Of a DNA stretch of 64,000 bases, positions 1-64,000 are shown piece after piece. The stretch comes from a virus. The DNA is taken from the IMG/VR virus record IMGVR_UViG_3300022074_000027, positions 1-64,000 of that record. One strand, 5' to 3'. Both the position numbers and the translations under genes were made by a program. Position 1 is the stretch's first letter, and each line of letters opens with the position of its first letter. A model generated the notes under the pieces. It was not told where the DNA came from and ran no database searches. It was given only the letters and a program-made list of their open reading frames with translations.

Positions 1-2
1 CT

Positions 3-1955
3 TTAGTTGCACTCTTCAAACCATCACTATTCATGTTACCCCTAAAACTTGCAATCGGTTTACTTAAAGGTGGTTATAAGTTTTTAACAGATGCAACTGT
101 AAGACAAGCTGCAGATGTTAAGATGACTAAAGCATTTACAAAACTTGGTAATGGTGTAAAATTTTTGGGTGATGGTATAAAATCAGCTGGTACTAGTCTG
201 ATGAACGCTGGTGCAAAAGGACTAGAATTCGGAAAAACACTTGGAACTAGTGCATTAAGTCTTGGTGGTAAAGCACTAACTGCAATTAGAACCGCTGGTC
301 TTGTTATGAAAACTGCCATGATAGCATTAGGTAAAGGTTTATTAACTTTTGCAACCACAACACTAATGCCTATGTTAATACCACTTGCACCATTTATTGC
401 AATCGGAGCTGCAATCGCAGCAGTTTTATATTCTCTTTATGAAGGTTTCCAATCCTTTAGAGATTCACTTGCATCTGGAGATAGTCTGGTTGATGCAATT
501 ATCAATGGTGTTTCTACTGCACTTGCAACACTTGTATCATTACCAGCAGTTATGTTTCAAAAACTATTAGAATTTGTAACTGGTATATTAGGATTTGATG
601 ACTTATCAGAACGTATAGGTAATGTAGATATTGTAGGTACTGTTACTGACTCAATAAAAAATATTCTCATGTCTGCAAAAGATTTCTTAGTAGATTTATT
701 TACATTTGATACTGCAAACTTTCCATCATTTGGTGATTTTGGTGGATATGCAAAACGAGCATTAGCAACACTTGCAAGAAATGTATTACCAGAACCAGGC
801 GGTTTTCTTGCAAAGTTTATACCAGATAGTATATATGAATTTGCTGGTATCAATCCAGAAACAGGCGAGTTCTTAACACAACAAAATACCCAAGATATGG
901 ATGGTGGTATTGAAGGAGCAATAATAAAAAAGAAGAAAGAAACAGAAGATAGAATTGCTGAAATCAATAAAGACCAAGCAGTTGTTGATGCAGTTCAAAG
1001 AACTTATAGTGAAAGAGCAGATAGACACGCTGGAATAGTATATAATAAAAAAGGTAAGATGATTAGGGGTAGGTTTGTAAGTGAAAAAACAAAACAAAGA
1101 GCTGACCAAAAAGCAAGTCTTGAAATGCAAGACTTGATGAAATATAATGTAAACAAATTAGAAACAAAAGAATCAGAACTTGCTGCTCAAGGTGGTCAAC
1201 TTTCTGAAGATGAAAGTAGAAAGTTAAGAGTATATAAACAAATTATTGAAAAAAGAGGTGATAGAGAATTTAATGCAGATAAGGGTGGATTTCAAACTTT
1301 TGGAATGGATTTATATGATGTTGATAGAGATTTAGGTGGTATTCATAGTGAACAATATAAATTACAAACTGAATTAATGAATATAAAAAATATGTCGCCT
1401 GATGCAGTTCGTGACCAAGATTTGGTAACAAATCAATTCAGAGGCATGGACGGAATTGATGTATCCAAACAGAAAAATATAACTAAGGATATTGTTGAAA
1501 CTTTCAAACGTCAAGGTACTGGAATGGATAGTACTGCTGGTGTTGTTAAAACACAATTAAATGCAATATCAAAACTTATTGACCCAGACCAGATTAATGA
1601 AATGAGAGATAAAGTTGCAAGAATTAATCAGATTCTAAAAGATGGTGTTACAGATGAAGAAAGAACCGAACTTAGTACAATGGGTATTGACACCTCTAGA
1701 AACTTTGTTCAGAGAACATTTAATATGGATGCTGGTGTTACAGAAGAGTCAAGAGCAGAAGCAGTTCGATTAAGAGATGCAATTCTAAAGAATACTGCTG
1801 ACCAACAAGCAATACAAAAAAATGCTGGTAATGTCAGTTCAGTAGTTGCACCACAATATTATACAACAAGTAATAAACAAGATATAATCCAACCAATAAT
1901 TCACGAAAATAAAGAACCACCAGCTGGTAGTCAGTTACCTATGGCATTTAGATAA
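3..1955 (+). CDS. Partial virion structural or tail protein (5' end outside window)
   Basis: The reading frame is open to the left edge of the window, so the true start lies upstream and the first ATG at 33 is probably internal. About 650 residues are visible. The first ~130 are Gly/Ala/Leu rich and end in a strongly hydrophobic stretch (around LMPMLIPLAPFIAIGAAIAA). A second, weaker hydrophobic helix follows near residues 165-190. The rest is charged and helical, with a disordered-looking end. Hydrophobic segments followed by long helical regions are common in tape-measure or tail-hub proteins of marine T4-like phages, but I recognise no catalytic motif. It is the only plus-strand gene here and its stop directly abuts the stop of the convergent minus-strand gene. 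The structural role is inference. Confidence 0.55.
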   Translation, partial: LVALFKPSLFMLPLKLAIGLLKGGYKFLTDATVRQAADVKMTKAFTKLGNGVKFLGDGIKSAGTSLMNAGAKGLEFGKTLGTSALSLGGKALTAIRTAGLVMKTAMIALGKGLLTFATTTLMPMLIPLAPFIAIGAAIAAVLYSLYEGFQSFRDSLASGDSLVDAIINGVSTALATLVSLPAVMFQKLLEFVTGILGFDDLSERIGNVDIVGTVTDSIKNILMSAKDFLVDLFTFDTANFPSFGDFGGYAKRALATLARNVLPEPGGFLAKFIPDSIYEFAGINPETGEFLTQQNTQDMDGGIEGAIIKKKKETEDRIAEINKDQAVVDAVQRTYSERADRHAGIVYNKKGKMIRGRFVSEKTKQRADQKASLEMQDLMKYNVNKLETKESELAAQGGQLSEDESRKLRVYKQIIEKRGDREFNADKGGFQTFGMDLYDVDRDLGGIHSEQYKLQTELMNIKNMSPDAVRDQDLVTNQFRGMDGIDVSKQKNITKDIVETFKRQGTGMDSTAGVVKTQLNAISKLIDPDQINEMRDKVARINQILKDGVTDEERTELSTMGIDTSRNFVQRTFNMDAGVTEESRAEAVRLRDAILKNTADQQAIQKNAGNVSSVVAPQYYTTSNKQDIIQPIIHENKEPPAGSQLPMAFR

Positions 1956-2318
1956 TTATTTTTTGATACTGTTTAGACTGTCAATGATATCATCAATATT
2001 GGGTTCAATACCGCCTGGATTATATACACATTGATATTGAGATGGACAGTTTTCCTCATACATTAAAGTAAAAGTTTTATTACCACCAATGTAAATACAC
2101 GCTTGTCTACCAGTATGTCTTGACTTGACTCTTTTCTTTAATCTACAAGTGGTATACTTCTTCTCTTCAATTATACCTCTTTGAATTTTTTGTCTGGTAT
2201 TATAGTCTTGACTAGGTTTTGTTAGATTACAACTTTGACAATTACCAATAATATTTTTAGGTTGTGCAAATGCAAGTGATGTAAATGTTATCAAAACAAT
2301 TGTTAAAAGAGTTCTCAC
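1956..2318 (-). CDS. Small exported protein with signal peptide
   Basis: A protein of about 120 residues. The GTG start at 2318 is chosen because it overlaps the upstream stop as GTGA and has AAGGGG upstream. It also gives a clean signal peptide (TIVLITFTSLAFA followed by QPK). The frame is open further upstream to an ATG at 2384, but that start adds an unlikely aromatic leader. The mature part is basic and contains several cysteines, which suggests disulfides in the periplasm. No family is recognised. It is translationally coupled to the membrane protein before it. Confidence 0.6.
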   Translation of the reverse strand: MRTLLTIVLITFTSLAFAQPKNIIGNCQSCNLTKPSQDYNTRQKIQRGIIEEKKYTTCRLKKRVKSRHTGRQACIYIGGNKTFTLMYEENCPSQYQCVYNPGGIEPNIDDIIDSLNSIKK

Positions 2319-2797
2319 AACATACCCCTTGTTTCCATGAACATCCATACGACCCCAGAAATAAATCCAAGTACAACTATACATAAAACTCCAATCAAAA
2401 TTGCTTCAATGACTTTTCTTTGACGTTCTTTTTGGTCATAGATTGCTTTCTGTCTTTTCTTCCTAATATCACCTTCAGTTCTCAATAGCTCATCCCACGC
2501 AGCTGGCCCTCTAGTATAGGAGATTATCTGTTTAAGTTGGTTACGCATATCCTCTGCTTTTTTCTTTGCCATAAAAATCTGCATAGCTTCTTCTTCTACA
2601 GAACCAGCATTAAAAATTTTCTTAAACAGAGGCGGTTTTCTATTGTATTCTTCTGCTTTATTAATATCTGATACAGCACCCATCCATCTGGATAAATCTT
2701 TTGCCATACCTTCAATATCACGCCCAGCGCTGAATCCTGCTTTGATGGCATTAAATGCTGATGATGCTGCCGAAACTGCTGCAACTACTTCTATCAT
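2315..2797 (-). CDS. Conserved membrane-anchored phage protein, unknown function
   Basis: A 160-residue protein: an Ala-rich hydrophobic N-terminal helix (VVAAVSAASSAFNAI), a long charged helical middle, and one clear transmembrane segment near residues 131-152 (AILIGVLCIVVLGFISGVVW) followed by a short tail. The architecture fits a tail-anchored or virion/lysis-associated membrane protein. A TATAAATA late promoter lies 29 bp upstream of the start, so expression is probably late. Function is not known to me. Confidence 0.7.
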   Translation of the reverse strand: MIEVVAAVSAASSAFNAIKAGFSAGRDIEGMAKDLSRWMGAVSDINKAEEYNRKPPLFKKIFNAGSVEEEAMQIFMAKKKAEDMRNQLKQIISYTRGPAAWDELLRTEGDIRKKRQKAIYDQKERQRKVIEAILIGVLCIVVLGFISGVVWMFMETRGML

Positions 2798-2825
2798 TAC
2801 CTCTCTCCTTATAATGTATCAGTAG

Positions 2826-2833
2826 TATTTATA
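2826..2833 (-). promoter_or_regulatory. T4-type late promoter TATAAATA
   Basis: An exact TATAAATA octamer on the minus strand, 29 bp upstream of the membrane-protein start at 2797. In T4 this is the only element needed by gp55-RNA polymerase with gp33 and gp45, all encoded in this window. Confidence 0.75.
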
Positions 2834-2865
2834 AGAAAAGGGAGATGAAGTTTCCCTCATCTCCC
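2831..2865 (-). terminator. Intrinsic terminator after gp32
   Basis: A perfect 9-bp stem, GGGAGATGA paired with TCATCTCCC, with an 8-nt loop (2840-2865), followed on the minus strand by TTTTCTTAT. It would end the gp32 transcript just before the downstream late promoter. Confidence 0.85.
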
Positions 2866-2912
2866 TTAGTAGTAAACCCTAGCACGTCACTAGTACTTTC
2901 CCAATTTACTAC

Positions 2913-3797
2913 CTATTCATTTGCAAGTTTCTGAAAGTATGACATTGTATCGTCATCTTCTTCAGCAGATACAGATGGAATTGATGGTTGAGGTTCTTCC
3001 CTAAATGTTGGTGTTTCCACAACATCTTCATCAATCATTGCAGCTGCACTTGCAGTTACCGTACCAGATAGTACATCATCAAGTCTTTTCTTGAGTTCAT
3101 CATAAGACTTGAAACTAGATGGTGCATGAAAGTCAGCAAGGGGATACTGTTTATTCCAAATAGAATCCAATTCACCATCATCATCTGCTAAGGCTGATAC
3201 CTTATCAAACTCTGACTTATCATAGTTCCAGTAACCATCTACCTTACGAATCTTCAGTTTGAAGTTCGCACCTTCCCAAAAGTCAAATGGGTTAATAGGA
3301 GTTTCATCTTCAAATTCTGGTTGCATTGCAGCCATAATCTTATCAAAGATTTTCTTTCCATACCTAAATAGAAACACCTTACCATTATTCTCTGGGTGTT
3401 TGGGGTCAGATACTACAAAGATATTTGAGTAGTATTCCAACTTCCTCTTTTGCTTTCTTGCAATCTCTTTATCAGATTCAAGACCAGTATTCCACAACTG
3501 TGAGTTATGTTCTGAAACTGGGTCTTTCTGATTAAGAGTAGTAAGAGAGTTCTCAATGAACCACTTACCAGTTGGCCCTTGAAATGCGTGTTTCCACAAC
3601 TTAATCCAAGGTAACTCCTCACCATCTTTTGCAGGCAAGAATCGAATGATTGCTTGTCCAGTACCAGATTTATCTAGTTCTGGTTTCCACAACCTTTCGT
3701 CTACATAAGACTTCTTTTCTTGAGGGGCGTTCTCTTCTTGCACAGATGCAAGTAATTTGTCCAAAGTATTGGACTTTCTTAAAGTCGATATTGACAT
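2913..3797 (-). CDS. 32: Single-stranded DNA-binding protein gp32
   Basis: A 294-residue homologue of T4 gp32, which coats ssDNA at the fork and organises replication and recombination. The basic N-terminal segment (SISTLRKSNTLDKLL) corresponds to the cooperativity domain. The core follows, with the conserved stretch around WFIENSLTTLNQKDPVSEHN, and the tail is acidic (SAEEDDDTMSYFQKL) as in gp32 partner-binding domains. The Cys/His zinc ribbon of T4 gp32 is absent: no cysteines occur in the equivalent region. It has its own early promoter with an overlapping late octamer and its own terminator, fitting high expression throughout infection. Confidence 0.93.
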   Translation of the reverse strand: MSISTLRKSNTLDKLLASVQEENAPQEKKSYVDERLWKPELDKSGTGQAIIRFLPAKDGEELPWIKLWKHAFQGPTGKWFIENSLTTLNQKDPVSEHNSQLWNTGLESDKEIARKQKRKLEYYSNIFVVSDPKHPENNGKVFLFRYGKKIFDKIMAAMQPEFEDETPINPFDFWEGANFKLKIRKVDGYWNYDKSEFDKVSALADDDGELDSIWNKQYPLADFHAPSSFKSYDELKKRLDDVLSGTVTASAAAMIDEDVVETPTFREEPQPSIPSVSAEEDDDTMSYFQKLANE

Positions 3798-3865
3798 ATT
3801 TTTCTCCGTATTTTATCGTATGTTATCGTATGTTGAAGTATTTCGCATTATTCATAATATAAGTA

Positions 3866-3896
3866 TATTTATACACCTTTTTAACTTGAAAGTCAA
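3866..3896 (-). promoter_or_regulatory. Superimposed sigma70 and late promoters of gp32
   Basis: Minus strand: -35 TTGACT (3891-3896), a 17-bp spacer, -10 TATAAA (3868-3873). The -10 is also the first six bases of an exact TATAAATA late octamer (3866-3873). One site could therefore serve both host RNA polymerase and gp55-programmed polymerase. Confidence 0.8.
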
Positions 3897-4510
3897 GTCA
3901 CTCTTAAATATTTCCAACTTATAGGAAATAGTTGTCTAGCTTCATAATGTATTTGATTTGCAATTTGTTGTGTTTCCCATTGTGTATCTTTTGCACACCT
4001 TAGATTACACACTCTTGCAAATGCCATCAAAGTTCCAGACCAATACCACTCTGTGTATAAATTTTGTGGTAAAATCATTCTCGCCATCTCTGGTGCAACT
4101 CCTGCTTTTAACAGATTATCATATGTCTGTTTAACAAATTGAATTGAACCATCAATGTTGTATTCTATTGTTTCTTCAGATGAACCTTGTTTTTTATCTT
4201 CTGCTTTGAGTCTCCACTCTTTAGGAATATAAAACTCTGGTTCATCATCAACGTATCGTCTTGATACTTCATTCCACACCAAACCGACTTGGTGTTTTAC
4301 TAATTGCCTTGCAACAAATATTGGTGCTTTAACATGAAACTGCATAGATGCATGACCAAAAGGACTCCAATGATTATGTTCTGCAAGATACTTGATTAGT
4401 TTAGTATCTTTGATTCCATCTAATTCCTTATGTTCTTTTGCGAAAGAGACTCGAGCAGCGTTAACTACACTCAAGTCTGTTCCCATAACATCTATAACTT
4501 TAACTTGCAT
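3893..4510 (-). CDS. thyX: Flavin-dependent thymidylate synthase ThyX
   Basis: 205 residues, near the usual ThyX length. ThyX converts dUMP to dTMP using methylene-tetrahydrofolate and FADH2. The signature region is at residues 68-86 (RQLVKHQ then NEVSRRY), corresponding to the RHRxxSxNExSxRY motif with Lys-His-Gln in place of the first Arg-Ser positions. The C-terminal half carries the conserved LPQNLYTEWYWSGTL and NLRCAKDTQWE blocks. It sits between gp32 and small genes leading to gp59 and gp33, so it belongs to the early nucleotide-supply and replication set. Confidence 0.93.
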   Translation of the reverse strand: MQVKVIDVMGTDLSVVNAARVSFAKEHKELDGIKDTKLIKYLAEHNHWSPFGHASMQFHVKAPIFVARQLVKHQVGLVWNEVSRRYVDDEPEFYIPKEWRLKAEDKKQGSSEETIEYNIDGSIQFVKQTYDNLLKAGVAPEMARMILPQNLYTEWYWSGTLMAFARVCNLRCAKDTQWETQQIANQIHYEARQLFPISWKYLRVT

Positions 4511-4700
4511 TTATAAAATTCTTTGCATCATGGTTAGCTTCACTAATTGCATTTCTAGTTAAAAAAGAAACTAACTTTTTACCCTTGTAACATTCCACAT
4601 GATACTTTATAGGACTACATGGAATAGAAACAGCAGGCATACCCTCTCTTGATACAGTATACCTTGCTTTATACACTTTGGTATTCCTAACCTCTTCCAT
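4500..4700 (-). CDS. Small hypothetical protein
   Basis: 66 residues from the ATG at 4700, chosen because AGGAGA lies 7 nt upstream. It overlaps the preceding gene by 14 bp and the thyX start by 11 bp. The sequence is mixed alpha/beta with two cysteines (IPCSPIKYHVECYKGKK). No family recognised. Confidence 0.6.
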   Translation of the reverse strand: MEEVRNTKVYKARYTVSREGMPAVSIPCSPIKYHVECYKGKKLVSFLTRNAISEANHDAKNFINAS

Positions 4701-4890
4701 TAGTGTATCTCCTATTAGGTCTACGAGGTGGATTAGTTGCAAGGTCTTTACACCTCGCAGAGAGTTCTTTATCTCTCTTTACAAGTTCTGCATTATCGTA
4801 TTCCAATTTACGGATATACGACTTTTGCTCATCTACCTTTGCATGGTAGAAATCTCGCTCTTTCATAACTTCTAGTGCTTCACTCTTCAT
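4687..4890 (-). CDS. Small coiled-coil protein
   Basis: 67 residues. The first ~50 form a charged heptad-like helix (KSYIRKLEYDNAELVKRDKELSA), followed by a basic Pro/Arg-rich tail (NPPRRPNRRY) that could bind nucleic acid. A TTGACT-17-TAGAAT promoter lies just upstream, inside gp59. Function unknown. Confidence 0.6.
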   Translation of the reverse strand: MKSEALEVMKERDFYHAKVDEQKSYIRKLEYDNAELVKRDKELSARCKDLATNPPRRPNRRYTNGRG

Positions 4891-5482
4891 AATCAGAATA
4901 CTCCTTAATTAGTTTGATTGTCTTTATTCTATACCATTCTTTATCAAAAGTCAAGACAGAACGGTAATTTTCTATAAGTTTTTTACAGTCTGGCCATAGT
5001 ATATTTTCTTCTATATCTCTATCCCATTTTTTAGAATATGAAAATAATGATTCCAATATTACTACAGTTTCAGTACTAACTTTTGCACCCAACCATTGTT
5101 TTAATAACATTGGGTGTTGACCATCTTTTACATTCAATACATTTTCTATATTACCACCTTTTCTAATAATGTTTACTAAATCTGTTTCAAATGTATATTT
5201 TAAACTCTGTTGTCTTTTTTGATATTCAACATAAGTTACATCATCAAAGTTTCCAATCCAACCTTTGGGGTCAGATATAAAATTAGAGATGAAAAATTGT
5301 TTGGTATCATCTTTATATTTTCTACCAACTCTACCAAAAAAAGACCTATCACTCCTTTTCAAGAATGAATCTAGGGTAACACTAGTTTTACCGTGATATT
5401 TGTTGAAATCATAATCACTATTGAAGTGTGATTTTAATGCAATATAGATTTTGTAAGCGTCAAAAGCATCCATGTTCATCAT
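4880..5482 (-). CDS. 59: DNA helicase loader gp59
   Basis: 200 residues, close to the 217 of T4 gp59, which loads gp41 helicase onto gp32-coated forks. Matching features in order are the N-terminal AYKIYIALKSHFN helix, FFGRVGRKYK, FISNFISDPKGWIGN, the YVEYQKRQQSLKYTF helix and the conserved C-terminal helical domain. It lies next to gp33, with gp32 nearby, matching the T4 gene order 32-59-33 with ThyX inserted. The start at 5482 overlaps the gp33 stop. Confidence 0.88.
   Translation of the reverse strand: MMNMDAFDAYKIYIALKSHFNSDYDFNKYHGKTSVTLDSFLKRSDRSFFGRVGRKYKDDTKQFFISNFISDPKGWIGNFDDVTYVEYQKRQQSLKYTFETDLVNIIRKGGNIENVLNVKDGQHPMLLKQWLGAKVSTETVVILESLFSYSKKWDRDIEENILWPDCKKLIENYRSVLTFDKEWYRIKTIKLIKEYSDYEE
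4926..4954 (-). promoter_or_regulatory. Early sigma70-type promoter inside gp59
   Basis: Minus strand: TTGACT (4949-4954), 17-bp spacer, TAGAAT (4926-4931). It could start transcription for the coiled-coil gene, thyX and onward independently of gp59. Confidence 0.6.
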
Positions 5483-5688
5483 ATAGGTAATGTTGCTACT
5501 TTAGGTAAGAAGTTTAATTCCCTCGCATTAACCTCTAATTTTTCTTTTAAAGATTTTGTAATCAAGGGTTTTACTTGCTCTGGTTCTACAGAGTTCTTTT
5601 CACAATAATCCAACAATGCATCAAGATAAGTAGATTCACTATCATTTGCAAGTTTTTCTATTCTCATAGAAAACTTAGTTGGGGTCAT
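5479..5688 (-). CDS. 33: Late transcription coactivator gp33
   Basis: A small helical protein of about 69 residues (79 if the upstream ATG at 5718 is used). I prefer the ATG at 5688 (MTPTKFSMRIEKLA), 4 nt after the upstream stop. T4 gp33 bridges the polymerase beta flap and the gp45 clamp to activate TATAAATA promoters. The call rests on position directly before gp59, on size, and on resemblance to cyanophage gp33 (SYLDALLDYCE-like helix, LNFLPK near the C-terminus). gp55 and gp45 are also present. Confidence 0.75.
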   Translation of the reverse strand: MTPTKFSMRIEKLANDSESTYLDALLDYCEKNSVEPEQVKPLITKSLKEKLEVNARELNFLPKVATLPI

Positions 5689-5692
5689 TAAT

Positions 5693-6064
5693 TTATTCGT
5701 GTTCACCACCGACATCATTTTTATCCAATTCTATTCGTTTACCATTATACCACATAAATCTACTACGACTTGGTGTGTGGTATCCATTAGTTCCTTTTTC
5801 CATTCTTAAAAAAAAAGATGGTTTTCTTTTTGCAGTTTCAAATGTTGCAACTGTTATAACTATTGCAGCCAATAAAAATATATGGGCGATTGCAGTAATA
5901 CCAAACATCCACATACTACCAAAAAACATAGAAAACGCAATACACCACATCCATGCTAATACTTGAAGCACCATATGTCTGGTGTTTGTGTCTGGAATAT
6001 GTCGTAATGGATTTCTTTCATTATCCATGACTCCATTCCATGCATCATATATAAATTCTCTCAT
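5693..6064 (-). CDS. Conserved two-helix membrane protein
   Basis: 123 residues. Two adjacent transmembrane helices (roughly residues 33-55 and 58-76) sit between a polar N-terminus (NGVMDNERNPLRHIPD) and a basic C-terminal tail. It starts immediately after the tmRNA with AGAGGA as ribosome binding site. No function is known to me, though similar proteins sit beside gp33 in marine T4-like phages. Confidence 0.7.
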   Translation of the reverse strand: MREFIYDAWNGVMDNERNPLRHIPDTNTRHMVLQVLAWMWCIAFSMFFGSMWMFGITAIAHIFLLAAIVITVATFETAKRKPSFFLRMEKGTNGYHTPSRSRFMWYNGKRIELDKNDVGGEHE

Positions 6065-6079
6065 AATATTCCTCTAGTT

Positions 6080-6358
6080 AATTTAGTGGTGATGTTTCTG
6101 TTTCCAAGTACACCACCGAAACTCAGTACGATTAAGCTGCTTGAGCGTAATCTACATATGCATTGTTATCGTTTGCATTTACGAGTTTTGACCTATTACG
6201 CAGTCAACCGATAATTCTACTCTCATCTCTACATATTAGTCGAACCTATTTCACCCCCATCATAAGCACACGATAACTGTGCTTCCATGTGTTTATGGTG
6301 GAGGTGGAGGGTATCGCACCCTCGTCCTAATCATGCGTTGAATCGTATCAACGAATTA
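6080..6358 (-). ncRNA. ssrA: Circularly permuted (two-piece) tmRNA
   Basis: Read on the minus strand, the acceptor piece comes first. It holds a P2 strand (CATGATTAG, 6327-6335), a T stem GAGGG/CCCTC with the 7-nt loop TGCGATA (6307-6323), and the acceptor strand CACCTCC followed by ACCA (3' end at 6296). After a ~37-nt intervening segment the coding piece begins at 6258 with GGGGGTGAAATAGGTTCGAC, the classic tmRNA 5' end. The acceptor stem pairs over 7 bp with a G3-U70 wobble, the alanyl-tRNA synthetase identity element. CTAAT-ATG of the coding piece pairs with the P2 strand. The tag frame lies at 6132-6176. A GTGGTG/CACCAC hairpin closes the 3' end near 6086. Acceptor-before-coding order is known from alphaproteobacteria and some cyanobacteria. 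Outer ends are estimates. Confidence 0.93.
6132..6176 (-). other. tmRNA proteolysis-tag reading frame
   Basis: GCA resume codon, fourteen sense codons and TAA encode ANDNNAYVDYAQAA. With the alanine carried by tmRNA the tag would be AANDNNAYVDYAQAA. The ANDN start and small hydrophobic AA end fit tags recognised by ClpXP/SspB-type systems in proteobacteria. Confidence 0.9.
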
Positions 6359-6363
6359 TGTTC

Positions 6364-6394
6364 TATTTATATCAGATTATGATACAGAAGTCAA
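6364..6394 (-). promoter_or_regulatory. Superimposed early and late promoters of the tmRNA
   Basis: Minus strand: TTGACT (6389-6394), 17-bp spacer, TATAAA (6366-6371), continuing as the exact late octamer TATAAATA (6364-6371). Transcription would start near 6359, just before the acceptor piece. The -35 lies within the 3' end of the nuclease gene. Confidence 0.8.
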
Positions 6395-6793
6395 GTCAAC
6401 TTTTACTTTTTCTCTATTTAAAATATGCTCTTCTTCTATTTCATCTTTTGATTGACCATGATAACGTACTGCATGGTGATTATCAACAAGAATTTGATTG
6501 ATGTTATATTCCCCACCAAACCAAATCTCACCTAATATTCTACCAAACTTACCTTTACCATCTTTGAATGTTTTCAAAGTAAGGTCACCAGCATTTGTCC
6601 ATTTAACTAAGAAGTCCTTAGCTGCATTACCATATACTTTTTCAACTTTGTCAGAAGTTCTTGATTCTGGAGTGTCGATACCGTACAATCTAATTCTTTG
6701 TTTACGCATCCATACACCAAAACCCAAGTCAATGTCAACATCAATTGTATCTCCGTCAACTACTTTGACAAGTTTACACTTATACTCATACAC
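6377..6793 (-). CDS. Staphylococcal-nuclease-like thermonuclease
   Basis: 138 residues of SNase fold. The catalytic set is in place: DGDT at 13-16 with following acidic residues for calcium, Arg35 (RIRLYGIDTPE), Glu43 and Arg85 (FGRILGEI). These enzymes hydrolyse DNA or RNA phosphodiester bonds. No signal peptide is visible, so it likely acts in the cytoplasm, perhaps in host nucleic-acid degradation for nucleotide scavenging. It overlaps the upstream gene by 8 bp. Confidence 0.88.
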   Translation of the reverse strand: MYEYKCKLVKVVDGDTIDVDIDLGFGVWMRKQRIRLYGIDTPESRTSDKVEKVYGNAAKDFLVKWTNAGDLTLKTFKDGKGKFGRILGEIWFGGEYNINQILVDNHHAVRYHGQSKDEIEEEHILNREKVKVDLTSVS

Positions 6794-7046
6794 CCTTTTT
6801 TTCCTCGTTCATTTGTTGCTCTATCGGTTTCAAAAGTTCTTCCATATCTTCTTTTGGTACACATGATATTTTTTGAGGTGGTATTCTACCCTCATATTGT
6901 TGTATCGCTTTTGCAAATAAACCAAATTGATTTGCAACAACATAATTCAAGCAGTCCTCTTGTTTATCAAATGTAGTATAGGGTATCCATAATGGTGTTG
7001 TGCCGTCAGGCTGAAACAACATCACTACTACTACGAACCATTTCAT
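6786..7046 (-). CDS. Small probably exported protein
   Basis: 86 residues from ATG 7046, preceded by a GGGAAAAAG-type ribosome binding site within the end of the exonuclease gene. The N-terminus (MKWFVVVVMLFQPDG) is a short hydrophobic segment that could be a signal or anchor. Two cysteines occur later (EDCLNY, ISCVPK). No family recognised. Confidence 0.55.
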   Translation of the reverse strand: MKWFVVVVMLFQPDGTTPLWIPYTTFDKQEDCLNYVVANQFGLFAKAIQQYEGRIPPQKISCVPKEDMEELLKPIEQQMNEEKKGV

Positions 7047-7740
7047 TTTCTTTTTCCCAATCTGTGGTGAAATCATCAATTGCTTCTACTAACTTAGGGA
7101 TATACTCTCCTTTGTCTTTGATAAACTCTTGAACAACTCCATCTTCTGTTACAACCAGAATTACAATTTGTGGAATTGCAACACCAGTTCGTTCTTCAAA
7201 CATCTCTGAATATGCAGATGCTTGAATATAGTAGGATTCGTTCCAATCATCATTTCGTTCTTTTGTAGAAGTCTTGAAGTCAATGATGGAAGCGACTCCG
7301 TTATACTTTGCAATACAATCTACTCGACCTGCTACTTTATATTTGTGCGAAAATAAAGAACACTCTTGAGCAAGAATATTGTTAACACTTTTATCTAGAT
7401 AAGGTTTCATCTGACCAAATAAAGTGTAAGGTAAGAAATTCTTTTTATGTTCGTTGAATTGGTCTGGATATTCACTATTCATATTATTTAGATAATCTTC
7501 ACAAATTTTATGCACTTTAGTACCACGATTTGCGGCAGTTCGTGCAATGTAATTTGCAACATCTTCACCAACTCTTTTTCTCCATTCAGATATACCGACC
7601 ATCTTTTTCTTCTGTAGAACAGTAGTAATAGATGGATAAAGTTTACCCTCTGGAGTTTCATAAAACCTTTTACGGTTAATATTTTTAGTCTTCAATTCTG
7701 GTATTTCAATTGGTAGTCCATTATGTATAAATGTCATCAT
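7006..7740 (-). CDS. PD-(D/E)XK exonuclease
   Basis: 244 residues of the RecB/Cas4-like nuclease superfamily. The core is visible as His77 in RGTKVHKICE, Asp141 in AGRVDCIAKYNG and Asp154-x-Lys156 in IIDFKTSTK, followed by the YYIQASAYSEMF helix typical of motif IV. T4-like cyanophages carry similar exonucleases. A role in host DNA breakdown or recombination end-processing is inferred. It lies 7 bp after the lysozyme stop. Confidence 0.85.
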   Translation of the reverse strand: MMTFIHNGLPIEIPELKTKNINRKRFYETPEGKLYPSITTVLQKKKMVGISEWRKRVGEDVANYIARTAANRGTKVHKICEDYLNNMNSEYPDQFNEHKKNFLPYTLFGQMKPYLDKSVNNILAQECSLFSHKYKVAGRVDCIAKYNGVASIIDFKTSTKERNDDWNESYYIQASAYSEMFEERTGVAIPQIVILVVTEDGVVQEFIKDKGEYIPKLVEAIDDFTTDWEKENEMVRSSSDVVSA

Positions 7741-7747
7741 ATATCCT

Positions 7748-8290
7748 TTAGTTTTGTAAGTAAACCCCTGCTATTTTAAGAGCTTCAAGTTCTGTTTCTT
7801 CAACTCTTCTTAACCAACCTCTCCCAAAGGTAGAAAAGGTTTTCAATCTCTTGTAGTAATTTCTGCGTCTTTCTGAATAGTCTACAATCAAATCTTCTTC
7901 ACCTCGCATTGCAATCCATTCATCTACTTGTCTAAGAGTATTAGGGCCAATGGCACCATCACTAACAGCGCCGACACACTTCTGTAGAAACCTTGCTCCT
8001 CGCCCAGTACCAGCGTTAACACCCATATCGAAAACACACAAATCCACACCATTAGGTAACGAATCGCATTTGCATCTGTCCCAATAATTCTGTTTATAAA
8101 TCGGTGCAACATCACTTATCCTCAAATCTTTCATGTCTTTCTGAAAAAGGTCTTGTTCTATACACCAATTTTCATAAACTCTTTTAGTTACGCCCTTGTT
8201 AGTTTCACCGCCTGGGTCTTTTGGATGATTTACATAACCGCCTTCATGATGTAGAATCAATCCTAAACAATGTTCATAATTCTCTTTCAT
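7748..8290 (-). CDS. Endolysin, glycoside hydrolase family 108-like
   Basis: 180 residues matching the GH108 N-acetylmuramidase plus PG_binding_3 layout. The catalytic Glu16 lies in HHEGGYVNHPKDPGGETNKG. The mid region has NYWDRCKCDSLPNGVDLCVFDMGVNAG and the C-terminal domain has GRGARFLQKCVG and DGAIGPNT. It would cleave the peptidoglycan glycan strand at lysis. No secretion signal is seen, so it needs a holin. Candidate holins and spanins lie near 25-26 kb. The start overlaps the upstream stop as ATGA. Confidence 0.9.
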   Translation of the reverse strand: MKENYEHCLGLILHHEGGYVNHPKDPGGETNKGVTKRVYENWCIEQDLFQKDMKDLRISDVAPIYKQNYWDRCKCDSLPNGVDLCVFDMGVNAGTGRGARFLQKCVGAVSDGAIGPNTLRQVDEWIAMRGEEDLIVDYSERRRNYYKRLKTFSTFGRGWLRRVEETELEALKIAGVYLQN

Positions 8291-8424
8291 TTACCTTGTC
8301 CTCTATATTTTTTAAAATTTCTACGTTTCTCTTTATTCATTGTAGAAGTTATAGGTGTTCTTCCTATGGAAGTACCTTTCTTGACTGGCTCGTGAGTTGA
8401 TTGTGTCTTAAATACTTTAGGCAT
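8287..8424 (-). CDS. Small basic conserved protein (45 aa)
   Basis: A 45-residue frame begins at ATG 8424, overlapping the PhoH stop (TAATG), and ends overlapping the endolysin start (ATGA). The sequence is basic, with THEPVKKGTSIGRT and a NKEKRRNFKKYRGQGK tail. Coupling on both sides and resemblance to small proteins next to phoH in marine T4-like phages support it. Function unknown. Confidence 0.7.
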   Translation of the reverse strand: MPKVFKTQSTHEPVKKGTSIGRTPITSTMNKEKRRNFKKYRGQGK

Positions 8425-9125
8425 TAAGTTTCTATTCCTTTTTTAGTTTTTGCAATCAGATAACTACGAACTAAACCAGAACGAACAATATCACCAATAT
8501 TAAATTCTATTGCAGAAATTTCTTCCATCTCTGTTAAAATATCCATAAAATGTGCCATACCATCTTTATCTGCATTTTTACTTAAATCTGTCTGGAAAAA
8601 ATCTCCAGAAAATATAATCTTTGCATCTTGACCTACACGAGTCATAATCGTATCTAATTCATGAAAGTTCAAGTTCTGACATTCATCAACTATGATAATA
8701 CAATTATCTAATGTTATACCACGAAGATACGAAGTTGTCAAGAACATCACAGAACCTTGTGCTTTCAATCTATCGTATAACATACTAAATGCTTGGTCAG
8801 TTGGTTGTTCAAACATAAACTGAACCATATTTTGATAGGGTACTTGATACAATGCAGTTTTATCTTCTTCATCACCAGGCAAGAAACCAATCTCTCTTGT
8901 AGGTACTGCACTTCTTACAATGTACACAGTATCGTATGGACTCTCTGTATCTAACACATTTTGTAGTGCAAGATATAAAGAAATAAAAGTCTTACCAGTT
9001 CCAGCTGCACCATGTAAGAAAAGATTCTTATCTTTCTTATATTCTTCAAATACAACTTTTTGATTGTCAGTAATAGGTTTAACCTTTACTAAGTCATCAT
9101 ATTTTAAATCTTGTTTTTTTGCCAT
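8424..9125 (-). CDS. phoH: PhoH-like ATPase
   Basis: 233 residues from ATG 9125, which overlaps the upstream TGA. Walker A is GAAGTGKT (39-46) and Walker B is IIIVDECQ (Asp147-Glu148), with the PhoH-type SGDFFQTDL block after it. PhoH-family proteins are NTPases, probably acting on RNA. They are very common in marine phages and are not necessarily linked to phosphate stress. Two ORFs of the same cassette follow and precede it with overlaps. Confidence 0.93.
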   Translation of the reverse strand: MAKKQDLKYDDLVKVKPITDNQKVVFEEYKKDKNLFLHGAAGTGKTFISLYLALQNVLDTESPYDTVYIVRSAVPTREIGFLPGDEEDKTALYQVPYQNMVQFMFEQPTDQAFSMLYDRLKAQGSVMFLTTSYLRGITLDNCIIIVDECQNLNFHELDTIMTRVGQDAKIIFSGDFFQTDLSKNADKDGMAHFMDILTEMEEISAIEFNIGDIVRSGLVRSYLIAKTKKGIET

Positions 9126-9421
9126 CACAAAACCCCATGTTTTTTCAAGACTTGTCGAGTCTTCAATTCTTTAGTAGTTTTCTTATTATATTTATTGCCC
9201 AATGGAGTGTTGGGGTGTGCTTCTGCAATCCTTGATAAATTCTCTTTCCAACCAGAATCAGTCTTAATTCTATCACCAGTTCCAGATGCAGACATAGCAA
9301 ATAAAGATGGAAGTTGTACAATGTCTGGGTTTTGTTCTAAGAACAAATCTTTACCACCCATTGTAAAAAACTCTTCCCACTCTTCACCAGTTTTATTATT
9401 TTTAAAATTATATGTCGGCAT
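9125..9421 (-). CDS. Conserved hypothetical protein, FmdB-like N-terminus
   Basis: 98 residues. It begins MPTYNFKNNKTGEEWEEFF, which looks like the first strands of FmdB-type zinc ribbons but without the cysteines. The rest (LFLEQNPDIVQLPS, AEAHPNTPLGNKY) matches small proteins seen beside phoH in T4-like cyanophages. The ATG at 9421 is preferred over the TTG at 9424. Function unknown. Confidence 0.7.
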   Translation of the reverse strand: MPTYNFKNNKTGEEWEEFFTMGGKDLFLEQNPDIVQLPSLFAMSASGTGDRIKTDSGWKENLSRIAEAHPNTPLGNKYNKKTTKELKTRQVLKKHGVL

Positions 9422-9554
9422 CAAGTTTCTCTTTCTGTAGTTTAGTTAATTCTTCTTGAAGTCTAACTACTGTCATTTGGAGTGCATGAATTTCCCCTTG
9501 CATATCTGCAACGGTTCTTTTCCATGTTTCTTCTCTAGTTTCTTCTATCGTCAT
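9408..9554 (-). CDS. Short coiled-coil protein (48 aa)
   Basis: From ATG 9554, which overlaps the upstream stop as ATGA, 48 residues form an almost continuous charged helix (MQGEIHALQMTVVRLQEELTKLQ) with a leucine heptad pattern. The frame is open further upstream, but that would duplicate coding within the next gene. Probably an oligomerising accessory protein. Confidence 0.6.
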   Translation of the reverse strand: MTIEETREETWKRTVADMQGEIHALQMTVVRLQEELTKLQKEKLDADI

Positions 9555-10174
9555 GCTACTCTTTCTATAAGAATCTTCTTGTCTAAGTTTCCAAAGCATC
9601 CAATCATAGTATCTTTCTGGCTCTGGGTCTTGAACCACTCTGGAATAGGTCTGTTCTTCCATGTTGCGAATCTCCTCTTTGCAACTTTGTAGAGATTACG
9701 ATACGCTTGAACTGTATCACCCTCAACTAAACACTCTGGGAATTCTTTCATAGCTTGTGGAACTGGAGTGTTACCCATCACACTAGATGGCATATTCTTA
9801 GGTGGTTCTCTTAACAACCACCAGTTTTCTTTTGCACCATGTTCTTTCCCATACCTATATGTATATTCGTCACAAATCAACTTATAATAAGTAAACATTA
9901 ACATATAGTTTTCTCGACACATTCGTACCCATATGTTAGTTGGGTGATTCACATGACCAGCAAGATATAAACCTTTATTCATCTTTCTATCTGCAAGTTT
10001 CCACCGTTTAATCTTATGACCTCTTGCAGTTTTATCATAGAACAATTCACCATCAAGAACCCTATGTGCAGTACTCAACATCTGTTTGTACTCTGTAGGC
10101 ATCTTAACAATGTGTTTATCACAATGATACTCAATTGACTTAAAAGGGTCTTCATCTAAGTAAAAGAAATTCAT
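9551..10174 (-). CDS. Conserved T4-like phage protein, unknown function
   Basis: 207 residues beginning MNFFYLDEDPFKSIEYHCDKHIVKM. The His/Cys/Asp-rich N-terminal block (YHCDKH, LSTAHRVLDG) and the Trp-rich middle (HVNHPTNIWVRM) are conserved in related marine phages as I recall them. Clustered His, Cys and Asp suggest a metal-binding enzyme, but I cannot assign a reaction. It is coupled on both sides by 4-bp overlaps. Confidence 0.7.
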   Translation of the reverse strand: MNFFYLDEDPFKSIEYHCDKHIVKMPTEYKQMLSTAHRVLDGELFYDKTARGHKIKRWKLADRKMNKGLYLAGHVNHPTNIWVRMCRENYMLMFTYYKLICDEYTYRYGKEHGAKENWWLLREPPKNMPSSVMGNTPVPQAMKEFPECLVEGDTVQAYRNLYKVAKRRFATWKNRPIPEWFKTQSQKDTMIGCFGNLDKKILIERVA

Positions 10175-10308
10175 CGGCTGTACTTTTCCAAAAGATATTC
10201 AGAAACAGTAACACCTTTCTTTTCAGCACGCTTGGTGATATATCCTTTACGTCCATCACTCAATTTTTTGTAGTCTTTTACTACATCTTTTGAATATTTT
10301 AAGTTCAT
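10171..10308 (-). CDS. Small basic protein (45 aa)
   Basis: ATG 10308 overlaps the stop of the upstream hydrolase (TAATG) and the stop overlaps the next start (ATGA), so this is a genuine coupled gene. It encodes 45 residues, Lys-rich and helical (SKDVVKDYKKLSDGRKGYITKRAEKKG), resembling a short DNA-binding or ribbon-helix-helix-like peptide. Function unknown. Confidence 0.7.
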   Translation of the reverse strand: MNLKYSKDVVKDYKKLSDGRKGYITKRAEKKGVTVSEYLLEKYSR

Positions 10309-10817
10309 TACTTCTCCCATCTGTAAAATATGTGGTCTGCAATCTCTACCGTTTTAGTTTTAGATTTTCTCCACGCTGGATAAACATAGTCAGCATGGTA
10401 GTGGGTTGCACCCTCTGTAAAATCTACTATTTGAATATCATCATACACTAAAACTAGTGCTAAGTCAAGTAACCTTTTATAAGTTGTTGGTTCTTTTGGG
10501 TCATCACTTTTACCATCACAGAACCAACTAAATTGACAACGATTCTTTATAGGATAGAAAGTTCCATTTTTCTTCCAAGACTCCCTCGTAGGCCCTTGTT
10601 CTACCACCCCACAGACCGTGTTAGGATATCTACTATCTTTTACACGATTCATAACCACTAAACTTACTGCAAGTTGTCCAGCAAGACCTTGATTCCTTGC
10701 TTCATAATACATATTCTTTGCAAGACAAGTTGCTTCAGTATGTCTGAATTTATCTACTTCAACTTTATCAACTGATGTAGTTGCAACTAAAAATGATAAT
10801 ACTACTTCCTTTATCAT
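10308..10817 (-). CDS. SleB-like cell wall hydrolase
   Basis: 169 residues from ATG 10817 (ATGA overlap upstream). The hydrophobic N-terminus (MIKEVVLSFLVATTS) looks like a weak signal peptide. The Hydrolase_2/SleB core follows: CLAKNMYYEARNQG with catalytic Glu, AVSLVVMNRVKDSRYP, CQFSWFCDGKSD and GATHYHADYVYPAW. The fold is a lytic transglycosylase or amidase acting on peptidoglycan. With the GH108 enzyme it gives the phage two wall hydrolases. Confidence 0.87.
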   Translation of the reverse strand: MIKEVVLSFLVATTSVDKVEVDKFRHTEATCLAKNMYYEARNQGLAGQLAVSLVVMNRVKDSRYPNTVCGVVEQGPTRESWKKNGTFYPIKNRCQFSWFCDGKSDDPKEPTTYKRLLDLALVLVYDDIQIVDFTEGATHYHADYVYPAWRKSKTKTVEIADHIFYRWEK

Positions 10818-11074
10818 TTTACTGTCCACATTGAACCAAATGCATCAAGGTATTCTGCATTTGAAGTTTGAAGTGTTATATAATCACCAAAGTGAAAATC
10901 AAATGTTTTCAATAGATGTATATAATCACCTTGTGTCATTTCATCAAGTATAGTATGATAATTCATACCTAATTGTTGTGCAAGATTTTTTGCATCACCA
11001 AGTAGTGAAAAGGCATTACCCTTTTCACCATCTATATTGATAACAATCTTATCAGTAGGTGTTTTTTCTATCAT
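10814..11074 (-). CDS. Small hypothetical protein
   Basis: 86 acidic residues. A beta-strand start (KIVINIDGEKGNAFSLLGDAKNLAQQLG) is followed by a helical middle and an aromatic end. It overlaps both neighbours by 4 bp. No family recognised. Confidence 0.65.
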   Translation of the reverse strand: MIEKTPTDKIVINIDGEKGNAFSLLGDAKNLAQQLGMNYHTILDEMTQGDYIHLLKTFDFHFGDYITLQTSNAEYLDAFGSMWTVK

Positions 11075-11382
11075 ACTGATTCTCCATCTAAAGTTTCAAA
11101 ACCCATTCGAGCAACTACATACTTTTCAGTACCTAGTAACATCTGGTCACCAACTGAAGTAGACCTTAGACCCATACCACTAGATATGTCACCGACAACT
11201 GTAACATTTGGATTTGCATCATTACCAATCTTTAATGACCAACTACCATGAATGTTATTTGTCCACTTGTAAGCATACTCTAACTTATCAATAACTGACT
11301 CTGCATCATTAGGTATTTCTACAAAAGCAACTGTAGATGGTTTACCCTCAAACGCTGTATGAATAACTGCAACTTGTTCCAT
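11071..11382 (-). CDS. Small hypothetical protein
   Basis: 103 residues from ATG 11382, behind GGAGAGAG. The sequence is rich in beta-strand (VAVIHTAFEGKPSTVAFVEI, TVVGDISSGMGLRSTSVGDQ). No motif recognised. It lies 11 bp after the preceding gene's stop and overlaps the next start. Confidence 0.65.
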   Translation of the reverse strand: MEQVAVIHTAFEGKPSTVAFVEIPNDAESVIDKLEYAYKWTNNIHGSWSLKIGNDANPNVTVVGDISSGMGLRSTSVGDQMLLGTEKYVVARMGFETLDGESV

Positions 11383-11393
11383 TTCTCTCTCCA

Positions 11394-11609
11394 TTACCAA
11401 ATTTTAGTTCCATTTTCAGCAGACTTTTGCATTTCAAAAATCTCTGCCTGTTCTATCATGAATTGGTCTTGCATCTCTGCATCAACCATACCCACGAAAC
11501 TCTTAGTCAAGTGTTTCCACTTACTCACAAGAAGATTTGCAGCCTTGTGCTTTTCTTCATCTGAAAGTCGTGCAAGTGACTCTACGAATTGTTCTGCTGT
11601 GATTTTCAT
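11394..11609 (-). CDS. Small helical protein (71 aa)
   Basis: From ATG 11609 with AGAGAGG upstream: 71 residues, mostly helical, with a conserved-looking TAEQFVESLARLSDEEK start. The longer frame to 11684 would run through the early promoter and is rejected. Transcribed from the TTGACT-17-TAGTAT promoter directly upstream. Confidence 0.65.
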   Translation of the reverse strand: MKITAEQFVESLARLSDEEKHKAANLLVSKWKHLTKSFVGMVDAEMQDQFMIEQAEIFEMQKSAENGTKIW

Positions 11610-11637
11610 AATATACCTCTCTTTTTTGATTCTATTA

Positions 11638-11666
11638 ATACTACCATGTTTTGATAACAAAGTCAA
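11638..11666 (-). promoter_or_regulatory. Early promoter module
   Basis: TTGACT (11661-11666), 17-bp spacer ending AAAACATGG, TAGTAT (11638-11643). The spacer starts TTGTT like seven other sites in the window. A purine-rich leader follows. Confidence 0.8.
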
Positions 11667-11863
11667 GTCGTTTCTATCATGCAACCGAAAGTATTTTTCA
11701 CTACAAAAGTAGTATCTGTACCCTCTGCCATTTCATTTAGAACCATTTTTTCTTCCTCTGCATTACCCAAACATTGATGCAAAGAAACAATCTCTGGCTG
11801 TTTCTCTGATTCACACTTTACAATTGCCCAACCGTCTATCGGATTTCCTACATTGTCAAACAT
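11663..11863 (-). CDS. Small hypothetical protein (66 aa)
   Basis: ATG 11863 overlaps the stop of the metalloprotease (TAATG), with GGAGTG upstream. 66 residues with three cysteines (IVKCESEK, LHQCLGN, FGCMIETT). Its last codons contain the -35 of the next promoter. Function unknown. Confidence 0.6.
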   Translation of the reverse strand: MFDNVGNPIDGWAIVKCESEKQPEIVSLHQCLGNAEEEKMVLNEMAEGTDTTFVVKNTFGCMIETT

Positions 11864-12288
11864 TATATCACTCCATTTTCCCAAACATCATCTGCAAGTT
11901 TCTTTTCCATTCGGTATGCTTCCTTTTCCCAAGGTAAGTCCCAATAGTTAGTATCTTCTGATATCATCTTAGACTTCCATCTAGCTCTACCTTTTACGAT
12001 ACCATCATTCATTTCATTTCTTGCATACTGTTTTACATGAACCATTTCATGACATAGTGCTTGCACCAAATCCTTAATACCAATAGACTTATCAAGTTCT
12101 ATCTCAAATTTTCTATTAGTATCTTGCATCATACAAAATCCAATTGCATCACTCTTGATAGTCACAAGATTAACTTGGATATCAAGAGTTCTGAATCTAG
12201 GAAGAAGTTTTTTAATCATGTGAGCAACAACCTTATGACAGATTTCTCTCTTTGTGGCGTTACTACCATTTACTTCAACAAAGTTCAT
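11863..12288 (-). CDS. SprT-like zinc metalloprotease
   Basis: 141 residues. The catalytic motif is HEMVH (His80, Glu81, His84) in ALCHEMVHVKQYARNEM, with a probable third ligand further C-terminal. The N-terminal half forms the strand-helix core of SprT-type zincins (LDIQVNLVTIKSDAIGFC). Cellular relatives such as Spartan cleave DNA-protein crosslinks. Here the substrate is unknown. Similar short zincins occur in marine T4-like phages. Confidence 0.8.
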   Translation of the reverse strand: MNFVEVNGSNATKREICHKVVAHMIKKLLPRFRTLDIQVNLVTIKSDAIGFCMMQDTNRKFEIELDKSIGIKDLVQALCHEMVHVKQYARNEMNDGIVKGRARWKSKMISEDTNYWDLPWEKEAYRMEKKLADDVWENGVI

Positions 12289-12291
12289 ATT

Positions 12292-12576
12292 TTATGCAGC
12301 CTCTTTTGTGGGTTGTAACATTGAAAAGGGAACAGTATAAAGAGCAGTTCCACCAGAGATTGGATTAACTACCATTTCAACAATCGCTTTAGTCTTATTG
12401 ATTTTAGTAACTGTTCCAAGTCTCTTTTTTGTTTTTTGGACAATGTAAACTTTGTCACCAACATTGATACCAGACTTTGCTTTCATTACTTTGATATCTT
12501 GTATCATACTTTGAACTTGTGTAAGTTCTGAAATTGTAAGACCCATTAAGTCTTTTGTGATTTTTTCTACTGTCAT
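12292..12576 (-). CDS. Small protein with KOW-like domain
   Basis: 94 residues from ATG 12576 behind GAGG. An N-terminal helix (EKITKDLMGLTISELTQVQ) is followed by an SH3-like barrel segment: INVGDKVYIVQKTKKRLGT then VTKINKTKAIVEM resembles KOW/NusG-type or ribosomal SH3 folds that bind RNA or polymerase. The rest is not recognised. A role in translation or transcription is inference only. Confidence 0.6.
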   Translation of the reverse strand: MTVEKITKDLMGLTISELTQVQSMIQDIKVMKAKSGINVGDKVYIVQKTKKRLGTVTKINKTKAIVEMVVNPISGGTALYTVPFSMLQPTKEAA

Positions 12577-12578
12577 AA

Positions 12579-12821
12579 TTAACCTCTCATTTCTACAGCA
12601 TTGTTCCAAAGATTTTTCGCACCATCATAGTGGTCAAATCCATTCTCATCAGCGAAATCCATTCCACTACAAAACATCACTTCACCGAAAATCTTTTTAG
12701 TATCTAAAATATATGCAAGCATCTTAGGAGTCTTTGCAAACCCAACTTTGTTACCAGCACCGATAAAAACACCGATACCACCGTCCATTGCATCAATAAA
12801 AACTGTTTCGTTATTTGTCAT
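12579..12821 (-). CDS. Small hypothetical protein (80 aa)
   Basis: 80 residues beginning MTNNETVFIDAMDGGIGVFIGAG. Glycine-rich strands are followed by an acidic segment (GMDFADENGFDHYDGAK). First gene after an early promoter module and its conserved AGAGAAAGAGAG leader. Function unknown. Confidence 0.6.
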   Translation of the reverse strand: MTNNETVFIDAMDGGIGVFIGAGNKVGFAKTPKMLAYILDTKKIFGEVMFCSGMDFADENGFDHYDGAKNLWNNAVEMRG

Positions 12822-12851
12822 GATTTCTCTCTTTCTCTTGATTATGTATAT

Positions 12852-12880
12852 ACTATATCGTGTTTTTAGAACAAAGTCAA
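12852..12880 (-). promoter_or_regulatory. Early promoter module
   Basis: TTGACT (12875-12880), 17-bp spacer beginning TTGTT, TATAGT (12852-12857) continuing ATATACATAATC. Nearly identical in sequence to the module at 17681-17709, including the leader. Confidence 0.85.
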
Positions 12881-12930
12881 GTACTATTTTAAGTCGTTGA
12901 TTTTATTGAATTTTTTAGGGGGGTTAAAAG

Positions 12931-12960
12931 TAAAATAGGGGGGTTGAAACCCCCCTATTT
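12931..12960 (-). terminator. Intrinsic terminator
   Basis: Stem of GGGGGG/CCCCCC extended by AATA/TATT on the flanks, 6-nt loop, followed on the minus strand by TTTTACTTTT. It ends the transcript of the 52-aa membrane gene before the next promoter. Confidence 0.85.
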
Positions 12961-12977
12961 CTCACGATTCGCAAGGT

Positions 12978-13136
12978 TTATTGTAACTGACCATTTTTGT
13001 TCATTACATAAACTCCTCGAATCATGAAGGCAATACTCGTTAGAGATAAAAGGGCGAGAGTTGAGAGAGAGGAATTTGGCCCATCTAACCCAGAAGCAAG
13101 CATTGCAATTATCATACCGATACCAAAACTAATCAT
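12978..13136 (-). CDS. Small membrane protein (52 aa)
   Basis: A frame of 52 codons from ATG 13136 with CGGAG 10-14 nt upstream, its own promoter and its own terminator. It begins MISFGIGMIIAMLASGL and has a second hydrophobic stretch (LSTLALLSLTSIAFMI), giving one or two transmembrane helices, then a polar tail. As an independently transcribed monocistronic unit it is more credible than its size suggests. Function unknown. Confidence 0.7.
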   Translation of the reverse strand: MISFGIGMIIAMLASGLDGPNSSLSTLALLSLTSIAFMIRGVYVMNKNGQLQ

Positions 13137-13174
13137 AATATAGAACTCCGAATCAATTTCATTTCACTATAATA

Positions 13175-13203
13175 GTTATACCATAGTTATTTTACAGAGT
13201 CAA
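13175..13203 (-). promoter_or_regulatory. Early promoter
   Basis: TTGACT (13198-13203), 17-bp spacer, TATAAC (13175-13180). It drives the 52-aa membrane protein. Confidence 0.75.
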
Positions 13204-13651
13204 GTCTCACATAGTCTGAATTCCAACCAAATGCTGTTTTGACAACTTCATGGGAAAGACCTTTGATTTTTTGATGCAGTTTTTTATCTTTTGCATAGAC
13301 AAGAATTTCTGCTTCATCTTCATGTAAACCCTCTAACATTTGGATATACATATTTTCTTTTTGAGCTCTAGGTGTAACATTATCTGCACCTTTAATAAAA
13401 TGATACAAACGTCTTGCTTCTTGAGAAAGCAACGTATGTTCAGTACCCTCTGGAACATCATTAGGTTTATAAGGAACTGCACCCTCTGGTAATGCCCATA
13501 CAATTCTTGGGTCAAAAGATGATTTGATAATCATTCTTAGTGCTTCAGAATCATTCTCTTTTAGAATATTAATCTTCTGCGATTTAGTTTTTGCTTTATG
13601 CACTTTATCTAACACCTCTGATAATAGTGGTGTATATGTTTTTACTGCCAT
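13187..13651 (-). CDS. Conserved T4-like phage protein
   Basis: 154 residues. An N-terminal helical part (LSEVLDKVHKAKTKSQKINIL) is followed by a Pro-rich middle (PEGAVPYKPNDVPEG) and a second helical part. Similar proteins lie next to RNase H in cyanophages. No catalytic motif. The stop is within the promoter region of the next unit. Confidence 0.7.
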   Translation of the reverse strand: MAVKTYTPLLSEVLDKVHKAKTKSQKINILKENDSEALRMIIKSSFDPRIVWALPEGAVPYKPNDVPEGTEHTLLSQEARRLYHFIKGADNVTPRAQKENMYIQMLEGLHEDEAEILVYAKDKKLHQKIKGLSHEVVKTAFGWNSDYVRLDSVK

Positions 13652-14505
13652 TAGAAATCTCCTATGTTTTCCATTAAGGTCTTTAGTTTATTCTTTATAA
13701 AATAATTTAGTAAATGTTTACGACTACCCTCTGGAGCGTCCAAGAAAGTTTGTGTACATTTTTCTTTAATGTCATCTGGAATATAGGATAAATCTATTAA
13801 AGTTCTATTTCTTTGATAGTTTCTCATCATCTCTTCATTACAGTAATCACTTGGCTCCAAATCAATCCATGCATCAAGTTTTCTTTTAGTCATGGGTTTT
13901 TGTCTTAACTCATCTACAAAAGTATTATCAGGCGACAAAAAGTTTGGTACTCCATCACTTCTATCACCCTTTAAGATATGTTCTTTAATATATGTAGTAG
14001 GGTCTACACCGTTTACATATTTCTTTTGTATAGGACTATATTGTGTTACAAAATTATATTTTTGTAATTGGATAAAATCCTTATCACTAGATAAGATTAA
14101 TACCTTTTCATAGTTCTTAGGTTCTTTTGCAACATGAAATACCACAGATGCAATAATATCATCTGCTTCTGCATTTTCTACTTGCAAAACTTTGTATGGG
14201 AAATATTCAGTAAGTTCATCTCGAATTGTATGAAGAGTTTCAAATATTTGATTCCAATCAAGACTAGATTTCTTTCTATCTTTTCTTCTTGAAAACTTAT
14301 AATTTGGAAAGTATTCTCTTCTCCAATTACCTTTGTTATCATAACATAACACAAGTTCTCCAAACTCACCTTGGAATTTAGAGCGATAACTTCTTAGAGA
14401 ATTAAGAACCATATGTCTTACAAAGTCTGGTTCTATATTTTTTTTACCACCGAGCTGCACCATCAAACTTGATAGTGTAACTTGATTCATATCAACTAGT
14501 ATCAT
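13651..14505 (-). CDS. rnh: T4-type RNase H, 5'-3' flap nuclease
   Basis: 284 residues from ATG 14505. FEN/5'-nuclease fold: ILVDMNQ with the first metal-binding Asp, the LCYDNKGNWRREYFPNYK block (Asp and Arg-rich arch), ENAEADDIIASV (AEADD motif) and LILSSDKDFIQLQ (SSDKD motif). T4 RNase H removes RNA primers and trims flaps during lagging-strand synthesis with gp32 and gp45, both encoded here. Start overlaps the preceding gene by 14 bp. Confidence 0.9.
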   Translation of the reverse strand: MILVDMNQVTLSSLMVQLGGKKNIEPDFVRHMVLNSLRSYRSKFQGEFGELVLCYDNKGNWRREYFPNYKFSRRKDRKKSSLDWNQIFETLHTIRDELTEYFPYKVLQVENAEADDIIASVVFHVAKEPKNYEKVLILSSDKDFIQLQKYNFVTQYSPIQKKYVNGVDPTTYIKEHILKGDRSDGVPNFLSPDNTFVDELRQKPMTKRKLDAWIDLEPSDYCNEEMMRNYQRNRTLIDLSYIPDDIKEKCTQTFLDAPEGSRKHLLNYFIKNKLKTLMENIGDF

Positions 14506-14875
14506 CTTCCTTATCACTTACCATATCTGCTAACAAATTCAAATCAACTTTAGTGGTAATGGTGTTCTCTTTATCTTCAGTAACCGTTTTCACAACGATA
14601 TCCATAAATGGTTGTATGGGGTGTCTGAAACCAATATCTCTATACAAAATACCTCTAACGACTTCATTAAGAAAACTGATATCTCCAATGAATCTTTCAT
14701 TCTTGATATCTATACCATTCTCACCACAGTTGTGAATTAATCCAATCATCAAACCCTCTGCAAGATTATCTGCAAAATCTAAATCTTGTTGAGTTTCAGT
14801 TGGATTAATATTAACAACTTTAGGTATCCTTTTACCTTTAAATTTAGTTGGAAATTTTATGATATTATTTTCCAT
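14492..14875 (-). CDS. Conserved hypothetical protein (127 aa)
   Basis: ATG 14875 overlaps the bS21 stop (TAATG). 127 acidic residues: a basic N-terminus (IIKFPTKFKGKRIPKV), a central helical core with GLMIGLIHNCGENG, and an acidic C-terminus (DMVSDKEDDTS). Similar small acidic proteins occur beside rnh in marine T4-like phages. Function unknown. Confidence 0.65.
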   Translation of the reverse strand: MENNIIKFPTKFKGKRIPKVVNINPTETQQDLDFADNLAEGLMIGLIHNCGENGIDIKNERFIGDISFLNEVVRGILYRDIGFRHPIQPFMDIVVKTVTEDKENTITTKVDLNLLADMVSDKEDDTS

Positions 14876-15150
14876 TAATATCCTAACTCCTGCTTTCGTT
14901 TTTGTAGTTTTCTTTCCCACCTTTTTTTACCAGCTGCTTTTTGTCTTCTTTTCTTTTCACCTCTGGTTCGGTGGGAAGTTCTTTCACGCAGTTCTTGAAA
15001 CAAACCTTCTTTCATAAGTTTCTTTTTAAGGACTCTGATAGCACCATTTATATCAGATGTCATGTTACCATCTTTGTCCTTAACTTGGCGAACTGTAACA
15101 GTCATTCCATAGTCTTTTTTATATTTATCTTTCTTTTTAAAGTAACTCAT
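14875..15150 (-). CDS. rpsU: Ribosomal protein bS21 homologue
   Basis: 91 residues. The N-terminal strand (MTVTVRQ) and INGAIRVLKKKLMKEGLFQELRER match the bS21 core helix, followed by a long Lys/Arg-rich helix (GEKKRRQKAAGKKRWERKL) that in bS21 lies near the anti-Shine-Dalgarno end of 16S rRNA. Phage bS21 homologues are known in pelagiphages and other viruses and may replace the host protein to bias initiation. About 20 residues longer than E. coli bS21 at the N-terminus. Confidence 0.85.
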   Translation of the reverse strand: MSYFKKKDKYKKDYGMTVTVRQVKDKDGNMTSDINGAIRVLKKKLMKEGLFQELRERTSHRTRGEKKRRQKAAGKKRWERKLQKRKQELGY

Positions 15151-15158
15151 AGGCTCCC

Positions 15159-15839
15159 TTATGATAGTTTTTCTGCATCAATGATTTTATCAAGTTTCTT
15201 GATTTCATCAACTTTAGTCTGATTGACAGTTTCATCAAGTTCCTTGAACGCTTCATTACTTTTGATTTTAGACATTAACATTTTGTCTTTCTTCAACCTA
15301 TTTAATAGGATTTTCTGAGCGTTTTCATCAGAGTATTCTAACAACACATATACACGATATTGTGTACCATTAGATACTACTTTAGATTCTTGGACATTAT
15401 ATCCAGCAACATCAACATCAGAAATGATATTCTTTGTTGCAGTTTGAATCTCATTCATAACAGAAGCGTCTGCATCAGTAGAACCTACCTTAGTAATAAA
15501 ACTCTTCGTAATAGAATTAACTCTACCATTAATTCTGTCAGCAAGAGTTGTTTTTGCAGACAAGATTGCAATATCATTTGATAGTTGCAAGTCTGGTGTA
15601 TTTGCAGTACCTACTGCATAGATAGCATCATCTTTGACAGGCATCTTAGTATACCAACTAGGTACTTGTTCTACTTGTTGTTTTACTTTTGCAGATTGGT
15701 GTTCATACAATTTCTTAACAACACCAATTGGTGGTTTAACAACCACATTAGCTGTGTTTGCACTTACAAAAGGATTTGATGCACTACAGGCACTTAACAG
15801 TACACCTAGAGATGCAACGGTAGTCATTTGTTTAATCAT
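15159..15839 (-). CDS. LPP20-like lipoprotein
   Basis: 226 residues with a lipoprotein signal: MIKQMTTVASLGVLLSACS, lipobox LSAC with Cys18. The mature part has VPSWYTKMPVKDDAIYAVGTA, then a helix-strand domain of the LPP20 family (ILSAKTTLADRINGRV, GTQYRVYVLLEYSD). It should be anchored in the host envelope. Phage lipoproteins may act in superinfection exclusion or envelope remodelling. That is inference. Coupled to the next small membrane peptide by TAATG. Confidence 0.8.
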   Translation of the reverse strand: MIKQMTTVASLGVLLSACSASNPFVSANTANVVVKPPIGVVKKLYEHQSAKVKQQVEQVPSWYTKMPVKDDAIYAVGTANTPDLQLSNDIAILSAKTTLADRINGRVNSITKSFITKVGSTDADASVMNEIQTATKNIISDVDVAGYNVQESKVVSNGTQYRVYVLLEYSDENAQKILLNRLKKDKMLMSKIKSNEAFKELDETVNQTKVDEIKKLDKIIDAEKLS

Positions 15840-15979
15840 TATCTAACCTCTTTCAATTTATTAACGATTGTGTCACGAATACCACTATCAACAAAAACGT
15901 CTTTAGTGGTTGCTAATATATTGGGGTGATATGTGACTAGTATTACCCCAACAATAATTCCAAATATAAACTTCATCAT
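15839..15979 (-). CDS. Small single-span membrane peptide (46 aa)
   Basis: Begins ATGATG right after the upstream TAG and its TAA overlaps the lipoprotein ATG. One N-terminal transmembrane helix (FIFGIIVGVILVTYH) and a short helical tail. Position between two exported proteins suggests an envelope-targeted operon. Confidence 0.65.
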   Translation of the reverse strand: MMKFIFGIIVGVILVTYHPNILATTKDVFVDSGIRDTIVNKLKEVR

Positions 15980-16441
15980 CTAATAACAATCTGTTCCGCC
16001 AGTTGTCCAATTCGCATAACAACTGCCTGGTTCATGAACCTTATAAGATACAGACGTATTACCAATCTTTACATTATTTGTAATTCCATACCCAAACACA
16101 GTTCCCACAGGCGCATTTTTATATATGGTCTGATTTATCTTATGATTAATCAATGTACCAACAATAGTACTCACAATACTTGGTTGTGGTTTATGATATG
16201 TAGGTTCTGAATAAACTACCCTTTCAGTAACTACTGGCGTAGAATCTCTATAGATATACACAGGCTTCTCAATCTCTTTATAGATTACTTTAGGTTTAGT
16301 TTCACAATCATAATCAGTAGTTGACGATACTATCTCACCACTTTTCTGAGTCACAACTTTTTGATACTTACAATCTTGTGCAAATGCACTTGTGGTCATA
16401 AGTATCGCAGTTGTAGTTAATAACAAAGTTTTCATATTCAT
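15980..16441 (-). CDS. Exported protein with signal peptide
   Basis: About 153 residues from ATG 16441 (ATG 16435 also possible). The signal peptide KTLLLTTTAILMTTSAFA is followed by QDCKYQ. The mature part has KVIYKEIEKPVYIYRD and the helix SIVSTIVGTLINHKINQTIY, resembling short outer-membrane-associated glycine-zipper-type proteins. Cysteines at both ends may pair. It forms an envelope gene cluster with the LPP20-like lipoprotein. Confidence 0.7.
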   Translation of the reverse strand: MNMKTLLLTTTAILMTTSAFAQDCKYQKVVTQKSGEIVSSTTDYDCETKPKVIYKEIEKPVYIYRDSTPVVTERVVYSEPTYHKPQPSIVSTIVGTLINHKINQTIYKNAPVGTVFGYGITNNVKIGNTSVSYKVHEPGSCYANWTTGGTDCY

Positions 16442-16442
16442 A

Positions 16443-16471
16443 ATACTACACCATTTCTTTTGCATTGTCAA
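16443..16471 (-). promoter_or_regulatory. Possible promoter before the exported protein
   Basis: TTGACA (16466-16471), 17-bp spacer, TAGTAT (16443-16448). The match is good, but the expected start would fall at about 16436, so the mRNA would be leaderless or nearly so. It also overlaps coding sequence, so a chance match is possible. Confidence 0.4.
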
Positions 16472-16757
16472 GTATATCGGTAGCAACACAGTATGCATTG
16501 AAATCGAATCCACCAATATGCCACTCGTACTCTTCAGTAGGTACATATCCATCTTTCCAATTGTAGATGGTAAAGGTAGTATTGTTTTCATCTTCAGCAT
16601 TAACACTCCATTGTGCATTGACCTTTTCATAAGGACTTGCATCTGTCATGGTTGGTTCTCCAAAGACCTCTACTAACTTGTCGTAGGTGGTAGTAACCTT
16701 ACCTTGTAAACTAGTTCCAACGGTTTTGATTGTATCACAAGCAACAAATTTATACAT
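16446..16757 (-). CDS. Conserved phage protein (GEPT/WHIGG family)
   Basis: 103 residues from ATG 16757 behind AAAGGAG. It shows a recurring phage pattern: VGTSLQGKVTTTYDKLVEVFGEPT, then VNAQWSV, a FTIYNWKDG block and YEWHIGGFDFNAY near the C-terminus. The same layout occurs in many unrelated phages as a small alpha/beta protein without known function. Overlaps the upstream gene by 8 bp. Confidence 0.75.
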   Translation of the reverse strand: MYKFVACDTIKTVGTSLQGKVTTTYDKLVEVFGEPTMTDASPYEKVNAQWSVNAEDENNTTFTIYNWKDGYVPTEEYEWHIGGFDFNAYCVATDILDNAKEMV

Positions 16758-16959
16758 ACTTACAATCTCCTTTTCCAATACCGACTAACAATTCAAAGAA
16801 CAAGTCTTCCCAATCGTCTTTCTTTTCTTTGACGTAATCAAATGCATAAACATTTTCTTTCGCCCATTTGATTGCCTCTTTGGCAGTATCAAATTCACCA
16901 GTTTTACCCATCTTATTAGTCTGAGTATAAACAAAGTATTTCACAGTTTTAGTAGTCAT
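16750..16959 (-). CDS. Small hypothetical protein (69 aa)
   Basis: 69 residues: a beta hairpin start (KTVKYFVYTQTNKMGKTGEF), a helix (DTAKEAIKWAKENV) and an acidic end. First gene behind an early promoter module with a GAGAAAGAGAGG leader. Function unknown. Confidence 0.6.
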   Translation of the reverse strand: MTTKTVKYFVYTQTNKMGKTGEFDTAKEAIKWAKENVYAFDYVKEKKDDWEDLFFELLVGIGKGDCKYV

Positions 16960-16990
16960 TTTGACCTCTCTTTCTCATTATTACAGAATC

Positions 16991-17019
16991 ATCTTACCAT
17001 GTTTTTACAACAAAGTCAA
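16991..17019 (-). promoter_or_regulatory. Early promoter module
   Basis: TTGACT (17014-17019), 17-bp spacer (TTGTT...AAAACATGG), TAAGAT (16991-16996). Closely similar to the module at 54023-54051 through GATGATTC. Confidence 0.8.
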
Positions 17020-17021
17020 GG

Positions 17022-17195
17022 CTAATCGCCCAAATCTTCAAACTTTTTTTCAACTAAATTTCCAACCAAACTGTCAATCACACTATTACCCTCAAGACCA
17101 GCTTTATCAAGTGCATCTTGAAATTCATCAACTGTCATTGACCCTACCTCTTCACAAAGGTTTTCTTTAATTGTATCATTTTGTAAATTACTCAT
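17022..17195 (-). CDS. Small acidic protein (57 aa)
   Basis: From ATG 17195 with AGGAGA 4-9 nt upstream. 57 residues, acidic and helical (SMTVDEFQDALDKAGLEGN). It lies between two small genes of the same early operon and has the expected spacing. Function unknown. Confidence 0.65.
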   Translation of the reverse strand: MSNLQNDTIKENLCEEVGSMTVDEFQDALDKAGLEGNSVIDSLVGNLVEKKFEDLGD

Positions 17196-17203
17196 AACAT
17201 CTC

Positions 17204-17434
17204 CTATCCGTAATGCATATCTGCATAGTCAATGCATTTATCCATAACATCTTCATAGAACAACTCTGAATTTTCTTCTTGAAGTTCTACTAACTGTTCA
17301 TCATTAAGTTCTTTTCCAGATGAAACGAACTTTGCAGAATCTATATAAGCATCAACAAAGTCTGGATAGTCTTTCATATCAATACCATCAACTTCAACAT
17401 CTGTAACTTCTAAATTATTTAATTTATATTTCAT
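17204..17434 (-). CDS. Small acidic protein (76 aa)
   Basis: 76 residues, strongly acidic (VEVDGIDMKDYPDFVDAYID, LQEENSELFYEDVMD). The charge pattern resembles DNA-mimic or inhibitor proteins common among early phage genes, but no family is recognised. Confidence 0.6.
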   Translation of the reverse strand: MKYKLNNLEVTDVEVDGIDMKDYPDFVDAYIDSAKFVSSGKELNDEQLVELQEENSELFYEDVMDKCIDYADMHYG

Positions 17435-17445
17435 ATTATCTCCTA

Positions 17446-17649
17446 TTAACTAAAGTGGTCGCCAGTTTCAATCGCAAAGATTTCGTCCTTTGCAATATCA
17501 GCACCCATATTTCCAAACTTTGTTTTGATGTCTGTAATCAAATCTTCTTTTGTTTTGATATTTGCATCAGCAACAAAATTACCATCTTCGTCAAAAAAGT
17601 CCCAAACGGTTTCTTGAACGTCCATCACAAAATTCTTAACTTTTCCCAT
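17446..17649 (-). CDS. Small acidic protein (67 aa)
   Basis: 67 residues: an N-terminal helix (VKNFVMDVQETVWDFFDEDGN), then acidic alpha/beta. First gene of the early operon behind the 17681-17709 promoter and its AGAGAAAGAGAG leader. Function unknown. Confidence 0.6.
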   Translation of the reverse strand: MGKVKNFVMDVQETVWDFFDEDGNFVADANIKTKEDLITDIKTKFGNMGADIAKDEIFAIETGDHFS

Positions 17650-17680
17650 AATTTTCTCTCTTTCTCTTGATTATGTATAT

Positions 17681-17709
17681 ACTATAACTTGTTTTTATAA
17701 CAAAGTCAA
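17681..17709 (-). promoter_or_regulatory. Early promoter module
   Basis: TTGACT (17704-17709), 17-bp spacer beginning TTGTT, TATAGT (17681-17686), followed by ATATACATAATC and an AGAGAAAGAGAG leader almost identical to the 12852 module. Confidence 0.85.
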
Positions 17710-17710
17710 G

Positions 17711-17748
17711 GCAATAAAAAACCCTTGTAAATCAAGGACTTACAAGGG
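17711..17748 (-). terminator. Intrinsic terminator of the cytochrome b operon
   Basis: Perfect 9-bp stem CCCTTGTAA/TTACAAGGG (17722-17730 and 17740-17748), 9-nt loop, then TTTTTTATTG on the minus strand. It lies about 50 bp after the cytochrome b stop and isolates this operon from the next early promoter. Confidence 0.9.
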
Positions 17749-17800
17749 TCATTTGTTCTAGTTTTATTTGTTTTTGTGTGAATCGGTGCGAATCACCGAA

Positions 17801-19006
17801 TCACTCTCTTAAAACTGGTGTTGATATACTTGCTGGCAAAGGTTTTGTTTTTTCAACAAATGGTAGTAGTGGTAATAGAACCAAAAAGTGAAAGAAGTAA
17901 TATGCAGTTGCAATTCTACTTAAAATAACATATAACCCCTCAGCTGGCATTGCACCAAGATATCCTAATGCAATACAATCTGCAAACAATATCCAAAAGA
18001 ATATTTTATACATTGGTCTAAATTGTGAAGACCTAATTGGTTGTCTGTCTAACCAAGGTAAAATGAATAGTACCATGATTGAACCAAACATAAACAACAC
18101 CCCACCAAGTTTGTCTGGTATTGCTCTAAGTATTGCATAGAACGGTAAGAAGTACCACTCTGGAACAATGTGAGGTGGTGTAACCATTGGATTTGCTGGA
18201 ATGTAATTATCTGGGTGTCCCATAAAATTAGGAAAGAAAAATACTGCAGCGGCAAAGAAAGTTAAGAATATACTTAATCCAAATAAATCTTTTATCGTAT
18301 AATATGGATGAAATGGAATAGTATCTTGTTTACCGCTGGTATCAATTCCTATAGGATTGTTACTACCAAATCTGTGTAGTGCAACCAAGTGTAGAATAAC
18401 AACTCCAACTATTACAAAAGGCATCAAAAAGTGTAGACTAAAGAATCTATTCAGTAGTGCATTATCTACACTAAATCCACCCCATAACCAAGTAACAAAT
18501 TGTTCTCCAACTAATGGTATTGCACTAAACAAATTAGTAATAACGGTTGCACCCCAAAAACTCATTTGACCCCAAGGTAAAACGTAACCCATAAATGCAG
18601 TTGCCATCATCAGTAGTAATATCAATACTCCAAGTATCCAAAGTAATTCCCTTGGTGCTTTATATGAACCATAATATAGTCCACGAAATATGTGAATATA
18701 AACTACTATGAAAAAGAAACTTGCACCGTTCATATGAATATAACGTATTAACCACCCATGATTAACATCTCGCATGATTCTTTCTACAGAATCAAATGCA
18801 TAATCAATATGAGGTGTGTAATGCATACTAAGGACTATTCCAGTTACAATCATTATAACTAGAGTAATACCAGCCAACGAACCAAAGTTCCAAAAATAAT
18901 TTAGGTTCTTTGGTGTTGGATATTCGTTGAGTTCATGATTCATGAAAGAGAATATACCAAGTCTATGGTCTATCCAATTCACGACTGGATTTTTGAATTT
19001 TTTCAT
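17801..19006 (-). CDS. petB: Cytochrome b of the bc1 complex
   Basis: 401 residues, full length for bacterial cytochrome b, which moves electrons from quinol through two b hemes in the inner membrane. All four heme ligands are present with the canonical 14-residue spacing: His91/His105 in helix B and His192/His206 in helix D. His211 matches the Qi-site histidine, and the Qo-site PEWY motif is at 282-285. [19 protein letters not shown] (140-158) is the conserved Qo helix region. At least eight hydrophobic helices are visible. The sequence looks alphaproteobacterial. There is no Rieske or cytochrome c1 gene in the window, so it would have to join host subunits. It starts 1 nt after the cupredoxin stop and ends before a strong terminator. 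No frameshift, so the gene appears functional. Confidence 0.96.
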
Positions 19007-19007
19007 C

Positions 19008-19433
19008 TTACTGGATTTCAGACAACCACTTCTTTAACTTCTTTTTACTTTTACCAAAAACTTTTGTTTTTGATATTTGCTTAATATTAGACAAGTCATC
19101 ACCAACAATAACTAATCCTATCATACCCATAGATTTATGGGGTGTACATTGATATAAGTAGATTCCCTCTCTTTCAAATGTATAGGAATACTCTTTATTC
19201 ATTTTACTTTTTGGTAACTTCTTAATTCCGTCTGGTGCAGAAATAAAATGCACATTATGTCCTTTAGATGCAGGCAACCATGTAATTGTATCTCCAACAG
19301 CAACTTCTGCTATTTCTTTTGAATATACCATCTTGTTACCGCTTCCGTCTTTATTCAACATATCAATAGTAACATCAGCTGCATTTGCAGAGAATGTTAC
19401 CATAACAAATAGTAGTGTAAATAATCTAATCAT
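19008..19433 (-). CDS. Pseudoazurin-like type 1 copper protein
   Basis: 141 residues from ATG 19433 behind AAAGGG. The signal peptide is [18 protein letters not shown] with cleavage before ADVTID, so it is periplasmic. Type 1 copper ligands are all visible: His59 (KGHNVHF), Cys96, His99 and Met104 in CTPHKSMGM, with the pseudoazurin-like MIGLVIVGD after it. A Lys-rich C-terminal helix (SKKKLKKW) could dock onto redox partners. Pseudoazurins shuttle single electrons, for example between bc1 and terminal reductases. Direct coupling to cytochrome b suggests one electron-transfer module. Amicyanin or plastocyanin are less likely alternatives. Confidence 0.93.
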
Positions 19434-19449
19434 AATTTTCCCTTTCATA

Positions 19450-19539
19450 TTATCCACCGTGTCCATAAGTATCATAATCCCATTCTGATTTGGATTGTTT
19501 ACTTACAAATTCATTTTCTTCTTCAGTATAAGGCCACAT
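19450..19539 (-). CDS. 29-residue peptide in the cytochrome operon
   Basis: Encoded from ATG 19539, which overlaps the upstream stop (TAATG), to TAA 19450. It begins MWPYTEEENEFVSKQ and ends YDTYGHGG. Acidic and soluble, with no hydrophobic helix. The coupling makes it plausible, but the size is marginal. Confidence 0.45.
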   Translation of the reverse strand: MWPYTEEENEFVSKQSKSEWDYDTYGHGG

Positions 19540-19787
19540 TATTTATTCTCCAACTCGACTAACATTTTGTCATACATTTCATTAGTTAAATCATTCATTT
19601 TATCTAAATTAAATGACATCTCTTTTACATCTGAAACTGACCTAATTGCTGGTAAGTGACTCATTATTTGTTTATTTGCATGAAGTTGTTTACCTCTTTG
19701 CAATTCTATTAATACTCTTTGAAACCATTTACTAACGGTTTCACAAATTCTGCAAGTCTCGACATAGACTGCTTCTGCGACAGACAT
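19539..19787 (-). CDS. Small helical protein, first gene of the cytochrome operon
   Basis: 82 residues with a clear AGGAG ribosome binding site and a TATAAATA late promoter 44 bp upstream. The N-terminus has CRIC (residues 12-15) next to VETC-like spacing, and the rest is helical. It could bind metal, but CxxC without a following His is not a heme c motif. Function unknown. Co-transcription with the cupredoxin and cytochrome b is expected. Confidence 0.6.
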   Translation of the reverse strand: MSVAEAVYVETCRICETVSKWFQRVLIELQRGKQLHANKQIMSHLPAIRSVSDVKEMSFNLDKMNDLTNEMYDKMLVELENK

Positions 19788-19830
19788 TTATTTCTCCTAT
19801 TTTTGAAAATGTAGTTTGATACTACAATTA

Positions 19831-19838
19831 TATTTATA
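19831..19838 (-). promoter_or_regulatory. T4-type late promoter of the cytochrome operon
   Basis: Exact TATAAATA on the minus strand, 44 bp before the first gene of the operon. No TTGAC-type -35 is seen at the right distance. This is the only promoter I can find for cytochrome b and the cupredoxin. Confidence 0.75.
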
Positions 19839-19889
19839 TAAGATATTATGTTTTGATTTGGAAAACTATTGTTTCCTTTTTGGAATTAA

Positions 19890-20213
19890 TCATCTTGTAA
19901 GTTTTTCCCAAGTACTTTTTGTTCTTCTTTTAGTTTTAGGTTGTGGTGCAAAAGACTGTTTAGCTCTTTCTGCTTCTTCTTTCATTCTTTTTGTTGCTTT
20001 CGCTTTATCATCATTTACTTGAAATCTAGATTTTTCACGCATAGAAAGTTGTGCATTAAAATGATTTTTAACTTCCTCTGCATTATCTGTAAATTGTAAC
20101 AAAGTCTTTATAGCAATATATGCATCACCTTTAAACATTAGTCTACCATCACGATATACTGTTCCAGTTCCGTCATCTATTAATATACTACAATTTTTAT
20201 GTTTAAACTTCAT
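19890..20213 (-). CDS. Hypothetical basic protein (107 aa)
   Basis: 107 residues from ATG 20213. The N-terminal part is beta-rich (CSILIDDGTGTVYRDGRLMFKGDAYIA), then a helix. The C-terminus is basic and low complexity (AKATKRMKEEAERAKQSF, KTKRRTKSTWEKLTR). Overlaps the nuclease stop by 11 bp. No family recognised. Confidence 0.6.
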   Translation of the reverse strand: MKFKHKNCSILIDDGTGTVYRDGRLMFKGDAYIAIKTLLQFTDNAEEVKNHFNAQLSMREKSRFQVNDDKAKATKRMKEEAERAKQSFAPQPKTKRRTKSTWEKLTR

Positions 20214-20541
20214 CTTTGTGCAGTCCGATAAAATATTCTGCATCAACTAAAACCAATGGTTTGTGATTATTTCTTTTCACAACTACAATTGGTTCATAGT
20301 CTTTGCAATTTTCGACTGCTTGAGAATAGGATTCCCAGATGTTAACTTTTTCTTGATTCTTACATTCAATTGAGTAGGGAAACTTCTCTCTTGCAGCCCT
20401 TGCCATAATTAAATCTTCACCACCAGCACCCATAGACCTACTTTCTACGTCTTCTGGGTGTACTTTGAGTTCTTCTATTAATTGGTCACGAACCCATTGT
20501 TGTAATCTTCTACCTTTAGCTTTTGCTGACTGAGTTTTCAT
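20203..20541 (-). CDS. Putative PD-(D/E)XK endonuclease
   Basis: 112 residues from ATG 20541. The order GRRLQQWVRDQLIEEL, ESRSMGAGGEDLIMA (acidic Glu-Asp), FPYSIECKNQEKVNIWE (E-x-K) and PIVVVKRN matches the archaeal Hjc/VRR-like resolvase fold: the ExK and GGED acids would bind metal. A role in recombination or host DNA cleavage is inferred. Found in similar form in T4-like cyanophages. Confidence 0.7.
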   Translation of the reverse strand: MKTQSAKAKGRRLQQWVRDQLIEELKVHPEDVESRSMGAGGEDLIMARAAREKFPYSIECKNQEKVNIWESYSQAVENCKDYEPIVVVKRNNHKPLVLVDAEYFIGLHKDEV

Positions 20542-20662
20542 TTTCACATTTTTCACATCTACACCTAGTGCAAACCTCTATTGCTTCACCAGCACCTTGT
20601 AAGTCTTTCTTGAATATCATACCACAATGTGACTCATGACCACAATTTTTACAACTAGTCAT
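20516..20662 (-). CDS. Cys-rich zinc-ribbon peptide (48 aa)
   Basis: 48 codons from ATG 20662, overlapping the preceding Cys-rich gene as ATGA and the nuclease by 26 bp. Eight or so cysteines: CKNCGHESHC, then CTRCRCEKC. The CxxC pairs suggest one or two zinc sites. It starts MTSCK like its neighbour, so the two may derive from one ancestor. Function unknown. Confidence 0.65.
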   Translation of the reverse strand: MTSCKNCGHESHCGMIFKKDLQGAGEAIEVCTRCRCEKCENENSVSKS

Positions 20663-20769
20663 TCGCAACACTCACATTGACAACCAGTACATACATCATT
20701 TACACAACATTCACAATCTTGACCACAATGACAATTACAACCACATTTTATACATTTACAACTAGTCAT
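20659..20769 (-). CDS. Metallothionein-like peptide (36 aa, 14 Cys)
   Basis: 36 codons from ATG 20769 to TGA. Cysteines at 4, 6, 9, 11, 13, 15, 19, 21, 22, 27, 30, 32, 34 and 35, arranged as CxC, CxxC and CC units (CKCIKCGCNCHC, then CECC, CQCECC). Almost no hydrophobic residues, so it cannot fold without metal. This is the composition of a metallothionein able to bind several Zn, Cu or Cd ions. It overlaps both neighbours (8 bp and 4 bp), as a real coupled gene should. It lies 1.2 kb from a copper protein gene and next to ribonucleotide reductase. Function inferred from composition only. Confidence 0.75.
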   Translation of the reverse strand: MTSCKCIKCGCNCHCGQDCECCVNDVCTGCQCECCE

Positions 20770-20926
20770 AGTCTTCTCCAAATTCTTCGTCTATATAATC
20801 CTCATCATTATTTATCTCTCCCCCACAGAAGACACAATGTTTTGCAACGTAATGAGAATCAGACATACCATAACGAACTGTGAATTCTACATCACATTCG
20901 TTACAGTACAATATTTTTTTTGCCAT
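20762..20926 (-). CDS. Small zinc-ribbon protein (54 aa)
   Basis: 54 residues from ATG 20926, overlapping the reductase stop (TAATG). Two CxxC knuckles (YCNEC and HCVFCGG) form a classical zinc ribbon, followed by an acidic tail (DEDYIDEEFGEDYD). Similar small ribbons are common in phages. Partner unknown. Confidence 0.7.
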   Translation of the reverse strand: MAKKILYCNECDVEFTVRYGMSDSHYVAKHCVFCGGEINNDEDYIDEEFGEDYD

Positions 20927-22851
20927 TAGATTTCGCAACCCCCAGCGGCAGAACAAGCAAGTTCTTGAGAACCAATAGTCATATCAGTTTTCTCATATTC
21001 ACCTAACATTGACCAATCAACATTCTTAGGCATTTTATTTAGTAGTTCTTTATACTGATTATTATCACAGTCTTGATACGGTGCTTGTTTATATGAGTGT
21101 TCACTAAATGGTAAGAATGATACACCAGACATCCAATCAAAGTTTTCGTATACCCATGCACCAACTTCTAACCACTCATGTTCTTTTACAGAAATAGTTA
21201 CAGATGGTTTATGTTCACACCAATGCTTCTGATATGTCAACCACAACTCTAATTGTTCGATTGCGTTCATGTCTGTTCTGAAAACAGAGTGTTTATCAAC
21301 TTTCATAGGAAATGAAAATACAGCAGTATGACTTGGATTCATTACATCATCTTCAACTGGAAATCCAGCATCAGTCATCATCTTTGTCAATGGGTCTTTC
21401 TTATCACCACGAACAGTACGAATATAGTATGGATTATGTCTTGCATGAATACCAGAGGCTGCATCTGTAAGTTGTGATACAGTACCAGATGGTTTTACAC
21501 AAGTGATTGCGACAGACCTTGGAATACCAAGTTTCTTTGCCCACTTCTTATTCGTTTCTACTGCAACTTCTTTTAGTTCTTCTAACAGACTTTCTAACCC
21601 CTTTTCCTTACCGTTTGTAAGTGGGTTATCCATAATACCAGTAAGTGATACACCAAGTAGTCTTTCTTCTGAACAATTCTTTTTCCATACATTTGATACA
21701 TACTTGAAGTTTGTGAGTGTAGATTGGAAAGTACCAAGAATAGTTGCAATCCTAACTTTTTCTTTAAGAGTTTCTTTTGTATCAGATGTTCTAATAACTG
21801 CCTCTGAAAGATTACAAAATTCTCTATCTCGTAAGATTATCTCAGAACAAGGATTCGTACCAAACTCATGACCATCAATAGTTCTACGACCATTCTTCGC
21901 AGCCATCTTATTTGCAGACTCACGATTGAAGATACCTCTTTCTCCAGACTTAGAATCATAAAGAGATTTCCACTCATCCATGAAGATACCAATATCTGGT
22001 TTTTCAGAATAACACGCAGAATTATTTGCAAGTGCTCGTTGTGCATTTTGTTCCCACCATGAACCAGATTTTGCATGACGCATACGGTCATCTGATAAAT
22101 TAGACAAACTAATTAAAGCACTTCTACGAACACCACCGACAACAACAATCTCTGCAATCTTACAAACAATGTCATGACATTCTAATGATGTTAGTTTTCG
22201 TCCAGCAGAGTTCTTAAATGTAGTAACAGTAAAATTAAATAAACTTTCTAATGGGTCTGGGCCAGATGCACGACCACCAAAAGTTTTTAATGGAGCACCA
22301 GCAGGACGTACCTTTGACATATCCCATTTTGGAATCTGACCAATATACAACATACCTACTAATTCTTTAAATGCTTTCGCCCAACCTAATTTACTATCTG
22401 CGACTTGAATTACTGTATCTGACAAATAAAATTCTTCTGCAACAACTGGAAGTTTTGCAGTAAATTGTCTTTCTACAGAAAAACCAACACCAGTACCATT
22501 CATCAATACATAAAGGATTTCATCAAACGCTGCAACTCTATCTACTGCAACATATGAACAATTATATCCAGCAATATTTTCTTTTTTCAATGCAGGCCCA
22601 GCAGTCATCAAACACCTCATTGATGGCATTACTCTTGTATCAAGGATTGCTTCTTCTATTTCATTTCTTGTCTTATCGTCTAATTCATAATTACACATAT
22701 CTTTTAAATGGTCTTTGAAAAAATCAAAGTATCTTTCGATAGTTTCATTCCAGAACTCTCGCCTACCCTCATCAGGCAACCATCTAGAGTACCTTGATAA
22801 GTGTATGAATTGTTGATATTGCGTGGGTAGTTGATTAGACAGATTAGACAT
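20926..22851 (-). CDS. nrdJ: Adenosylcobalamin-dependent (class II) ribonucleotide reductase
   Basis: 641 residues, the size of monomeric class II enzymes, which reduce ribonucleotides to deoxyribonucleotides using a B12-derived thiyl radical. Key residues: NPCSE at 333-337 with radical Cys335 and catalytic Glu337; Cys98 (GYNCSY) and Cys346 (EFCNLS) form the reducible pair. CVKPSGT lies in the phosphate loop region, and the C-terminal CSAAGGC (633-639) is the shuttle pair. No R2-like subunit is needed. This supplies dNTPs with ThyX and MazG. It depends on host or scavenged B12. Confidence 0.92.
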   Translation of the reverse strand: MSNLSNQLPTQYQQFIHLSRYSRWLPDEGRREFWNETIERYFDFFKDHLKDMCNYELDDKTRNEIEEAILDTRVMPSMRCLMTAGPALKKENIAGYNCSYVAVDRVAAFDEILYVLMNGTGVGFSVERQFTAKLPVVAEEFYLSDTVIQVADSKLGWAKAFKELVGMLYIGQIPKWDMSKVRPAGAPLKTFGGRASGPDPLESLFNFTVTTFKNSAGRKLTSLECHDIVCKIAEIVVVGGVRRSALISLSNLSDDRMRHAKSGSWWEQNAQRALANNSACYSEKPDIGIFMDEWKSLYDSKSGERGIFNRESANKMAAKNGRRTIDGHEFGTNPCSEIILRDREFCNLSEAVIRTSDTKETLKEKVRIATILGTFQSTLTNFKYVSNVWKKNCSEERLLGVSLTGIMDNPLTNGKEKGLESLLEELKEVAVETNKKWAKKLGIPRSVAITCVKPSGTVSQLTDAASGIHARHNPYYIRTVRGDKKDPLTKMMTDAGFPVEDDVMNPSHTAVFSFPMKVDKHSVFRTDMNAIEQLELWLTYQKHWCEHKPSVTISVKEHEWLEVGAWVYENFDWMSGVSFLPFSEHSYKQAPYQDCDNNQYKELLNKMPKNVDWSMLGEYEKTDMTIGSQELACSAAGGCEI

Positions 22852-23854
22852 TAGTTTTTCTCCAATTAGTAAATTTTAACAAGGCCATATTACCTTGATA
22901 TGTGTTGTTGTTTATTATTTCTTTTATCTCTTCTTTAGTTCTACCAGACATAATCATTTCATTAATATCTTTCTGTTCAATTCCATCTGGCCATAAAACC
23001 ATACTATATCCCATTTCAAGAAGATTACTCATACTTTTCAGTACTTGTGAATTTCTTCTATCATTGTCTGGAATGATAGTGTAATCTTTAGTCAATAACT
23101 TAAATTTATTAAAACCAAGTACAGCAACACAATTGTCCACAAAGAGTGAATCAATAGGGCCTTCTACTGCGAATTTTGGTTGATTAGATTTAAGTCGGTC
23201 TTGACCAAAGATAAGTTGCGTGTCCTCATGGACTTTACTAGTTTGATATTTAAGTTTATCATCTTTTTTGTAAGACCTTCCTTGACACGCTATGAATTTA
23301 TTCTCACTATTATGCAAAGGTATCAATAACCTTGCAGTATCATTATTTACGTCTAGTTTCTTAGGACACCACTCATTTGACCATTTACTGAACGAATCCG
23401 TGTGATACAAGAGGTAATGTTTATCAGATGGTATTTTCCTCTGTAAAACATATTGTCTTGCATAATGATTCAATCCTAATGAGGATACCTTTTTCACTAG
23501 TTTAGATTTTAGTGGTGAAGTTCCTTTAAGATAAGGTGCTTGAGTTGTAAACTTCTCATATACCTCTTCTTCTTTATCTTTACCACTATCTAAAAACTTC
23601 TCTTTTATATAGTCATCATGCAACTGCGAGTCTAGGTGTTTTAGAAAATTATTTAAGTTTGCACCAGTTCCACAGTTGTGACATTTATATATAAGATTCG
23701 AGTCTTTACGAAAGACATAACCTCTGGCTTTCGTTAAATTTGTTTGAGAATCACCACAATATGGACACCTAAAATTCCAGAGGTAATCCCCTTTCCTTTT
23801 AAACTGTTGGAGTCGTGATGATGCTAAGAGTAAGTACTTTTGTTCTATATACAT
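22844..23854 (-). CDS. 61: DNA primase gp61
   Basis: 336 residues. The N-terminal zinc finger has CPYCGDSQ and CHNCGTGANL. The TOPRIM core has VEGPIDSLFVDN (Glu) and IIPDNDRRN (DxD-like). T4 gp61 makes short RNA primers with gp41 helicase, also encoded here. Transcribed from a TTGACA-17-TATACT promoter immediately upstream. Ends overlapping the reductase start. Confidence 0.9.
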   Translation of the reverse strand: MYIEQKYLLLASSRLQQFKRKGDYLWNFRCPYCGDSQTNLTKARGYVFRKDSNLIYKCHNCGTGANLNNFLKHLDSQLHDDYIKEKFLDSGKDKEEEVYEKFTTQAPYLKGTSPLKSKLVKKVSSLGLNHYARQYVLQRKIPSDKHYLLYHTDSFSKWSNEWCPKKLDVNNDTARLLIPLHNSENKFIACQGRSYKKDDKLKYQTSKVHEDTQLIFGQDRLKSNQPKFAVEGPIDSLFVDNCVAVLGFNKFKLLTKDYTIIPDNDRRNSQVLKSMSNLLEMGYSMVLWPDGIEQKDINEMIMSGRTKEEIKEIINNNTYQGNMALLKFTNWRKTNV

Positions 23855-23861
23855 GAAAATC

Positions 23862-23890
23862 AGTATATACGAGTTTTAAGGTAATGTCAA
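23862..23890 (-). promoter_or_regulatory. Early promoter of primase and reductase
   Basis: Minus strand: TTGACA (23885-23890), 17-bp spacer, TATACT (23862-23867). The start would be about 23855, right at the primase ATG (23854), so this mRNA would have little or no leader. Confidence 0.7.
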
Positions 23891-24297
23891 GTCCATATGG
23901 GAAGTTTTGTAATAATAAATCCAGCAAAGATAGAACCACCAATAATAATCCAACGCCACTTTTCTAAAATACCAACTCTGTCAGATAATTCCTCACGAAT
24001 CTTTTGCAATTCGTCTGAAATTCTGCGTTCCATTTCGTTCATATGTTTTGTTGATTTTTCTGCGTTATTGGATATTCTGGAGTGTAGTTCTTGTATATTT
24101 TCTCTAAATTCTTTTTCTTGACCGTCTAGGATTTCCTCTTGTCGCATCAATTTTTCCTCATGCACGGCCATAATAGTGTGTAGAGATGATGATACATCAG
24201 CAATCTTTTCGATTGCTTTATCTAGTCTGACATGGATTGATTTCATGTCGTGTACTTCTCTTTTCAGAAGTTCAATTTCGGTTTCTATCTCAGCCAT
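23887..24297 (-). CDS. Coiled-coil protein with C-terminal membrane anchor
   Basis: 136 residues: about 110 of continuous charged heptads (MAEIETEIELLKREVHDM to ELQKIREELSDRVG), then one transmembrane helix (WRWIIIGGSIFAGFIITKL). The architecture resembles XhlA-type lysis accessory or tail-anchored tether proteins. It sits at the end of the block with spanin and holin candidates. A lysis role is possible but not shown. Confidence 0.65.
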   Translation of the reverse strand: MAEIETEIELLKREVHDMKSIHVRLDKAIEKIADVSSSLHTIMAVHEEKLMRQEEILDGQEKEFRENIQELHSRISNNAEKSTKHMNEMERRISDELQKIREELSDRVGILEKWRWIIIGGSIFAGFIITKLPIWT

Positions 24298-24319
24298 TTC
24301 TCTACTACTATTTATTCGT

Positions 24320-24335
24320 TGTCAAGGAATTGACA
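24320..24335. repeat. Perfect inverted repeat of the -35 hexamer
   Basis: TGTCAA-GGAA-TTGACA between two genes. Both arms equal a consensus -35, but neither strand has a -10 at 17 bp, so it may be a hairpin or protein-binding site. An AATAAATA late-like octamer lies next to it (24309-24316). Confidence 0.4.
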
Positions 24336-24362
24336 CTCATATTTATTTGTCACACCTATTTG

Positions 24363-24965
24363 TCATTTTCCAGTCCCAGAAAGATATTTAGGAACATCAC
24401 TATTTGCATCTCTATGTTTATTCCACGCAACAAACCCACCTATTCTTAACGCCCAATACGCAAGATAGTTTAGAAAATAAAATCCATTCACTTCAATATT
24501 GATATCTCTAAATGTCATATCCATCCATTTTTGAGATTTCTTACCGATTGTCTTTCCATTTTTTAATAACAATGTTTCATACTTATATCCATAGTCATGT
24601 ACAAGTCCACCAATTAGTAATAGTCCAACTGGTGATAAAAACTGTGCTAAAAACTTTGGTACACTTGCACCATCAAACTTAAATCCTTTTGGTATAACAT
24701 AGTTCTCTCCACAGAGAGAATAGTTAAAGTCTTTCACTACTTCCCAATGTCTTGTACCAAAAAACCATAACATGATTGCACCCCAGAAACCCTTATCTTT
24801 TGTTGCAATTCTAATCGGTTTCATATGTGGATAATCTTTGTATTTAAAACTAACTCTATTGTCTATCTTTCTATCAAATAGATTAATAATGAATCCTATA
24901 ATAACTAAGATAATGAATACGGTCATAGGCCAAAACTGTATTGCCATATTTAAAATAAAATCCAT
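24363..24965 (-). CDS. DUF1353-family membrane protein
   Basis: 200 residues. One N-terminal transmembrane helix (FWPMTVFIILVIIGFIINLF) precedes the DUF1353 core: YVIPKGFKFDGASVPKFL and LVHDYGYKYE. A second hydrophobic region (YFLNYLAYWALRIGGFVAW) lies near the end. DUF1353 proteins are common in tailed phages, often near lysis or tail genes, without known activity. The start overlaps the lipoprotein stop. Confidence 0.75.
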   Translation of the reverse strand: MDFILNMAIQFWPMTVFIILVIIGFIINLFDRKIDNRVSFKYKDYPHMKPIRIATKDKGFWGAIMLWFFGTRHWEVVKDFNYSLCGENYVIPKGFKFDGASVPKFLAQFLSPVGLLLIGGLVHDYGYKYETLLLKNGKTIGKKSQKWMDMTFRDINIEVNGFYFLNYLAYWALRIGGFVAWNKHRDANSDVPKYLSGTGK

Positions 24966-25330
24966 TATTCTTTCTCCTCTTTAGGTTTTACTGCTTTTTC
25001 ATAATATAATATAATTTGTTTTTGTTTCTCTATATATAGTTTTATCTGTTCCATATTGATAGCAAGAGCTTCAAATGATTTTGGGTCTAGTGCATAAACT
25101 ACAAACGACCCTTGCATATCTTTAACTCTCTGAATAGTTTCTTCTAGATTCTTTTCAGTTATAACTATAATATCTGCATTTTTTAATTCTAAAGGTTCTG
25201 GTCTAGGTACAATATTAATTGTTGGTGTATAGACCTCTGCCTTTGTAACAATTTGTTTCTCTGGTGTCCAAGAGCAACTACTTAGTAGTAGCAGACTCAA
25301 TAGACTCGAAAAAATTATCGACTTTTTCAT
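24965..25330 (-). CDS. Candidate outer-membrane spanin (Rz1-like lipoprotein)
   Basis: 121 residues with a lipoprotein signal: KKSIIFSSLLSLLLLSSCS, lipobox LSSC at Cys19. Its first 53 bp overlap the end of the preceding coiled-coil gene in another frame, the classic overlapping Rz/Rz1 arrangement. Longer than typical Rz1. The mature part contains a helix (NMEQIKLYIEKQKQIILYYEKAV). Assignment is by architecture and context. Confidence 0.6.
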   Translation of the reverse strand: MKKSIIFSSLLSLLLLSSCSWTPEKQIVTKAEVYTPTINIVPRPEPLELKNADIIVITEKNLEETIQRVKDMQGSFVVYALDPKSFEALAINMEQIKLYIEKQKQIILYYEKAVKPKEEKE

Positions 25331-25655
25331 TTATTCTCGCCTCACTTGCTTTAGGGTCTTGAAGACTGTTTTTTACTAAATCAGTCTGTGCTAACAAATC
25401 TTTAATGACTGTATTTGCCCTTTTCGCTTCTTCTAAACTTTTATTTAAATCATTTGCTAATTGTATTTGTTTCTTTATATTATCTTCCATTGCAGTAATT
25501 TTTACTTCAAGACTTTTATTACTTACTTCTAATTGTGCATTGTTTTCGGTTAGTGTTGCAATACGTTGTTGAGTATCATTATAATACCCATATGCACCCC
25601 ATACTGCACCACCAACTAAACCAAAAACAACGACTAATGCATAAATCCTAATCAT
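25278..25655 (-). CDS. Candidate inner-membrane spanin (Rz-like)
   Basis: 125 residues: an N-terminal membrane anchor (IYALVVVFGLVGGAVWGAYGYY) and a long periplasmic coiled coil (TQQRIATLTENNAQLEVSNKSL to EEAKRANTV). This is the layout of an i-spanin. It overlaps the lipoprotein gene, its likely partner, and together they could fuse inner and outer membranes in the last step of lysis. No sequence signature confirms it. Confidence 0.6.
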   Translation of the reverse strand: MIRIYALVVVFGLVGGAVWGAYGYYNDTQQRIATLTENNAQLEVSNKSLEVKITAMEDNIKKQIQLANDLNKSLEEAKRANTVIKDLLAQTDLVKNSLQDPKASEARINEKVDNFFESIESATTK

Positions 25656-25658
25656 ACA

Positions 25659-25880
25659 TTACCCCTTTATTTTTTTAGTAATCCATAGAACAAGAGCATA
25701 AACTAATAAACCATATAATGTTGCGATACCTATATCTACCAAGTGTTCTCTCATATGGTAGATAAATTCAATACCAGCTTCGACATCACTCATACCGTTA
25801 CCACCAGTTCCAATGTTTATTGATTTTCCCCCAGCGATATCTCCAGTAGTTTGTTCTATGATTATATTACTCTCGTCCAT
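25659..25880 (-). CDS. Small single-span protein, holin candidate
   Basis: 73 residues. A polar, glycine-rich N-terminus (TTGDIAGGKSINIGTGGNG) then one transmembrane helix (GIATLYGLLVYALVLWI) ending KKIKG. ATG 25793 could be an alternative internal start, which would resemble dual-start holins. Coupled to the 53-aa gene by TAATG. Confidence 0.55.
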   Translation of the reverse strand: MDESNIIIEQTTGDIAGGKSINIGTGGNGMSDVEAGIEFIYHMREHLVDIGIATLYGLLVYALVLWITKKIKG

Positions 25881-26041
25881 TATTCAGACTTCCAAATTGT
25901 CCAAACCCCCCATGCAATTGCAAGTCCAGCAGCAATCTTTGCAAGTGGTGCCATGAATAGAATCATCAGTCCTAGTGCGATACATACTGCACCGTCCCAT
26001 GATGTTCTTTCTTTAATTCTTCCTTTAATCCAATTTTTCAT
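25880..26041 (-). CDS. Small membrane protein (53 aa), holin candidate
   Basis: 53 codons from ATG 26041, overlapping the upstream stop as ATGA and the downstream start as TAATG. A basic, amphipathic N-terminus (KNWIKGRIKERTSWDG) is followed by two short hydrophobic helices (AVCIALGLMILFMAPL and IAAGLAIAWGVWTIW). Size and topology fit small two-span holins, and next to spanin candidates this is plausible. Confidence 0.65.
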   Translation of the reverse strand: MKNWIKGRIKERTSWDGAVCIALGLMILFMAPLAKIAAGLAIAWGVWTIWKSE

Positions 26042-26784
26042 GTGTTTCTCCCTTCATATTTCAAAACCTTACTTGTTGTTTTAAAATCTGGTTTTCTCAT
26101 GATTGTTTTATTGGTGACTTCAAATTCATCACCCTTTGTTTTGATAACAACTGGTAGATTAAGATTACTTGACATATCCTTTAGAACTGCTTCTATATCT
26201 GGATTGTTTTTTATATTTCTACCTTTATTACGTTGTATCTTCTTAAAAAACCTTTGTAGTTCTGATACTTTGATAGCAGGAGTATTCCTTGGGTCATTCA
26301 GTCTATCTACAAAGTGTTTAGTAAATTCAACATCAATATTATATTTCTTTAATATTCTATCTGCGAATTTTTCCAAATCATTTACATCTCTTTGTGTAAA
26401 ATCTTCGTTCTTTTGTTTAGTAATTTTTTTCATCTTTTCAATATATGCACGATAGACATCAGCAGCACCTATCTTACCCATCACTCTTGCTCTTTGTTCC
26501 ATTGCAATCGCAGCTTGTATCTTATGTGCATGGGTTTTACCAGAACCCTCAATCTTTTTAACACTATCCTTTGCATCTTGTACAGTTGCAAATTTTAGAC
26601 CATGTATTGTTCCCTTTGGATTCTCATCTGTATACAAATCCGAATGTTTATCACTTCCTGCTGGTTGACCTTTTTTTCTTGCAATACGTTTAGTTGTCTT
26701 TGCAATAAGATTTAAACGCATAGTTGCGTTTAGGTCTGCCATTGGATACATAAAATTTGTATTCGAATAATCTGGTCTAGTCAT
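26038..26784 (-). CDS. Probable virion-associated protein
   Basis: 248 basic residues. The N-terminus has MYPMADLNATMRLNL and the middle has the GKTHAHKIQAAIAMEQRARVM helix. The C-terminal domain (ADRILKKYNIDVEFTKHFVDRLND to VVIKTKGDEFEVTNKTIMRK) resembles a domain seen repeatedly in structural proteins of marine T4-like phages. No enzyme motif. Role in the virion is inferred from its position. Confidence 0.6.
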   Translation of the reverse strand: MTRPDYSNTNFMYPMADLNATMRLNLIAKTTKRIARKKGQPAGSDKHSDLYTDENPKGTIHGLKFATVQDAKDSVKKIEGSGKTHAHKIQAAIAMEQRARVMGKIGAADVYRAYIEKMKKITKQKNEDFTQRDVNDLEKFADRILKKYNIDVEFTKHFVDRLNDPRNTPAIKVSELQRFFKKIQRNKGRNIKNNPDIEAVLKDMSSNLNLPVVIKTKGDEFEVTNKTIMRKPDFKTTSKVLKYEGRNT

Positions 26785-26998
26785 ATAATCCTACCGTATC
26801 TTTTGAAATGTATACTGGTTTACAGTATGCAGTCGCTTTATGTTTATTGGGAACAAGGGATTGATAACTGTAATTACCATATCTTTTTACAACTTGTGAT
26901 GCAAAATAATTACAGCGATTTATATCATAAAAGTACATAGGATTACCCCTTTGTTCTACATCCCCCAATAGTAACACTAAAAGAAATGCATGAACCAT
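26777..26998 (-). CDS. Small protein with hydrophobic N-terminus (73 aa)
   Basis: Begins MVHAFLLVLLLGDVEQRGN, a short possible signal peptide, then a Tyr-rich mature part with two cysteines (INRCNYF, AYCKPVY). Overlaps the next gene by 8 bp. Function unknown. Confidence 0.6.
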   Translation of the reverse strand: MVHAFLLVLLLGDVEQRGNPMYFYDINRCNYFASQVVKRYGNYSYQSLVPNKHKATAYCKPVYISKDTVGLYD

Positions 26999-26999
26999 G

Positions 27000-27506
27000 T
27001 TACTTCATGATGACACTTAGTAGTTTTAAGAATTGTGCTTTACTACCGTTGTTGATTGTGTCTTCTAATTTCTTTTTAGTATCTGGTTTAACTTTATCAA
27101 TAGCTTGAACAAACGCAGATGCAGTAAACAAGTCTACTTTCATCTTACCATCTTTCATTTTGATAGGCATATTTTGTTTGTTCTTTACAATCTTTCTTAG
27201 AATATCCACATTACCCTCAAGCAAATATTCATTACCAAATGAATCAAGACTCTCTTTTACTTTTTCTCTAAAAGTATCATCTCGTTTTGCACGAAGCGTT
27301 TCGATTCTTTTCATAAATGCTTTTGCTTCTTTAGTACGTCCATCATATAAATTTTTCTTTTTCTTTTTTTCTCTATCAATTTGTTTGTCAACTGATAAAT
27401 CAACACCACCACCACTAACAGAGTTCGCTGGAGCATCTTCTGATTTAATTCCTAAATTTGGGTCATCATAGAATTTCTTCATAATGTCGTTAAATTTTTT
27501 ACTCAT
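27000..27506 (-). CDS. Hypothetical structural-block protein (168 aa)
   Basis: 168 residues, charged: an N-terminal helix with MKKFYDDPNLGIKSEDAP, a basic central part (DKQIDREKKKKKNLYDGRTKEAKAFM with helices) and a C-terminal helical domain. Start overlaps the upstream stop by 4 bp. Inside the late block, so likely virion-related. Confidence 0.6.
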   Translation of the reverse strand: MSKKFNDIMKKFYDDPNLGIKSEDAPANSVSGGGVDLSVDKQIDREKKKKKNLYDGRTKEAKAFMKRIETLRAKRDDTFREKVKESLDSFGNEYLLEGNVDILRKIVKNKQNMPIKMKDGKMKVDLFTASAFVQAIDKVKPDTKKKLEDTINNGSKAQFLKLLSVIMK

Positions 27507-28138
27507 AGTTCTAAATCCTCTAATCCTACTTCTTTGATATCTTCTGCACTAACAAATATTTTACTCTGTGTTGGTATATGTACAACAGAAAAAATATCTA
27601 CCCCAAGTACATTATCAGATGGCGACATATCTTCAAAAGTCTGAACTTCATCTCCCTCTAATGCGTCTGGTGTGTCTGCATCTTCTTTATCAAAAGTAAT
27701 ATCTTGAGTTAGTTTATATATACCTTTTGATAACATACCATTTGTCAAAGTTACTTCCTCTGATATAGTATCATCAAGTTCATAGTTATTTTCTTTAAGA
27801 TACTTCATAAATTCTTGTTCCCACATTTTAGGGTCAACATCTTCTTTAAAAGTATCTTTCAATAGAAACAATGCAGCTGCATAAGTTCCTAACTTTGTTC
27901 TAAGGCCAGGAACTTTACCAAATAATTTTTTGATATTAAAAACAAGTTTATGCAGTACAGTATATGCGTTTTTCTCTGCAATCTTGTCTAATGAGGTGGG
28001 TCTGTTTGTGCCTGGGATTAAGATACGATTTCCATCTTTATCTATAATACCAAGTTTGTATGCCTCTTGTTTCTCAAAAGGTGTAACAAGTAACTTTATA
28101 AATCTATAAGTTACAAATAAATCTATCGCCCTACCCAT
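27503..28138 (-). CDS. Hypothetical structural-block protein (211 aa)
   Basis: 211 residues. The N-terminal part is helical with a hydrophobic face (LFVTYRFIKLLVTPFEKQEA) and the C-terminal part is acidic (FDKEDADTPDALEGDEVQTF). The first residues are typical of conserved T4-like marine phage proteins. Overlaps its neighbours by 1-4 bp. Function unknown. Confidence 0.6.
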   Translation of the reverse strand: MGRAIDLFVTYRFIKLLVTPFEKQEAYKLGIIDKDGNRILIPGTNRPTSLDKIAEKNAYTVLHKLVFNIKKLFGKVPGLRTKLGTYAAALFLLKDTFKEDVDPKMWEQEFMKYLKENNYELDDTISEEVTLTNGMLSKGIYKLTQDITFDKEDADTPDALEGDEVQTFEDMSPSDNVLGVDIFSVVHIPTQSKIFVSAEDIKEVGLEDLEL

Positions 28139-28500
28139 TATAGTTCCTTTAAAACCTTAGTAATTTTCTCATCATCATTAATTTCTTTTAAATCATTTAC
28201 TGGTAACATACCCAGATATACAAGAAAAGATTTCAATTGCGGCCAAAACTCTGGTTCAATTTTAAATAATAATAAAGTAGACGCAGCATCTGGGCCAAAA
28301 ACATTATTGAGTACGATAATATGATTTAGTAATAGTCTTTCTTTCACAATTCCGTCTTGACTATACTTTTTAAGTAATCGTTTAATATACTTAAATCGTT
28401 TCATATCATCATAAAACTCTTTTTCACCCTCGCATTGTGGATTGTCATAGTGTTTTAATGCGAATAATAATATATTGTCATTCGTTATTTTTTCAAACAT
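28138..28500 (-). CDS. Conserved T4-like phage protein (120 aa)
   Basis: 120 residues, helical. The pattern LFALKHYDNPQCEGEKEFYD, YIKRLLKKY, ERLLLNHIIVLNNVFG and WPQLKSFLVYLGMLP matches a small protein conserved in the structural region of cyanophages. No function known. Confidence 0.7.
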   Translation of the reverse strand: MFEKITNDNILLFALKHYDNPQCEGEKEFYDDMKRFKYIKRLLKKYSQDGIVKERLLLNHIIVLNNVFGPDAASTLLLFKIEPEFWPQLKSFLVYLGMLPVNDLKEINDDEKITKVLKEL

Positions 28501-28898
28501 TAAACGATTTGAGCCATCACCTTATGAGTTCCAGTAGGCAGTTTCTCAAATACAAAATTGATACTTCTTCCACTTTCTTTTTCGTCATCAAACTCATCAA
28601 TTGGTGTGTCTACACTTTTACCAAATGCACCACCATTCATAATCAAAGGTAATGATACCTCACCTTCACTTCCAGTAAATTGTACATCTTCAAAATGAAG
28701 ACCAATTCTCATTAATTTTTGTCTTAATTCATCTACAGCTTTCTCTGGAACAAGATATTCTTTCATTCCAATAGAACCAACAAATGCATTTAACTTTTCA
28801 ATAACAGAATCGTCTGATAAATCTTTTAAATGTCCATCATCATCAATAATGTTATTTGTTCTTGGAATTTCAACAAATTCTTTGAAAGATTTTAACAT
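28500..28898 (-). CDS. Hypothetical structural-block protein (132 aa)
   Basis: 132 acidic residues ending with a strand pair (RSINFVFEKLPTGTHKVMAQ). Overlaps both neighbours. Conserved in appearance with small virion-block proteins, function unknown. Confidence 0.6.
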   Translation of the reverse strand: MLKSFKEFVEIPRTNNIIDDDGHLKDLSDDSVIEKLNAFVGSIGMKEYLVPEKAVDELRQKLMRIGLHFEDVQFTGSEGEVSLPLIMNGGAFGKSVDTPIDEFDDEKESGRSINFVFEKLPTGTHKVMAQIV

Positions 28899-29137
28899 CC
28901 GTCATCTCCCACTACATCTTCGTCAAATCCATCATAGTCACCAACATCATCATGTGTATGAGGTAAGTCTCCCCCCTCATGTGAATGGGTTGTACCATCT
29001 TCATGAGTATGCTCCTCATTTGGATTTTCAGTAAGAATTTCTTGAAGAACTTCTTGTTTCTCATTTTTAGTTTCTGCGATTTCTTGTACTGGTTGAACTA
29101 CCATAGGTTTTCCACCAGCTCCATATCTAATTTCCAT
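28892..29137 (-). CDS. His-rich acidic protein (81 aa)
   Basis: 81 residues. The C-terminal half is a metal-binding-like run: HTHEDGTTHSHEGG then LPHTHDDVGDYDG. The N-terminus (MEIRYGAGGKPMVV) is strand-like. Many His-x-His pairs suggest Ni, Zn or Fe binding, as in some tail-tip proteins where HxH motifs hold iron. Lies in the virion block. Function unknown. Confidence 0.6.
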   Translation of the reverse strand: MEIRYGAGGKPMVVQPVQEIAETKNEKQEVLQEILTENPNEEHTHEDGTTHSHEGGDLPHTHDDVGDYDGFDEDVVGDDGC

Positions 29138-29147
29138 GTCTTAACTC

Positions 29148-29624
29148 CTAGTTAACTACAGAACCATTACTTGCAATCACATACCATTTACTGTTTGTGA
29201 AGATACAAGTTGCAGATTCACCGATTGCATTAAACTGTAATTGAGCAGAACCAGTTGCAGTCGAACCCCAATTTGTTACAGTCACACGATATGATGAACC
29301 AGATGATGGTGCTGTTGTCATAACAAATATTTTGATTTGACCATTTGTACCATCTGCAAGTGTTCCAGTTGCAGTCGTATTAGAACCAGCACCACTTAGA
29401 TTGATGTTAGTAATTGATGTTGAAGTACTTGGTGCAGTTGAACCAGTTACGGTTTGTGCAGTACCATCTAATGCAATATATGTTGGAATGTTATTAAAAA
29501 CATTCGCAATACTAATATGTTTATTAACTGGTGTACCACTTGGGTCATCAATCACATGAAGTAAATCTTCTCCAGCGATACCACTTCCTAAATTACTTAA
29601 TGCAGTAATCTTCTTGTCTGCCAT
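29148..29624 (-). CDS. Virion protein, tail fibre or decoration type
   Basis: 158 residues. A conserved fibre-like N-terminus ([28 protein letters not shown]) is typical of phage structural proteins. A Ser/Thr/Gly-rich beta region follows ([32 protein letters not shown]). A C-terminal strand ([15 protein letters not shown]) closes it. Likely a surface or fibre component. Confidence 0.65.
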
Positions 29625-29637
29625 TTATTTTCTCCTA

Positions 29638-29877
29638 TTAACCCTTTTTCTTTTTGGGGATGCTACTGTCGCTATCCACAACGACACCACTATTATTCAT
29701 TAAGTCTTGCAGAAACAAGTCACATTGTTGAATAGCACCACTAATTGCATGGTGCTGTGCAACAAGATTAGTTTTCTCTGCATCAAGTTTATTTAATTGT
29801 TCTTTCACCGTTGACAAATCACTTTCAAGTGTTTGCTTACGAATATTAATTTCAGTTTCAGTCAATTGACCAGCCAT
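29638..29877 (-). CDS. Small coiled-coil protein (79 aa)
   Basis: 79 residues: a heptad helix (TLESDLSTVKEQLNKLDAEK) and a basic end (PKKKKG). Found between two putative fibre/decoration genes. May be a chaperone or oligomerisation factor. Function unknown. Confidence 0.6.
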   Translation of the reverse strand: MAGQLTETEINIRKQTLESDLSTVKEQLNKLDAEKTNLVAQHHAISGAIQQCDLFLQDLMNNSGVVVDSDSSIPKKKKG

Positions 29878-29915
29878 TATTTACTCCATTATTTAAAATT
29901 ATATACTATTATATA

Positions 29916-31424
29916 TTAACTATCTGGGGTTGCAATATCTTCTGCATCACCAGAAATACTTGAAGCGGCAACTAGAGTTTCATAATGAACTCTACCAGCA
30001 CGACCACCAGTACCTACAGTTTTCTTAACCCAACCAATATGAGCAACTTCTCTACTATCTACATCACCGTCAAGACCTAAACCTTGAGATGCAACAGCAG
30101 TACATTGTGTAGCACCAGTTACAATTGTAAAGGTTTGAGCGTTATGACCAGTACCAATATTAATTGCAGTTCCACCAGAGGTAGCAGCAATCTTAAACGT
30201 ATTGTCAGTTTTATCTCTTACGAATACAGTTTGAGCATCAGTTACGTTAGTCATCAAAGTACCACCACCAACTTGGTTGTAAGTAATTTGGTCTGTATCA
30301 GATAAACCATGTCCAGCAAATGTGATAACATTTGAACTAGCGTTTACTGCACTTGTAGGAATAGTCATTTTTGGAACTTCTACTGTTACAGTAGGAACTG
30401 CTTGATAGTCAGAACCACCGTCAGTTACAGTTACACCAGTTACTTCACCACCAGAGATGGTTGCTGTACCAGTTGCAGTATCACCAACAAATGTTTGTGC
30501 ATTGTTACCAGCACCATCAATATCTAGTGCAGTACCAGAATTTGCATTTGAAAGTGAAGATGCAATTTTAAATGCAGTAGTTGAACCAGTATTGATTACA
30601 AAAACTGCTGTACTATCTGCAAGGTTAGAACCACCAACAGTCATATTTGTACCACCAGAAGTATATGTTAACTTCGTACCAGTTCTCATATTGTGTCCAG
30701 CATCTACAGTAATTGTATCATCAGTAGTTGAAACTTTTGCAGTTGCAATAGTTCTTGTAGTCGGAGCTGCAACAGTAATTGTAGGTGCTTGAACATATCT
30801 TGCACCACTTACATTAACTGCAATATCTGTAACATTATCGACACCAGCAAGAGATTCAGCAGATGTAATACCTAAGATATTTGCATCAATATGTGGTGCT
30901 GAAGAAGCAAAGTTAATTGGTGGTCTTGTTACTGTACACGCAGAACCACTATTTGTAGATGGCGAAAAGTCTTCAGTAATAGTAAATGCTTTTGTTGATG
31001 TACCAGAAAATGACTGTGCGTTATTTCCAGTTCCAGTAATATCAATCTGTGTTCCACCAGCAGTTGCAGATAGTGTAAATGCGTTTGCACTTGATACAGT
31101 CTTTACAAAAAAGATTGTATCATCTGTTAAACCAGCAATTGCAGTTCCACCATTTGCTTGGTAAACTACTTCTTGGTTTGCAACAAATCCATGATTTGTT
31201 ATAGTTACTTGTTCGTTAGATGCATTGACAGCAGATGTTGCAACAACTCTATTAGGTTGGATATCTTTTACCCTTACCTTATCACCGTTGTCATCAATGA
31301 CAATGTCACCCACTTTAATTTCTGATGTATCAGCACTTGAGTTACCTTGTACAATTGCACTTCCATTTGTGAAAGTATATGTACCAGTTAACGCAGAACC
31401 GTCATCCATACTCCATGAGCTCAT
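29916..31424 (-). CDS. Repeat-containing virion surface protein
   Basis: 502 residues, Thr/Ala/Gly/Val rich, predicted all-beta. An N-terminal segment (GTYTFTNGSAIVQGN, IKVGDIVIDDNGDKVRV) precedes three ~80-residue repeats at about 64-141, 229-313 and 358-433, each ending in G-x-G-(N/H)-NAQ-(S/T)-F. A second short repeat (ARYVQAPTITVAAP and SDYQAVPTVTVEVP) lies between them. This is typical of fibre, whisker or capsid-decoration proteins. Behind a late-like CATAAATA. No catalytic motif. Confidence 0.7.
   Translation of the reverse strand: MSSWSMDDGSALTGTYTFTNGSAIVQGNSSADTSEIKVGDIVIDDNGDKVRVKDIQPNRVVATSAVNASNEQVTITNHGFVANQEVVYQANGGTAIAGLTDDTIFFVKTVSSANAFTLSATAGGTQIDITGTGNNAQSFSGTSTKAFTITEDFSPSTNSGSACTVTRPPINFASSAPHIDANILGITSAESLAGVDNVTDIAVNVSGARYVQAPTITVAAPTTRTIATAKVSTTDDTITVDAGHNMRTGTKLTYTSGGTNMTVGGSNLADSTAVFVINTGSTTAFKIASSLSNANSGTALDIDGAGNNAQTFVGDTATGTATISGGEVTGVTVTDGGSDYQAVPTVTVEVPKMTIPTSAVNASSNVITFAGHGLSDTDQITYNQVGGGTLMTNVTDAQTVFVRDKTDNTFKIAATSGGTAINIGTGHNAQTFTIVTGATQCTAVASQGLGLDGDVDSREVAHIGWVKKTVGTGGRAGRVHYETLVAASSISGDAEDIATPDS
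30126..31235 (-). repeat. Three internal protein repeats within the surface protein
   Basis: Residues 64-141, 229-313 and 358-433 of the 502-aa protein. Shared landmarks are VNAS, (N/G)HG(F/L), a FxVxx(T/K) strand, AFTLSA/AFKIAS/TFKIAA, and the closing NAQ(S/T)F. Divergence between copies indicates old duplication. Confidence 0.7.
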
Positions 31425-31458
31425 TAGTTTTCTCCTCGTTATAGTATATACTACTTCT

Positions 31459-31466
31459 ATTTATGT
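31459..31466 (-). promoter_or_regulatory. Late-promoter variant CATAAATA
   Basis: One mismatch from TATAAATA, 35 bp upstream of the repeat-rich surface protein. May be a secondary late promoter inside the structural block. Confidence 0.45.
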
Positions 31467-32000
31467 TTATTTGAAACCTAACTGTTTCAATTGTGCAATA
31501 GTGTTACTTGGGGATGTATGATGAATCCCAATTCCACCTTTTGCTTTCCATTCATTCACATTTTTAATATAATCGTCTATAAGTAAGTTAGGTTTACCAT
31601 CATTTGTCATTGCGTACTTTTGTTTATCCTCTCGCAATACTAGATGAATTCTACTTCTTTTTGTCAATTTGGCTTTACTACTTAACCACTTAAACTTACC
31701 CTTTCTAGAGTTTGCATCTTTGGTTGAGTACGCAGATAAAATATGTGCATCATATTTATCAATAAATGTCCACATTTTCTTTGCACCAGGCATCCATTCT
31801 AAACTTTCCCAAAAATCTTTTTTTGCAGATATCTTAGGCCACTTAGTACCTTTATCTGCTTTTGGAAAAGGAACACCAAGTACACTCTCTGCACCCTTTA
31901 AAAAATCACATAATACCATATCCATATCACAATAGATAGTTGGTAACTCATCAACCTCTTCAACTATGTTGGTTGTATACACATCATAAAACGTCTTCAC
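31467..32000 (-). CDS. HAD-superfamily phosphatase (5'-nucleotidase type)
   Basis: 177 residues. HAD motif I is YCDMDMVLCDF (nucleophile Asp25, acid Asp27). The middle has HILSAYSTK (motif II Ser) and KGKFKWL. Near the end LLIDDYIKNVNEW holds the motif IV Asp pair. NT5C-like nucleotidases dephosphorylate nucleoside monophosphates. A nucleotide-metabolism role is inferred. Its position inside the structural block is unusual. Confidence 0.82.
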   Translation of the reverse strand: MKTFYDVYTTNIVEEVDELPTIYCDMDMVLCDFLKGAESVLGVPFPKADKGTKWPKISAKKDFWESLEWMPGAKKMWTFIDKYDAHILSAYSTKDANSRKGKFKWLSSKAKLTKRSRIHLVLREDKQKYAMTNDGKPNLLIDDYIKNVNEWKAKGGIGIHHTSPSNTIAQLKQLGFK

Positions 32001-32001
32001 T

Positions 32002-35000
32002 TTACACTCTATTCCTCTCGTTTTTTACTTTAGGCATTTTAGGTGACATATCAACTGGAGTCATTTCTTTGCCAGTATCCGTCATCTTCTTTGTACCATC
32101 CTTCTTACTCTTTGTCAAGTCTTTTTTTTTAGTGTCCTCATCATCACTATGAGTATCTTCACCCCAGACTTTTAAAATAGAATCTCGTAAAGAACCTTTC
32201 TTAGTTTCAAGATATCTTTCGTACTCAACTGTAGAAAACTCTTCATTTTTCTTTTTCTTTTTGAAAGGCTCATACTTATCTGGATTAGATTGTTTTCCCT
32301 CTGTACCGATTGATTTTGAAATTGCCTTACGTCTTTTGTGTAAGAACTTATCAGAGTCATCAACATCTCCGTCATTGTCAATGTCCTTGTCCTTACGGTC
32401 AGCAAACTTCTTTTTAACTGCTTTAGGTTGAACTGCATCAAGACCATCACCATCATCAGACTTGTCGTTCTTGTTAGTTTCAGAATTTAATGCTTCTTCA
32501 ACATCATATTCTTTACCACCGATAGTAAATGTTTTTTCACCATTCTTTTTTGCCATTTTAGCTGCATAGATAAAGTTATTTTCTTTCTTTGGTTTCTCAC
32601 CTCTCTCTTTTTTAGAAATTGCAATCGCAGCTTGTTGTGCAGGCGATACTGCTTCTTTCCACATTTCTAAAACAGTATCTTTTAATGATAAGTTACCATC
32701 AGTTAGTTTTTCAGTCATTTCACTCTCCTTAAATTCTTCTTTTCTTGTTGGTTCTGGGTCATCAAACATATTTGCATTTTTAACTGTAACTTGAGTAATC
32801 TTTACTGGTTTGGGTGCTCTCTTTGCATATGCTTCTGCATCTTTTTTGTCTTTATAGACTGCCATACCAGAAGTATTACCTTTACCAAATTCAACTTTAA
32901 AACCTTTTAATGCTTCATCAAGTACATAATCTTCTCTTCTGATTTTACCAAGTTTGTTTATATCTGCTGCTTTATAATTGTGTTTAAGCATAAGTCTTGA
33001 CATTGCCATCATACTAACAAAAGGTATATCTGCTTTATATAATTGTTCTAAACCATCTTTATTTGAGTCAATTTTATCGAATATTTTCATTAAAGGTGTT
33101 GGATTAATCTTTTTACCCTTCATAGGTTCATATGCTTTTTTAAGTTTATTAATCATGTCATCACTAAACTTTGCTTCTTTTACTGCCTTTTCCAAATCTT
33201 TTGCTTGTCCAGCATGAGCATCACTTGCACCTTTTAATTTTTTAATAATTTCTTTTACCTTTGGTTCATCTTCTTTATCAAGTGCTTCTTTAATATCATC
33301 AATAGATGCACCCATGTCACCAATTGCAAATGTTACTTTTCCATCTCTTCTATATAAGAAACTTTTTACACCAGTTGGGTTTGCACGATTCTTTAATGTG
33401 ATTTTCTCTGTACCATTTCTCAAAGTATTTTTAGATACCACAAGATAAGTACTAAAATCTTGGTCTTTTCCAATTGATGAACTCTTTTTAATCTGAACAG
33501 TTGATTTTGGTTTTAGTTTATCAAAAATCTTATTCAATTTAGGGTCGTTCATTTTAAGTTCATTCATCTCAACTCCTTCTATAATTCCTAAGTCCTTTAA
33601 CTCCTTTGGTGTTTTTGCAAGTGCGTTCATCTTCTCTAATGTCTTATCAGAAATTTTCTTTTTGATAGGGTGCATTGTTGACTTTGTTCTTCTTGCAATA
33701 TCTAATGCATCTTTTTTATCAGATGCATATCCTTGGACTTTACCTTGCATATTAATTAGAACATACTTCATATCCATCTCATCAAGTTCAACTTCTTCTC
33801 CAAACAAATCAGGCTGTCCACTACGAAATTTCTCTGCTTCTTTAGCACTATTATGTGGTTTACCAATATCCACAAACTTACCTTTGGTCATTTTTTGAAT
33901 TTGGAATTTACCATCTTTAGTCTTGATAATTTTAATAGTTCCCTCTTTGGATGCTTCATCAAGTACAATCTCTTCACCCATTCTAAGTTGTTTACCAACC
34001 ATCTTTGATACATTTAACATATCACGGTATGACTTGGAAATCATTGTAACAAACTTTTCTTTATCTCTAGGTTTCTGAATTTTGTCATGAGCTCTGGTAA
34101 GTAAAGTTAAAATCTTTGGGTCTACCTTTTGCGACTTACCATCTTCAAACTCAATAGGTTTAGTACCCTTAGAATCTAATGATTGTCTCATCTGCATAAT
34201 CATATTTTTCATTGCAGACTTCTTATCAGTATCAGATGCTTTAGGTTCGTCTATATCAGCAGGGTCTACTTTTCTACCTCTACCCATAGCTCTCATTGCG
34301 TCTGCACGAGCAGATGCTTCTTTGACTACACTTCTAATATCGTCATCTTCAATCTTAAACTGTTTGATTGCTTTATCTTCTGCATCATCTTCGTTTTTTG
34401 CATTTACAGTTTTAGAAAAAAGTTTACCCCCCTTGGAGTAGTTTACTTGGAACTTTGCTTCACCAATTTCAACACTCTCACCTAATTTCTTTAATCCAAT
34501 CTTTTTTGCTAAGTCTTTTGCGTCTGCACCAGTATTATATGCGTTACTTTTAATTCTATCTTTAAACCAGTTAATAATTACTGGTCTTGCATCACCATTT
34601 GGATTTTTATTACCAGCAACATAAAGAGAATCAAACAACTCATCATCACCTAGTAATCTATACAGTTGATTAGTTGCATCATCACCTTCTTTACCTAATT
34701 TAAATTTTTTGGACATTAACTTTTTAAGTTTATCTACATCACCTTTTTCATCTGCCATTGCCCAAGTGCCTTCTTTAATCTCAAGTTGTTCTTTATACAT
34801 ATTCAACTCAAATGGTTTTGAACCACCTTTGTTGTAAACTTGGATTTGTAGGTTTCCACCTTTACCTTTTAGTCTGTACTTATTCGTTTTACCTTCAGAT
34901 GGTTTTCTTGGGCCAGTTGCAACTTTTCTATCTATTTCATTTTTGTCAACTGTAATTCCTAATTTCTTTTGTGCGTAATCATATGCGTGTTGCATTGCAC

Positions 35001-35091
35001 CAGAAAAAGTCTTGTGATACAAGTCATATTTTTCATTTTGTTGTTGCACCTCTGCGAGTGCTTGACTCATTGTTTTTGCATATCTAGTCAT
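32002..35091 (-). CDS. Large multidomain structural protein
   Basis: 1029 residues, highly charged (Lys/Asp/Glu). The N-terminal domain has MSQALAEVQQQNEKYDLYHK and a KYRLKGKGGNLQIQVYNKGG strand set. Several short alpha/beta modules follow, separated by acidic linkers such as EEVELDEM, which resemble the (L/I)-x-E sites cut by T4-type prohead protease. Near residues ~905-935 an EF-hand-like loop, DIDNDGDVDDSDKF, could bind calcium. The C-terminus is basic/acidic low complexity. Likely an internal head or scaffold-associated virion protein. The inference rests on composition and location. Confidence 0.6.
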   Translation of the reverse strand: MTRYAKTMSQALAEVQQQNEKYDLYHKTFSGAMQHAYDYAQKKLGITVDKNEIDRKVATGPRKPSEGKTNKYRLKGKGGNLQIQVYNKGGSKPFELNMYKEQLEIKEGTWAMADEKGDVDKLKKLMSKKFKLGKEGDDATNQLYRLLGDDELFDSLYVAGNKNPNGDARPVIINWFKDRIKSNAYNTGADAKDLAKKIGLKKLGESVEIGEAKFQVNYSKGGKLFSKTVNAKNEDDAEDKAIKQFKIEDDDIRSVVKEASARADAMRAMGRGRKVDPADIDEPKASDTDKKSAMKNMIMQMRQSLDSKGTKPIEFEDGKSQKVDPKILTLLTRAHDKIQKPRDKEKFVTMISKSYRDMLNVSKMVGKQLRMGEEIVLDEASKEGTIKIIKTKDGKFQIQKMTKGKFVDIGKPHNSAKEAEKFRSGQPDLFGEEVELDEMDMKYVLINMQGKVQGYASDKKDALDIARRTKSTMHPIKKKISDKTLEKMNALAKTPKELKDLGIIEGVEMNELKMNDPKLNKIFDKLKPKSTVQIKKSSSIGKDQDFSTYLVVSKNTLRNGTEKITLKNRANPTGVKSFLYRRDGKVTFAIGDMGASIDDIKEALDKEDEPKVKEIIKKLKGASDAHAGQAKDLEKAVKEAKFSDDMINKLKKAYEPMKGKKINPTPLMKIFDKIDSNKDGLEQLYKADIPFVSMMAMSRLMLKHNYKAADINKLGKIRREDYVLDEALKGFKVEFGKGNTSGMAVYKDKKDAEAYAKRAPKPVKITQVTVKNANMFDDPEPTRKEEFKESEMTEKLTDGNLSLKDTVLEMWKEAVSPAQQAAIAISKKERGEKPKKENNFIYAAKMAKKNGEKTFTIGGKEYDVEEALNSETNKNDKSDDGDGLDAVQPKAVKKKFADRKDKDIDNDGDVDDSDKFLHKRRKAISKSIGTEGKQSNPDKYEPFKKKKKNEEFSTVEYERYLETKKGSLRDSILKVWGEDTHSDDEDTKKKDLTKSKKDGTKKMTDTGKEMTPVDMSPKMPKVKNERNRV

Positions 35092-35101
35092 ATTTTTTTC
35101 C

Positions 35102-37612
35102 TTAGTTATCTACTTTTGAACCAGCACGCCATTGAAAACAACTCCAATATCTTGCTTTCCATTTAGGGCCAGGGTTCGTATCACATTGGTGTCTTGCACG
35201 AAAATTCTTTCTTGCGCCTGGGTCATCACGATTAATACTCATATTTGGGTCACCAAATCTAACTACAACCACTTTGCCCTTTTCGTTTTTTACATAAACC
35301 TTAAACTTTTTATTAGGGTTTTCACTTGTACGAATAGGGTCATTTAATTTGACCTTCTTACCTTGATACTCTGCCTGTTCCACCATGTGGTCATACAAAC
35401 TCTCTGAAAGTTTTAATAACATTCTTTCGTATGTATTATTTAGGTTTTTCTCCCATTCGTCACCATATCGTTCCATATATGATTGTCTAGTATCATCATC
35501 TAAATACCAATCTTCAATTGATTCTTTCTTCGCTTTCTTCTTCTTTTTATATCCACCTGCTTTGATTTTTGCTTGTAAATCTGGGTCTGCTTTACCACCA
35601 GTTAACATTGAGTTAACTCTTGCAAATGCCCATTGTTGTGGAGTAGTGCCTGGTCTATGTCCAGTTTTCCATGCAGCCATTCCTCTATCATAACTTTTCT
35701 TGAGAATACCATATGGAACACCAGTTTTTTCTGATTTAGTAACAAGTCCAGCAATCTTTTCGTCAAGTTGAAAACTCTCACTTAAATCAGTTCTACCAAA
35801 TCCAAGTTTAGGATTACCTTTTATCATTGAATCTAGATGCATCTTCATATAAGAATCTACTTCTTTTGCAATACCAATCTCTTCTGCTTTAGTGATTATC
35901 TTATCATATAATATTTCTGCTTTCTTTTTTTGTTCTTCACTTGCACCATTTGTATCCATGGCTTCTTTTTCCATCTTATAGAAAACATCTTGCATACGAG
36001 TAAGTTCTTCTGCACCATCTTTACTTGCGTGTTTCTTCATTACTTTTTGTGCAGAACCACACATATAGAAAAACTTTGTAGTGTAATCACCTACGGTAAT
36101 TTCGTGTTCTGGTTGTTCATCAATTTCTTTTTGAACATCTGCAGCAATTTTTTGTAAACTCTTTCTTCTCATAAATTTGGTTTGACCAGCTTTACCTTTT
36201 TTTGGTAACATGAGATTAGGAAGTTTTTTATCTTTTTTCAGAGTAGACTTTTCATTTGTTTCATCTGGAGAAGAATATGGGTCAATCTCTTTTGTATGGT
36301 CAAAATAATCTTTACCTATATCGTAAGATTCACCTTGAGCTCTTTTAATCTGGTCAGAAGTAGGCGCACCCTTCTCGCCTTTCTTTCTCATCTTTTCACC
36401 AGAACCCCTTGCAATTCTTTCTTTCTTCTTTCTGATATTATCCCAAAGACCTTCTTTCTTTGCCATCTTAGTAAGAGTTGCATAGTATATTGACTTACCT
36501 TCTTCTTCACCGTATCTATCAATGAAGTCTTTCATGTCAATATCTTTTTCGTATTTCTTTAGTTTATCTTTTTCTGCGTCAGTAAGTTTTCTCTCACCAT
36601 ACATCTGTTTAAACTTTTTGGTATACTGAGATGGTTTAGTTTTCTTATCAGAATCGCCAGGAGCAGGTTTATATGAAGATGGGTCATTATCTGGTTTGTC
36701 AGCACCTTTTGCGAAAAATCTTGCTCTTGCAGTTTTAGTAGATTTTGACATATCTTTTCCACCAACACCTTTTGCATAATACTTTGCTGGTTGAGTACCT
36801 TTCATATCCTCAACATCATCTTCTTGTTTAGTCTTTGTAATCTTTTTTGCTTCAATTAAATCAGTAATCCATGCTTTATGTAAACCATCACTTGTTTCCA
36901 TAACAACATAGTTTGTACCTTTGCGAATAACTTTACCATCAATACCATCTGTAGTTGTTACTTCTTCATTAACATTAAATATCTCACCACGAATATATGC
37001 ATCTCTTAACATTTCTTCGAATGTCCAGTTCTGTTCTTTCAGACCCATACCATCTCTAACATCTTTAAATAGTTTCTCACCTTGTTTAAAACCAGATGGT
37101 AGTCCTTGTTTAAAACTGTCGTAGTTATTCTCTCCTGCTGCAGCTCTCATCTTAGATGCAGACATACCAGATACATCATCTGCATCTGGGTCTCTATCTC
37201 CAGCAGAAACTACTTTGATAGAATTGAAATCGTAGAAACCATGAGTTCCCTTTTTACCGTTATATTTGTTAAGTAGAGTTTCAAACTCTTTTACTCTATC
37301 AGAACCAACAACCATAGTTACATCTGTATAACCTTGGTCATATAATATATTTGATATCTCAAAAACTTGTCTTGCTTTTGACACAATAATATTTTTTGCA
37401 TATCGTGGAAACATCTTTTTCATGTATGCAACTTTTTTAGGGAAAGATAATGGATTCTTTTTAGGGTCTTGAGTTTGAGATGGAAATACCATAATAGTTC
37501 CACCTTGAGCAGCAAGTGCTTTGATTAATTTTTCGTGTCCAGTTGTTGGGGGATTGAATCTACCAAAAGTAAAAGAAACTTTTTTAGTTTGTTGTTCGAA
37601 CAATCTAAGCAT
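35102..37612 (-). CDS. NMNAT-like nucleotidyltransferase fused to a structural region
   Basis: 836 residues from ATG 37612 behind a perfect AAGGAGG. Residues ~10-160 form a nucleotidyltransferase domain of the NMNAT/cytidylyltransferase type: FTFGRFNPPTTGHEKL (GRFNPPTTGH at 17-26) and the second motif SASKMR at 151-156. NMNAT enzymes join NMN or nicotinate mononucleotide with ATP to make NAD. The rest is basic/acidic with a GMAAWKTGHRPGTTPQQWA block and a C-terminal domain (RHQCDTNPGPKWKARYW). It overlaps the basic 134-aa gene by 8 bp. Confidence 0.72.
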   Translation of the reverse strand: MLRLFEQQTKKVSFTFGRFNPPTTGHEKLIKALAAQGGTIMVFPSQTQDPKKNPLSFPKKVAYMKKMFPRYAKNIIVSKARQVFEISNILYDQGYTDVTMVVGSDRVKEFETLLNKYNGKKGTHGFYDFNSIKVVSAGDRDPDADDVSGMSASKMRAAAGENNYDSFKQGLPSGFKQGEKLFKDVRDGMGLKEQNWTFEEMLRDAYIRGEIFNVNEEVTTTDGIDGKVIRKGTNYVVMETSDGLHKAWITDLIEAKKITKTKQEDDVEDMKGTQPAKYYAKGVGGKDMSKSTKTARARFFAKGADKPDNDPSSYKPAPGDSDKKTKPSQYTKKFKQMYGERKLTDAEKDKLKKYEKDIDMKDFIDRYGEEEGKSIYYATLTKMAKKEGLWDNIRKKKERIARGSGEKMRKKGEKGAPTSDQIKRAQGESYDIGKDYFDHTKEIDPYSSPDETNEKSTLKKDKKLPNLMLPKKGKAGQTKFMRRKSLQKIAADVQKEIDEQPEHEITVGDYTTKFFYMCGSAQKVMKKHASKDGAEELTRMQDVFYKMEKEAMDTNGASEEQKKKAEILYDKIITKAEEIGIAKEVDSYMKMHLDSMIKGNPKLGFGRTDLSESFQLDEKIAGLVTKSEKTGVPYGILKKSYDRGMAAWKTGHRPGTTPQQWAFARVNSMLTGGKADPDLQAKIKAGGYKKKKKAKKESIEDWYLDDDTRQSYMERYGDEWEKNLNNTYERMLLKLSESLYDHMVEQAEYQGKKVKLNDPIRTSENPNKKFKVYVKNEKGKVVVVRFGDPNMSINRDDPGARKNFRARHQCDTNPGPKWKARYWSCFQWRAGSKVDN

Positions 37613-38009
37613 TTTTCTGTGCCTCCTTGTTCTTTGCAATTCTTTTTGATTCACCACCTTTAAGTTTTAGTAATAACTTCTTTGCAATTTTGTCGATTAC
37701 TTTACGTTTCTTTGCAACGATTGTTTGGTCAATCTTAATTCTTTTTGAAAGAGGCATTTCTTTATAATCTGCAGCACCTAATGACCTTTTGATAACCATC
37801 ATTTTTGCTTGTTTCTGTGCAGCCTTTTGAAGTTTTTCTGGACTTCTTCTTCTAACCATAGACCTTTTCTTTGCAAGTTTAACTGAAGGTTTTCTTGCAA
37901 GTAACTTCATTCTTCTCGCCATCTTTCTGCGAGTTTGCATAGCTTGTGCTGGAGATTGTTTTTCGTCAAAAGAATTAACTTCTGAATATAATTCGTTTAA
38001 AGTTTTCAT
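37605..38009 (-). CDS. Very basic helical protein (134 aa)
   Basis: 134 residues, extremely Lys/Arg-rich (RRKMARRMKLLARKPS, KKRSMVRRRSPEKLQK, IDKIAKKLLLKLKGG), with regular helix. ATG 38009 overlaps the upstream stop as ATGA. Probably binds DNA or RNA, perhaps packaged with the genome like T4 internal proteins. The latter is inference. Confidence 0.65.
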   Translation of the reverse strand: MKTLNELYSEVNSFDEKQSPAQAMQTRRKMARRMKLLARKPSVKLAKKRSMVRRRSPEKLQKAAQKQAKMMVIKRSLGAADYKEMPLSKRIKIDQTIVAKKRKVIDKIAKKLLLKLKGGESKRIAKNKEAQKNA

Positions 38010-39247
38010 TTGTCCCATGCCTTTATTGCAGTAAAGTTATTAAAACTAAATTCCATTCTATCAACTAACTTTACAGCATCACCAGATATTCTATCAATTG
38101 CAACATATCCCTCTGGATTTACAACTTTAAATCCATTTGAGGTCTTGATAAAAGTATCTGTTAAACCTTTAACACTATTTAGTTTCTTTACGATTTCCAT
38201 CTTAGCATTTACTAAATGCATTTGGAAAGTAATAACTTGTTGTAAATTACCCAAGTCTTTTTTAAATTCTCTTAGGTATTCTACTTTCTTTGTTTCCAGA
38301 ACATCTTTAGATTTCTGGGTTTTTAGTTTATCAATCTCTTTTTGGAAATGATTCTCTACATGAATAACATATCCATTTGCGTGTCCTCTGGGGTCTTTGA
38401 TTGCTTCACCCACACGAACCTTTGTATTGTTATATGTTTTAAGACTTGCACCCACCAACTTACCAGTAAGAGAATCTTGTAAGGCTAAAAACTTCTTTAG
38501 TCTAATTGCATTAATTCTTTGGAATGTTTTACCAGCATTAGATAAGTGTGAAGTAACCACAGCAGTTTCTTTTGCAGTCATTGTTGCAGTACCAGATGCA
38601 TCTTTATATGTTGCATCATCCATCCAAACAGATGAACTTTTTGATAGTTTACTAATGTTCGCACCAAATGATGCTTTCATATCTTGTAGTGTAGAACCAG
38701 TATATGTTGTGTGCCATACAATACCAATCTTTGCACTATTAATACTTTTACCAATATCAGATGTTGGGTCTACTGCATATACAATTGTGTTAGGTTGAAA
38801 TGTAATAAAAGACTTACCATCAATCTTTTCTTTACCTTTGTCTTCAGAGGTAAACATTAAATCACCTTGAAGAACATTTTTAATACCCAACTTAGAAAAC
38901 TCTGTAAATGAAGTTGTAAACTTTGATTTTAAAGTACCACTCAACTCAGCTGCATCTTCAATTTCTTTGACACTTTTATAAAGTAATGGTTTTTCATTGA
39001 ATACTGATTTCTTTGCAACAAAGAACTTACCATCACTTGGGTCTGTTCCAGCAAATATTGCAGGCGCTCCGTCCCATTTGACTGTCATGTTGACTGAAGA
39101 CCTTGCTTCACCAGCAAGCATATCTCTTAGTGAACGAACAAAGTTAATTGCAGCTCTACCCCCAGGCACACCAAAGTTTAATATCTCATCTTCGATATGT
39201 TCTAAGTGTAGGTTCTTACCCTCTTTTCCTTCAAATAAATAAATCAT
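38006..39247 (-). CDS. Putative ligase-like nucleotidyltransferase
   Basis: 413 residues. TVKWDGAPAIFAG at 55-67 matches motif I (K-x-D-G) of DNA/RNA ligases and capping enzymes, with Lys57 as possible AMP attachment site. VLQGDLMFT and the NGYVIHVEN segment resemble motifs III and IV. The C-terminal part is helical. The protein is conserved in the structural block of marine T4-like phages, where it is usually left unnamed. Ligase activity is inference from motif order. It lies between the basic protein and the 366-aa protein with 1-4-bp overlaps. Confidence 0.6.
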   Translation of the reverse strand: MIYLFEGKEGKNLHLEHIEDEILNFGVPGGRAAINFVRSLRDMLAGEARSSVNMTVKWDGAPAIFAGTDPSDGKFFVAKKSVFNEKPLLYKSVKEIEDAAELSGTLKSKFTTSFTEFSKLGIKNVLQGDLMFTSEDKGKEKIDGKSFITFQPNTIVYAVDPTSDIGKSINSAKIGIVWHTTYTGSTLQDMKASFGANISKLSKSSSVWMDDATYKDASGTATMTAKETAVVTSHLSNAGKTFQRINAIRLKKFLALQDSLTGKLVGASLKTYNNTKVRVGEAIKDPRGHANGYVIHVENHFQKEIDKLKTQKSKDVLETKKVEYLREFKKDLGNLQQVITFQMHLVNAKMEIVKKLNSVKGLTDTFIKTSNGFKVVNPEGYVAIDRISGDAVKLVDRMEFSFNNFTAIKAWDK

Positions 39248-40347
39248 TAGAATTTTAAAGTGGTAAAATCACACATCATTCGTGTAGGATAACCATCTTT
39301 TCCTTGTGTATCTCTTATGTTAATTTTGAATCGATAATACTTGGAAGACATTTCCATATCAATTCTTTTACCTCTTCCAGTTTTTCCACCATAATAAACT
39401 ACACAACTTCCAACTTTTGCAGACTGTGACATAGCTGCACTATCCATCTTTTTAGAAAATACTCTACTTCTCATTTTATGAATAACATGATATCCATGAC
39501 CTATACCACTTTCTAAAAGTGCTTTAATCATGATTGGATTAGGTCTTGTTGTAACCTTACCACTTTGTGTTTTTACATCATCATTAAATATTGAACAAAA
39601 TCTTTCATTATCAATACCAAATAAACTTAATAATTGTAATCCATCTCTATTTTGGATTTTACCTTCTTTAATTTCTTTAGGGGTTAGTTTTGTTCTGACA
39701 CCAACATTAAAAAATGTTGTAGTAGTTTCAAATTTTAAACTGAGAAATATTTTAGTACCATCATCTTTAATTAGAGTAATGTCTGTAACACTTTCTCCAA
39801 TATTAGTTCCAGTTCCTTTTGTATTTGAAACAGTAATATTACCACCAAACTCTAATGGTCTTTTAGTATTTTCACCACCAACAACATTAACAGTTAATGT
39901 TTTAGAAGAACTCAATTGATATGTTTTATCTAAATGAAGTATTGCCGATAATATTTCTTTATCTGATACAGCATCAACACCTTCTGCAAACCAAGCATTT
40001 AAATCATTTGCAAAAGCAGTTTCAAATGCGTTTCCTCTATTATTTGCACCACGATTTCCTTTTGAACCGTTACCATATTTTATTCTAATAGTTTTTAGAC
40101 CAGCACCTTGTTTTATTGAAGATATATCTTCAATTGCTTTAAATGTTCTGGAAACATTTATATCTTTTTGTTTTTTGAGGTCTATGTTAATTGGAGTTTC
40201 ATCACCCTTACCTTTCAAATAATTGAAAAGTGCAATAGTATCAGCAACACTTTCATGCGGCCAATCTGCAAGTTTTGATGATATTTCTTCTTCTGTTTTT
40301 GGAAAGAAACTATAAGCTTCTTGTAGATAATTACTAAATCCTAACAT
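39247..40347 (-). CDS. Conserved structural-block protein, possibly nuclease-fold
   Basis: 366 residues. RGNAFETAFANDLNAWF (Glu in a helix) and later SVTDITLIKDDGTKIFLSLK could be a PD-(D/E)XK core (Asp, then S-L-K). The C-terminal domain has KVGSCVVYYGGKTGRG and YYRFKINIRDTQG. A TATAAATA late promoter lies 27 bp upstream, so it is first in a long late operon. Nuclease function is tentative, and a packaging or head role is equally possible. Confidence 0.55.
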   Translation of the reverse strand: MLGFSNYLQEAYSFFPKTEEEISSKLADWPHESVADTIALFNYLKGKGDETPINIDLKKQKDINVSRTFKAIEDISSIKQGAGLKTIRIKYGNGSKGNRGANNRGNAFETAFANDLNAWFAEGVDAVSDKEILSAILHLDKTYQLSSSKTLTVNVVGGENTKRPLEFGGNITVSNTKGTGTNIGESVTDITLIKDDGTKIFLSLKFETTTTFFNVGVRTKLTPKEIKEGKIQNRDGLQLLSLFGIDNERFCSIFNDDVKTQSGKVTTRPNPIMIKALLESGIGHGYHVIHKMRSRVFSKKMDSAAMSQSAKVGSCVVYYGGKTGRGKRIDMEMSSKYYRFKINIRDTQGKDGYPTRMMCDFTTLKF

Positions 40348-40372
40348 CCAAGTTCTCCATATACTAATATTA

Positions 40373-40594
40373 CTATTTATATGTTAGGAAATTTGGAAAA
40401 CCGTAATCACCGAATGGTTTGTTTTTGTTTAAGACATTAGAGTAATGTTCTGCATCTTCTTTGAATTTGCAAGAACGAATGATACGTTGAGAGGGAAGTT
40501 CAATAATTTCCCACTTCTTTGTATCTATGTTAATGTCATGATAATATTTTACTTTATAATTCTTCTTATACCTTGAGGTCAGAGAATTTTTCAT
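40373..40594 (-). CDS. Small hypothetical protein (73 aa)
   Basis: 73 residues from ATG 40594, overlapping the end of gp41 by 29 bp. Basic start (SLTSRYKKNYKVKYY) then alpha/beta (TKKWEIIELPSQRIIRSCKF). The stop lies against the late promoter of the structural block. Function unknown. Confidence 0.55.
   Translation of the reverse strand: MKNSLTSRYKKNYKVKYYHDINIDTKKWEIIELPSQRIIRSCKFKEDAEHYSNVLNKNKPFGDYGFPNFLTYK
40374..40381 (-). promoter_or_regulatory. T4-type late promoter of the structural block
   Basis: Exact TATAAATA, 27 bp upstream of the 366-aa gene. The block down to about 24.3 kb has no TTGAC-N17 promoters, consistent with a long late operon from here. Confidence 0.75.
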
Positions 40595-41969
40595 ACTTTT
40601 TGCCTTTTCCAGCAAATGGGGTATTATCGAATATAACTTCATCTGTTTCTTGTCCACTATCAGTTAAATCTTTTTGTGCTTCTTGTTCTACATCATACAG
40701 TTTCATCTTCGCTCTGTCAATACCTAATATAAATCTTTTATTCATAGTAGGGTCATTATAACGATTCTTTAACTGTTTAACACATATCTGATTTAAATCT
40801 TCAAGTTCCTCTGTAGATATAAGTGCAAACATAAGGTCAGCCGTAGCAGGCAAACCAAAACTTTCTGATGTATCTTCCAAACCAATGTCGCTTGACACAA
40901 ATCCACTCCTAGTTGTTTGTGTCGCTGAAACAATCGGTACATTAGATTCGACTGCGAGACCTCTAAGTTCCTCTGCAATCGCTTTAATATAGAAGTATGA
41001 ACCAACATTTGCATTTCCCCTAAATCGTGATGATGCACAAATATTCAAATAGTCGATAAAAATAATGTCTGGTCTAAAACTTCTCTTTAATGCAAGTTCT
41101 TTTAATAGTGACCTAAAGTTACCAACATGAGCAGATGCAGTTGGATATTCTTTAATAATTAATTTTCCATTTGTCTTTTTTTGTATTTTAGTTAGATAAT
41201 TTTCAAACATCTTCTTAGGTAATGTATGTAAATCATCTATAGTTATATTCATGAGATTAGCGTCTATTCTTTCTGCAATTCGTTCTTCAGCCATCTCAAG
41301 TGTAATGTATAAAACATTTTTTCCTTGCATCAATACTGATGATGCAACATGACACATAAACAAACTCTTTCCAACACCAGTTCCAGCGAGTGCAATGTTT
41401 AGAGTCTTTTGTGGTAAACCACCTTTCGTAATCTTATTGAAGTAATCAAGGTCAAACTTGATTTTATCTTCTTTCTTATGGTAAAAATCGTATCTATTTA
41501 GTCCGTCATCAACATAATCATGTCCCACAGTTAAATCAAATGATACTGCAAGTGCATCTGATAATATGGACGGTATAGCCTCTGGTGTTCTATCTTTATC
41601 TTTACCATCAATAATTTTAATTCCGTCAAGGACTGCATTATAAATTGCTTTGTCCTTACAGAACTTTTCAGTTTCATCATGCAACCAATCTAAATCAACA
41701 TCTGTTTTATCAAGAGTCGATATAACCTCAACTACTTTTTGGTATTCATCTTCAGTCAAATCTTTTCGACTATCAATACCAATAGTTAGTGTTTCTTTAG
41801 TTGGTAGAGCATTATACTTTTCTAAAAACTTTTCAATCTCTTCAAATATAATTCTTTCATCACGGTTTGAAAAGTATAAAGGTTTTATAAAAGGAATTAC
41901 TTTTCTACAGTAATCCTCATTGTGTATTAGGTTTGTGAGAGTTGTTCTCTCAATCGTCTGTGTTAACAT
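40566..41969 (-). CDS. 41: Replicative DNA helicase gp41
   Basis: 467 residues from ATG 41969. A DnaB-type hexameric 5'-3' helicase: N-terminal helical domain, then RecA fold with Walker A GTGVGKS (196-202), Walker B-like IIFIDYLNICA, and the arginine/sensor region VPIVSATQTTRSGF. Works with primase gp61 and loader gp59. Overlaps the small genes on both sides. Confidence 0.93.
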   Translation of the reverse strand: MLTQTIERTTLTNLIHNEDYCRKVIPFIKPLYFSNRDERIIFEEIEKFLEKYNALPTKETLTIGIDSRKDLTEDEYQKVVEVISTLDKTDVDLDWLHDETEKFCKDKAIYNAVLDGIKIIDGKDKDRTPEAIPSILSDALAVSFDLTVGHDYVDDGLNRYDFYHKKEDKIKFDLDYFNKITKGGLPQKTLNIALAGTGVGKSLFMCHVASSVLMQGKNVLYITLEMAEERIAERIDANLMNITIDDLHTLPKKMFENYLTKIQKKTNGKLIIKEYPTASAHVGNFRSLLKELALKRSFRPDIIFIDYLNICASSRFRGNANVGSYFYIKAIAEELRGLAVESNVPIVSATQTTRSGFVSSDIGLEDTSESFGLPATADLMFALISTEELEDLNQICVKQLKNRYNDPTMNKRFILGIDRAKMKLYDVEQEAQKDLTDSGQETDEVIFDNTPFAGKGKKYEKFSDLKV

Positions 41970-42261
41970 ATTGCAAATTTCCATCATTTAGTTGTTGGTC
42001 TAGTATATCATAAAGTACATCACCAATCAAGTTAAAAAACTCATCATCTACCATTTCTTTTGGTAATCCATTAGAATCTATAATGTCCCATTCGAAATGT
42101 AGGGGAAGTTTCCCATTCTCATCTTCTTTTTCTGCAAAACTCACCTTACCATATTTATAAACAACTCCTTGATATTTTCCTGCTTCTTTTGTCAAACCGA
42201 TAGCTTGCCATGTTTTATCTTTATTTTCTACAAAGGTATACTTATCACCAATATCAGACAT
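41950..42261 (-). CDS. Small acidic hypothetical protein (103 aa)
   Basis: 103 residues from ATG 42261. Beta-rich start (GDKYTFVENKDKTWQAIGLT) and acidic C-terminus (YDILDQQLNDGNLQYVNTDD). Overlaps the oxygenase stop and the gp41 start. Conserved-looking but no family recognised. Confidence 0.6.
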   Translation of the reverse strand: MSDIGDKYTFVENKDKTWQAIGLTKEAGKYQGVVYKYGKVSFAEKEDENGKLPLHFEWDIIDSNGLPKEMVDDEFFNLIGDVLYDILDQQLNDGNLQYVNTDD

Positions 42262-42817
42262 AATGTAAATAACTTCCAATCGTATATTTTGGTGTATTAC
42301 CAGTTACTTTTCTACCAGCATGAAGATATGTCCACATAGGTGGAAACATTAACATTCTACTTGTTTTGGGAACAACCCTTAACTGATAATGAGGAAATTC
42401 TGTACAACCACTTTCGTTTTCTGTTTCATTAAGGTAAAAGAAAAATGCAAGAAATCGTTTTGCACTTTCGTGATTACCAACATCAACATGGTCTGCAAAC
42501 TCATCTACATCATTAGGCATATACCTTTTCATACGAAACGCTTCAAATGCATATTGTTTAGGAAATTGTTTCCCATCAACATTACAATCTTTTACATAGA
42601 ATCCAATCGCTTCTTTGAAAACATAGTTTAACCAATCTTCAAATCGTTTCCAGTTATCATGATTATGTAGAGTTATTTGATTAAAACTTCTATGACCATC
42701 AAGTTTAATTTCTTCTTGTTGGTCTCTATTCTTTTCAAACTCTTCAATTAAATCTTTGCATACATTATTACCTAAAGGTAAATCGTATACTTTAATGTAA
42801 TTCGGAGATGTTTCCAT
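42254..42817 (-). CDS. 2-oxoglutarate/Fe(II) oxygenase (prolyl hydroxylase-like)
   Basis: 187 residues. A double-stranded beta helix with iron ligands His110, Asp112 (FADHVDVG) and His166 (TYLHAG), and a basic residue near Lys177 for 2-oxoglutarate. [16 protein letters not shown] and RMLMFPPMW are typical of viral P4H-like enzymes. The substrate could be a protein or nucleic acid. Such genes are frequent in marine T4-like phages. It overlaps the UvsX stop. Confidence 0.85.
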
Positions 42818-43820
42818 ATTTAAATTCTTTCATTGCAGCTTCATCTAATTGTTTCATAACCTCTTCAGTAAAGTACTTCTCTGGGTCATTGTTAATAGTT
42901 TTACCATATTGTTTTGTACCGTCTGGTAATTCAATACGAGTAGATACTTGTTTAAATATACCATACTTTACTGCAAGTTCAATAAGTCCATAATACCTAT
43001 CAAGTCCTTTATCATAAGTTAATCGTACATCTACCATTTTATTTTCAATTGTCAATCTTGACTTTTGATTTTTACAATGTACAATATTACCAATCACTTC
43101 AGTACCATCTTTTTCTTTCTTCTTAGAAAGGTATACAATAGAAGATGCTGCATATTTAAGTCCAGAACCACCACCCATTTCTTTAGTAGGAAACATAGAA
43201 CCAACAACATCATAAGTGTGATTAGTAACAATCATAGGAATTTTTGCACGACCAAGTTTCAAAGTCAATACACGAAATGCAGCTTTAAGAACTTGAGCAC
43301 GAGTCATATCCCTCGTTTCTTTACCGTCAGCAGTATCCTCTACTTCTTTAGTGGTAGATAACATACCAAGTGAATCAAGACACAATAGAATAGGTTTTCT
43401 ATCTGCTTCATTTTGGTCAAGATACTTTTCCATTACTTTGAGTGATTGAGTTCTAAACTCTTGTACAGTTGTAACTGGAAAGATAACCATTCTATTTGGG
43501 TCAATACCTCTATCAATTACCATTTGTTTAGTAATCGCACTTTCTGATTCAAAGTAAATAACTCCAGCTGTTGGGTCACTATCTAAAAAGTTTTTGCAAA
43601 TACCTTGAAGAAAGAAAGTTTTGCCTGTCGCAGATTCACCAGCGAGTGCAGTAATCTTATTACTTGGTAAACCACCAAAAATAGAACCACTTAATAGTGC
43701 ATTAAAAATATATGAACCAGTATCAATATAGGAATCTACGTCCCCTGCTTCTACACCATCTGCAACCAGACCAGCATATTCATTACCAGCCTGTTTTGCA
43801 ATATCTTTTAAAAAGTCCAT
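42792..43820 (-). CDS. uvsX: UvsX recombinase (RecA-like)
   Basis: 342 residues. Walker A GESATGKT at 61-68, catalytic Glu in [10 protein letters not shown], Walker [14 protein letters not shown], and loop region with [16 protein letters not shown]. It forms presynaptic filaments with UvsY, also encoded, and drives recombination-dependent replication. Start overlaps the MazG stop (TAATG). Transcribed with MazG from the early promoter at 44246. Confidence 0.94.
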
Positions 43821-44224
43821 TATATATCATCCTCATCTCTGTTATCAGAACGAAACTCATCAAATCCGCCTGGATATCTTTTTTCTAGTTTCGCAGTATT
43901 GATATCAATAAGTTCTTCAATATTAGTATCAAGTGCAAGACAGCCTTGTGCAATATACCACATTATATCACCTAGTTCACTTTTCAAATGTGTTACTGTG
44001 TCTTCATCCATTTCTTTACCTTGGAATATACACTTTTTAATAATTTCATTGAACTCTCCGACTTCACCAGAGAGTCCAATTCCAGATGTTAGTAACCTTG
44101 ATGGGTCAACACCTTGTTCTTCGACTATCTCAACGGCATCAATAAAGTCATCTAAGTTTTTAGTTTGGTCACTAGAAACTTCATCAACAAACTCTTGATA
44201 GTCTGAAAGTAAATTTGTATCCAT
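43820..44224 (-). CDS. mazG: MazG-like nucleotide pyrophosphohydrolase
   Basis: 134 residues. All-alpha NTP-PPase fold: [19 protein letters not shown] has the ExxE metal pair and [15 protein letters not shown] has the ExxD pair. It would hydrolyse dNTPs or (p)ppGpp-like substrates. Phage MazG proteins are proposed to tune nucleotide pools or the stringent response, and their true substrate is debated. First gene behind an early promoter. Confidence 0.87.
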
Positions 44225-44245
44225 AATAAATCTCCAATTTTGTTA

Positions 44246-44274
44246 ATCATATACTATATGTATATGAAAGTCAA
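44246..44274 (-). promoter_or_regulatory. Early promoter of mazG-uvsX
   Basis: TTGACT (44269-44274), 17-bp spacer, TATGAT (44246-44251). It lies in the short gap after the TET-like gene. Confidence 0.7.
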
Positions 44275-44277
44275 GTA

Positions 44278-45252
44278 TTACCCAAAAAAACTTTCTAAGT
44301 TATTTTCTTGTTCTTTTGCAACCTTACCAATAAGTCTTTCTGGTTTACCAGCTGAACCCAAAGTTGCTAAACGGTTATCACAATATGCAGTAGTGGTATA
44401 TCTTGTACCATTACCTTTAATATATGTTACACCATGAACCTCATTTGAGTCTGCAATAATTACTGAATTATCTGGAGCGTTGATTGCAATACCATATCTT
44501 GGAAAACAAAGATATGCACCCTCATAATCACCATCTCTAAAACAATTCATTGTTGTTAAACCAGCATCTAAATCACCACTATCAACATGAGCAGACATTG
44601 CTTTAGACTGACCAATATGATACCTATTTGCAGAAAATGTTGTAAACATACCAACTCTATGTTCTTCTCTTACAAAAGTTTCAATCCACTTCTTTTGTTT
44701 TGCATAAACCTCTGGTAATGCTTTTTCAAATGCTTTCTGATTCCATTTAGATATTTCACTAAAGTTTTCCCACTTCTCTGGATTTTCTTTACACCAACCA
44801 GCAGTACCAATCTTACCAGTAAATCTACCTCTTTTGTAACCAATCATAACAGAACTAATCTCATTACAGTATGCAATCTTTCCCCAATCTCCAGATTTAG
44901 TTTTCACATAATATGAGTTTGGAGTCCTTAGTTTATAATCAACACCCTCTTTCAAACCCTTTGCTTCCATTTCTTCTTTTACAACTGGGCCAGCACAGTT
45001 TGCTCTCATAACAGAAACGTCAGAAATACTTTTCAACATTTCTTTTACTGAATCATCTGGGTAAACATTAGTTACAACTGCAGCTAATGGTGCATTATCT
45101 CCATCAATAGTTTTAAATGGTTTATATACTCTTACATCTTCATCTGTAACTGTTAACAATTCATCATATGAATCATCACCTAAAAACTTACCATTCCATT
45201 GTGCATAAGTTTCTTTTTTACCTAAGTCCTTCTTAGCTATATACGTTTGCAT
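44278..45252 (-). CDS. TET/JBP-like 5-methylcytosine dioxygenase
   Basis: 324 residues. The C-terminal catalytic domain has SAHVDSGD with iron ligands His222 and Asp224, DSNEVHGV with third ligand His273, and Arg284 (GTRYTTT) for 2-oxoglutarate. CFRDGDYEGAYLCFPRYGIAI lies between them as in TET/JBP enzymes. Such phage enzymes oxidise 5-methylcytosine to 5-hydroxymethylcytosine in DNA. Its start overlaps the C5-methyltransferase gene by 20 bp, which gives the substrate and supports the call strongly. It is in the replication block and transcribed with DNA polymerase. Confidence 0.85.
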   Translation of the reverse strand: MQTYIAKKDLGKKETYAQWNGKFLGDDSYDELLTVTDEDVRVYKPFKTIDGDNAPLAAVVTNVYPDDSVKEMLKSISDVSVMRANCAGPVVKEEMEAKGLKEGVDYKLRTPNSYYVKTKSGDWGKIAYCNEISSVMIGYKRGRFTGKIGTAGWCKENPEKWENFSEISKWNQKAFEKALPEVYAKQKKWIETFVREEHRVGMFTTFSANRYHIGQSKAMSAHVDSGDLDAGLTTMNCFRDGDYEGAYLCFPRYGIAINAPDNSVIIADSNEVHGVTYIKGNGTRYTTTAYCDNRLATLGSAGKPERLIGKVAKEQENNLESFFG

Positions 45253-46447
45253 TTTTAGTCTCCTTATATGGTTTTAGTATATTATTATAAATGTTGTTTG
45301 ATAAGTAGTGCATACAAAGTGGTGCAACCATCAATCCTATTCGTGCAAGATTTTCATTTAGTTTACCAGTAAGTTTATAATCTTCTGGAAGTGTCATAAT
45401 CCTTGCAGCCTCAAGTGTAGTATAAACTCTATCTTCCTCTGGATGTAAATGAACACCAAGTGAAGTTTGTAAACCTTGTTCAGACAAAGTATGACTTGGT
45501 TGATTCCAAGGTACTCTTCTTGATTGATAGAAACTATTTTTTCTCTCTGGTAACACTTTACCTCTTTTCTTTCTATGTTCAATCCACTTGTCAAACCAAG
45601 GGGTCACTACATCATCTCCAACTGAAACGACTTTATCTGGATTCTTTGGTAATCGTTTCATCCACTTATATTTAGCGCTTTTCTCCATAGCCATTCTTAA
45701 ATCATATGCTTCAGACATATTTTGGTTTGTCTTTTGCAAATCATTAATTGCATCATGTATAGTATGAACATCTGTATCTGGCTCTGGATAAACAGTACTA
45801 TCTAAACACATAAACGGTAATCCTATATCATCCATAACATCATTACGAACTGATACAATAAACACTCTTTCTCTTTTTTGTGGAACACCATAGTATTGAC
45901 CTTTCATAACTCTAAACACAGTTGTGTATCCACACTTTTCAAAGTCATTTACCATTCTTTGTAAATGTTCTTTTGCATATGTCATTGTAAGACCTTTTAC
46001 ATTTTCACACACAACTACTTTAGGTTTTAATTCGTTTGTAATACGAATCTGTTCCCAAGTCAAATCTTCAATATTCTTTTGTTTAACACCATATGCAGTT
46101 TTCTCTTTACCCCAACCTGCTTGTTTAGTACCAGACATTGAAAATGGTGGACAAGGTGGAGAACCATCAAGTATGTCTAACTCTCCAACTTTAAGACCAG
46201 TAAGTTCCATAATCTGTTTACCAGTAACATTTCTTATATCACCACATATGTTTGGTGTTCCTGGCCAGTTCGCAAGATAATCTTGCATTGCAACTTTCTG
46301 AAACTCATTTACAAATAAACATTGTCCACCAGATAGTTTATAACCACTAGATGAACCACCACCACCAGAAAAAAAAGAAATATAAGTAAACAGTTTTCTA
46401 TCTGCTGACTTTTGTAAATCATCTAGTGTATAACGAAAATATCTCAC
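45233..46447 (-). CDS. DNA cytosine-C5 methyltransferase
   Basis: 404 residues, GTG start at 46447 overlapping the polymerase stop as GTGA. Motifs in order: FFSGGGGSSSG (motif I, 25-35), SPPCPPFS (motif IV, catalytic Cys99), CENV (motif VI, 147-150), QKRERV (motif VIII, 190-195), a target-recognition region, then LARIGLMVAP-like motif X. It transfers methyl from SAM to cytosine C5. No restriction enzyme is nearby, so this is a stand-alone phage enzyme paired with the TET-like dioxygenase. Confidence 0.93.
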   Translation of the reverse strand: MRYFRYTLDDLQKSADRKLFTYISFFSGGGGSSSGYKLSGGQCLFVNEFQKVAMQDYLANWPGTPNICGDIRNVTGKQIMELTGLKVGELDILDGSPPCPPFSMSGTKQAGWGKEKTAYGVKQKNIEDLTWEQIRITNELKPKVVVCENVKGLTMTYAKEHLQRMVNDFEKCGYTTVFRVMKGQYYGVPQKRERVFIVSVRNDVMDDIGLPFMCLDSTVYPEPDTDVHTIHDAINDLQKTNQNMSEAYDLRMAMEKSAKYKWMKRLPKNPDKVVSVGDDVVTPWFDKWIEHRKKRGKVLPERKNSFYQSRRVPWNQPSHTLSEQGLQTSLGVHLHPEEDRVYTTLEAARIMTLPEDYKLTGKLNENLARIGLMVAPLCMHYLSNNIYNNILKPYKETKNANVYS

Positions 46448-48939
46448 CCAAAAAAATCCTCTAAAGTTGTTTGTGTTCCAAATGACCTATCAATCTTCCA
46501 ATCAATGATATTGGTAATGAATGATAATGGTTCAATAAAACTTTTGATATACATTACATCATAGTCTATAAATCGGTGAATGTCAAGTTCATCTGGAAAT
46601 TTACCAATAAAAGATATAACATTAGAACCTAATGAATTAGGTTGTCGTAGTTCAAGGAATTTAATCTTATCACCTTCCATGATAGTTTGATATTTATTGG
46701 TTAGACCTTTTTCTTTTATCATGTGATTGAAAAGTAAACTTCCTTTTATGTGCATGGGTGTGCCTTTGACAAATATTGAGGAACTAGAACCAAACTTTTT
46801 AAGTCCATTACAAGAACGAGGGTATGCAATCTCTTCTGGCGAAAGTTTTGTAAATTCATCACGAAAAGAAATAAGGAAATCATTGAGTTGTTTTTCACCA
46901 CCTTCCATAATAATTTGTAATGCTTCCTTAATCTTTGCACGACATGGTGCAGGCGTACTTGATTTAACTGCTTCAATTCCCATTACCTTGAGTTGAGGTT
47001 CTTTGTATCGTACACCCTCAACATCCCATGCATTAAGAATGTATCTTTTCTTTGCAGTCCAAATACCTTTGTCTGCAATTACTTCTCTTTTCATTTGCAT
47101 CTTTTGGTCATATGCAGACATCATATTAGCAAGAGTCTGATAACTCTTGTCAATAAAAGGTTCAATCTTCTCTGTAGCAATAGTGTCCAAGAAGTTGACA
47201 ATCTTCTGTACATCTCTTCCTTCTTTAAACACACGATTAACCAATCTGTCAAAAGTAACGTATATCGAATCTGTATCACTTGCAATAACGTAATCTTCAT
47301 TTGTAGTTTCCAGTAATTTATTAAGATATTCATTTATCTTCTTTTCAATCCAACGAATAGACAGTTGACCAGCTGTAGTAATACCCTCTGCAATTGCAAG
47401 GTCATAGTAACGAAAGTATTGATTACCAATTGCACCATAAGCAGAGTTAAGTGAAATCTTTCGTGCCATCTGAATATTGTTATAACGACTAATGTACTTT
47501 AAGTATTTAGCATCTTTCGTATCTTCATAATCTTGTTTTGCCTTCAACATCTTTTTCTTATAAACAGTACGGTCATTATATATTTCTTGCATCATCTCTG
47601 GTAAGAAACCTTTTATATCTTTACGATACAATGCACCATTTGGTGTAATTGTAGTATTATCAGGCAGATTAAAATCAACACCTTTTAATATACTATCAAC
47701 TTTCAAACCTTTGATAAAATCACCAGACACAAGTGTTTCTGGTGAAAGATTATATTGCATAATCAAATGTGGATATAGTGAATTCAAATCAAAAGACATT
47801 ACCCACTTGTGCATACCAACTTGTGGTTCTTTAACATATGCACCCTCATACTTCTCTGCTTTTGAATGATATGATTTTTGTGGAATAACAATATTCTTTT
47901 TCTTTAAATAATTGTGTATCAGAACATCCCAATACTTAACTTGACCGAATACATCTTCATAATTAACTTTCGCTTCATATGCCATTGTAAGACAAAGTTC
48001 TAATAACTTCATCTTATCTTCAAGACGGTCAACAAGTTCAACGTCAACAATATTATATTCTAAGAAAGACTGATAATCTTTTGTATACCAATCTTTGAAA
48101 GTATCATATGGATTATCATTTTTCTTTTGACCAAGTTCAACAAATGCAATATGATTAAGTGCATAACTCTCTTGGTTTGTGTAAGTAAACTTGCGATAAA
48201 GTTGTAGGTAATCAAGATTTGCAACACCAGTAATATCATATACTTGTTGATTTCTACCATGTGAAAATACTGTTCTTGTACTAATTAAACCCCAAGGTGA
48301 AAACTCTTTTGCTCTATCTTCACCAAGAACTTTGGTAACACGATTGATAAGATATGGAATATCAAAGAATTCAGTATTCCAACCAGTAACAACGTCTGGA
48401 TAGTTTCTTGTCCAAAAGTTCATAAACTCTGCAAGGAGTTGATTCTCATTAGAACAGTTAATGTAAGTTATATCATCTCTATCATTTTTGAAATCACCAA
48501 GACCCCAGACAACTAACTTTTTAGTAGTTTGGTTTTTAATGGTAATTGATAACATCTCTTCATTTGCAAGTTGTGGGTCTGGAAACCCATTGTCAGCTCG
48601 TGTTTCAATATCAATTGTAACTGTTAGTATTTTATCACTATCCCAATCAACTGAATTAGGATATGATTCTGAAAGGTATGTGTATGCGAACCTATCTAAT
48701 CCAAAGACTAGATGGGGTTGTTGTTTGTATTGTTCTAAGAACTTCTTTGCATCTTTAATGGTATCATGCTTATAAGGCATTACATATTTACCATCAAGGG
48801 TTTTGAAGTCTGTTTCTTTCTGAACTGGAACGTATAAAGTGGGAGAGTACTTCACTTTACGATTTACTCTCTCACCGTTTTTGTATTCACGAACCAAAAT
48901 ATGATTGCCCCAAGGGGCTACGTTTGTATAAAAATTCAT
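46444..48939 (-). CDS. 43: DNA polymerase gp43 (family B)
   Basis: 831 residues, near T4 gp43 (898). Exonuclease motif I DIETRADNG (Asp110, Glu112); polymerase motif A SFDLNSLYPH (Asp384); motif B KISLNSAYG (494-502); motif C SDTDS (Asp555, Asp557). The C-terminus ends in a short clamp-binding-like peptide (TTLEDFFG), as expected for gp45 interaction. Own early promoter directly upstream; the next two genes overlap in the operon. Confidence 0.95.
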   Translation of the reverse strand: MNFYTNVAPWGNHILVREYKNGERVNRKVKYSPTLYVPVQKETDFKTLDGKYVMPYKHDTIKDAKKFLEQYKQQPHLVFGLDRFAYTYLSESYPNSVDWDSDKILTVTIDIETRADNGFPDPQLANEEMLSITIKNQTTKKLVVWGLGDFKNDRDDITYINCSNENQLLAEFMNFWTRNYPDVVTGWNTEFFDIPYLINRVTKVLGEDRAKEFSPWGLISTRTVFSHGRNQQVYDITGVANLDYLQLYRKFTYTNQESYALNHIAFVELGQKKNDNPYDTFKDWYTKDYQSFLEYNIVDVELVDRLEDKMKLLELCLTMAYEAKVNYEDVFGQVKYWDVLIHNYLKKKNIVIPQKSYHSKAEKYEGAYVKEPQVGMHKWVMSFDLNSLYPHLIMQYNLSPETLVSGDFIKGLKVDSILKGVDFNLPDNTTITPNGALYRKDIKGFLPEMMQEIYNDRTVYKKKMLKAKQDYEDTKDAKYLKYISRYNNIQMARKISLNSAYGAIGNQYFRYYDLAIAEGITTAGQLSIRWIEKKINEYLNKLLETTNEDYVIASDTDSIYVTFDRLVNRVFKEGRDVQKIVNFLDTIATEKIEPFIDKSYQTLANMMSAYDQKMQMKREVIADKGIWTAKKRYILNAWDVEGVRYKEPQLKVMGIEAVKSSTPAPCRAKIKEALQIIMEGGEKQLNDFLISFRDEFTKLSPEEIAYPRSCNGLKKFGSSSSIFVKGTPMHIKGSLLFNHMIKEKGLTNKYQTIMEGDKIKFLELRQPNSLGSNVISFIGKFPDELDIHRFIDYDVMYIKSFIEPLSFITNIIDWKIDRSFGTQTTLEDFFG

Positions 48940-48945
48940 AATATA

Positions 48946-48974
48946 GTTATACCACCTTAGTAGTAAAAAGTCAA
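48946..48974 (-). promoter_or_regulatory. Early promoter of DNA polymerase
   Basis: TTGACT (48969-48974), 17-bp spacer, TATAAC (48946-48951), about 7 bp before the polymerase ATG (48939), so the leader would be minimal. Confidence 0.7.
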
Positions 48975-48981
48975 GTCGTTA

Positions 48982-49206
48982 TTAACCACCAATTATATTT
49001 GGGTCAAATTTACTTCTGAGTGTTTCTAGTTTATCTTCGTAATCTGCTACCATACCAAGATTCTTGTCTAGTTCTTCCATCAAATCTCCGTGTTCACCAA
49101 TCGCCACTGGATTTGAAAGATACACTTCAACATTTGCACTATGGTATGCAATCTTACCTTTAAGATATTCTTCTAAAGCATTATACATAATTACTCTACT
49201 TGCCAT
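48982..49206 (-). CDS. Small conserved protein (74 aa)
   Basis: 74 residues, helical (MASRVIMYNALEEYLKGKIA, MEELDKNLGMVADYEDKL). Similar proteins lie beside regA and gp43 in cyanophages, possibly structural. Function unknown. Confidence 0.65.
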   Translation of the reverse strand: MASRVIMYNALEEYLKGKIAYHSANVEVYLSNPVAIGEHGDLMEELDKNLGMVADYEDKLETLRSKFDPNIIGG

Positions 49207-49209
49207 TCG

Positions 49210-49617
49210 CTACTCCTCTTTCTTTTTTCCAATATTATATTTTGTTTCTAGTTTCCAATTTTCTTTATCTTTAAAACTGATAACTTTAATTTGCGATAAA
49301 GGTGCAGCTTCTACTTCACTTTCCTTTACCACTTTTACTAATCCCCAATCTGATAATAGATTAGAAATAGTATTTCTTCTTGCAATATCATTCTCTGATA
49401 AGTTTGTATCCTTACCATCTAATGCAAATAATTCTTTGAAATGTACGATATAATATTTACCTTGCTTGTGCAATATATGACAAGACTGAAATAGTGTTTT
49501 TTCTTTTCTTGAAGCGACACCAATACGAGAGAGGGTTTCACGAACCTTGAGAAAGTCATCTGGTTCTTTAAGAGCAACTTCTAACATATTGTCTGGCTTC
49601 CACGATACTTCATTCAT
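49210..49617 (-). CDS. regA: RegA translational repressor
   Basis: 135 residues. Strong alignment in mind with T4 RegA: LKEPDDFLKVRETLSRIGVA, LFQSCHILHKQGKYYIVHFKE, SNLLSDWGLV and KVISFKDKENWKLETKY. RegA binds AU-rich ribosome binding sites of early phage mRNAs and blocks their translation. Position after gp62 matches T4 (45-44-62-regA-43). ATGA overlap with gp62. Confidence 0.93.
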   Translation of the reverse strand: MNEVSWKPDNMLEVALKEPDDFLKVRETLSRIGVASRKEKTLFQSCHILHKQGKYYIVHFKELFALDGKDTNLSENDIARRNTISNLLSDWGLVKVVKESEVEAAPLSQIKVISFKDKENWKLETKYNIGKKKEE

Positions 49618-50000
49618 TTTTTTCCACCTTTATTCAATTTATCTTTGATGGTGGCGATTTGTTCGTCAGTAAGTATGTTTAGTGCTGTTCTTGCTTTTTC
49701 ATTGTTATAACCAAAGAATTCTTTGACATACTCTAGATTTTTTTCTTTACTCGCCTTCATCCAAGAAGCGTATCTTTTTTGCTTCTTTAGACTATTTAGT
49801 AAAAAATCATATTGTAACTTATTATCTAAATGACAATGTTTATTCATCTCATTTATCAACATAATAGTATCATTAAATGGTGCAAGACATTTATTGATTA
49901 TAAATGCTGGATACTTTTTCTCATATAGAGGGTCATCACCGTCCATGAGATTATTTTTATCTTCATTAATTGATTTTAGGTATTGTTTAAGTTCATACAT
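49614..50000 (-). CDS. 62: Clamp loader small subunit gp62
   Basis: 128 residues from ATG 50000 (TAATG with the upstream gene). Helical, with LKQYLKSINEDKNNLMDGDD and KYPAFIINKCLAPFNDTIML as in T4-like gp62. With gp44 it loads gp45 on DNA. Identity is supported by position between gp44 and regA. Confidence 0.88.
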   Translation of the reverse strand: MYELKQYLKSINEDKNNLMDGDDPLYEKKYPAFIINKCLAPFNDTIMLINEMNKHCHLDNKLQYDFLLNSLKKQKRYASWMKASKEKNLEYVKEFFGYNNEKARTALNILTDEQIATIKDKLNKGGKK

Positions 50001-50170
50001 TACCACCACCCCATAACTCTACCATTACCAGTAATAATCATTAAACAAGTAATAATATGTAATAAGAACCAAGGAGTCCTCATTATCAAGTGTATGTGGT
50101 CATCTTTCTTGTCATCATCATATGCATGACTACCCATGGCTTTACACCAGTATTTCCAAAGATTGTTCAT
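50000..50170 (-). CDS. Small membrane protein between gp44 and gp62 (56 aa)
   Basis: 56 residues from ATG 50170, overlapping gp44 as ATGA and gp62 as TAATG. His/Asp-rich middle (GSHAYDDDKKDDHIHL) then a hydrophobic helix (FLLHIITCLMIITG). An insertion relative to T4, where gp44 and gp62 are adjacent. Function unknown. Confidence 0.65.
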   Translation of the reverse strand: MNNLWKYWCKAMGSHAYDDDKKDDHIHLIMRTPWFLLHIITCLMIITGNGRVMGWW

Positions 50171-51102
50171 TTGAATTGACAGTTCTGCATAAGTTCTGTC
50201 ATACACGCAAGAAGATTTATTTCTTGGTCTGCGACAAAGGCGGATTTGTAACTGTAGTCAGCAAGTACAAGAACAGCATTGGGGATAGTGCGACCATCCA
50301 AATTATCATAAAGGGAATCGTAAATCCTACGATAAATACGGCTTGGGTCATTATCAAGGTTGTTGACAATCCATCTACGAACATTGGTAAACTCTTTGTT
50401 TTTAAGAAATGATAACAGTTCTTTAACTGAGTCTTCAGATAAGTTAACCAGTATTCCAGCATCTATTTCCCCACTTGCACTATACCTTTGCAATTCATTC
50501 AGAACTCTTCTCCAATCTGGAAAGAACTTTTGAATTAAACTTGCAACTACTTTTTTATTATAGTGTATTTGTTCATTATTTAGGATTACTTCACACCTAT
50601 TCATGAAATCCATTGCAAGTTGAGGTTTTTCTCCAGCAGGAATACGAAACTCTACTGTAGAACATCTACTGTGTAGTGGTTCAATAATACGATTACGAAA
50701 GTTACAAGTAAGAATGAATCCACAATTCTTACTAAACTCTTCTATGAAACCACGAAGCGCTGGTTGTGTAGATTGTGGATTAAGATAATCTGCTTCATCA
50801 AGAATAACATATTTTCTTCCACCCTCTAAACTTACAGTAGATGCAAAGTTTTTGATTTTGTTTCTAAGTACATCAATACCAGATTCTTCAGAACCGTTAA
50901 TCATCATGTAAGTACAACCAAGTTGTTCTAACATTGCTTTTGCAACTGTAGTTTTTCCACAACCAGCTGAACCAGACAGTAGTAGATTCGGTGATTCACC
51001 ATTTTGTACAAACTTTTGGAAAGTTTTCTTCAATTCACTTGGAAGTATCGCATCCTCAATTGTGGTTGGACGATACTTCTCAACCCATAACATTTCATTC
51101 AT
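50167..51102 (-). CDS. 44: Clamp loader ATPase gp44
   Basis: 311 residues, AAA+ family. Walker A GSAGCGKTT (44-52), Walker B ILDEADYLN (DEAD at 102-105), arginine-finger motif SRC (145-147). Four gp44 with one gp62 load the gp45 clamp. Separated from gp45 by 14 bp. Confidence 0.94.
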   Translation of the reverse strand: MNEMLWVEKYRPTTIEDAILPSELKKTFQKFVQNGESPNLLLSGSAGCGKTTVAKAMLEQLGCTYMMINGSEESGIDVLRNKIKNFASTVSLEGGRKYVILDEADYLNPQSTQPALRGFIEEFSKNCGFILTCNFRNRIIEPLHSRCSTVEFRIPAGEKPQLAMDFMNRCEVILNNEQIHYNKKVVASLIQKFFPDWRRVLNELQRYSASGEIDAGILVNLSEDSVKELLSFLKNKEFTNVRRWIVNNLDNDPSRIYRRIYDSLYDNLDGRTIPNAVLVLADYSYKSAFVADQEINLLACMTELMQNCQFK

Positions 51103-51116
51103 AAAAAAGATTTTCC

Positions 51117-51770
51117 TTAAGCAGTTTCTAATGCGATAAAGTATTCAATGTTCTTACTAACATTTTTGAACTTTGAAATACCTTTAGTAGATACTTCTAC
51201 TTCATAGTCACCACTTAAAAGTTTTAGGTTTTCAACCTTAAAGAAAAACTTTTGATTTGGTGTTGCACCTTCTCCTACTTCAATGGAAAAATTATTTGAT
51301 GTATCATTTTTTCTATCTGATACCCTAAGTAACATAATACCAACATCACCAGTATCAAGAACCATATCTGGTGCATTTAGAACACTTGCAGCCTTCAATA
51401 CTTTATTAAACGTATCTTTAGTTAGTGTAAAAGTTGCATCTGAAGTTGGAAAAGTTATATCAGATTTTGGGGTAGTTACTACAGTAGGGTCACTATAGAA
51501 ATATTTTAGAGATTGATTGCCTTCCCACATTCTAACACTATTCTCACCAAAATCTAATTCTGGGTCATTAAATAATGACATTGCAGACAACCACTCATTT
51601 AAGTCATAAATTGCAAATTCAGTTTCAAACGTATCTGGTAGTTCTGCAATAGATACAATGTTCTTCATTGAACTCATTGTAGCAATTTTATTACCAGTAT
51701 TTACTAAAAGATTGGAATTAATATTTGCATAATTTTTTAAGATTTCTCTTGTTTCATTCGATAGTTTCAT
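51117..51770 (-). CDS. 45: Sliding clamp gp45
   Basis: 217 residues from ATG 51770. Beta-rich fold beginning KLSNETREILKNYANIN, with NLLVNTGNKIATMSSMKNIV, as in T4 gp45. A homotrimeric ring for polymerase and, in late transcription, the mobile enhancer acting with gp33 and gp55. Own early promoter whose -35 is nested in the hsp20 terminator. Confidence 0.92.
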   Translation of the reverse strand: MKLSNETREILKNYANINSNLLVNTGNKIATMSSMKNIVSIAELPDTFETEFAIYDLNEWLSAMSLFNDPELDFGENSVRMWEGNQSLKYFYSDPTVVTTPKSDITFPTSDATFTLTKDTFNKVLKAASVLNAPDMVLDTGDVGIMLLRVSDRKNDTSNNFSIEVGEGATPNQKFFFKVENLKLLSGDYEVEVSTKGISKFKNVSKNIEYFIALETA

Positions 51771-51801
51771 CACGAATCACTCCTATAATTAATTTAACAT
51801 T

Positions 51802-51830
51802 ACTATACAATAAAAAGGGGGGAAAGTCAA
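51802..51830 (-). promoter_or_regulatory. Early promoter of the clamp operon, nested in a terminator
   Basis: TTGACT (51825-51830), 17-bp spacer, TATAGT (51802-51807). The whole -35 lies in the loop of the preceding terminator hairpin. Confidence 0.8.
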
Positions 51831-51842
51831 GTCCCCCCTTTT
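51813..51842 (-). terminator. Intrinsic terminator after hsp20
   Basis: AAAAGGGGGG/CCCCCCTTTT stem (51813-51822 and 51833-51842) with the 10-nt loop ACTTGACTTT on the minus strand, ending in TTTTTATT. It ends hsp20 and contains the gp45 -35. Confidence 0.85.
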
Positions 51843-51853
51843 ACTTTGACAGA

Positions 51854-52309
51854 TTACTTAATAGTAATCATTTTTGGTTTTTTCTCTTCTGGTACGATTC
51901 TTTCAAGTTCGATAGTCAACATACCATTTTCGAGTTTTGCACCGTTTACAACGATATCATCTGCAAGGGTAAACTTTCTTGTAAAGTTTCTCTGTGAAAT
52001 ACCTTTGTAAAGAGTATACTCATCAGTTGCACCTTTATCTTTATCCTTAACTGATTTAACAGTAAGAGAACCCTCTGCAACTTCAATTTCAATATCTTTC
52101 TTATCGAAACCAGCTAGTGCCATTTCAATTTCAAATTTGAAATCTTCTGTCTTTTGGATATTATAAGGTGGATAACCACTACTTTCCATTTGGTGAGTTG
52201 CATAATCAAACAATCTATCAAATTGTCTGTCGAAACCTACGCTATATGGAATTAATGAGTTAGTATCAAACGCTTGAAGAGCGCTTTTTAAATTGCTAAG
52301 ATTTGTCAT
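51854..52309 (-). CDS. hsp20: Small heat-shock protein Hsp20
   Basis: 151 residues, IbpA/alpha-crystallin type. N-terminal LIPYSVGFDRQFDRLFDY, the crystallin domain from YPPYNIQKTEDFKFEIEMAL, and the A-x-L-x-N-G-x-L-type signature (GAKLENGMLTIEL), ending KPKMITIK. Prevents aggregation during virion assembly or stress. Common in marine T4-like phages. AGGAGA ribosome binding site; own promoter and terminator. Confidence 0.94.
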   Translation of the reverse strand: MTNLSNLKSALQAFDTNSLIPYSVGFDRQFDRLFDYATHQMESSGYPPYNIQKTEDFKFEIEMALAGFDKKDIEIEVAEGSLTVKSVKDKDKGATDEYTLYKGISQRNFTRKFTLADDIVVNGAKLENGMLTIELERIVPEEKKPKMITIK

Positions 52310-52368
52310 TTTATATCTCCTATGTTAGCAAGATTAAATTTGTAGACCCATTTTGGCATCTACAGTTA

Positions 52369-52398
52369 TATATATGGGGATTGAATCTTAGAAGTCAA
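52369..52398 (-). promoter_or_regulatory. Promoter of hsp20
   Basis: TTGACT (52393-52398), 18-bp spacer, TATATA (52369-52374). The sequence GGGG-GTTGA ... TCAA-TCCCC around it can form a hairpin, so this promoter may also be part of a terminator for the DUF932 gene. Confidence 0.65.
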
Positions 52399-52417
52399 CC
52401 CCCACACATAATTTTTT

Positions 52418-53359
52418 TTAAGCGACTTCTGCCATTTCTAATGCAGTATTAAGTGCTTTCATTTTAGTCTTACGATTTCTTCCATACCAAGATGAAGTCA
52501 ATCGACCATCAGCAGACCTACCTTGAACATGGTCATTCAAGTAAGTTACTGTATTGAACGCTTGCCAGAACGTACCCTCTCCAAACTTTGCACCAGGCTG
52601 TGTCTGAAGATTTTCAAGTCCTAGTTTTGCATTTAAAGAAGTAGTTGGGAATACACCATCAACTTTTTCTTTTGCAGGCGAACCAAAAACAGTATTAAAG
52701 TACTGAACAATATTCTCTGAAGTGTACCTTTTTGAACCAAGGAACTCTGCCATTGTTTTATATTGTTCTAGTTTCTCTCTTGCAATACCAAGAGTATCTT
52801 TAACTTCAGAAGAGTCAAACTCTTTTCTGTGGTTAACCTTTAACATTGCATCACTCTCTTTACTAAGAGAAAGAGTCAATGTGTTATTACATACAACACG
52901 AATTGGTGTCATACGAATATCAATCGCTTTACCGAATTGATGAGGATTTGAAAACAGAAAATAATTCTCTGTAACATCACCTTTAAACAACTCAAAAGAG
53001 TCATTTGTTTTTGCAAGTGCCCAGACCATTTTACCATTGTCTAGAGAACCAGCAGTATGCATTTGCATATCCCCTGCTTTTACATATTCTTCAAAGAAGT
53101 TGAAAGCATCAGCGTTCTGAACTGGATTCCAACCCTTACCAACAACATCAAGTACTGAACCGTCAGAAGACCTTACAAGTGCTTGTTTGTTTTTGATGAC
53201 AGTACCACCAGCAGTTACTAAGTCTTGTTTTTCTACAGACCAATCAACTCCTGCTTTTTGCATCATTTGTTCTGGTGTCAAGTCATCAATAACTTTTACA
53301 CCTAGACCATGCCAAGGTAACTCTCCAGCGTAGGCCATTGTTTCTACCATATGTGCCAT
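52418..53359 (-). CDS. DUF932 / phage-plasmid-like protein
   Basis: 313 residues. DUF932 pattern: N-terminal MVETMAYAGELPWHGLGVKV, SDGSVLDVVGKGWNPVQN, MTPIRVVCNNTLTLSL and a C-terminal LNDHVQGRSADGRLTSSWYG block. Such proteins are widespread on phages and plasmids without proven activity. First gene behind an early promoter module. Likely early-expressed. Confidence 0.85.
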   Translation of the reverse strand: MAHMVETMAYAGELPWHGLGVKVIDDLTPEQMMQKAGVDWSVEKQDLVTAGGTVIKNKQALVRSSDGSVLDVVGKGWNPVQNADAFNFFEEYVKAGDMQMHTAGSLDNGKMVWALAKTNDSFELFKGDVTENYFLFSNPHQFGKAIDIRMTPIRVVCNNTLTLSLSKESDAMLKVNHRKEFDSSEVKDTLGIAREKLEQYKTMAEFLGSKRYTSENIVQYFNTVFGSPAKEKVDGVFPTTSLNAKLGLENLQTQPGAKFGEGTFWQAFNTVTYLNDHVQGRSADGRLTSSWYGRNRKTKMKALNTALEMAEVA

Positions 53360-53402
53360 ATTTAATCTCCTATCTCTATGACTGATTCTTTATTATGTAT
53401 AT

Positions 53403-53431
53403 ACTATACCATGTTATTAAAACAAAGTCAA
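53403..53431 (-). promoter_or_regulatory. Early promoter module
   Basis: TTGACT (53426-53431), 17-bp spacer (TTGTTTT...AACATGG), TATAGT (53403-53408), then ATATACATAAT. Same extended pattern as the 12852 and 17681 modules. Confidence 0.85.
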
Positions 53432-53997
53432 GTCTCTTTCAAGAATTGTTTTTCGTAATCTAAGTATTCTTGTGGGATATCAATTGGAAACTCTCCACCA
53501 ATATTATAAGTTCCCTCTTTTTCATTCCATAGTCTTAATCCCAATACTTTATACTTGTCTTTGATTGAATACTTTAAAAAGGTTTCACCAGTTTTTAATC
53601 CATAAAACCCAGAGTTACCTTTTGGTGATTGTAAACTTAATTGGATATTTTCTTCTTTAGTAGTATAGATAATTTGAGTACCTTTTAAAGACCACTCAAT
53701 AAAATCATCTACATTTTCTACTAAATACCAATTATCTAACAAAAACTGTCCATATAATTGTGGCATCATGAAATGGTCTTTTGTAATTAAAGGTTTACCA
53801 TTTGCATCTTGTTTCTTTTCATCTTTATAATCTTGAGCAGTTTCAGTTCTCCAACCAGAGTCAGTTGTTTTCTGTAGTGCTTCATAAAAAGTTCTAGTCC
53901 AAAGTCTAGGGTCGTACAAATTACCACTTTTCCAATGATGAATATTTGTAGAGTAAAACCTATGACACTCTTTCAATGTATTTTCTAATTTTGACAT
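53428..53997 (-). CDS. Hypothetical protein (189 aa)
   Basis: 189 residues from ATG 53997, with GAGAGGA upstream. Tryptophan- and tyrosine-rich (NIHHWKSGNLYDPRLWTRTF, PQLYGQFLLDNWYLVENVDD). No motif recognised. Last codons hold the next promoter's -35. In an early accessory island. Confidence 0.6.
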   Translation of the reverse strand: MSKLENTLKECHRFYSTNIHHWKSGNLYDPRLWTRTFYEALQKTTDSGWRTETAQDYKDEKKQDANGKPLITKDHFMMPQLYGQFLLDNWYLVENVDDFIEWSLKGTQIIYTTKEENIQLSLQSPKGNSGFYGLKTGETFLKYSIKDKYKVLGLRLWNEKEGTYNIGGEFPIDIPQEYLDYEKQFLKET

Positions 53998-54022
53998 ATT
54001 TCCTCTCTCATTGTTACGAATC

Positions 54023-54051
54023 ATCTTACCATGTTTTCAAAACAATGTCAA
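54023..54051 (-). promoter_or_regulatory. Early promoter module
   Basis: TTGACA (54046-54051), 17-bp spacer (TTGTTTTGAAAACATGG), TAAGAT (54023-54028). Very similar to the 16991 module. Confidence 0.8.
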
Positions 54052-54995
54052 TCATTATCTGAAATAATTTGGTTTTGAAATTCCCAATCTGGAGCCGTAT
54101 AGTTCGGTGAGTTTATCAACTCTGCCTGTTTTAATACTTGTTCCTCATAAGATGAAAAGATATTCTTTCTTGACTTTCTTGCAAATGGAATTTGTTGTGC
54201 ATCTAAATCATGAAATGCAGTAACAATCTTTACCTTGGTATCTGCACCAAATTCTTCTTTTACTTTCATTACTGCATCAAAGTTTGCTTTGTCTGCTCTC
54301 CTTGATTCTTCATGTACAGTTCCAAAAGACTTTATTACAGTTTTTATAAATGGCAAATTTTTTTCAATCTCTAATGCAACTGATTTTAAGACACTCTCTT
54401 TAATTGTTGCAACAAATTCTACAGCGGTCTTTAGGGTTTTTGCAATTTCAATTTTCATTGAATTCAACTCTGTTTTTTTGGTAACTTGTAACTCCTTTAA
54501 AACTTGTGTTATATCAGACTCTAAGATTTTTTTACCATCTTCTTCCATTTCTTTTAGAGTTAATTTTGCAGTTTGAATTATATCATCATCATTTCTAAAC
54601 TCTTGTCCAAAATCATGACCTTTTTCTCTTGAATTTTCTATACTCTGAGCAATTCTTTTATTTCTTTTTGTATCAAATTTTACAACTGCAACCCACATTT
54701 CTTTTTCACCAGCAGACTCATGTCCTTGATATCTATGATTGCCTGTTAATAAATCATACTTACCAGTTTCTTCATTAAACTCAACCATTGGTGGTTCATA
54801 TGCAAAAGGTAAATAATCACCTTTCATTATTGCATTTTTAATTTTTTTAACTCTTTCTTTTTTTGCTGGTTTCTTTCTCGCATGATTTATTATGTTAAAT
54901 TCAATATCTGTAATCGACAACCACACTAATTCTACACTTATTAGACCAACATAATTTGGTTTTACTACTGTTTGTTTTCTTGAAATATTTGACAC
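54048..54995 (-). CDS. ParB/Srx-like nuclease-domain protein
   Basis: 315 residues, GTG start at 54995. The N-terminal ParB-like fold shows ISVELVWLSITDIEF, then KYDLLTGNHRYQGHE with the G-x-H-R signature, and SIENSREKGHD. The C-terminal two-thirds is helical. ParB-like domains bind CTP and DNA or act as nucleases. It lies near a DNA methyltransferase, a pairing seen on plasmids and phages. Specific function unknown. Confidence 0.72.
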   Translation of the reverse strand: MSNISRKQTVVKPNYVGLISVELVWLSITDIEFNIINHARKKPAKKERVKKIKNAIMKGDYLPFAYEPPMVEFNEETGKYDLLTGNHRYQGHESAGEKEMWVAVVKFDTKRNKRIAQSIENSREKGHDFGQEFRNDDDIIQTAKLTLKEMEEDGKKILESDITQVLKELQVTKKTELNSMKIEIAKTLKTAVEFVATIKESVLKSVALEIEKNLPFIKTVIKSFGTVHEESRRADKANFDAVMKVKEEFGADTKVKIVTAFHDLDAQQIPFARKSRKNIFSSYEEQVLKQAELINSPNYTAPDWEFQNQIISDND

Positions 54996-55024
54996 TATTT
55001 TACCTCTTTTTTTGATTCTCTATT

Positions 55025-55053
55025 ATACTACCATGTTCTAAGAACAAAGTCAA
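55025..55053 (-). promoter_or_regulatory. Early promoter module
   Basis: TTGACT (55048-55053), 17-bp spacer (TTGTTC...GAACATGG), TAGTAT (55025-55030), leader AGAATCAAAAAAAGAGG like the 11638 module. Confidence 0.8.
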
Positions 55054-55057
55054 GTCA

Positions 55058-55408
55058 CTATGCAACATTTCTTAATGTTCTTGACCTATCTGGGTGTCTT
55101 AACTTTCTTAATGCTTTAGCTTGGATAGAACGGATTCTTTCTCCTGTTACACTAAATTGTTGTCCGACCTCTTCTAAAGTATGGTCAGTATCCATACCAA
55201 TACCATATCTCATTCTTAGGACTCTTTCTTCTTTAGGAGTCAAAGTTGATAAGACTTTTGTAATAGCTTCTCTTATTTCAAAATCTAAAACTTCAGGCAT
55301 TTCATAAGTATCTTCTAAAGTTTCAAATGACTCAAAAGGTTCTTTCTCATACTTGTTAAATAAATTTGTTCTATCCATATATCTATTTCTAAAAACGCCT
55401 GGGGTCAT
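55058..55408 (-). CDS. Stand-alone sigma70 region 4 protein
   Basis: 116 residues from ATG 55408 (AAAGGA upstream). Residues ~42-75 match sigma region 4.1 ([21 protein letters not shown]) and 78-106 the region 4.2 helix-turn-helix ([20 protein letters not shown] then [10 protein letters not shown]), close to bacterial RpoD. Regions 1-3 are absent: the first 40 residues are a short unrelated leader. Region 4 contacts the -35 element and the polymerase beta flap. Could redirect host polymerase to TTGAC-type phage promoters or compete with host sigma. Distinct from gp55. Confidence 0.88.
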
Positions 55409-55438
55409 AATTTTTCCTTTCTCTTTCATTATGTATAT

Positions 55439-55467
55439 ACTATAGCATTGTTTTCATAACAAGTCAA
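55439..55467 (-). promoter_or_regulatory. Early promoter module of the sigma-like gene
   Basis: TTGACT (55462-55467), 17-bp spacer (TGTTATGAAAACAATGC), TATAGT (55439-55444), followed by ATATACATAAT. Confidence 0.8.
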
Positions 55468-55470
55468 GGC

Positions 55471-55497
55471 ATTTATAAAATCCTTTAAAATCAAGGA
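55471..55497 (-). terminator. Weak intrinsic terminator after the methyltransferase
   Basis: Stem TCCTT/AAGGA (55481-55485 and 55493-55497) with a 7-nt loop, followed by TTTTATAAAT on the minus strand. Short stem, so termination is probably partial. Confidence 0.5.
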
Positions 55498-55513
55498 CTT
55501 ATCTTTATATTTT

Positions 55514-56854
55514 TTACATGAAATTCATTAATGGTGCGAATCGATTGATTCTTGATTCTGCGATTTCAAAGTATTCTTTTTCTTTCTCAATACCGATAAA
55601 ATCAAACCCCTCGTCTTTTGCAGCCATGCCTGTAGAACCACTTCCCATAAATGGGTCAAGAACTGTACCACCTTTTGGTGTAACCATTCTACATAAGTAT
55701 CTCATTAGGTCAACAGGCTTTACAGTTGGGTGCGTATTCTTTCTTTCAATAACTCTGTTTAAACCAATACCTTGTCCTTTATCGTAACCCTCACCTTTAC
55801 TTTGAGCTCCACCAGACATACCCATCTTTTTAGTTTCAAAATTATCTAATCCATCATTTCTTTCTGACTTAGAAGTTTTTGGGCAATAGAAAAACCTTGC
55901 CCATTCTGTTTCTAATCCATCATGCATAACATTTGCTGGAAATCTACCTCTAGGGTCTGCATCTGCATATTGTGTTCCCTCTGCTTTCATACCAGAGTTT
56001 CCATCTGTCCAAACTCCATCTTCACTTCTAGATTTACGAACTACTTTTTTTCTTGCAACATTTTCTGTTTGACCAAAACTTAGTTTGTCAATACCAATTG
56101 TTTCTTTCGATTGTTTACCAACATCTTTAAAATCTGGATTTGTATCTGGATACTTTGCATCATTACCCTCTATCCTACAACCATCAATATTGATTGCACC
56201 AGTTCCATGTTTCAATACATTATCTACAATAGAACTTTCTGATAAAGGTTTTCTTGCCATCACTATAGGTTCGTGTGCTGGTTTCAATGCAGTTCCCCAG
56301 CCTTCCCATTCAGAATTACCTTTTGTGTAAATATGATTTCCAGATGTATTATTAGAGTTCCAACCATTATCATCATCAAATGGTTTTACATTTCTAGTTC
56401 TTTCTCCTACTGCAACTCTGTCGTTACCTTGTTTCTTATCAACTGCTTTTCCCATATCCATACTCTTAGGAAAACCACTTCCATATAACCACATCATCTG
56501 GTCACGAATCTCAAATCCAGCATCTTCAATTGCAACTGCCATTCTATGATAATTACGAGAGGCAGAAAATGCAAGTAGATGTCCACCTGGCTTTAATAGT
56601 TTCAATGCAAGTTCCCAAGTTTCTGGTCTAAATGCAATATCTCCACCATCCCACTCTTTACCCATAAATCCAGTTGATGCTCTTGCATATGCACCATCTG
56701 TTCCAAACTGTGCTGGTGCAGAGTTTTCTTTACCAAATCGTTTTACAATAGATGTCAAGTGATATGGTGGGTCAGTAACAACTGAATCCACTTGTACTCC
56801 ATCATCAATTAGTTTCTGCATTTCTTCAATGCAATCTCCATTAATTATCATCAT
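55514..56854 (-). CDS. DNA N6-adenine/N4-cytosine methyltransferase
   Basis: 446 residues, beta-type order: VVTDPPYH (motif IV, residues ~26-33) near the N-terminus and LDPFMGSGSTGMAA (motif I) near the C-terminus, with THPTVKPVDLMRYL between. The long middle contains a target-recognition region. It methylates adenine N6 or cytosine N4. No cognate restriction enzyme is seen; it may protect phage DNA. Its start overlaps the DUF1599-like gene by 14 bp. Confidence 0.9.
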   Translation of the reverse strand: MMIINGDCIEEMQKLIDDGVQVDSVVTDPPYHLTSIVKRFGKENSAPAQFGTDGAYARASTGFMGKEWDGGDIAFRPETWELALKLLKPGGHLLAFSASRNYHRMAVAIEDAGFEIRDQMMWLYGSGFPKSMDMGKAVDKKQGNDRVAVGERTRNVKPFDDDNGWNSNNTSGNHIYTKGNSEWEGWGTALKPAHEPIVMARKPLSESSIVDNVLKHGTGAINIDGCRIEGNDAKYPDTNPDFKDVGKQSKETIGIDKLSFGQTENVARKKVVRKSRSEDGVWTDGNSGMKAEGTQYADADPRGRFPANVMHDGLETEWARFFYCPKTSKSERNDGLDNFETKKMGMSGGAQSKGEGYDKGQGIGLNRVIERKNTHPTVKPVDLMRYLCRMVTPKGGTVLDPFMGSGSTGMAAKDEGFDFIGIEKEKEYFEIAESRINRFAPLMNFM

Positions 56855-57146
56855 TATTTTCCTCGTAAAGAATTAGTGCAATTAGAGCATAGTTTGCCAT
56901 ATCAACTAAAGTATCTTTAATACTTTCATCTTTTACTTTTAGTTTCTCTTTCTTTGCAAACCCCATAATACGACTAAACTTATCTCCGATACGAACACAA
57001 CAACCTTTCCATGCTGGAATACCAGCCATTTCACAAGTTCTGAAGTTTGCAAATACATCTTCTGCACTTGCATAGTCATGTCGTTTTGCATCATGAGTTT
57101 TCTTCATTTCTTCTAACAATTGATAAAATCGTTCACTTTGATTCAT
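56841..57146 (-). CDS. DUF1599/MazG-like small protein
   Basis: 101 residues. KRHDYASAEDVFANFR, IPAWKGCCVRIGDKFSRIM, then SIKDTLVDMANYALIALIL with acidic E/D helix. This pattern belongs to MazG-like/DUF1599 nucleotide-binding proteins of phages, perhaps nucleotide pyrophosphatases. Overlaps gp46 (TAATG). Confidence 0.75.
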   Translation of the reverse strand: MNQSERFYQLLEEMKKTHDAKRHDYASAEDVFANFRTCEMAGIPAWKGCCVRIGDKFSRIMGFAKKEKLKVKDESIKDTLVDMANYALIALILYEENNDDN

Positions 57147-58855
57147 TATACTACCACCCTACTAAAGTTTCTACTCTTCTCAAATTTAATTGTATTTCTA
57201 AACTTATCAAATAACATATCTTGTTTATGTGATATTACAAATACATTCTCCTTATCAAAAGTACCTAAGATTTTGAGGAACGCATCTGTTCCGTCTGTAT
57301 CTAGTGAACTATCAAATATTTCATCAAGTATAAGTAGATTAGTATTCGTAGAGTTTTTCATCTTTGCAATGGCTCTCCAAGTAAAAAGTAGTGCAAGGTC
57401 AATTCGCATCTTTTCACCCTCTGAGAAATTTGCATATGTAAAATCATCACGATATCTTGATTTAATAGTTTCACTAAAATTCTCATCAATATTAAAGTTA
57501 ACAAAGAAATCCATAGATGATAAGTAAGTGTTAATTAACTTATTCATAATTGGTAGATACTGTTTTACAATCTTAGTTTTGATACCAGTATCTTGTAACA
57601 GATTTTTTGCAACATCATAATAGAATAATTCTTCTTTTAACTTTTTTGAAGTTGAATCTAAACTATACAACTTTTCTTGTAGTTTGTCAAGTTTTTTTAC
57701 ATCTTCTTCTGCAATTTCTTTATCTTTTATTTGTTTGATTTCAGTTTCCAGAGTTGAGTTAAACTTTTCTAGTTGAGTAATCGTACTACGATACTTTCCA
57801 ATCTCTACTTGATTCTTCTGAATTGCAGTTGCAAGATTTCTAAAGTCTTTTACTTTTTTGTTGACTTTATTCATTTCATCTGATAACTTATTTAATCCAG
57901 TTTCAAGTTCTCTAACTTCTAACAACTTCTCATCAATAGATTTACGTTTAAACTCTTCATCAATGTGCTGTTCACAAGTAGGACAATCATCATTCTCTTC
58001 AAAGAATGTTATTAGATTAGTACTACGATTATGTTTATCTTTTATAGAGAATTGAATATCTTTTAGTTTATCTCTTTTTGTAGTAACTACCTCTTCACCT
58101 TTCATCGCTTCCAAAAAGGTGTCGGTGGATTGTTGTAACTCTGTTTCTTTCTTTTTGTTTGCAAAGATTTCTTCTTCATTAGTTGATATAAGATTTGTCT
58201 TTTCAGAAAGAATATTATCCCTATTGTTTTTAGAATCTTCAATGTACTTCTCTTGTATCTCTATCTTACTTTTAGTAAGTTCAGAGGCATAATTACCTTC
58301 TGTAATATTTGTATTTATCTCTCTTACCTTTGTTTTAAGAACAAAGTTCATTAGAGAGAATATCTTAATGTCAAGAATATCTTCTACAACTTCTCTACGA
58401 GCTTTAGTATTTAATTGCATAAATGGTACAAACGTAGAACTACCAAGTATAACTACTTGTGTAAATGAACGATAATTAAATTTAAGGATTTGTGTTTCTA
58501 AATGTTTCTGATAATCTTTTACATTTGCACTTTGATTAATCATTATATCATTTACATAGATTTCAAACGTATTTGGTTTAATACCACGAACAACTTTTAC
58601 TTGTTTGTTTTGTGTTTCAAACTCCACCTCAACAACTGCATCTCTTGAATTAATTGAGTTAATCAATTGTGATTTACTAATTTGACGAAATGGTTTATTG
58701 AATAATCCAAAACAAAGTGCATCTAAAATAGTAGATTTACCAGCACCGTTTTCTCCAATAATTAATGTTGATGGGTTTTTGTCGAGAAAAATCTCTGTGA
58801 AAGTATTTCCAGTTGAAAGGAAATTCTTCCATCTTACTTTTGTGAACGTAATCAT
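57146..58855 (-). CDS. 46: Recombination endonuclease subunit gp46 (SbcC/Rad50-like)
   Basis: 569 residues. Walker A GENGAGKST (34-42), coiled-coil arms with a CPTC zinc hook at 291-294, ABC signature FSEGEKMRIDLAL, Walker B LLILDEIFDSSLD. Forms the ATP-dependent nuclease with gp47 for end resection in recombination-dependent replication. Overlaps gp47 by 1 bp. Confidence 0.94.
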   Translation of the reverse strand: MITFTKVRWKNFLSTGNTFTEIFLDKNPSTLIIGENGAGKSTILDALCFGLFNKPFRQISKSQLINSINSRDAVVEVEFETQNKQVKVVRGIKPNTFEIYVNDIMINQSANVKDYQKHLETQILKFNYRSFTQVVILGSSTFVPFMQLNTKARREVVEDILDIKIFSLMNFVLKTKVREINTNITEGNYASELTKSKIEIQEKYIEDSKNNRDNILSEKTNLISTNEEEIFANKKKETELQQSTDTFLEAMKGEEVVTTKRDKLKDIQFSIKDKHNRSTNLITFFEENDDCPTCEQHIDEEFKRKSIDEKLLEVRELETGLNKLSDEMNKVNKKVKDFRNLATAIQKNQVEIGKYRSTITQLEKFNSTLETEIKQIKDKEIAEEDVKKLDKLQEKLYSLDSTSKKLKEELFYYDVAKNLLQDTGIKTKIVKQYLPIMNKLINTYLSSMDFFVNFNIDENFSETIKSRYRDDFTYANFSEGEKMRIDLALLFTWRAIAKMKNSTNTNLLILDEIFDSSLDTDGTDAFLKILGTFDKENVFVISHKQDMLFDKFRNTIKFEKSRNFSRVVV

Positions 58856-59916
58856 TATATCTCCAAATCACAAGCTTCTAAGTAAAGTGATTTTAATGTA
58901 TTTTTCAATCTTGATTTATCTAACTCTACATCAAGTTCATCTACATACTTTTCTAATATTGCATTTGTGTCTTGTGTATTTTCTGCAATATCATCAGATA
59001 CATTTGATGCATCTAAATCTGAAAAGTCCTCGACAATCTTGACTTCATGAGTTTGTTCTTGTAACAATCTATCGGTAAATCTATCAAACTGATATAAGTC
59101 TTTTTTATTGACTACAACCAATTTGATAAACTTATCCCTATACTTCTTTGTTTCAATTTTACTATAATCGGTTGTCGTATCATCATAATAAATTTTCTCA
59201 AAGATAGTATATGGATTCACAATTCTTTCCATATCCATTGTTTCAGTATCAAAGACATGGAATCCTTTAGGACAATTATCATCACTCCATGTCATTTGAT
59301 ATGTAGAGCCAAGATAATAGATTTGACCATCATCAGACTTTTTATGAAAGTGTCCAGAGAATACAGTTGAAAAAGTTTTGAATACTTCTTTAGGATAACC
59401 GTTTTCAGAGAAATGACCTTTGTGCATTTCAAATCCATTTATCTCTAAATGACCCATACAAATCTTTGCATCTGTATCTTTGATGCTTTGTATTGTACTA
59501 CCATAGTTCTCTGCATTAATCCAAGGAACAAAATGAATAGGTGTACCATCAAAATCTACAGTATCACAATTTGCATAGTATTTAATATTACTATGTTTAT
59601 TACCTACTAATTCTGCTACAGAGTTTATTTCATTGGTGTTCTTGTAAAATGTATCATGATTACCAATCAAAATATGTGTATCAATATTTCTATCAACAAT
59701 TGGTTGTATGAATCGTCTACGAAAATCATTTGCAATCTTATATGAAACAAACTTACGTCTGTCCATAGTATCACCTAAATGTATAATTGTATCTATCTTG
59801 TTTTTGTCAATGTATGGGAAAAAGACTTCTTCCCAGAACTTATAAAAATACTCATTAAACGGTAAACTATCGTTTCTCGCACCGAAGTGAGTATCAGTTA
59901 TCAGCGCTATCTTCAT
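58855..59916 (-). CDS. 47: Recombination nuclease gp47 (SbcD/Mre11-like)
   Basis: 353 residues. Metallophosphoesterase motifs in order: DTHFGARND (Asp8, His10), HLGDTMDRRK, LIGNHDTF and GHFHKKSD. Nuclease partner of gp46. Its start overlaps the gp55 stop by 23 bp. Order 55-47-46 is typical of T4-like phages. Confidence 0.94.
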   Translation of the reverse strand: MKIALITDTHFGARNDSLPFNEYFYKFWEEVFFPYIDKNKIDTIIHLGDTMDRRKFVSYKIANDFRRRFIQPIVDRNIDTHILIGNHDTFYKNTNEINSVAELVGNKHSNIKYYANCDTVDFDGTPIHFVPWINAENYGSTIQSIKDTDAKICMGHLEINGFEMHKGHFSENGYPKEVFKTFSTVFSGHFHKKSDDGQIYYLGSTYQMTWSDDNCPKGFHVFDTETMDMERIVNPYTIFEKIYYDDTTTDYSKIETKKYRDKFIKLVVVNKKDLYQFDRFTDRLLQEQTHEVKIVEDFSDLDASNVSDDIAENTQDTNAILEKYVDELDVELDKSRLKNTLKSLYLEACDLEI

Positions 59917-60424
59917 AAAATAATTCTAATCCTTTTGGTTTCACTTTTTTCTTTTTGGGTTTATAAACATCTTCCTCTGGCAAAAAGTTCTTTTGTAGAT
60001 AATCTATATACGGATTATCAAACTCTTCTCCACCATAATCTTCAGGCATGACATTCATATTTTCAATGTATTTGTTTTTTACATGAGCTTGTTTTTTCTC
60101 TTTCTGTATTCGTCTTAAAAACGCATAATAAATTATTTGTGTAAAATATGCAAATGGATTATTAGATTTCTCTGGATTAAAGTTGTGTACATATTGTAGA
60201 CAGTTTTCAATACCATCAGATATCATTTCTTCACGATAAGTATAGTTTATAAAGTTTGGTCTATACGATAAGTGATTCGCAATTTTAAGAAAACATTCAC
60301 CAATATAATTTGTTATTGGTGGTGGATTTTTACCTTGTTCTTTTGCTTCTTTACAACGATTATTCCATTCAATCATTGCAGTAAGAAATTCTTTATTATT
60401 TACATAATGGGGTTTTTTTGACAC
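59894..60424 (-). CDS. 55: Late sigma factor gp55
   Basis: 176 residues. Matches T4-like gp55: YIGECFLKIANHLSYRPNF, YREEMISDGIENCLQY and NPEKSNNPFAYFTQIIYYAFLRRI, the sigma region 2-like core that reads TATAAATA. The C-terminal tail ends with a hydrophobic clamp-binding-like element (GLELFYED). Works with gp33 and gp45. Own early promoter. Confidence 0.92.
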   Translation of the reverse strand: MSKKPHYVNNKEFLTAMIEWNNRCKEAKEQGKNPPPITNYIGECFLKIANHLSYRPNFINYTYREEMISDGIENCLQYVHNFNPEKSNNPFAYFTQIIYYAFLRRIQKEKKQAHVKNKYIENMNVMPEDYGGEEFDNPYIDYLQKNFLPEEDVYKPKKKKVKPKGLELFYEDSADN

Positions 60425-60453
60425 GACACCTTTCCTTTATTAAAAGTTATACT

Positions 60454-60482
60454 TTTATACCATACTACGATACTAAAGTCAA
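60454..60482 (-). promoter_or_regulatory. Early promoter of gp55
   Basis: TTGACT (60477-60482), 17-bp spacer, TATAAA (60454-60459). Its -35 is one arm of an inverted repeat shared with a plus-strand promoter-like site. Confidence 0.75.
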
Positions 60483-60501
60483 GTCGTTGTGTGACTTGAC
60501 T
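60477..60501. repeat. 9-bp perfect inverted repeat between divergent promoters
   Basis: AGTCAAGTC (60477-60485), 7-nt centre GTTGTGT, GACTTGACT (60493-60501). Each arm contains a -35 TTGACT facing outward. Confidence 0.75.
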
Positions 60502-60524
60502 CTCAAGTAATTATTGTGTATACT
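60496..60524 (+). promoter_or_regulatory. Plus-strand promoter-like site, divergent from gp55
   Basis: TTGACT (60496-60501), 17-bp spacer, TATACT (60519-60524). A good consensus, but a transcript would run antisense to the 60549-60947 gene; no plus-strand gene follows. A short hairpin, CTTTGTG/CACAGAG, lies just downstream. Confidence 0.45.
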
Positions 60525-60548
60525 CACTTTGTGACTCACAGAGTAATA

Positions 60549-60947
60549 TTAATGTATTGTAGGTTTTTCTTCATCTTCATCATACCAACTACTCATAAGT
60601 TCTCTAACCTCATTTTCTATACCCTCTAGCTCTTTATCGGTGGGTTGTCTATATTCGGTTGTTTTCATATCTTCCATTTTACTTACACAAAAGTCATAGA
60701 ATCTTGTTAATCCAATTGACGAATCTGTAATTGCAATCACATTGTTTTTGATGATGTCATATGTCTGGTTTTGACTGTAATTAATCCAACGAGAGAAAGC
60801 CATAGCTTCCTCTACCTTACCCTTTTTAATTCTTGGGTAAATATTAACTTTTAATGGATTTTGTATTTTAAGAAACTCTCCGTTACCATCAGATACATTC
60901 CCTACAATCTCTTCACCATTTCTTAATTTTAATATTTTGGTTTCCAT
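60549..60947 (-). CDS. Conserved protein with Sm-like N-terminus
   Basis: 132 residues. The N-terminal strands (ILKLRNGEEIVGNVSDGNGE, LKIQNPLKVNI) resemble the Sm/LSm barrel start that handles RNA. NNVIAITDSSIGLTRFYDF follows, then an acidic tail. Common between gp55 and uvsW in marine T4-like phages. Function unknown. Confidence 0.7.
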   Translation of the reverse strand: METKILKLRNGEEIVGNVSDGNGEFLKIQNPLKVNIYPRIKKGKVEEAMAFSRWINYSQNQTYDIIKNNVIAITDSSIGLTRFYDFCVSKMEDMKTTEYRQPTDKELEGIENEVRELMSSWYDEDEEKPTIH

Positions 60948-60948
60948 G

Positions 60949-62427
60949 TCATTTCTCTATTTTAAGATTTTTAATTTGATAATTAAATTCTTCTTCATTA
61001 TAGATATTTATTCGTTCCATAAAATGACGAAGTGTAAAATTCTGTCTTGATTTGTGTGTAAAGTCATCTGCTATATCATAAAGAGTTGCAGCACTCTTTT
61101 CTGTTCCTTGTCGTAATCCTCTACCAATTGACTGTAACACTCTAATTCTTGATTTGCTTGGACTACTGAAGATAACATTATGAAGATTACGAATGTTAAT
61201 ACCAGTAGAGAAAGTGCCGTATGATGCAACAATGATTGCGTTCTTTTCCTTTTCCGTGATTTCACGAATATTTTCCCTTGTTTGTGTATCAGTACCACCA
61301 TGAACGTAAAATACTTTTCTATCTAAGTCTTTTAACATATCATATAATACTGCACCATGTTTTTCAACAAATTGAAATAATAATAGTGTATTACCTTTTA
61401 AGTGTGTTGTCAAGTCAATAATAAATTTATTTCTTCTTTCATCTCTCACAATCAAATCTACTTCATCTTGAAAGTTCTGGTCTTTCATAAATTTACAATC
61501 AACTTCTGGATATTGTAACACTATACACTTAATATTTAATTTTGCAAGTGTTTTATTTTCCATAAGTTCTTTTGTTGTTGTTACTTGGTTGACAGACCCA
61601 AATAAACCCTCTAGTATAAGCCTGTGCGTCTGTGTGCCGTCCAGAGTACCAGTAAACCCATGTCTGTGTACACATTGTTGTAATTTATTCATTATACTTG
61701 TTAAGGATTTTGCTTTAAAAAGGTGTACCTCATCACCTAATATACAACCAAAATTATCGAAGAATTTCTTAGGCATTTTATAAAGTGATTGCCAAGTTGA
61801 TATTACGACTTGATGAGTTATTTCTCTAGAGTGTCCTTGATATATTCTTTGCATCATTTTTTCATCATACCCATAGTCAACAAAGTCTGAATACATTTGT
61901 TCTACCAAAGATGTTGTGGGTACAAGTATCAGTACTTTACCAGATTCATACCATCTTGTCAAGAGATAAATTATTAACGACTTACCACTAGCAGTAGGGC
62001 TGAGAAGAAGACTCCTATCATTTCTGACTGCATGAACAAATGCGGCCATCTGGTAATCACGAATCTGTAAAGTTGTTCCCTTGGACTTAGGTGACACTCC
62101 TCTAACAAATCTATCCAACTCGCTAGTTCCATATTTTCTCTCATTTAAAACTCCTTCCTTATACTCAATATCTATTTCGTTTCGTTTTGCAAATTCTTCT
62201 ATATATGGTAATAGTCCTACATAAATTTCATTTGATGCAACTGAATACAGTCTAATTTTACCGTCCCAAATTCTATTTCTGTATGTAGGCATAAATCTAG
62301 CGCCTGGGACTTCAAACGTAAAAAAGTCTGACAATTCTCTTGCATAATTAGGTTCAGTTTTAACACACAGATGAACCTCATTCTTTTTTGATATAATCAA
62401 AATGAACCCTCTAAGAATCTCTTCCAA
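60949..62427 (-). CDS. uvsW: UvsW helicase
   Basis: 492 residues, superfamily 2. Walker A SPTASGKS (motif I), DExH box ILGDEVHLF, motif III-like GFTGTLDGT and C-terminal SIGRGLRQGTEK (motif VI). T4 UvsW unwinds R-loops and branched DNA, shifting replication from origin- to recombination-dependent mode. ATG 62427 overlaps uvsY by 31 bp. A TTG at 62400 behind AGAGGG, overlapping the uvsY stop as TTGA, may be the true start. Confidence 0.92.
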   Translation of the reverse strand: MEEILRGFILIISKKNEVHLCVKTEPNYARELSDFFTFEVPGARFMPTYRNRIWDGKIRLYSVASNEIYVGLLPYIEEFAKRNEIDIEYKEGVLNERKYGTSELDRFVRGVSPKSKGTTLQIRDYQMAAFVHAVRNDRSLLLSPTASGKSLIIYLLTRWYESGKVLILVPTTSLVEQMYSDFVDYGYDEKMMQRIYQGHSREITHQVVISTWQSLYKMPKKFFDNFGCILGDEVHLFKAKSLTSIMNKLQQCVHRHGFTGTLDGTQTHRLILEGLFGSVNQVTTTKELMENKTLAKLNIKCIVLQYPEVDCKFMKDQNFQDEVDLIVRDERRNKFIIDLTTHLKGNTLLLFQFVEKHGAVLYDMLKDLDRKVFYVHGGTDTQTRENIREITEKEKNAIIVASYGTFSTGINIRNLHNVIFSSPSKSRIRVLQSIGRGLRQGTEKSAATLYDIADDFTHKSRQNFTLRHFMERINIYNEEEFNYQIKNLKIEK

Positions 62428-62825
62428 TCAATCGCATTTTTAATTTGAAATCCACGATTGTTTACTGACTTACAGACTCTTTCTGCATAATCACACATTG
62501 CATTATGATATTCAACTTTATGTTTTGATTTAATTAAGTCTTCATCACTTTCAAGATATGTGGGTAAATCTTGTTTGAGTATTTTCAAATCAAACGGATT
62601 TTCTTGGTAAACACTTGGTGGTGCTTTACCAGAATAGTATTCCCATTTTTTTCTGAAAAGAACTTTATATTCGGACTCTGCTTGTTTTGATAACAGATTC
62701 CAACGAGTATATATTCTTAAATACTTTGCGTAAAGTTCTGGTGTTTTGAGTGATTCAATGTCTAGTTTTTCATTGTCTATTTTGAGGTCTTTTTCAGCCT
62801 CATTTTGAAGTTGTTCCAAATCCAT
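62397..62825 (-). CDS. uvsY: UvsY recombination mediator
   Basis: 142 residues, matching T4 UvsY (137). DLEQLQNEAEKDLKIDNEKL and the LFRKKWEYYSGKAPPS block correspond to the T4 LxxRLDYYSG region. RGFQIKNAIDWKRFLEG matches the C-terminus. Loads UvsX on gp32-coated ssDNA. Between uvsW and the tail-tube-like gene as in cyanophages. Confidence 0.9.
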   Translation of the reverse strand: MDLEQLQNEAEKDLKIDNEKLDIESLKTPELYAKYLRIYTRWNLLSKQAESEYKVLFRKKWEYYSGKAPPSVYQENPFDLKILKQDLPTYLESDEDLIKSKHKVEYHNAMCDYAERVCKSVNNRGFQIKNAIDWKRFLEGSF

Positions 62826-62839
62826 AATATAACCTTATT

Positions 62840-63430
62840 TTATAATGTAAATATTTCGTATAGTGTATAACTGAAAGTACAAGTCGCTGTCAAGTATGTA
62901 ACGTCCCCTGCTTGTTGGTCAAATTGTAATGCACTTAATGCTACTGGATATATATCAGAAAACCTAACATCAACTGTTGGGTTATTTTTACTTGATGTAA
63001 TTATTAATGATGCATCACTATACATAGACTGCACCCCAACTGCATTATCATTTGTTTTTGCAGAACCAGTAGACTTTGGTGTTTGTGTAGGAAATGAGTT
63101 TGTGTTTCTACTTCTAAAAGATTCAAACTGTGTTCTTGATTTAGGAAAACCTATAGCAACTAACCAATCATGAAGTTCTGTATAATTTTCTAATTTTTCA
63201 TCTACAAGAAATTGTAGGTCTAGATTTTCATATGTTAATGTATGACCTTGAACTGGTAATTCTTTAAATGGTGTTGGTATAACAACATCACCTAAATTTA
63301 TTCCAGGCAAGTTTACTTGGGTAGTAAAAAATTCTACCTTTGGAAGTTTGTTACATTTAAATACAAATTTTGATGGGTCTGCATAGTCAAGTTCAGTCGG
63401 TTGTCTTGACAACATATTCGTTGTAACCAT
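62840..63430 (-). CDS. Virion protein of tail-tube type
   Basis: 196 residues. FVFKCNKLPKVEFFTTQVNL, PTPFKELPVQGHTLTYENL, LQFLVDEKLENYTELHDWLV and GFPKSRTQFE form the beta pattern typical of myovirus tail-tube (gp19) and related tail proteins. A C-terminal strand (VTYLTATCTFSYTLYEIF) ends it. Which T4 gene it equals (gp19 or a tail-completion protein) is unclear. Overlaps the DUF1289 gene by 38 bp. Confidence 0.65.
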   Translation of the reverse strand: MVTTNMLSRQPTELDYADPSKFVFKCNKLPKVEFFTTQVNLPGINLGDVVIPTPFKELPVQGHTLTYENLDLQFLVDEKLENYTELHDWLVAIGFPKSRTQFESFRSRNTNSFPTQTPKSTGSAKTNDNAVGVQSMYSDASLIITSSKNNPTVDVRFSDIYPVALSALQFDQQAGDVTYLTATCTFSYTLYEIFTL

Positions 63431-63572
63431 TTAGTTTCTCCATAACCATTCTTCTTTGTTCGTCAGAGTATGATGACCACAATGTTATTTCATCTCTGGT
63501 TCTTCCACACCCAATACAAATATTTTTTTTTAGTTCGCATATTTGTATACAAGGACTTTCTATGGTTTTCAT
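63393..63572 (-). CDS. DUF1289-family protein (59 aa)
   Basis: 59 residues from ATG 63572. The DUF1289 pattern is complete: SPCIQICELKKNICIGCGRT, then DEITLWSSYSDEQRRMV. Four cysteines (PC, IC, IC, GC) suggest a zinc or iron-sulfur site. DUF1289 is mainly a proteobacterial family and its function is unknown. The weak ribosome binding site is odd. Confidence 0.82.
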   Translation of the reverse strand: MKTIESPCIQICELKKNICIGCGRTRDEITLWSSYSDEQRRMVMEKLNGYNEYVVKTTD

Positions 63573-63588
63573 AGTATTATTTAGGTAT

Positions 63589-63615
63589 AAAAAAAGGGGG
63601 GTCGAATGACCCCCC
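63589..63615 (-). terminator. Intrinsic terminator after gp23
   Basis: Perfect 8-bp stem GGGGGGTC/GACCCCCC with a 4-nt loop (63596-63615), followed on the minus strand by TTTTTTTAT. Strong terminator for the highly expressed capsid gene. Confidence 0.92.
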
Positions 63616-63641
63616 TAAAGTAACTAACAATTCGTTTCTTA

Positions 63642-64000
63642 TTACATTAAGTTAGCAACTTGTACTCTTCTGTAGTAAGTGTTATCGTTTGCGCCAGGCA
63701 CAACATCATTAGCAGATGAAGTTGCAAATGGGTTTTGAGCAACACCATAACGAGTCTTAAATCCAATTTTTGGTTGGAAAGTATTCTCACCTACAGCACG
63801 AACCATTTGTAATGGTACATACGGACAGTAGAAAATACCAGCGTCATATGGTGAAGTTCCCTTATATCCTACAACGTAGTACTGTTTTGCAGCGTTGTTT
63901 GCAGCATATGGGTCGATATACACTCTATATCTTCCGTTAAGTACACCAGCAAAAGTGTTACCAGTATCATCAACTTGTAAGTTGTTACTTAGAGCAGGAG
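63642..64000 (-). CDS. 23: Major capsid protein gp23, C-terminal part
   Basis: The open frame runs to the right edge, so the 5' end is outside the window. About 119 residues are visible: FAGVLNGRYRVYIDPYA, GTSPYDAGIFYCPYVPLQM and NTFQPKIGFKTRYGVAQNPF, a very close match to T4-type gp23. Forms the hexameric capsid lattice. Followed by a strong terminator. Confidence 0.95.
   Translation of the reverse strand, partial: PALSNNLQVDDTGNTFAGVLNGRYRVYIDPYAANNAAKQYYVVGYKGTSPYDAGIFYCPYVPLQMVRAVGENTFQPKIGFKTRYGVAQNPFATSSANDVVPGANDNTYYRRVQVANLM

What the first reader, a model, noticed from the sequence alone, without database searches (positions are those of the whole stretch)
6080..6358. Circularly permuted two-piece tmRNA encoded by the phage
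Seen: acceptor piece with T arm and CCACCA first, a ~37-nt intervening segment, then the GGGGG...GGTTCGAC coding piece with an in-frame tag. The acceptor stem pairs perfectly with the alanine-identity G3-U70 wobble, and a P2 helix joins the two pieces. Known: permuted tmRNA is a feature of alphaproteobacteria and some cyanobacteria. The phage may bring its own ribosome-rescue RNA to keep translation running on degraded host mRNA, and the tag may send host fragments to proteolysis for amino acids.
Basis: partly seen in the sequence, partly recalled or inferred. Interest (0 to 1): 0.92.

Follow-up and report, generated by a model that had tools for sequence, protein, structure and literature searches.

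The report
Marine phage's own ribosome-rescue RNA
A marine T4-like phage carries its own two-piece ribosome-rescue RNA (a permuted tmRNA), which is a known kind of gene, but in many of its relatives the throw-away stretch in the middle of that RNA gene has been taken over by tiny, previously unannotated protein genes.

Summary
On the minus strand at about 6085-6359 lies a complete circularly permuted tmRNA (RF04321 117 bits, RF01849 112 bits; ARAGORN tag ANDNNAYVDYAQAA). Acceptor stem with G3-U70, T arm and P2 helix are backed by compensatory changes in ten relatives. The record is a fragment of a Melnitz-like marine T4-type phage. The same gene at the same locus, and the same functional ideas, were published for phage Melnitz in 2022, so the window gene itself is a new member of a known kind. 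New here: (1) the gene has its own conserved promoter (TTGACT-N17-TATAAATA), whose -10 doubles as a T4 late box; (2) the tag ends in AQAA, while every other well-formed phage tag and all SAR11 tags seen end in L/I/V/M-AA; (3) sampled phage permuted tmRNAs separate from alphaproteobacterial and SAR11 ones (support 100/99); (4) in many relatives, Melnitz included, the intervening segment (37 nt and empty in this window) holds small ORFs of several unrelated families with codon-level selection (pN/pS 0.17-0.30), or structured-looking inserts. I found no report of (4). RNA processing, tagging and microprotein expression are untested.

The parts
6365..6394 (-). Own promoter: -35 TTGACT (6394-6389), 17-nt spacer, -10 TATAAAT (6371-6365); the TATAAATA at 6371-6364 is also the T4-type late-promoter box
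   Evidence: Same spacing and place (-100/-77 from the CCA) in all 13 Melnitz-clade copies with upstream sequence, on divergent flanks; absent from Mosig and L009. TATAAATA occurs 6 times in the window, all on the minus strand, a number not above chance. Not in the generic sigma-70 list, which demands T at position 6 of the -10.
6296..6359 (-). Acceptor (tRNA-like) piece: 5' strand of P2, T arm, 3' acceptor strand, encoded CCA ending at 6296
   Evidence: RF04321 and RF01849 matches; covariation
6307..6323 (-). T arm GAGGG-UGCGAUA-CCCUC
   Evidence: Sequence; 3 of 5 pairs with double changes, 100% paired
6259..6295 (-). Intervening segment, 37 nt, extends the acceptor stem as a hairpin; no Shine-Dalgarno-led ORF here (the slot is empty in this phage)
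   Evidence: relatives carry 80-267-nt inserts here
6085..6258 (-). Coding (mRNA-like) piece: 5' acceptor strand GGGGGUG, D-loop GGUUCGAC, 3' strand of P2, tag frame, 3' hairpin
6132..6176 (-). Tag reading frame GCA AAC GAT ... GCT CAA GCA GCT TAA = ANDNNAYVDYAQAA*
   Evidence: ARAGORN; identical tag in independent contigs L246, L247, L253 and L298
6086..6116 (-). 3'-terminal hairpin GUGGUG...CACCAC (alpha-type 3' element)
   Evidence: RF01849 match through model end; 95% of cells paired, no double changes
6377..6793 (-). Upstream gene: staphylococcal-nuclease-like protein; its 3' end overlaps the tmRNA promoter
   Evidence: PF00565 53.4 bits
5693..6064 (-). Downstream ORF, 123 aa, start codon about 20 nt after the tmRNA; homologue elsewhere in the Melnitz genome
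5479..5718 (-). gp33-like late-transcription coactivator
   Evidence: 60% identical to the Melnitz protein annotated late-transcription coactivator
4880..5482 (-). gp59 helicase loader; shows the conserved synteny
   Evidence: PF08993, phrog_269

Best explanation
A functional permuted tmRNA of a virus-borne lineage, carried by a Melnitz-like marine T4-type phage. Proposed steps: (1) transcription from its own sigma-70 promoter, whose -10 can also serve as a T4-type late promoter [sequence conservation shown; use inferred]; (2) the precursor folds so that CCA and GGGGG are brought together, RNase P and 3'-end nucleases remove the 37-nt intervening hairpin, and two pieces stay joined by the acceptor stem and P2 [fold and covariation shown; cleavage inferred from the family]; (3) host AlaRS charges it through G3-U70 and host SmpB delivers it to stalled ribosomes [identity element shown; the rest inferred; no phage SmpB found]; (4) the tag ANDNNAYVDYAQAA is added and ribosomes are recycled during infection, when mRNA breakdown produces many non-stop messages [inferred]. 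The unusual AQAA end suggests rescue matters more than proteolysis [inference]. In relatives the intervening segment doubles as a slot for microprotein genes or structured RNA; in this window the slot is empty.
For: CM and ARAGORN hits; compensatory changes in acceptor stem, P2 and T arm; complete tag with resume codon and stop, no decay; promoter conserved at fixed distance in 13 of 13 clade members; conserved locus GH108 - PDDEXK - tmRNA - gp33 - gp59 - ThyX in the window and Melnitz, and in Mosig with ThyX and gp59 in swapped order; 12 of 12 contigs recovered through gp59 carry a tmRNA; sampled phage tmRNAs are split from cellular ones with 100/99 support.
Against: No RNA or infection data exist for this phage. 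No SmpB in G000 (a fragment), Melnitz, Mosig or HTVC008M, so function depends on an unidentified host. The AQAA end departs from the usual degron. Host unknown (nearest isolate infects OM43, other pelagimyophages infect SAR11).
Confidence: 0.82

Rival explanations
1. A decoy or dominant-negative tmRNA: the phage version competes with host tmRNA for SmpB and puts on a tag that is a poor degron, so rescued proteins escape ClpXP.
For: The AQAA end stands alone: all 37 SAR11 tags end in ALAA/AIAA and phage tags in L/I/V/M-AA apart from a few malformed ARAGORN calls; it is kept in three divergent RNA backgrounds (window, L253, L298). A tag-less tmRNA of phage DS6A inhibits endogenous tmRNA (PMC11915505).
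Against: The close relative L376 has AIAA, and the swapped-tag relative L034 has ALAA, so the group as a whole uses normal degrons. Some alphaproteobacterial tags also lack the hydrophobic residue (RAAA, KAAA, ARAA). Tag identity across backgrounds may be recombination of one block, since its DNA is identical.
Confidence: 0.15
2. A passenger gene captured from a SAR11 or other host, as a prophage-excision relic or recent transfer, without function.
For: Host ssrA is a common integration site, and Buchholz et al. propose acquisition from alphaproteobacteria.
Against: Compensatory evolution and a conserved promoter show selection. Phage and cellular sequences fall on opposite sides of a branch with support 100/99, so it is not a recent SAR11 capture. 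The locus is conserved across the phage group.
Confidence: 0.05
3. The small ORFs in relatives' intervening segments are chance reading frames kept open by RNA structure, not genes.
For: Some inserts (L249, L423, L433, L435 and others) show no ORF and look like structured RNA.
Against: ORF-frame pN/pS 0.17-0.30 in four unrelated families, lower than in either other frame of the same DNA; SD+ATG ORFs of 25 or more codons in 9 of 27 insert clusters versus mean 0.84, maximum 4 in 500 shuffles; one family (xYEDLC) exists mostly as free-standing genes elsewhere.
Confidence: 0.1

Closest known systems
ssrA of Methylophilales phage Melnitz EXVC044M (MZ577097; Buchholz et al. 2022, PMC9004378)
   Same: Permuted alpha-type tmRNA, same place in the genome (after the PDDEXK nuclease, before gp33/gp59), same promoter arrangement, related tag (ANDNYVPVDYALAA)
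   Different: Melnitz has a 142-nt intervening segment with an unannotated 54-codon ORF and a glutamine riboswitch just after the tmRNA; the window has 37 nt, no ORF, no riboswitch above cut-off, and an AQAA tag end
ssrA of Pelagibacter phages Mosig EXVC030M and HTVC008M
   Same: Permuted phage tmRNA between nuclease genes and gp33
   Different: Short tags (GEDNFALAA, ANFNEYALAA); no TTGACW-N17-TATAAAT promoter in Mosig; not annotated in HTVC008M
Alphaproteobacterial two-piece tmRNA (RF01849), including SAR11 ssrA
   Same: Permuted layout, G3-U70, alpha-type 3' hairpin element; T loop of the same general type
   Different: SAR11 tags ANESYALAA/ANDKFALAA; intervening segment 10-12 nt; T loop GGCRGUA rather than the window's UGCGAUA; phage sequences split off with support 100/99
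Reported insertions in tmRNA intervening sequences (one tRNA-Ala, one repetitive element; PMC11915505)
   Same: Foreign sequence in the removed segment of a permuted tmRNA
   Different: Single curiosities in cellular genomes; no small-protein genes reported

Membership tests
Permuted (two-piece) tmRNA, RF04321 / RF01849 | Covariance-model score above the curated cut-off | tested here: met
   117.1 bits vs 47; 111.6 vs 50
Permuted (two-piece) tmRNA, RF04321 / RF01849 | Acceptor piece with T arm and CCA precedes the tag-coding piece, intervening segment between them | tested here: met
   CCA end 6296, segment 6295-6259, coding piece from 6258
Permuted (two-piece) tmRNA, RF04321 / RF01849 | 7-bp acceptor stem with G3-U70, and P2 joining the pieces | tested here: met
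   All pairs form; P2 and acceptor show compensatory changes
Permuted (two-piece) tmRNA, RF04321 / RF01849 | Tag reading frame with resume codon and stop, hydrophobic-Ala-Ala C-terminus | tested here: inconclusive
   Frame intact, ends ...YAQAA: Gln replaces the usual Leu/Val/Met/Ile
Permuted (two-piece) tmRNA, RF04321 / RF01849 | Precursor cleaved into two pieces, alanylated, SmpB-bound | not testable with these tools
   Needs RNA from infected cells
Melnitz-like phage ssrA | Synteny: GH108, PDDEXK nuclease, tmRNA, gp33, gp59, ThyX, gp32-like SSB | tested here: met
   (in Melnitz the GH108 gene lies further upstream)
Melnitz-like phage ssrA | Glutamine riboswitch next to the tmRNA (common but not defining in the 2022 paper) | tested here: not met
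   No glutamine riboswitch in the window at gathering score, nor around the gene at E<=5; present in Melnitz at 52.8 bits
Melnitz-like phage ssrA | Cargo ORF in the intervening segment (proposed here, variable in the group) | tested here: not met
   Window segment is 37 nt with no SD-led ORF

The most novel reading that the evidence does not exclude
In the phage tmRNA lineage to which the window gene belongs, the intervening segment is a gene slot: unrelated microprotein families (about 29-78 aa, several membrane-spanning) are translated from the tmRNA precursor. Where the stop codon lies inside the mature coding piece, maturation of the tmRNA would cut it off and turn the remnant into a non-stop message for that same tmRNA, which could couple the microprotein to ribosome rescue (this last step is much less certain than the slot itself, about 0.2). 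The window copy is an empty version.
Probability: 0.75. Interest if true: 0.72.

Novelty: new variant of a known kind. Interest (0 to 1): 0.55.

Why it matters
Phage tmRNAs are known, but what they do is untested. Three features make that testable in a cultured system (Melnitz on Methylophilales H5P1): the gene has its own conserved promoter with early and late signatures, some phages alter the degradation end of the tag, and many use the discarded middle of the RNA to encode small proteins that annotation pipelines miss because they lie inside a gene called SsrA. A coding slot inside a processed structural RNA would be an unusual gene arrangement, and the phage/cell split of the tree argues against the published idea that these genes are recent captures from SAR11. 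The window gene on its own is another member of a published kind; the variant status refers to the lineage.

Tried and rejected
(a) ORF in the window's own intervening segment: ATG at segment position 8 reads MEAQLSCAYDGGEIGSTNM* with no Shine-Dalgarno; rejected as chance. (b) Glutamine riboswitch as part of this gene: absent in the window; in Melnitz the aptamer (L002 8191-8239) begins after the tmRNA match ends (8183), so it more likely controls gp33 than the tmRNA. (c) TATAAATA as a window-wide late-promoter signal: 6 copies, 9 expected by chance; only the same-strand pattern and conserved position at the tmRNA are informative. (d) Known families for the microproteins: nothing convincing in PHROGs or Pfam; F2, F3, F5 and one F6 member have no match in the phage collection and F1 only in the four Melnitz isolates, under 'SsrA'. 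(e) Rfam families in the non-coding inserts: none; fold z-scores mixed, so 'structured' is only an impression. (f) SmpB in the phages: none. (g) Literature for proteins encoded in tmRNA intervening sequences: none found, but the library is open-access only.

Full report
CHECK. The window is 64,000 of 69,581 bases of an IMG/VR virus record. Rfam finds two matches above cut-off in it, both the same object on the minus strand: tmRNA_permuted (6359-6132, 117.1 bits) and alpha_tmRNA (6398-6085, 111.6 bits). ARAGORN independently reports a permuted tmRNA with tag ANDNNAYVDYAQAA. Reading the sequence: acceptor piece ending CCUCCACCA at 6296, a 37-nt segment, then GGGGGUGAAAUAGGUUCGAC from 6258.

STRUCTURE. 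On an alignment of ten relatives I counted acceptor stem, T arm, both parts of P2 and the 3' hairpin: 98.1% of cells paired, 10 of 31 pairs with changes on both sides, covariation 0.283 versus 0.127 in shuffles (0 of 500) and at most 0.094 when partners are slid. The acceptor A67-U6 becomes G67-C6 in three sequences, and three of five T-arm pairs change on both sides. The structure was derived from the window sequence, so percent-paired is favoured, but the double changes are not.

WHOSE PHAGE. 13 kb of the window matches phage Melnitz over 45% of its length at 75% identity. The neighbourhood GH108 endolysin, PDDEXK exonuclease, SNase-like nuclease, tmRNA, 123-aa ORF, gp33, gp59, ThyX, gp32 matches Melnitz and, in part, Mosig. 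The host is unknown: Melnitz infects OM43, Mosig and HTVC008M infect SAR11.

KNOWN. Buchholz et al. 2022 (PMC9004378) describe this gene in Melnitz, found 53 two-piece tmRNA structures in isolate phages and permuted tmRNAs in 17 of 47 related contigs, and proposed maintenance of translation or tagging of host proteins for amino acids. The window gene is therefore another member.

PROMOTER. All 13 Melnitz-clade copies with upstream sequence have TTGAC(A/T)-N17-TATAAAT at about -100/-77 from the CCA, on flanks that differ strongly. It is a near-consensus sigma-70 promoter whose -10 plus the next base is also the T4 late box TATAAATA. Mosig and L009 lack it. Early-plus-late expression is inferred.

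TAG. SAR11 genomes encode ANESYALAA, ANDKFALAA or near variants, all ending ALAA or AIAA (37 of 37). The window tag ends AQAA. Its tag DNA is identical in L253 and L298, whose acceptor halves and intervening segments differ from the window's, while L034 shares the window's 5' half but has the tag ANDNFASEDYALAA: the gene is mosaic, with a swappable tag half. L376 has AIAA. A weaker degron is my inference.

ORIGIN. In a 119-row tree phage sequences separate from alphaproteobacterial and SAR11 ones by a branch with support 100/99, present in 100% of 200 bootstrap trees. This argues against a recent SAR11 capture. Limits: 266 columns, viral rows fetched by sequence patterns, no beta- or cyanobacterial rows, and bootstrap not fully settled.

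THE INTERVENING SEGMENT AS A SLOT (in relatives, not in the window). Segment length is 10-12 nt in SAR11 (29 genes), 6-76 in other alphaproteobacteria (24), but 18-149 in viral copies parsed the same way, with 176-267 nt in further cases. Among 106 viral sites with CCTCCACCATAAACAC and a downstream D-loop motif, 39 have 80 nt or more (the sample is biased by the pattern). Two scans for long versions gave 28 and 63 contigs. Inserts usually sit inside a conserved TAAACAC...GTGTTTATGAT hairpin that lengthens the acceptor stem.

Many inserts contain a Shine-Dalgarno sequence and ATG about 18-20 nt after the CCA and an ORF: F1 MFKWLSKTRLVVITRDYF... (6 distinct segments, Melnitz among them), F2 MIEKFFLRFKWYRNF... 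(23 contigs), F3 MHDVVTYLLLRFVQYGLIVLLIGAL... (membrane), F4, F5 MDREIWIIYLIMVLIAVAML... (membrane; no SD), F6 ...HRxHTxxYEDLC, F7, F8, and ORFs of 75-78 codons (L305, L362, L377). In the ORF frame pN/pS is F1 0.30, F2 0.22, F3 0.29, F5 0.17; other frames of the same DNA give 0.32-1.82 (pairwise values are not independent, and for F2 the contrast with one frame is small). SD-led ORFs of 25 or more codons occur in 9 of 27 insert clusters, against a mean of 0.84 and maximum of 4 in 500 dinucleotide shuffles. All 24 F2 and 11 F3 relatives found lie inside tmRNA segments (33 by pattern, the other two, L587 and L610, by reading the sequence). F6 has 326 relatives, of which the best 80 were kept; 58 of those 80 have no tmRNA or tRNA nearby, while it sits inside a tmRNA in at least six lineages. 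F1 in the four Melnitz isolates lies under the feature 'SsrA' and is unannotated.

In several families (F1, F3, F4, F7, F8) the stop codon falls 13-42 nt inside the mature coding piece. RNase P cleavage at GGGGG would remove it, so the leftover would be a non-stop message for the same tmRNA. In F2, F5 and F6 the stop lies within the segment, so such coupling cannot be general.

MECHANISM AND CONFIDENCE. That the window holds an intact, selected tmRNA gene is close to certain. That it rescues ribosomes with host SmpB is the best inference. That the tag feeds proteolysis is less likely here than in relatives because of AQAA. That relatives encode microproteins in the slot rests on comparative evidence only.

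Noticed in passing
L002 (MZ577097.1), record 46096-46257: The cultured phage Melnitz carries an unannotated 54-codon ORF with Shine-Dalgarno sequence that starts in the intervening segment of its tmRNA (pN/pS 0.30 within family F1).
   Followed up: yes
L249, L250, L252, L255 and L437 (intervening segments): A related 102-103-nt insert without a convincing ORF is shared by close relatives of the window phage and by L437; other inserts (L423, L433, L435, L391, L314, L365) also look like non-coding RNA, with no Rfam match.
   Followed up: partly
L498-L577: A widespread unnamed phage microprotein family (about 32 aa, ...HRxHTxxYEDLC[MK]), mostly free-standing, sometimes directly after or inside a tmRNA.
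   Followed up: partly
SAR11 genomes, e.g. G066:C7 18627-21317, G041:C7 11202-15821: 70-150-nt weak alpha_tmRNA matches cluster within a few kb of the intact tmRNA gene in many SAR11 genomes; they look like scars of islands integrating at the tmRNA.
   Followed up: no
L244 5121-5462 (NC_020484.1): Pelagibacter phage HTVC008M has a permuted tmRNA (tag ANFNEYALAA) that is not in its annotation.
   Followed up: partly
L002 8191-8239: The glutamine riboswitch said to control Melnitz ssrA starts after the tmRNA match ends, so it more probably controls the downstream gp33 gene.
   Followed up: partly
L429 1719-1923 and L003 7371-7578: manA RNA motifs lie near phage tmRNA genes; in L429 it begins 10 nt after the tmRNA.
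   Followed up: no
window 2826, 3866, 6364, 19831, 40374, 42152: All six TATAAATA late-promoter-like boxes are on the minus (coding) strand, several just upstream of genes, although the total is not above chance.
   Followed up: partly
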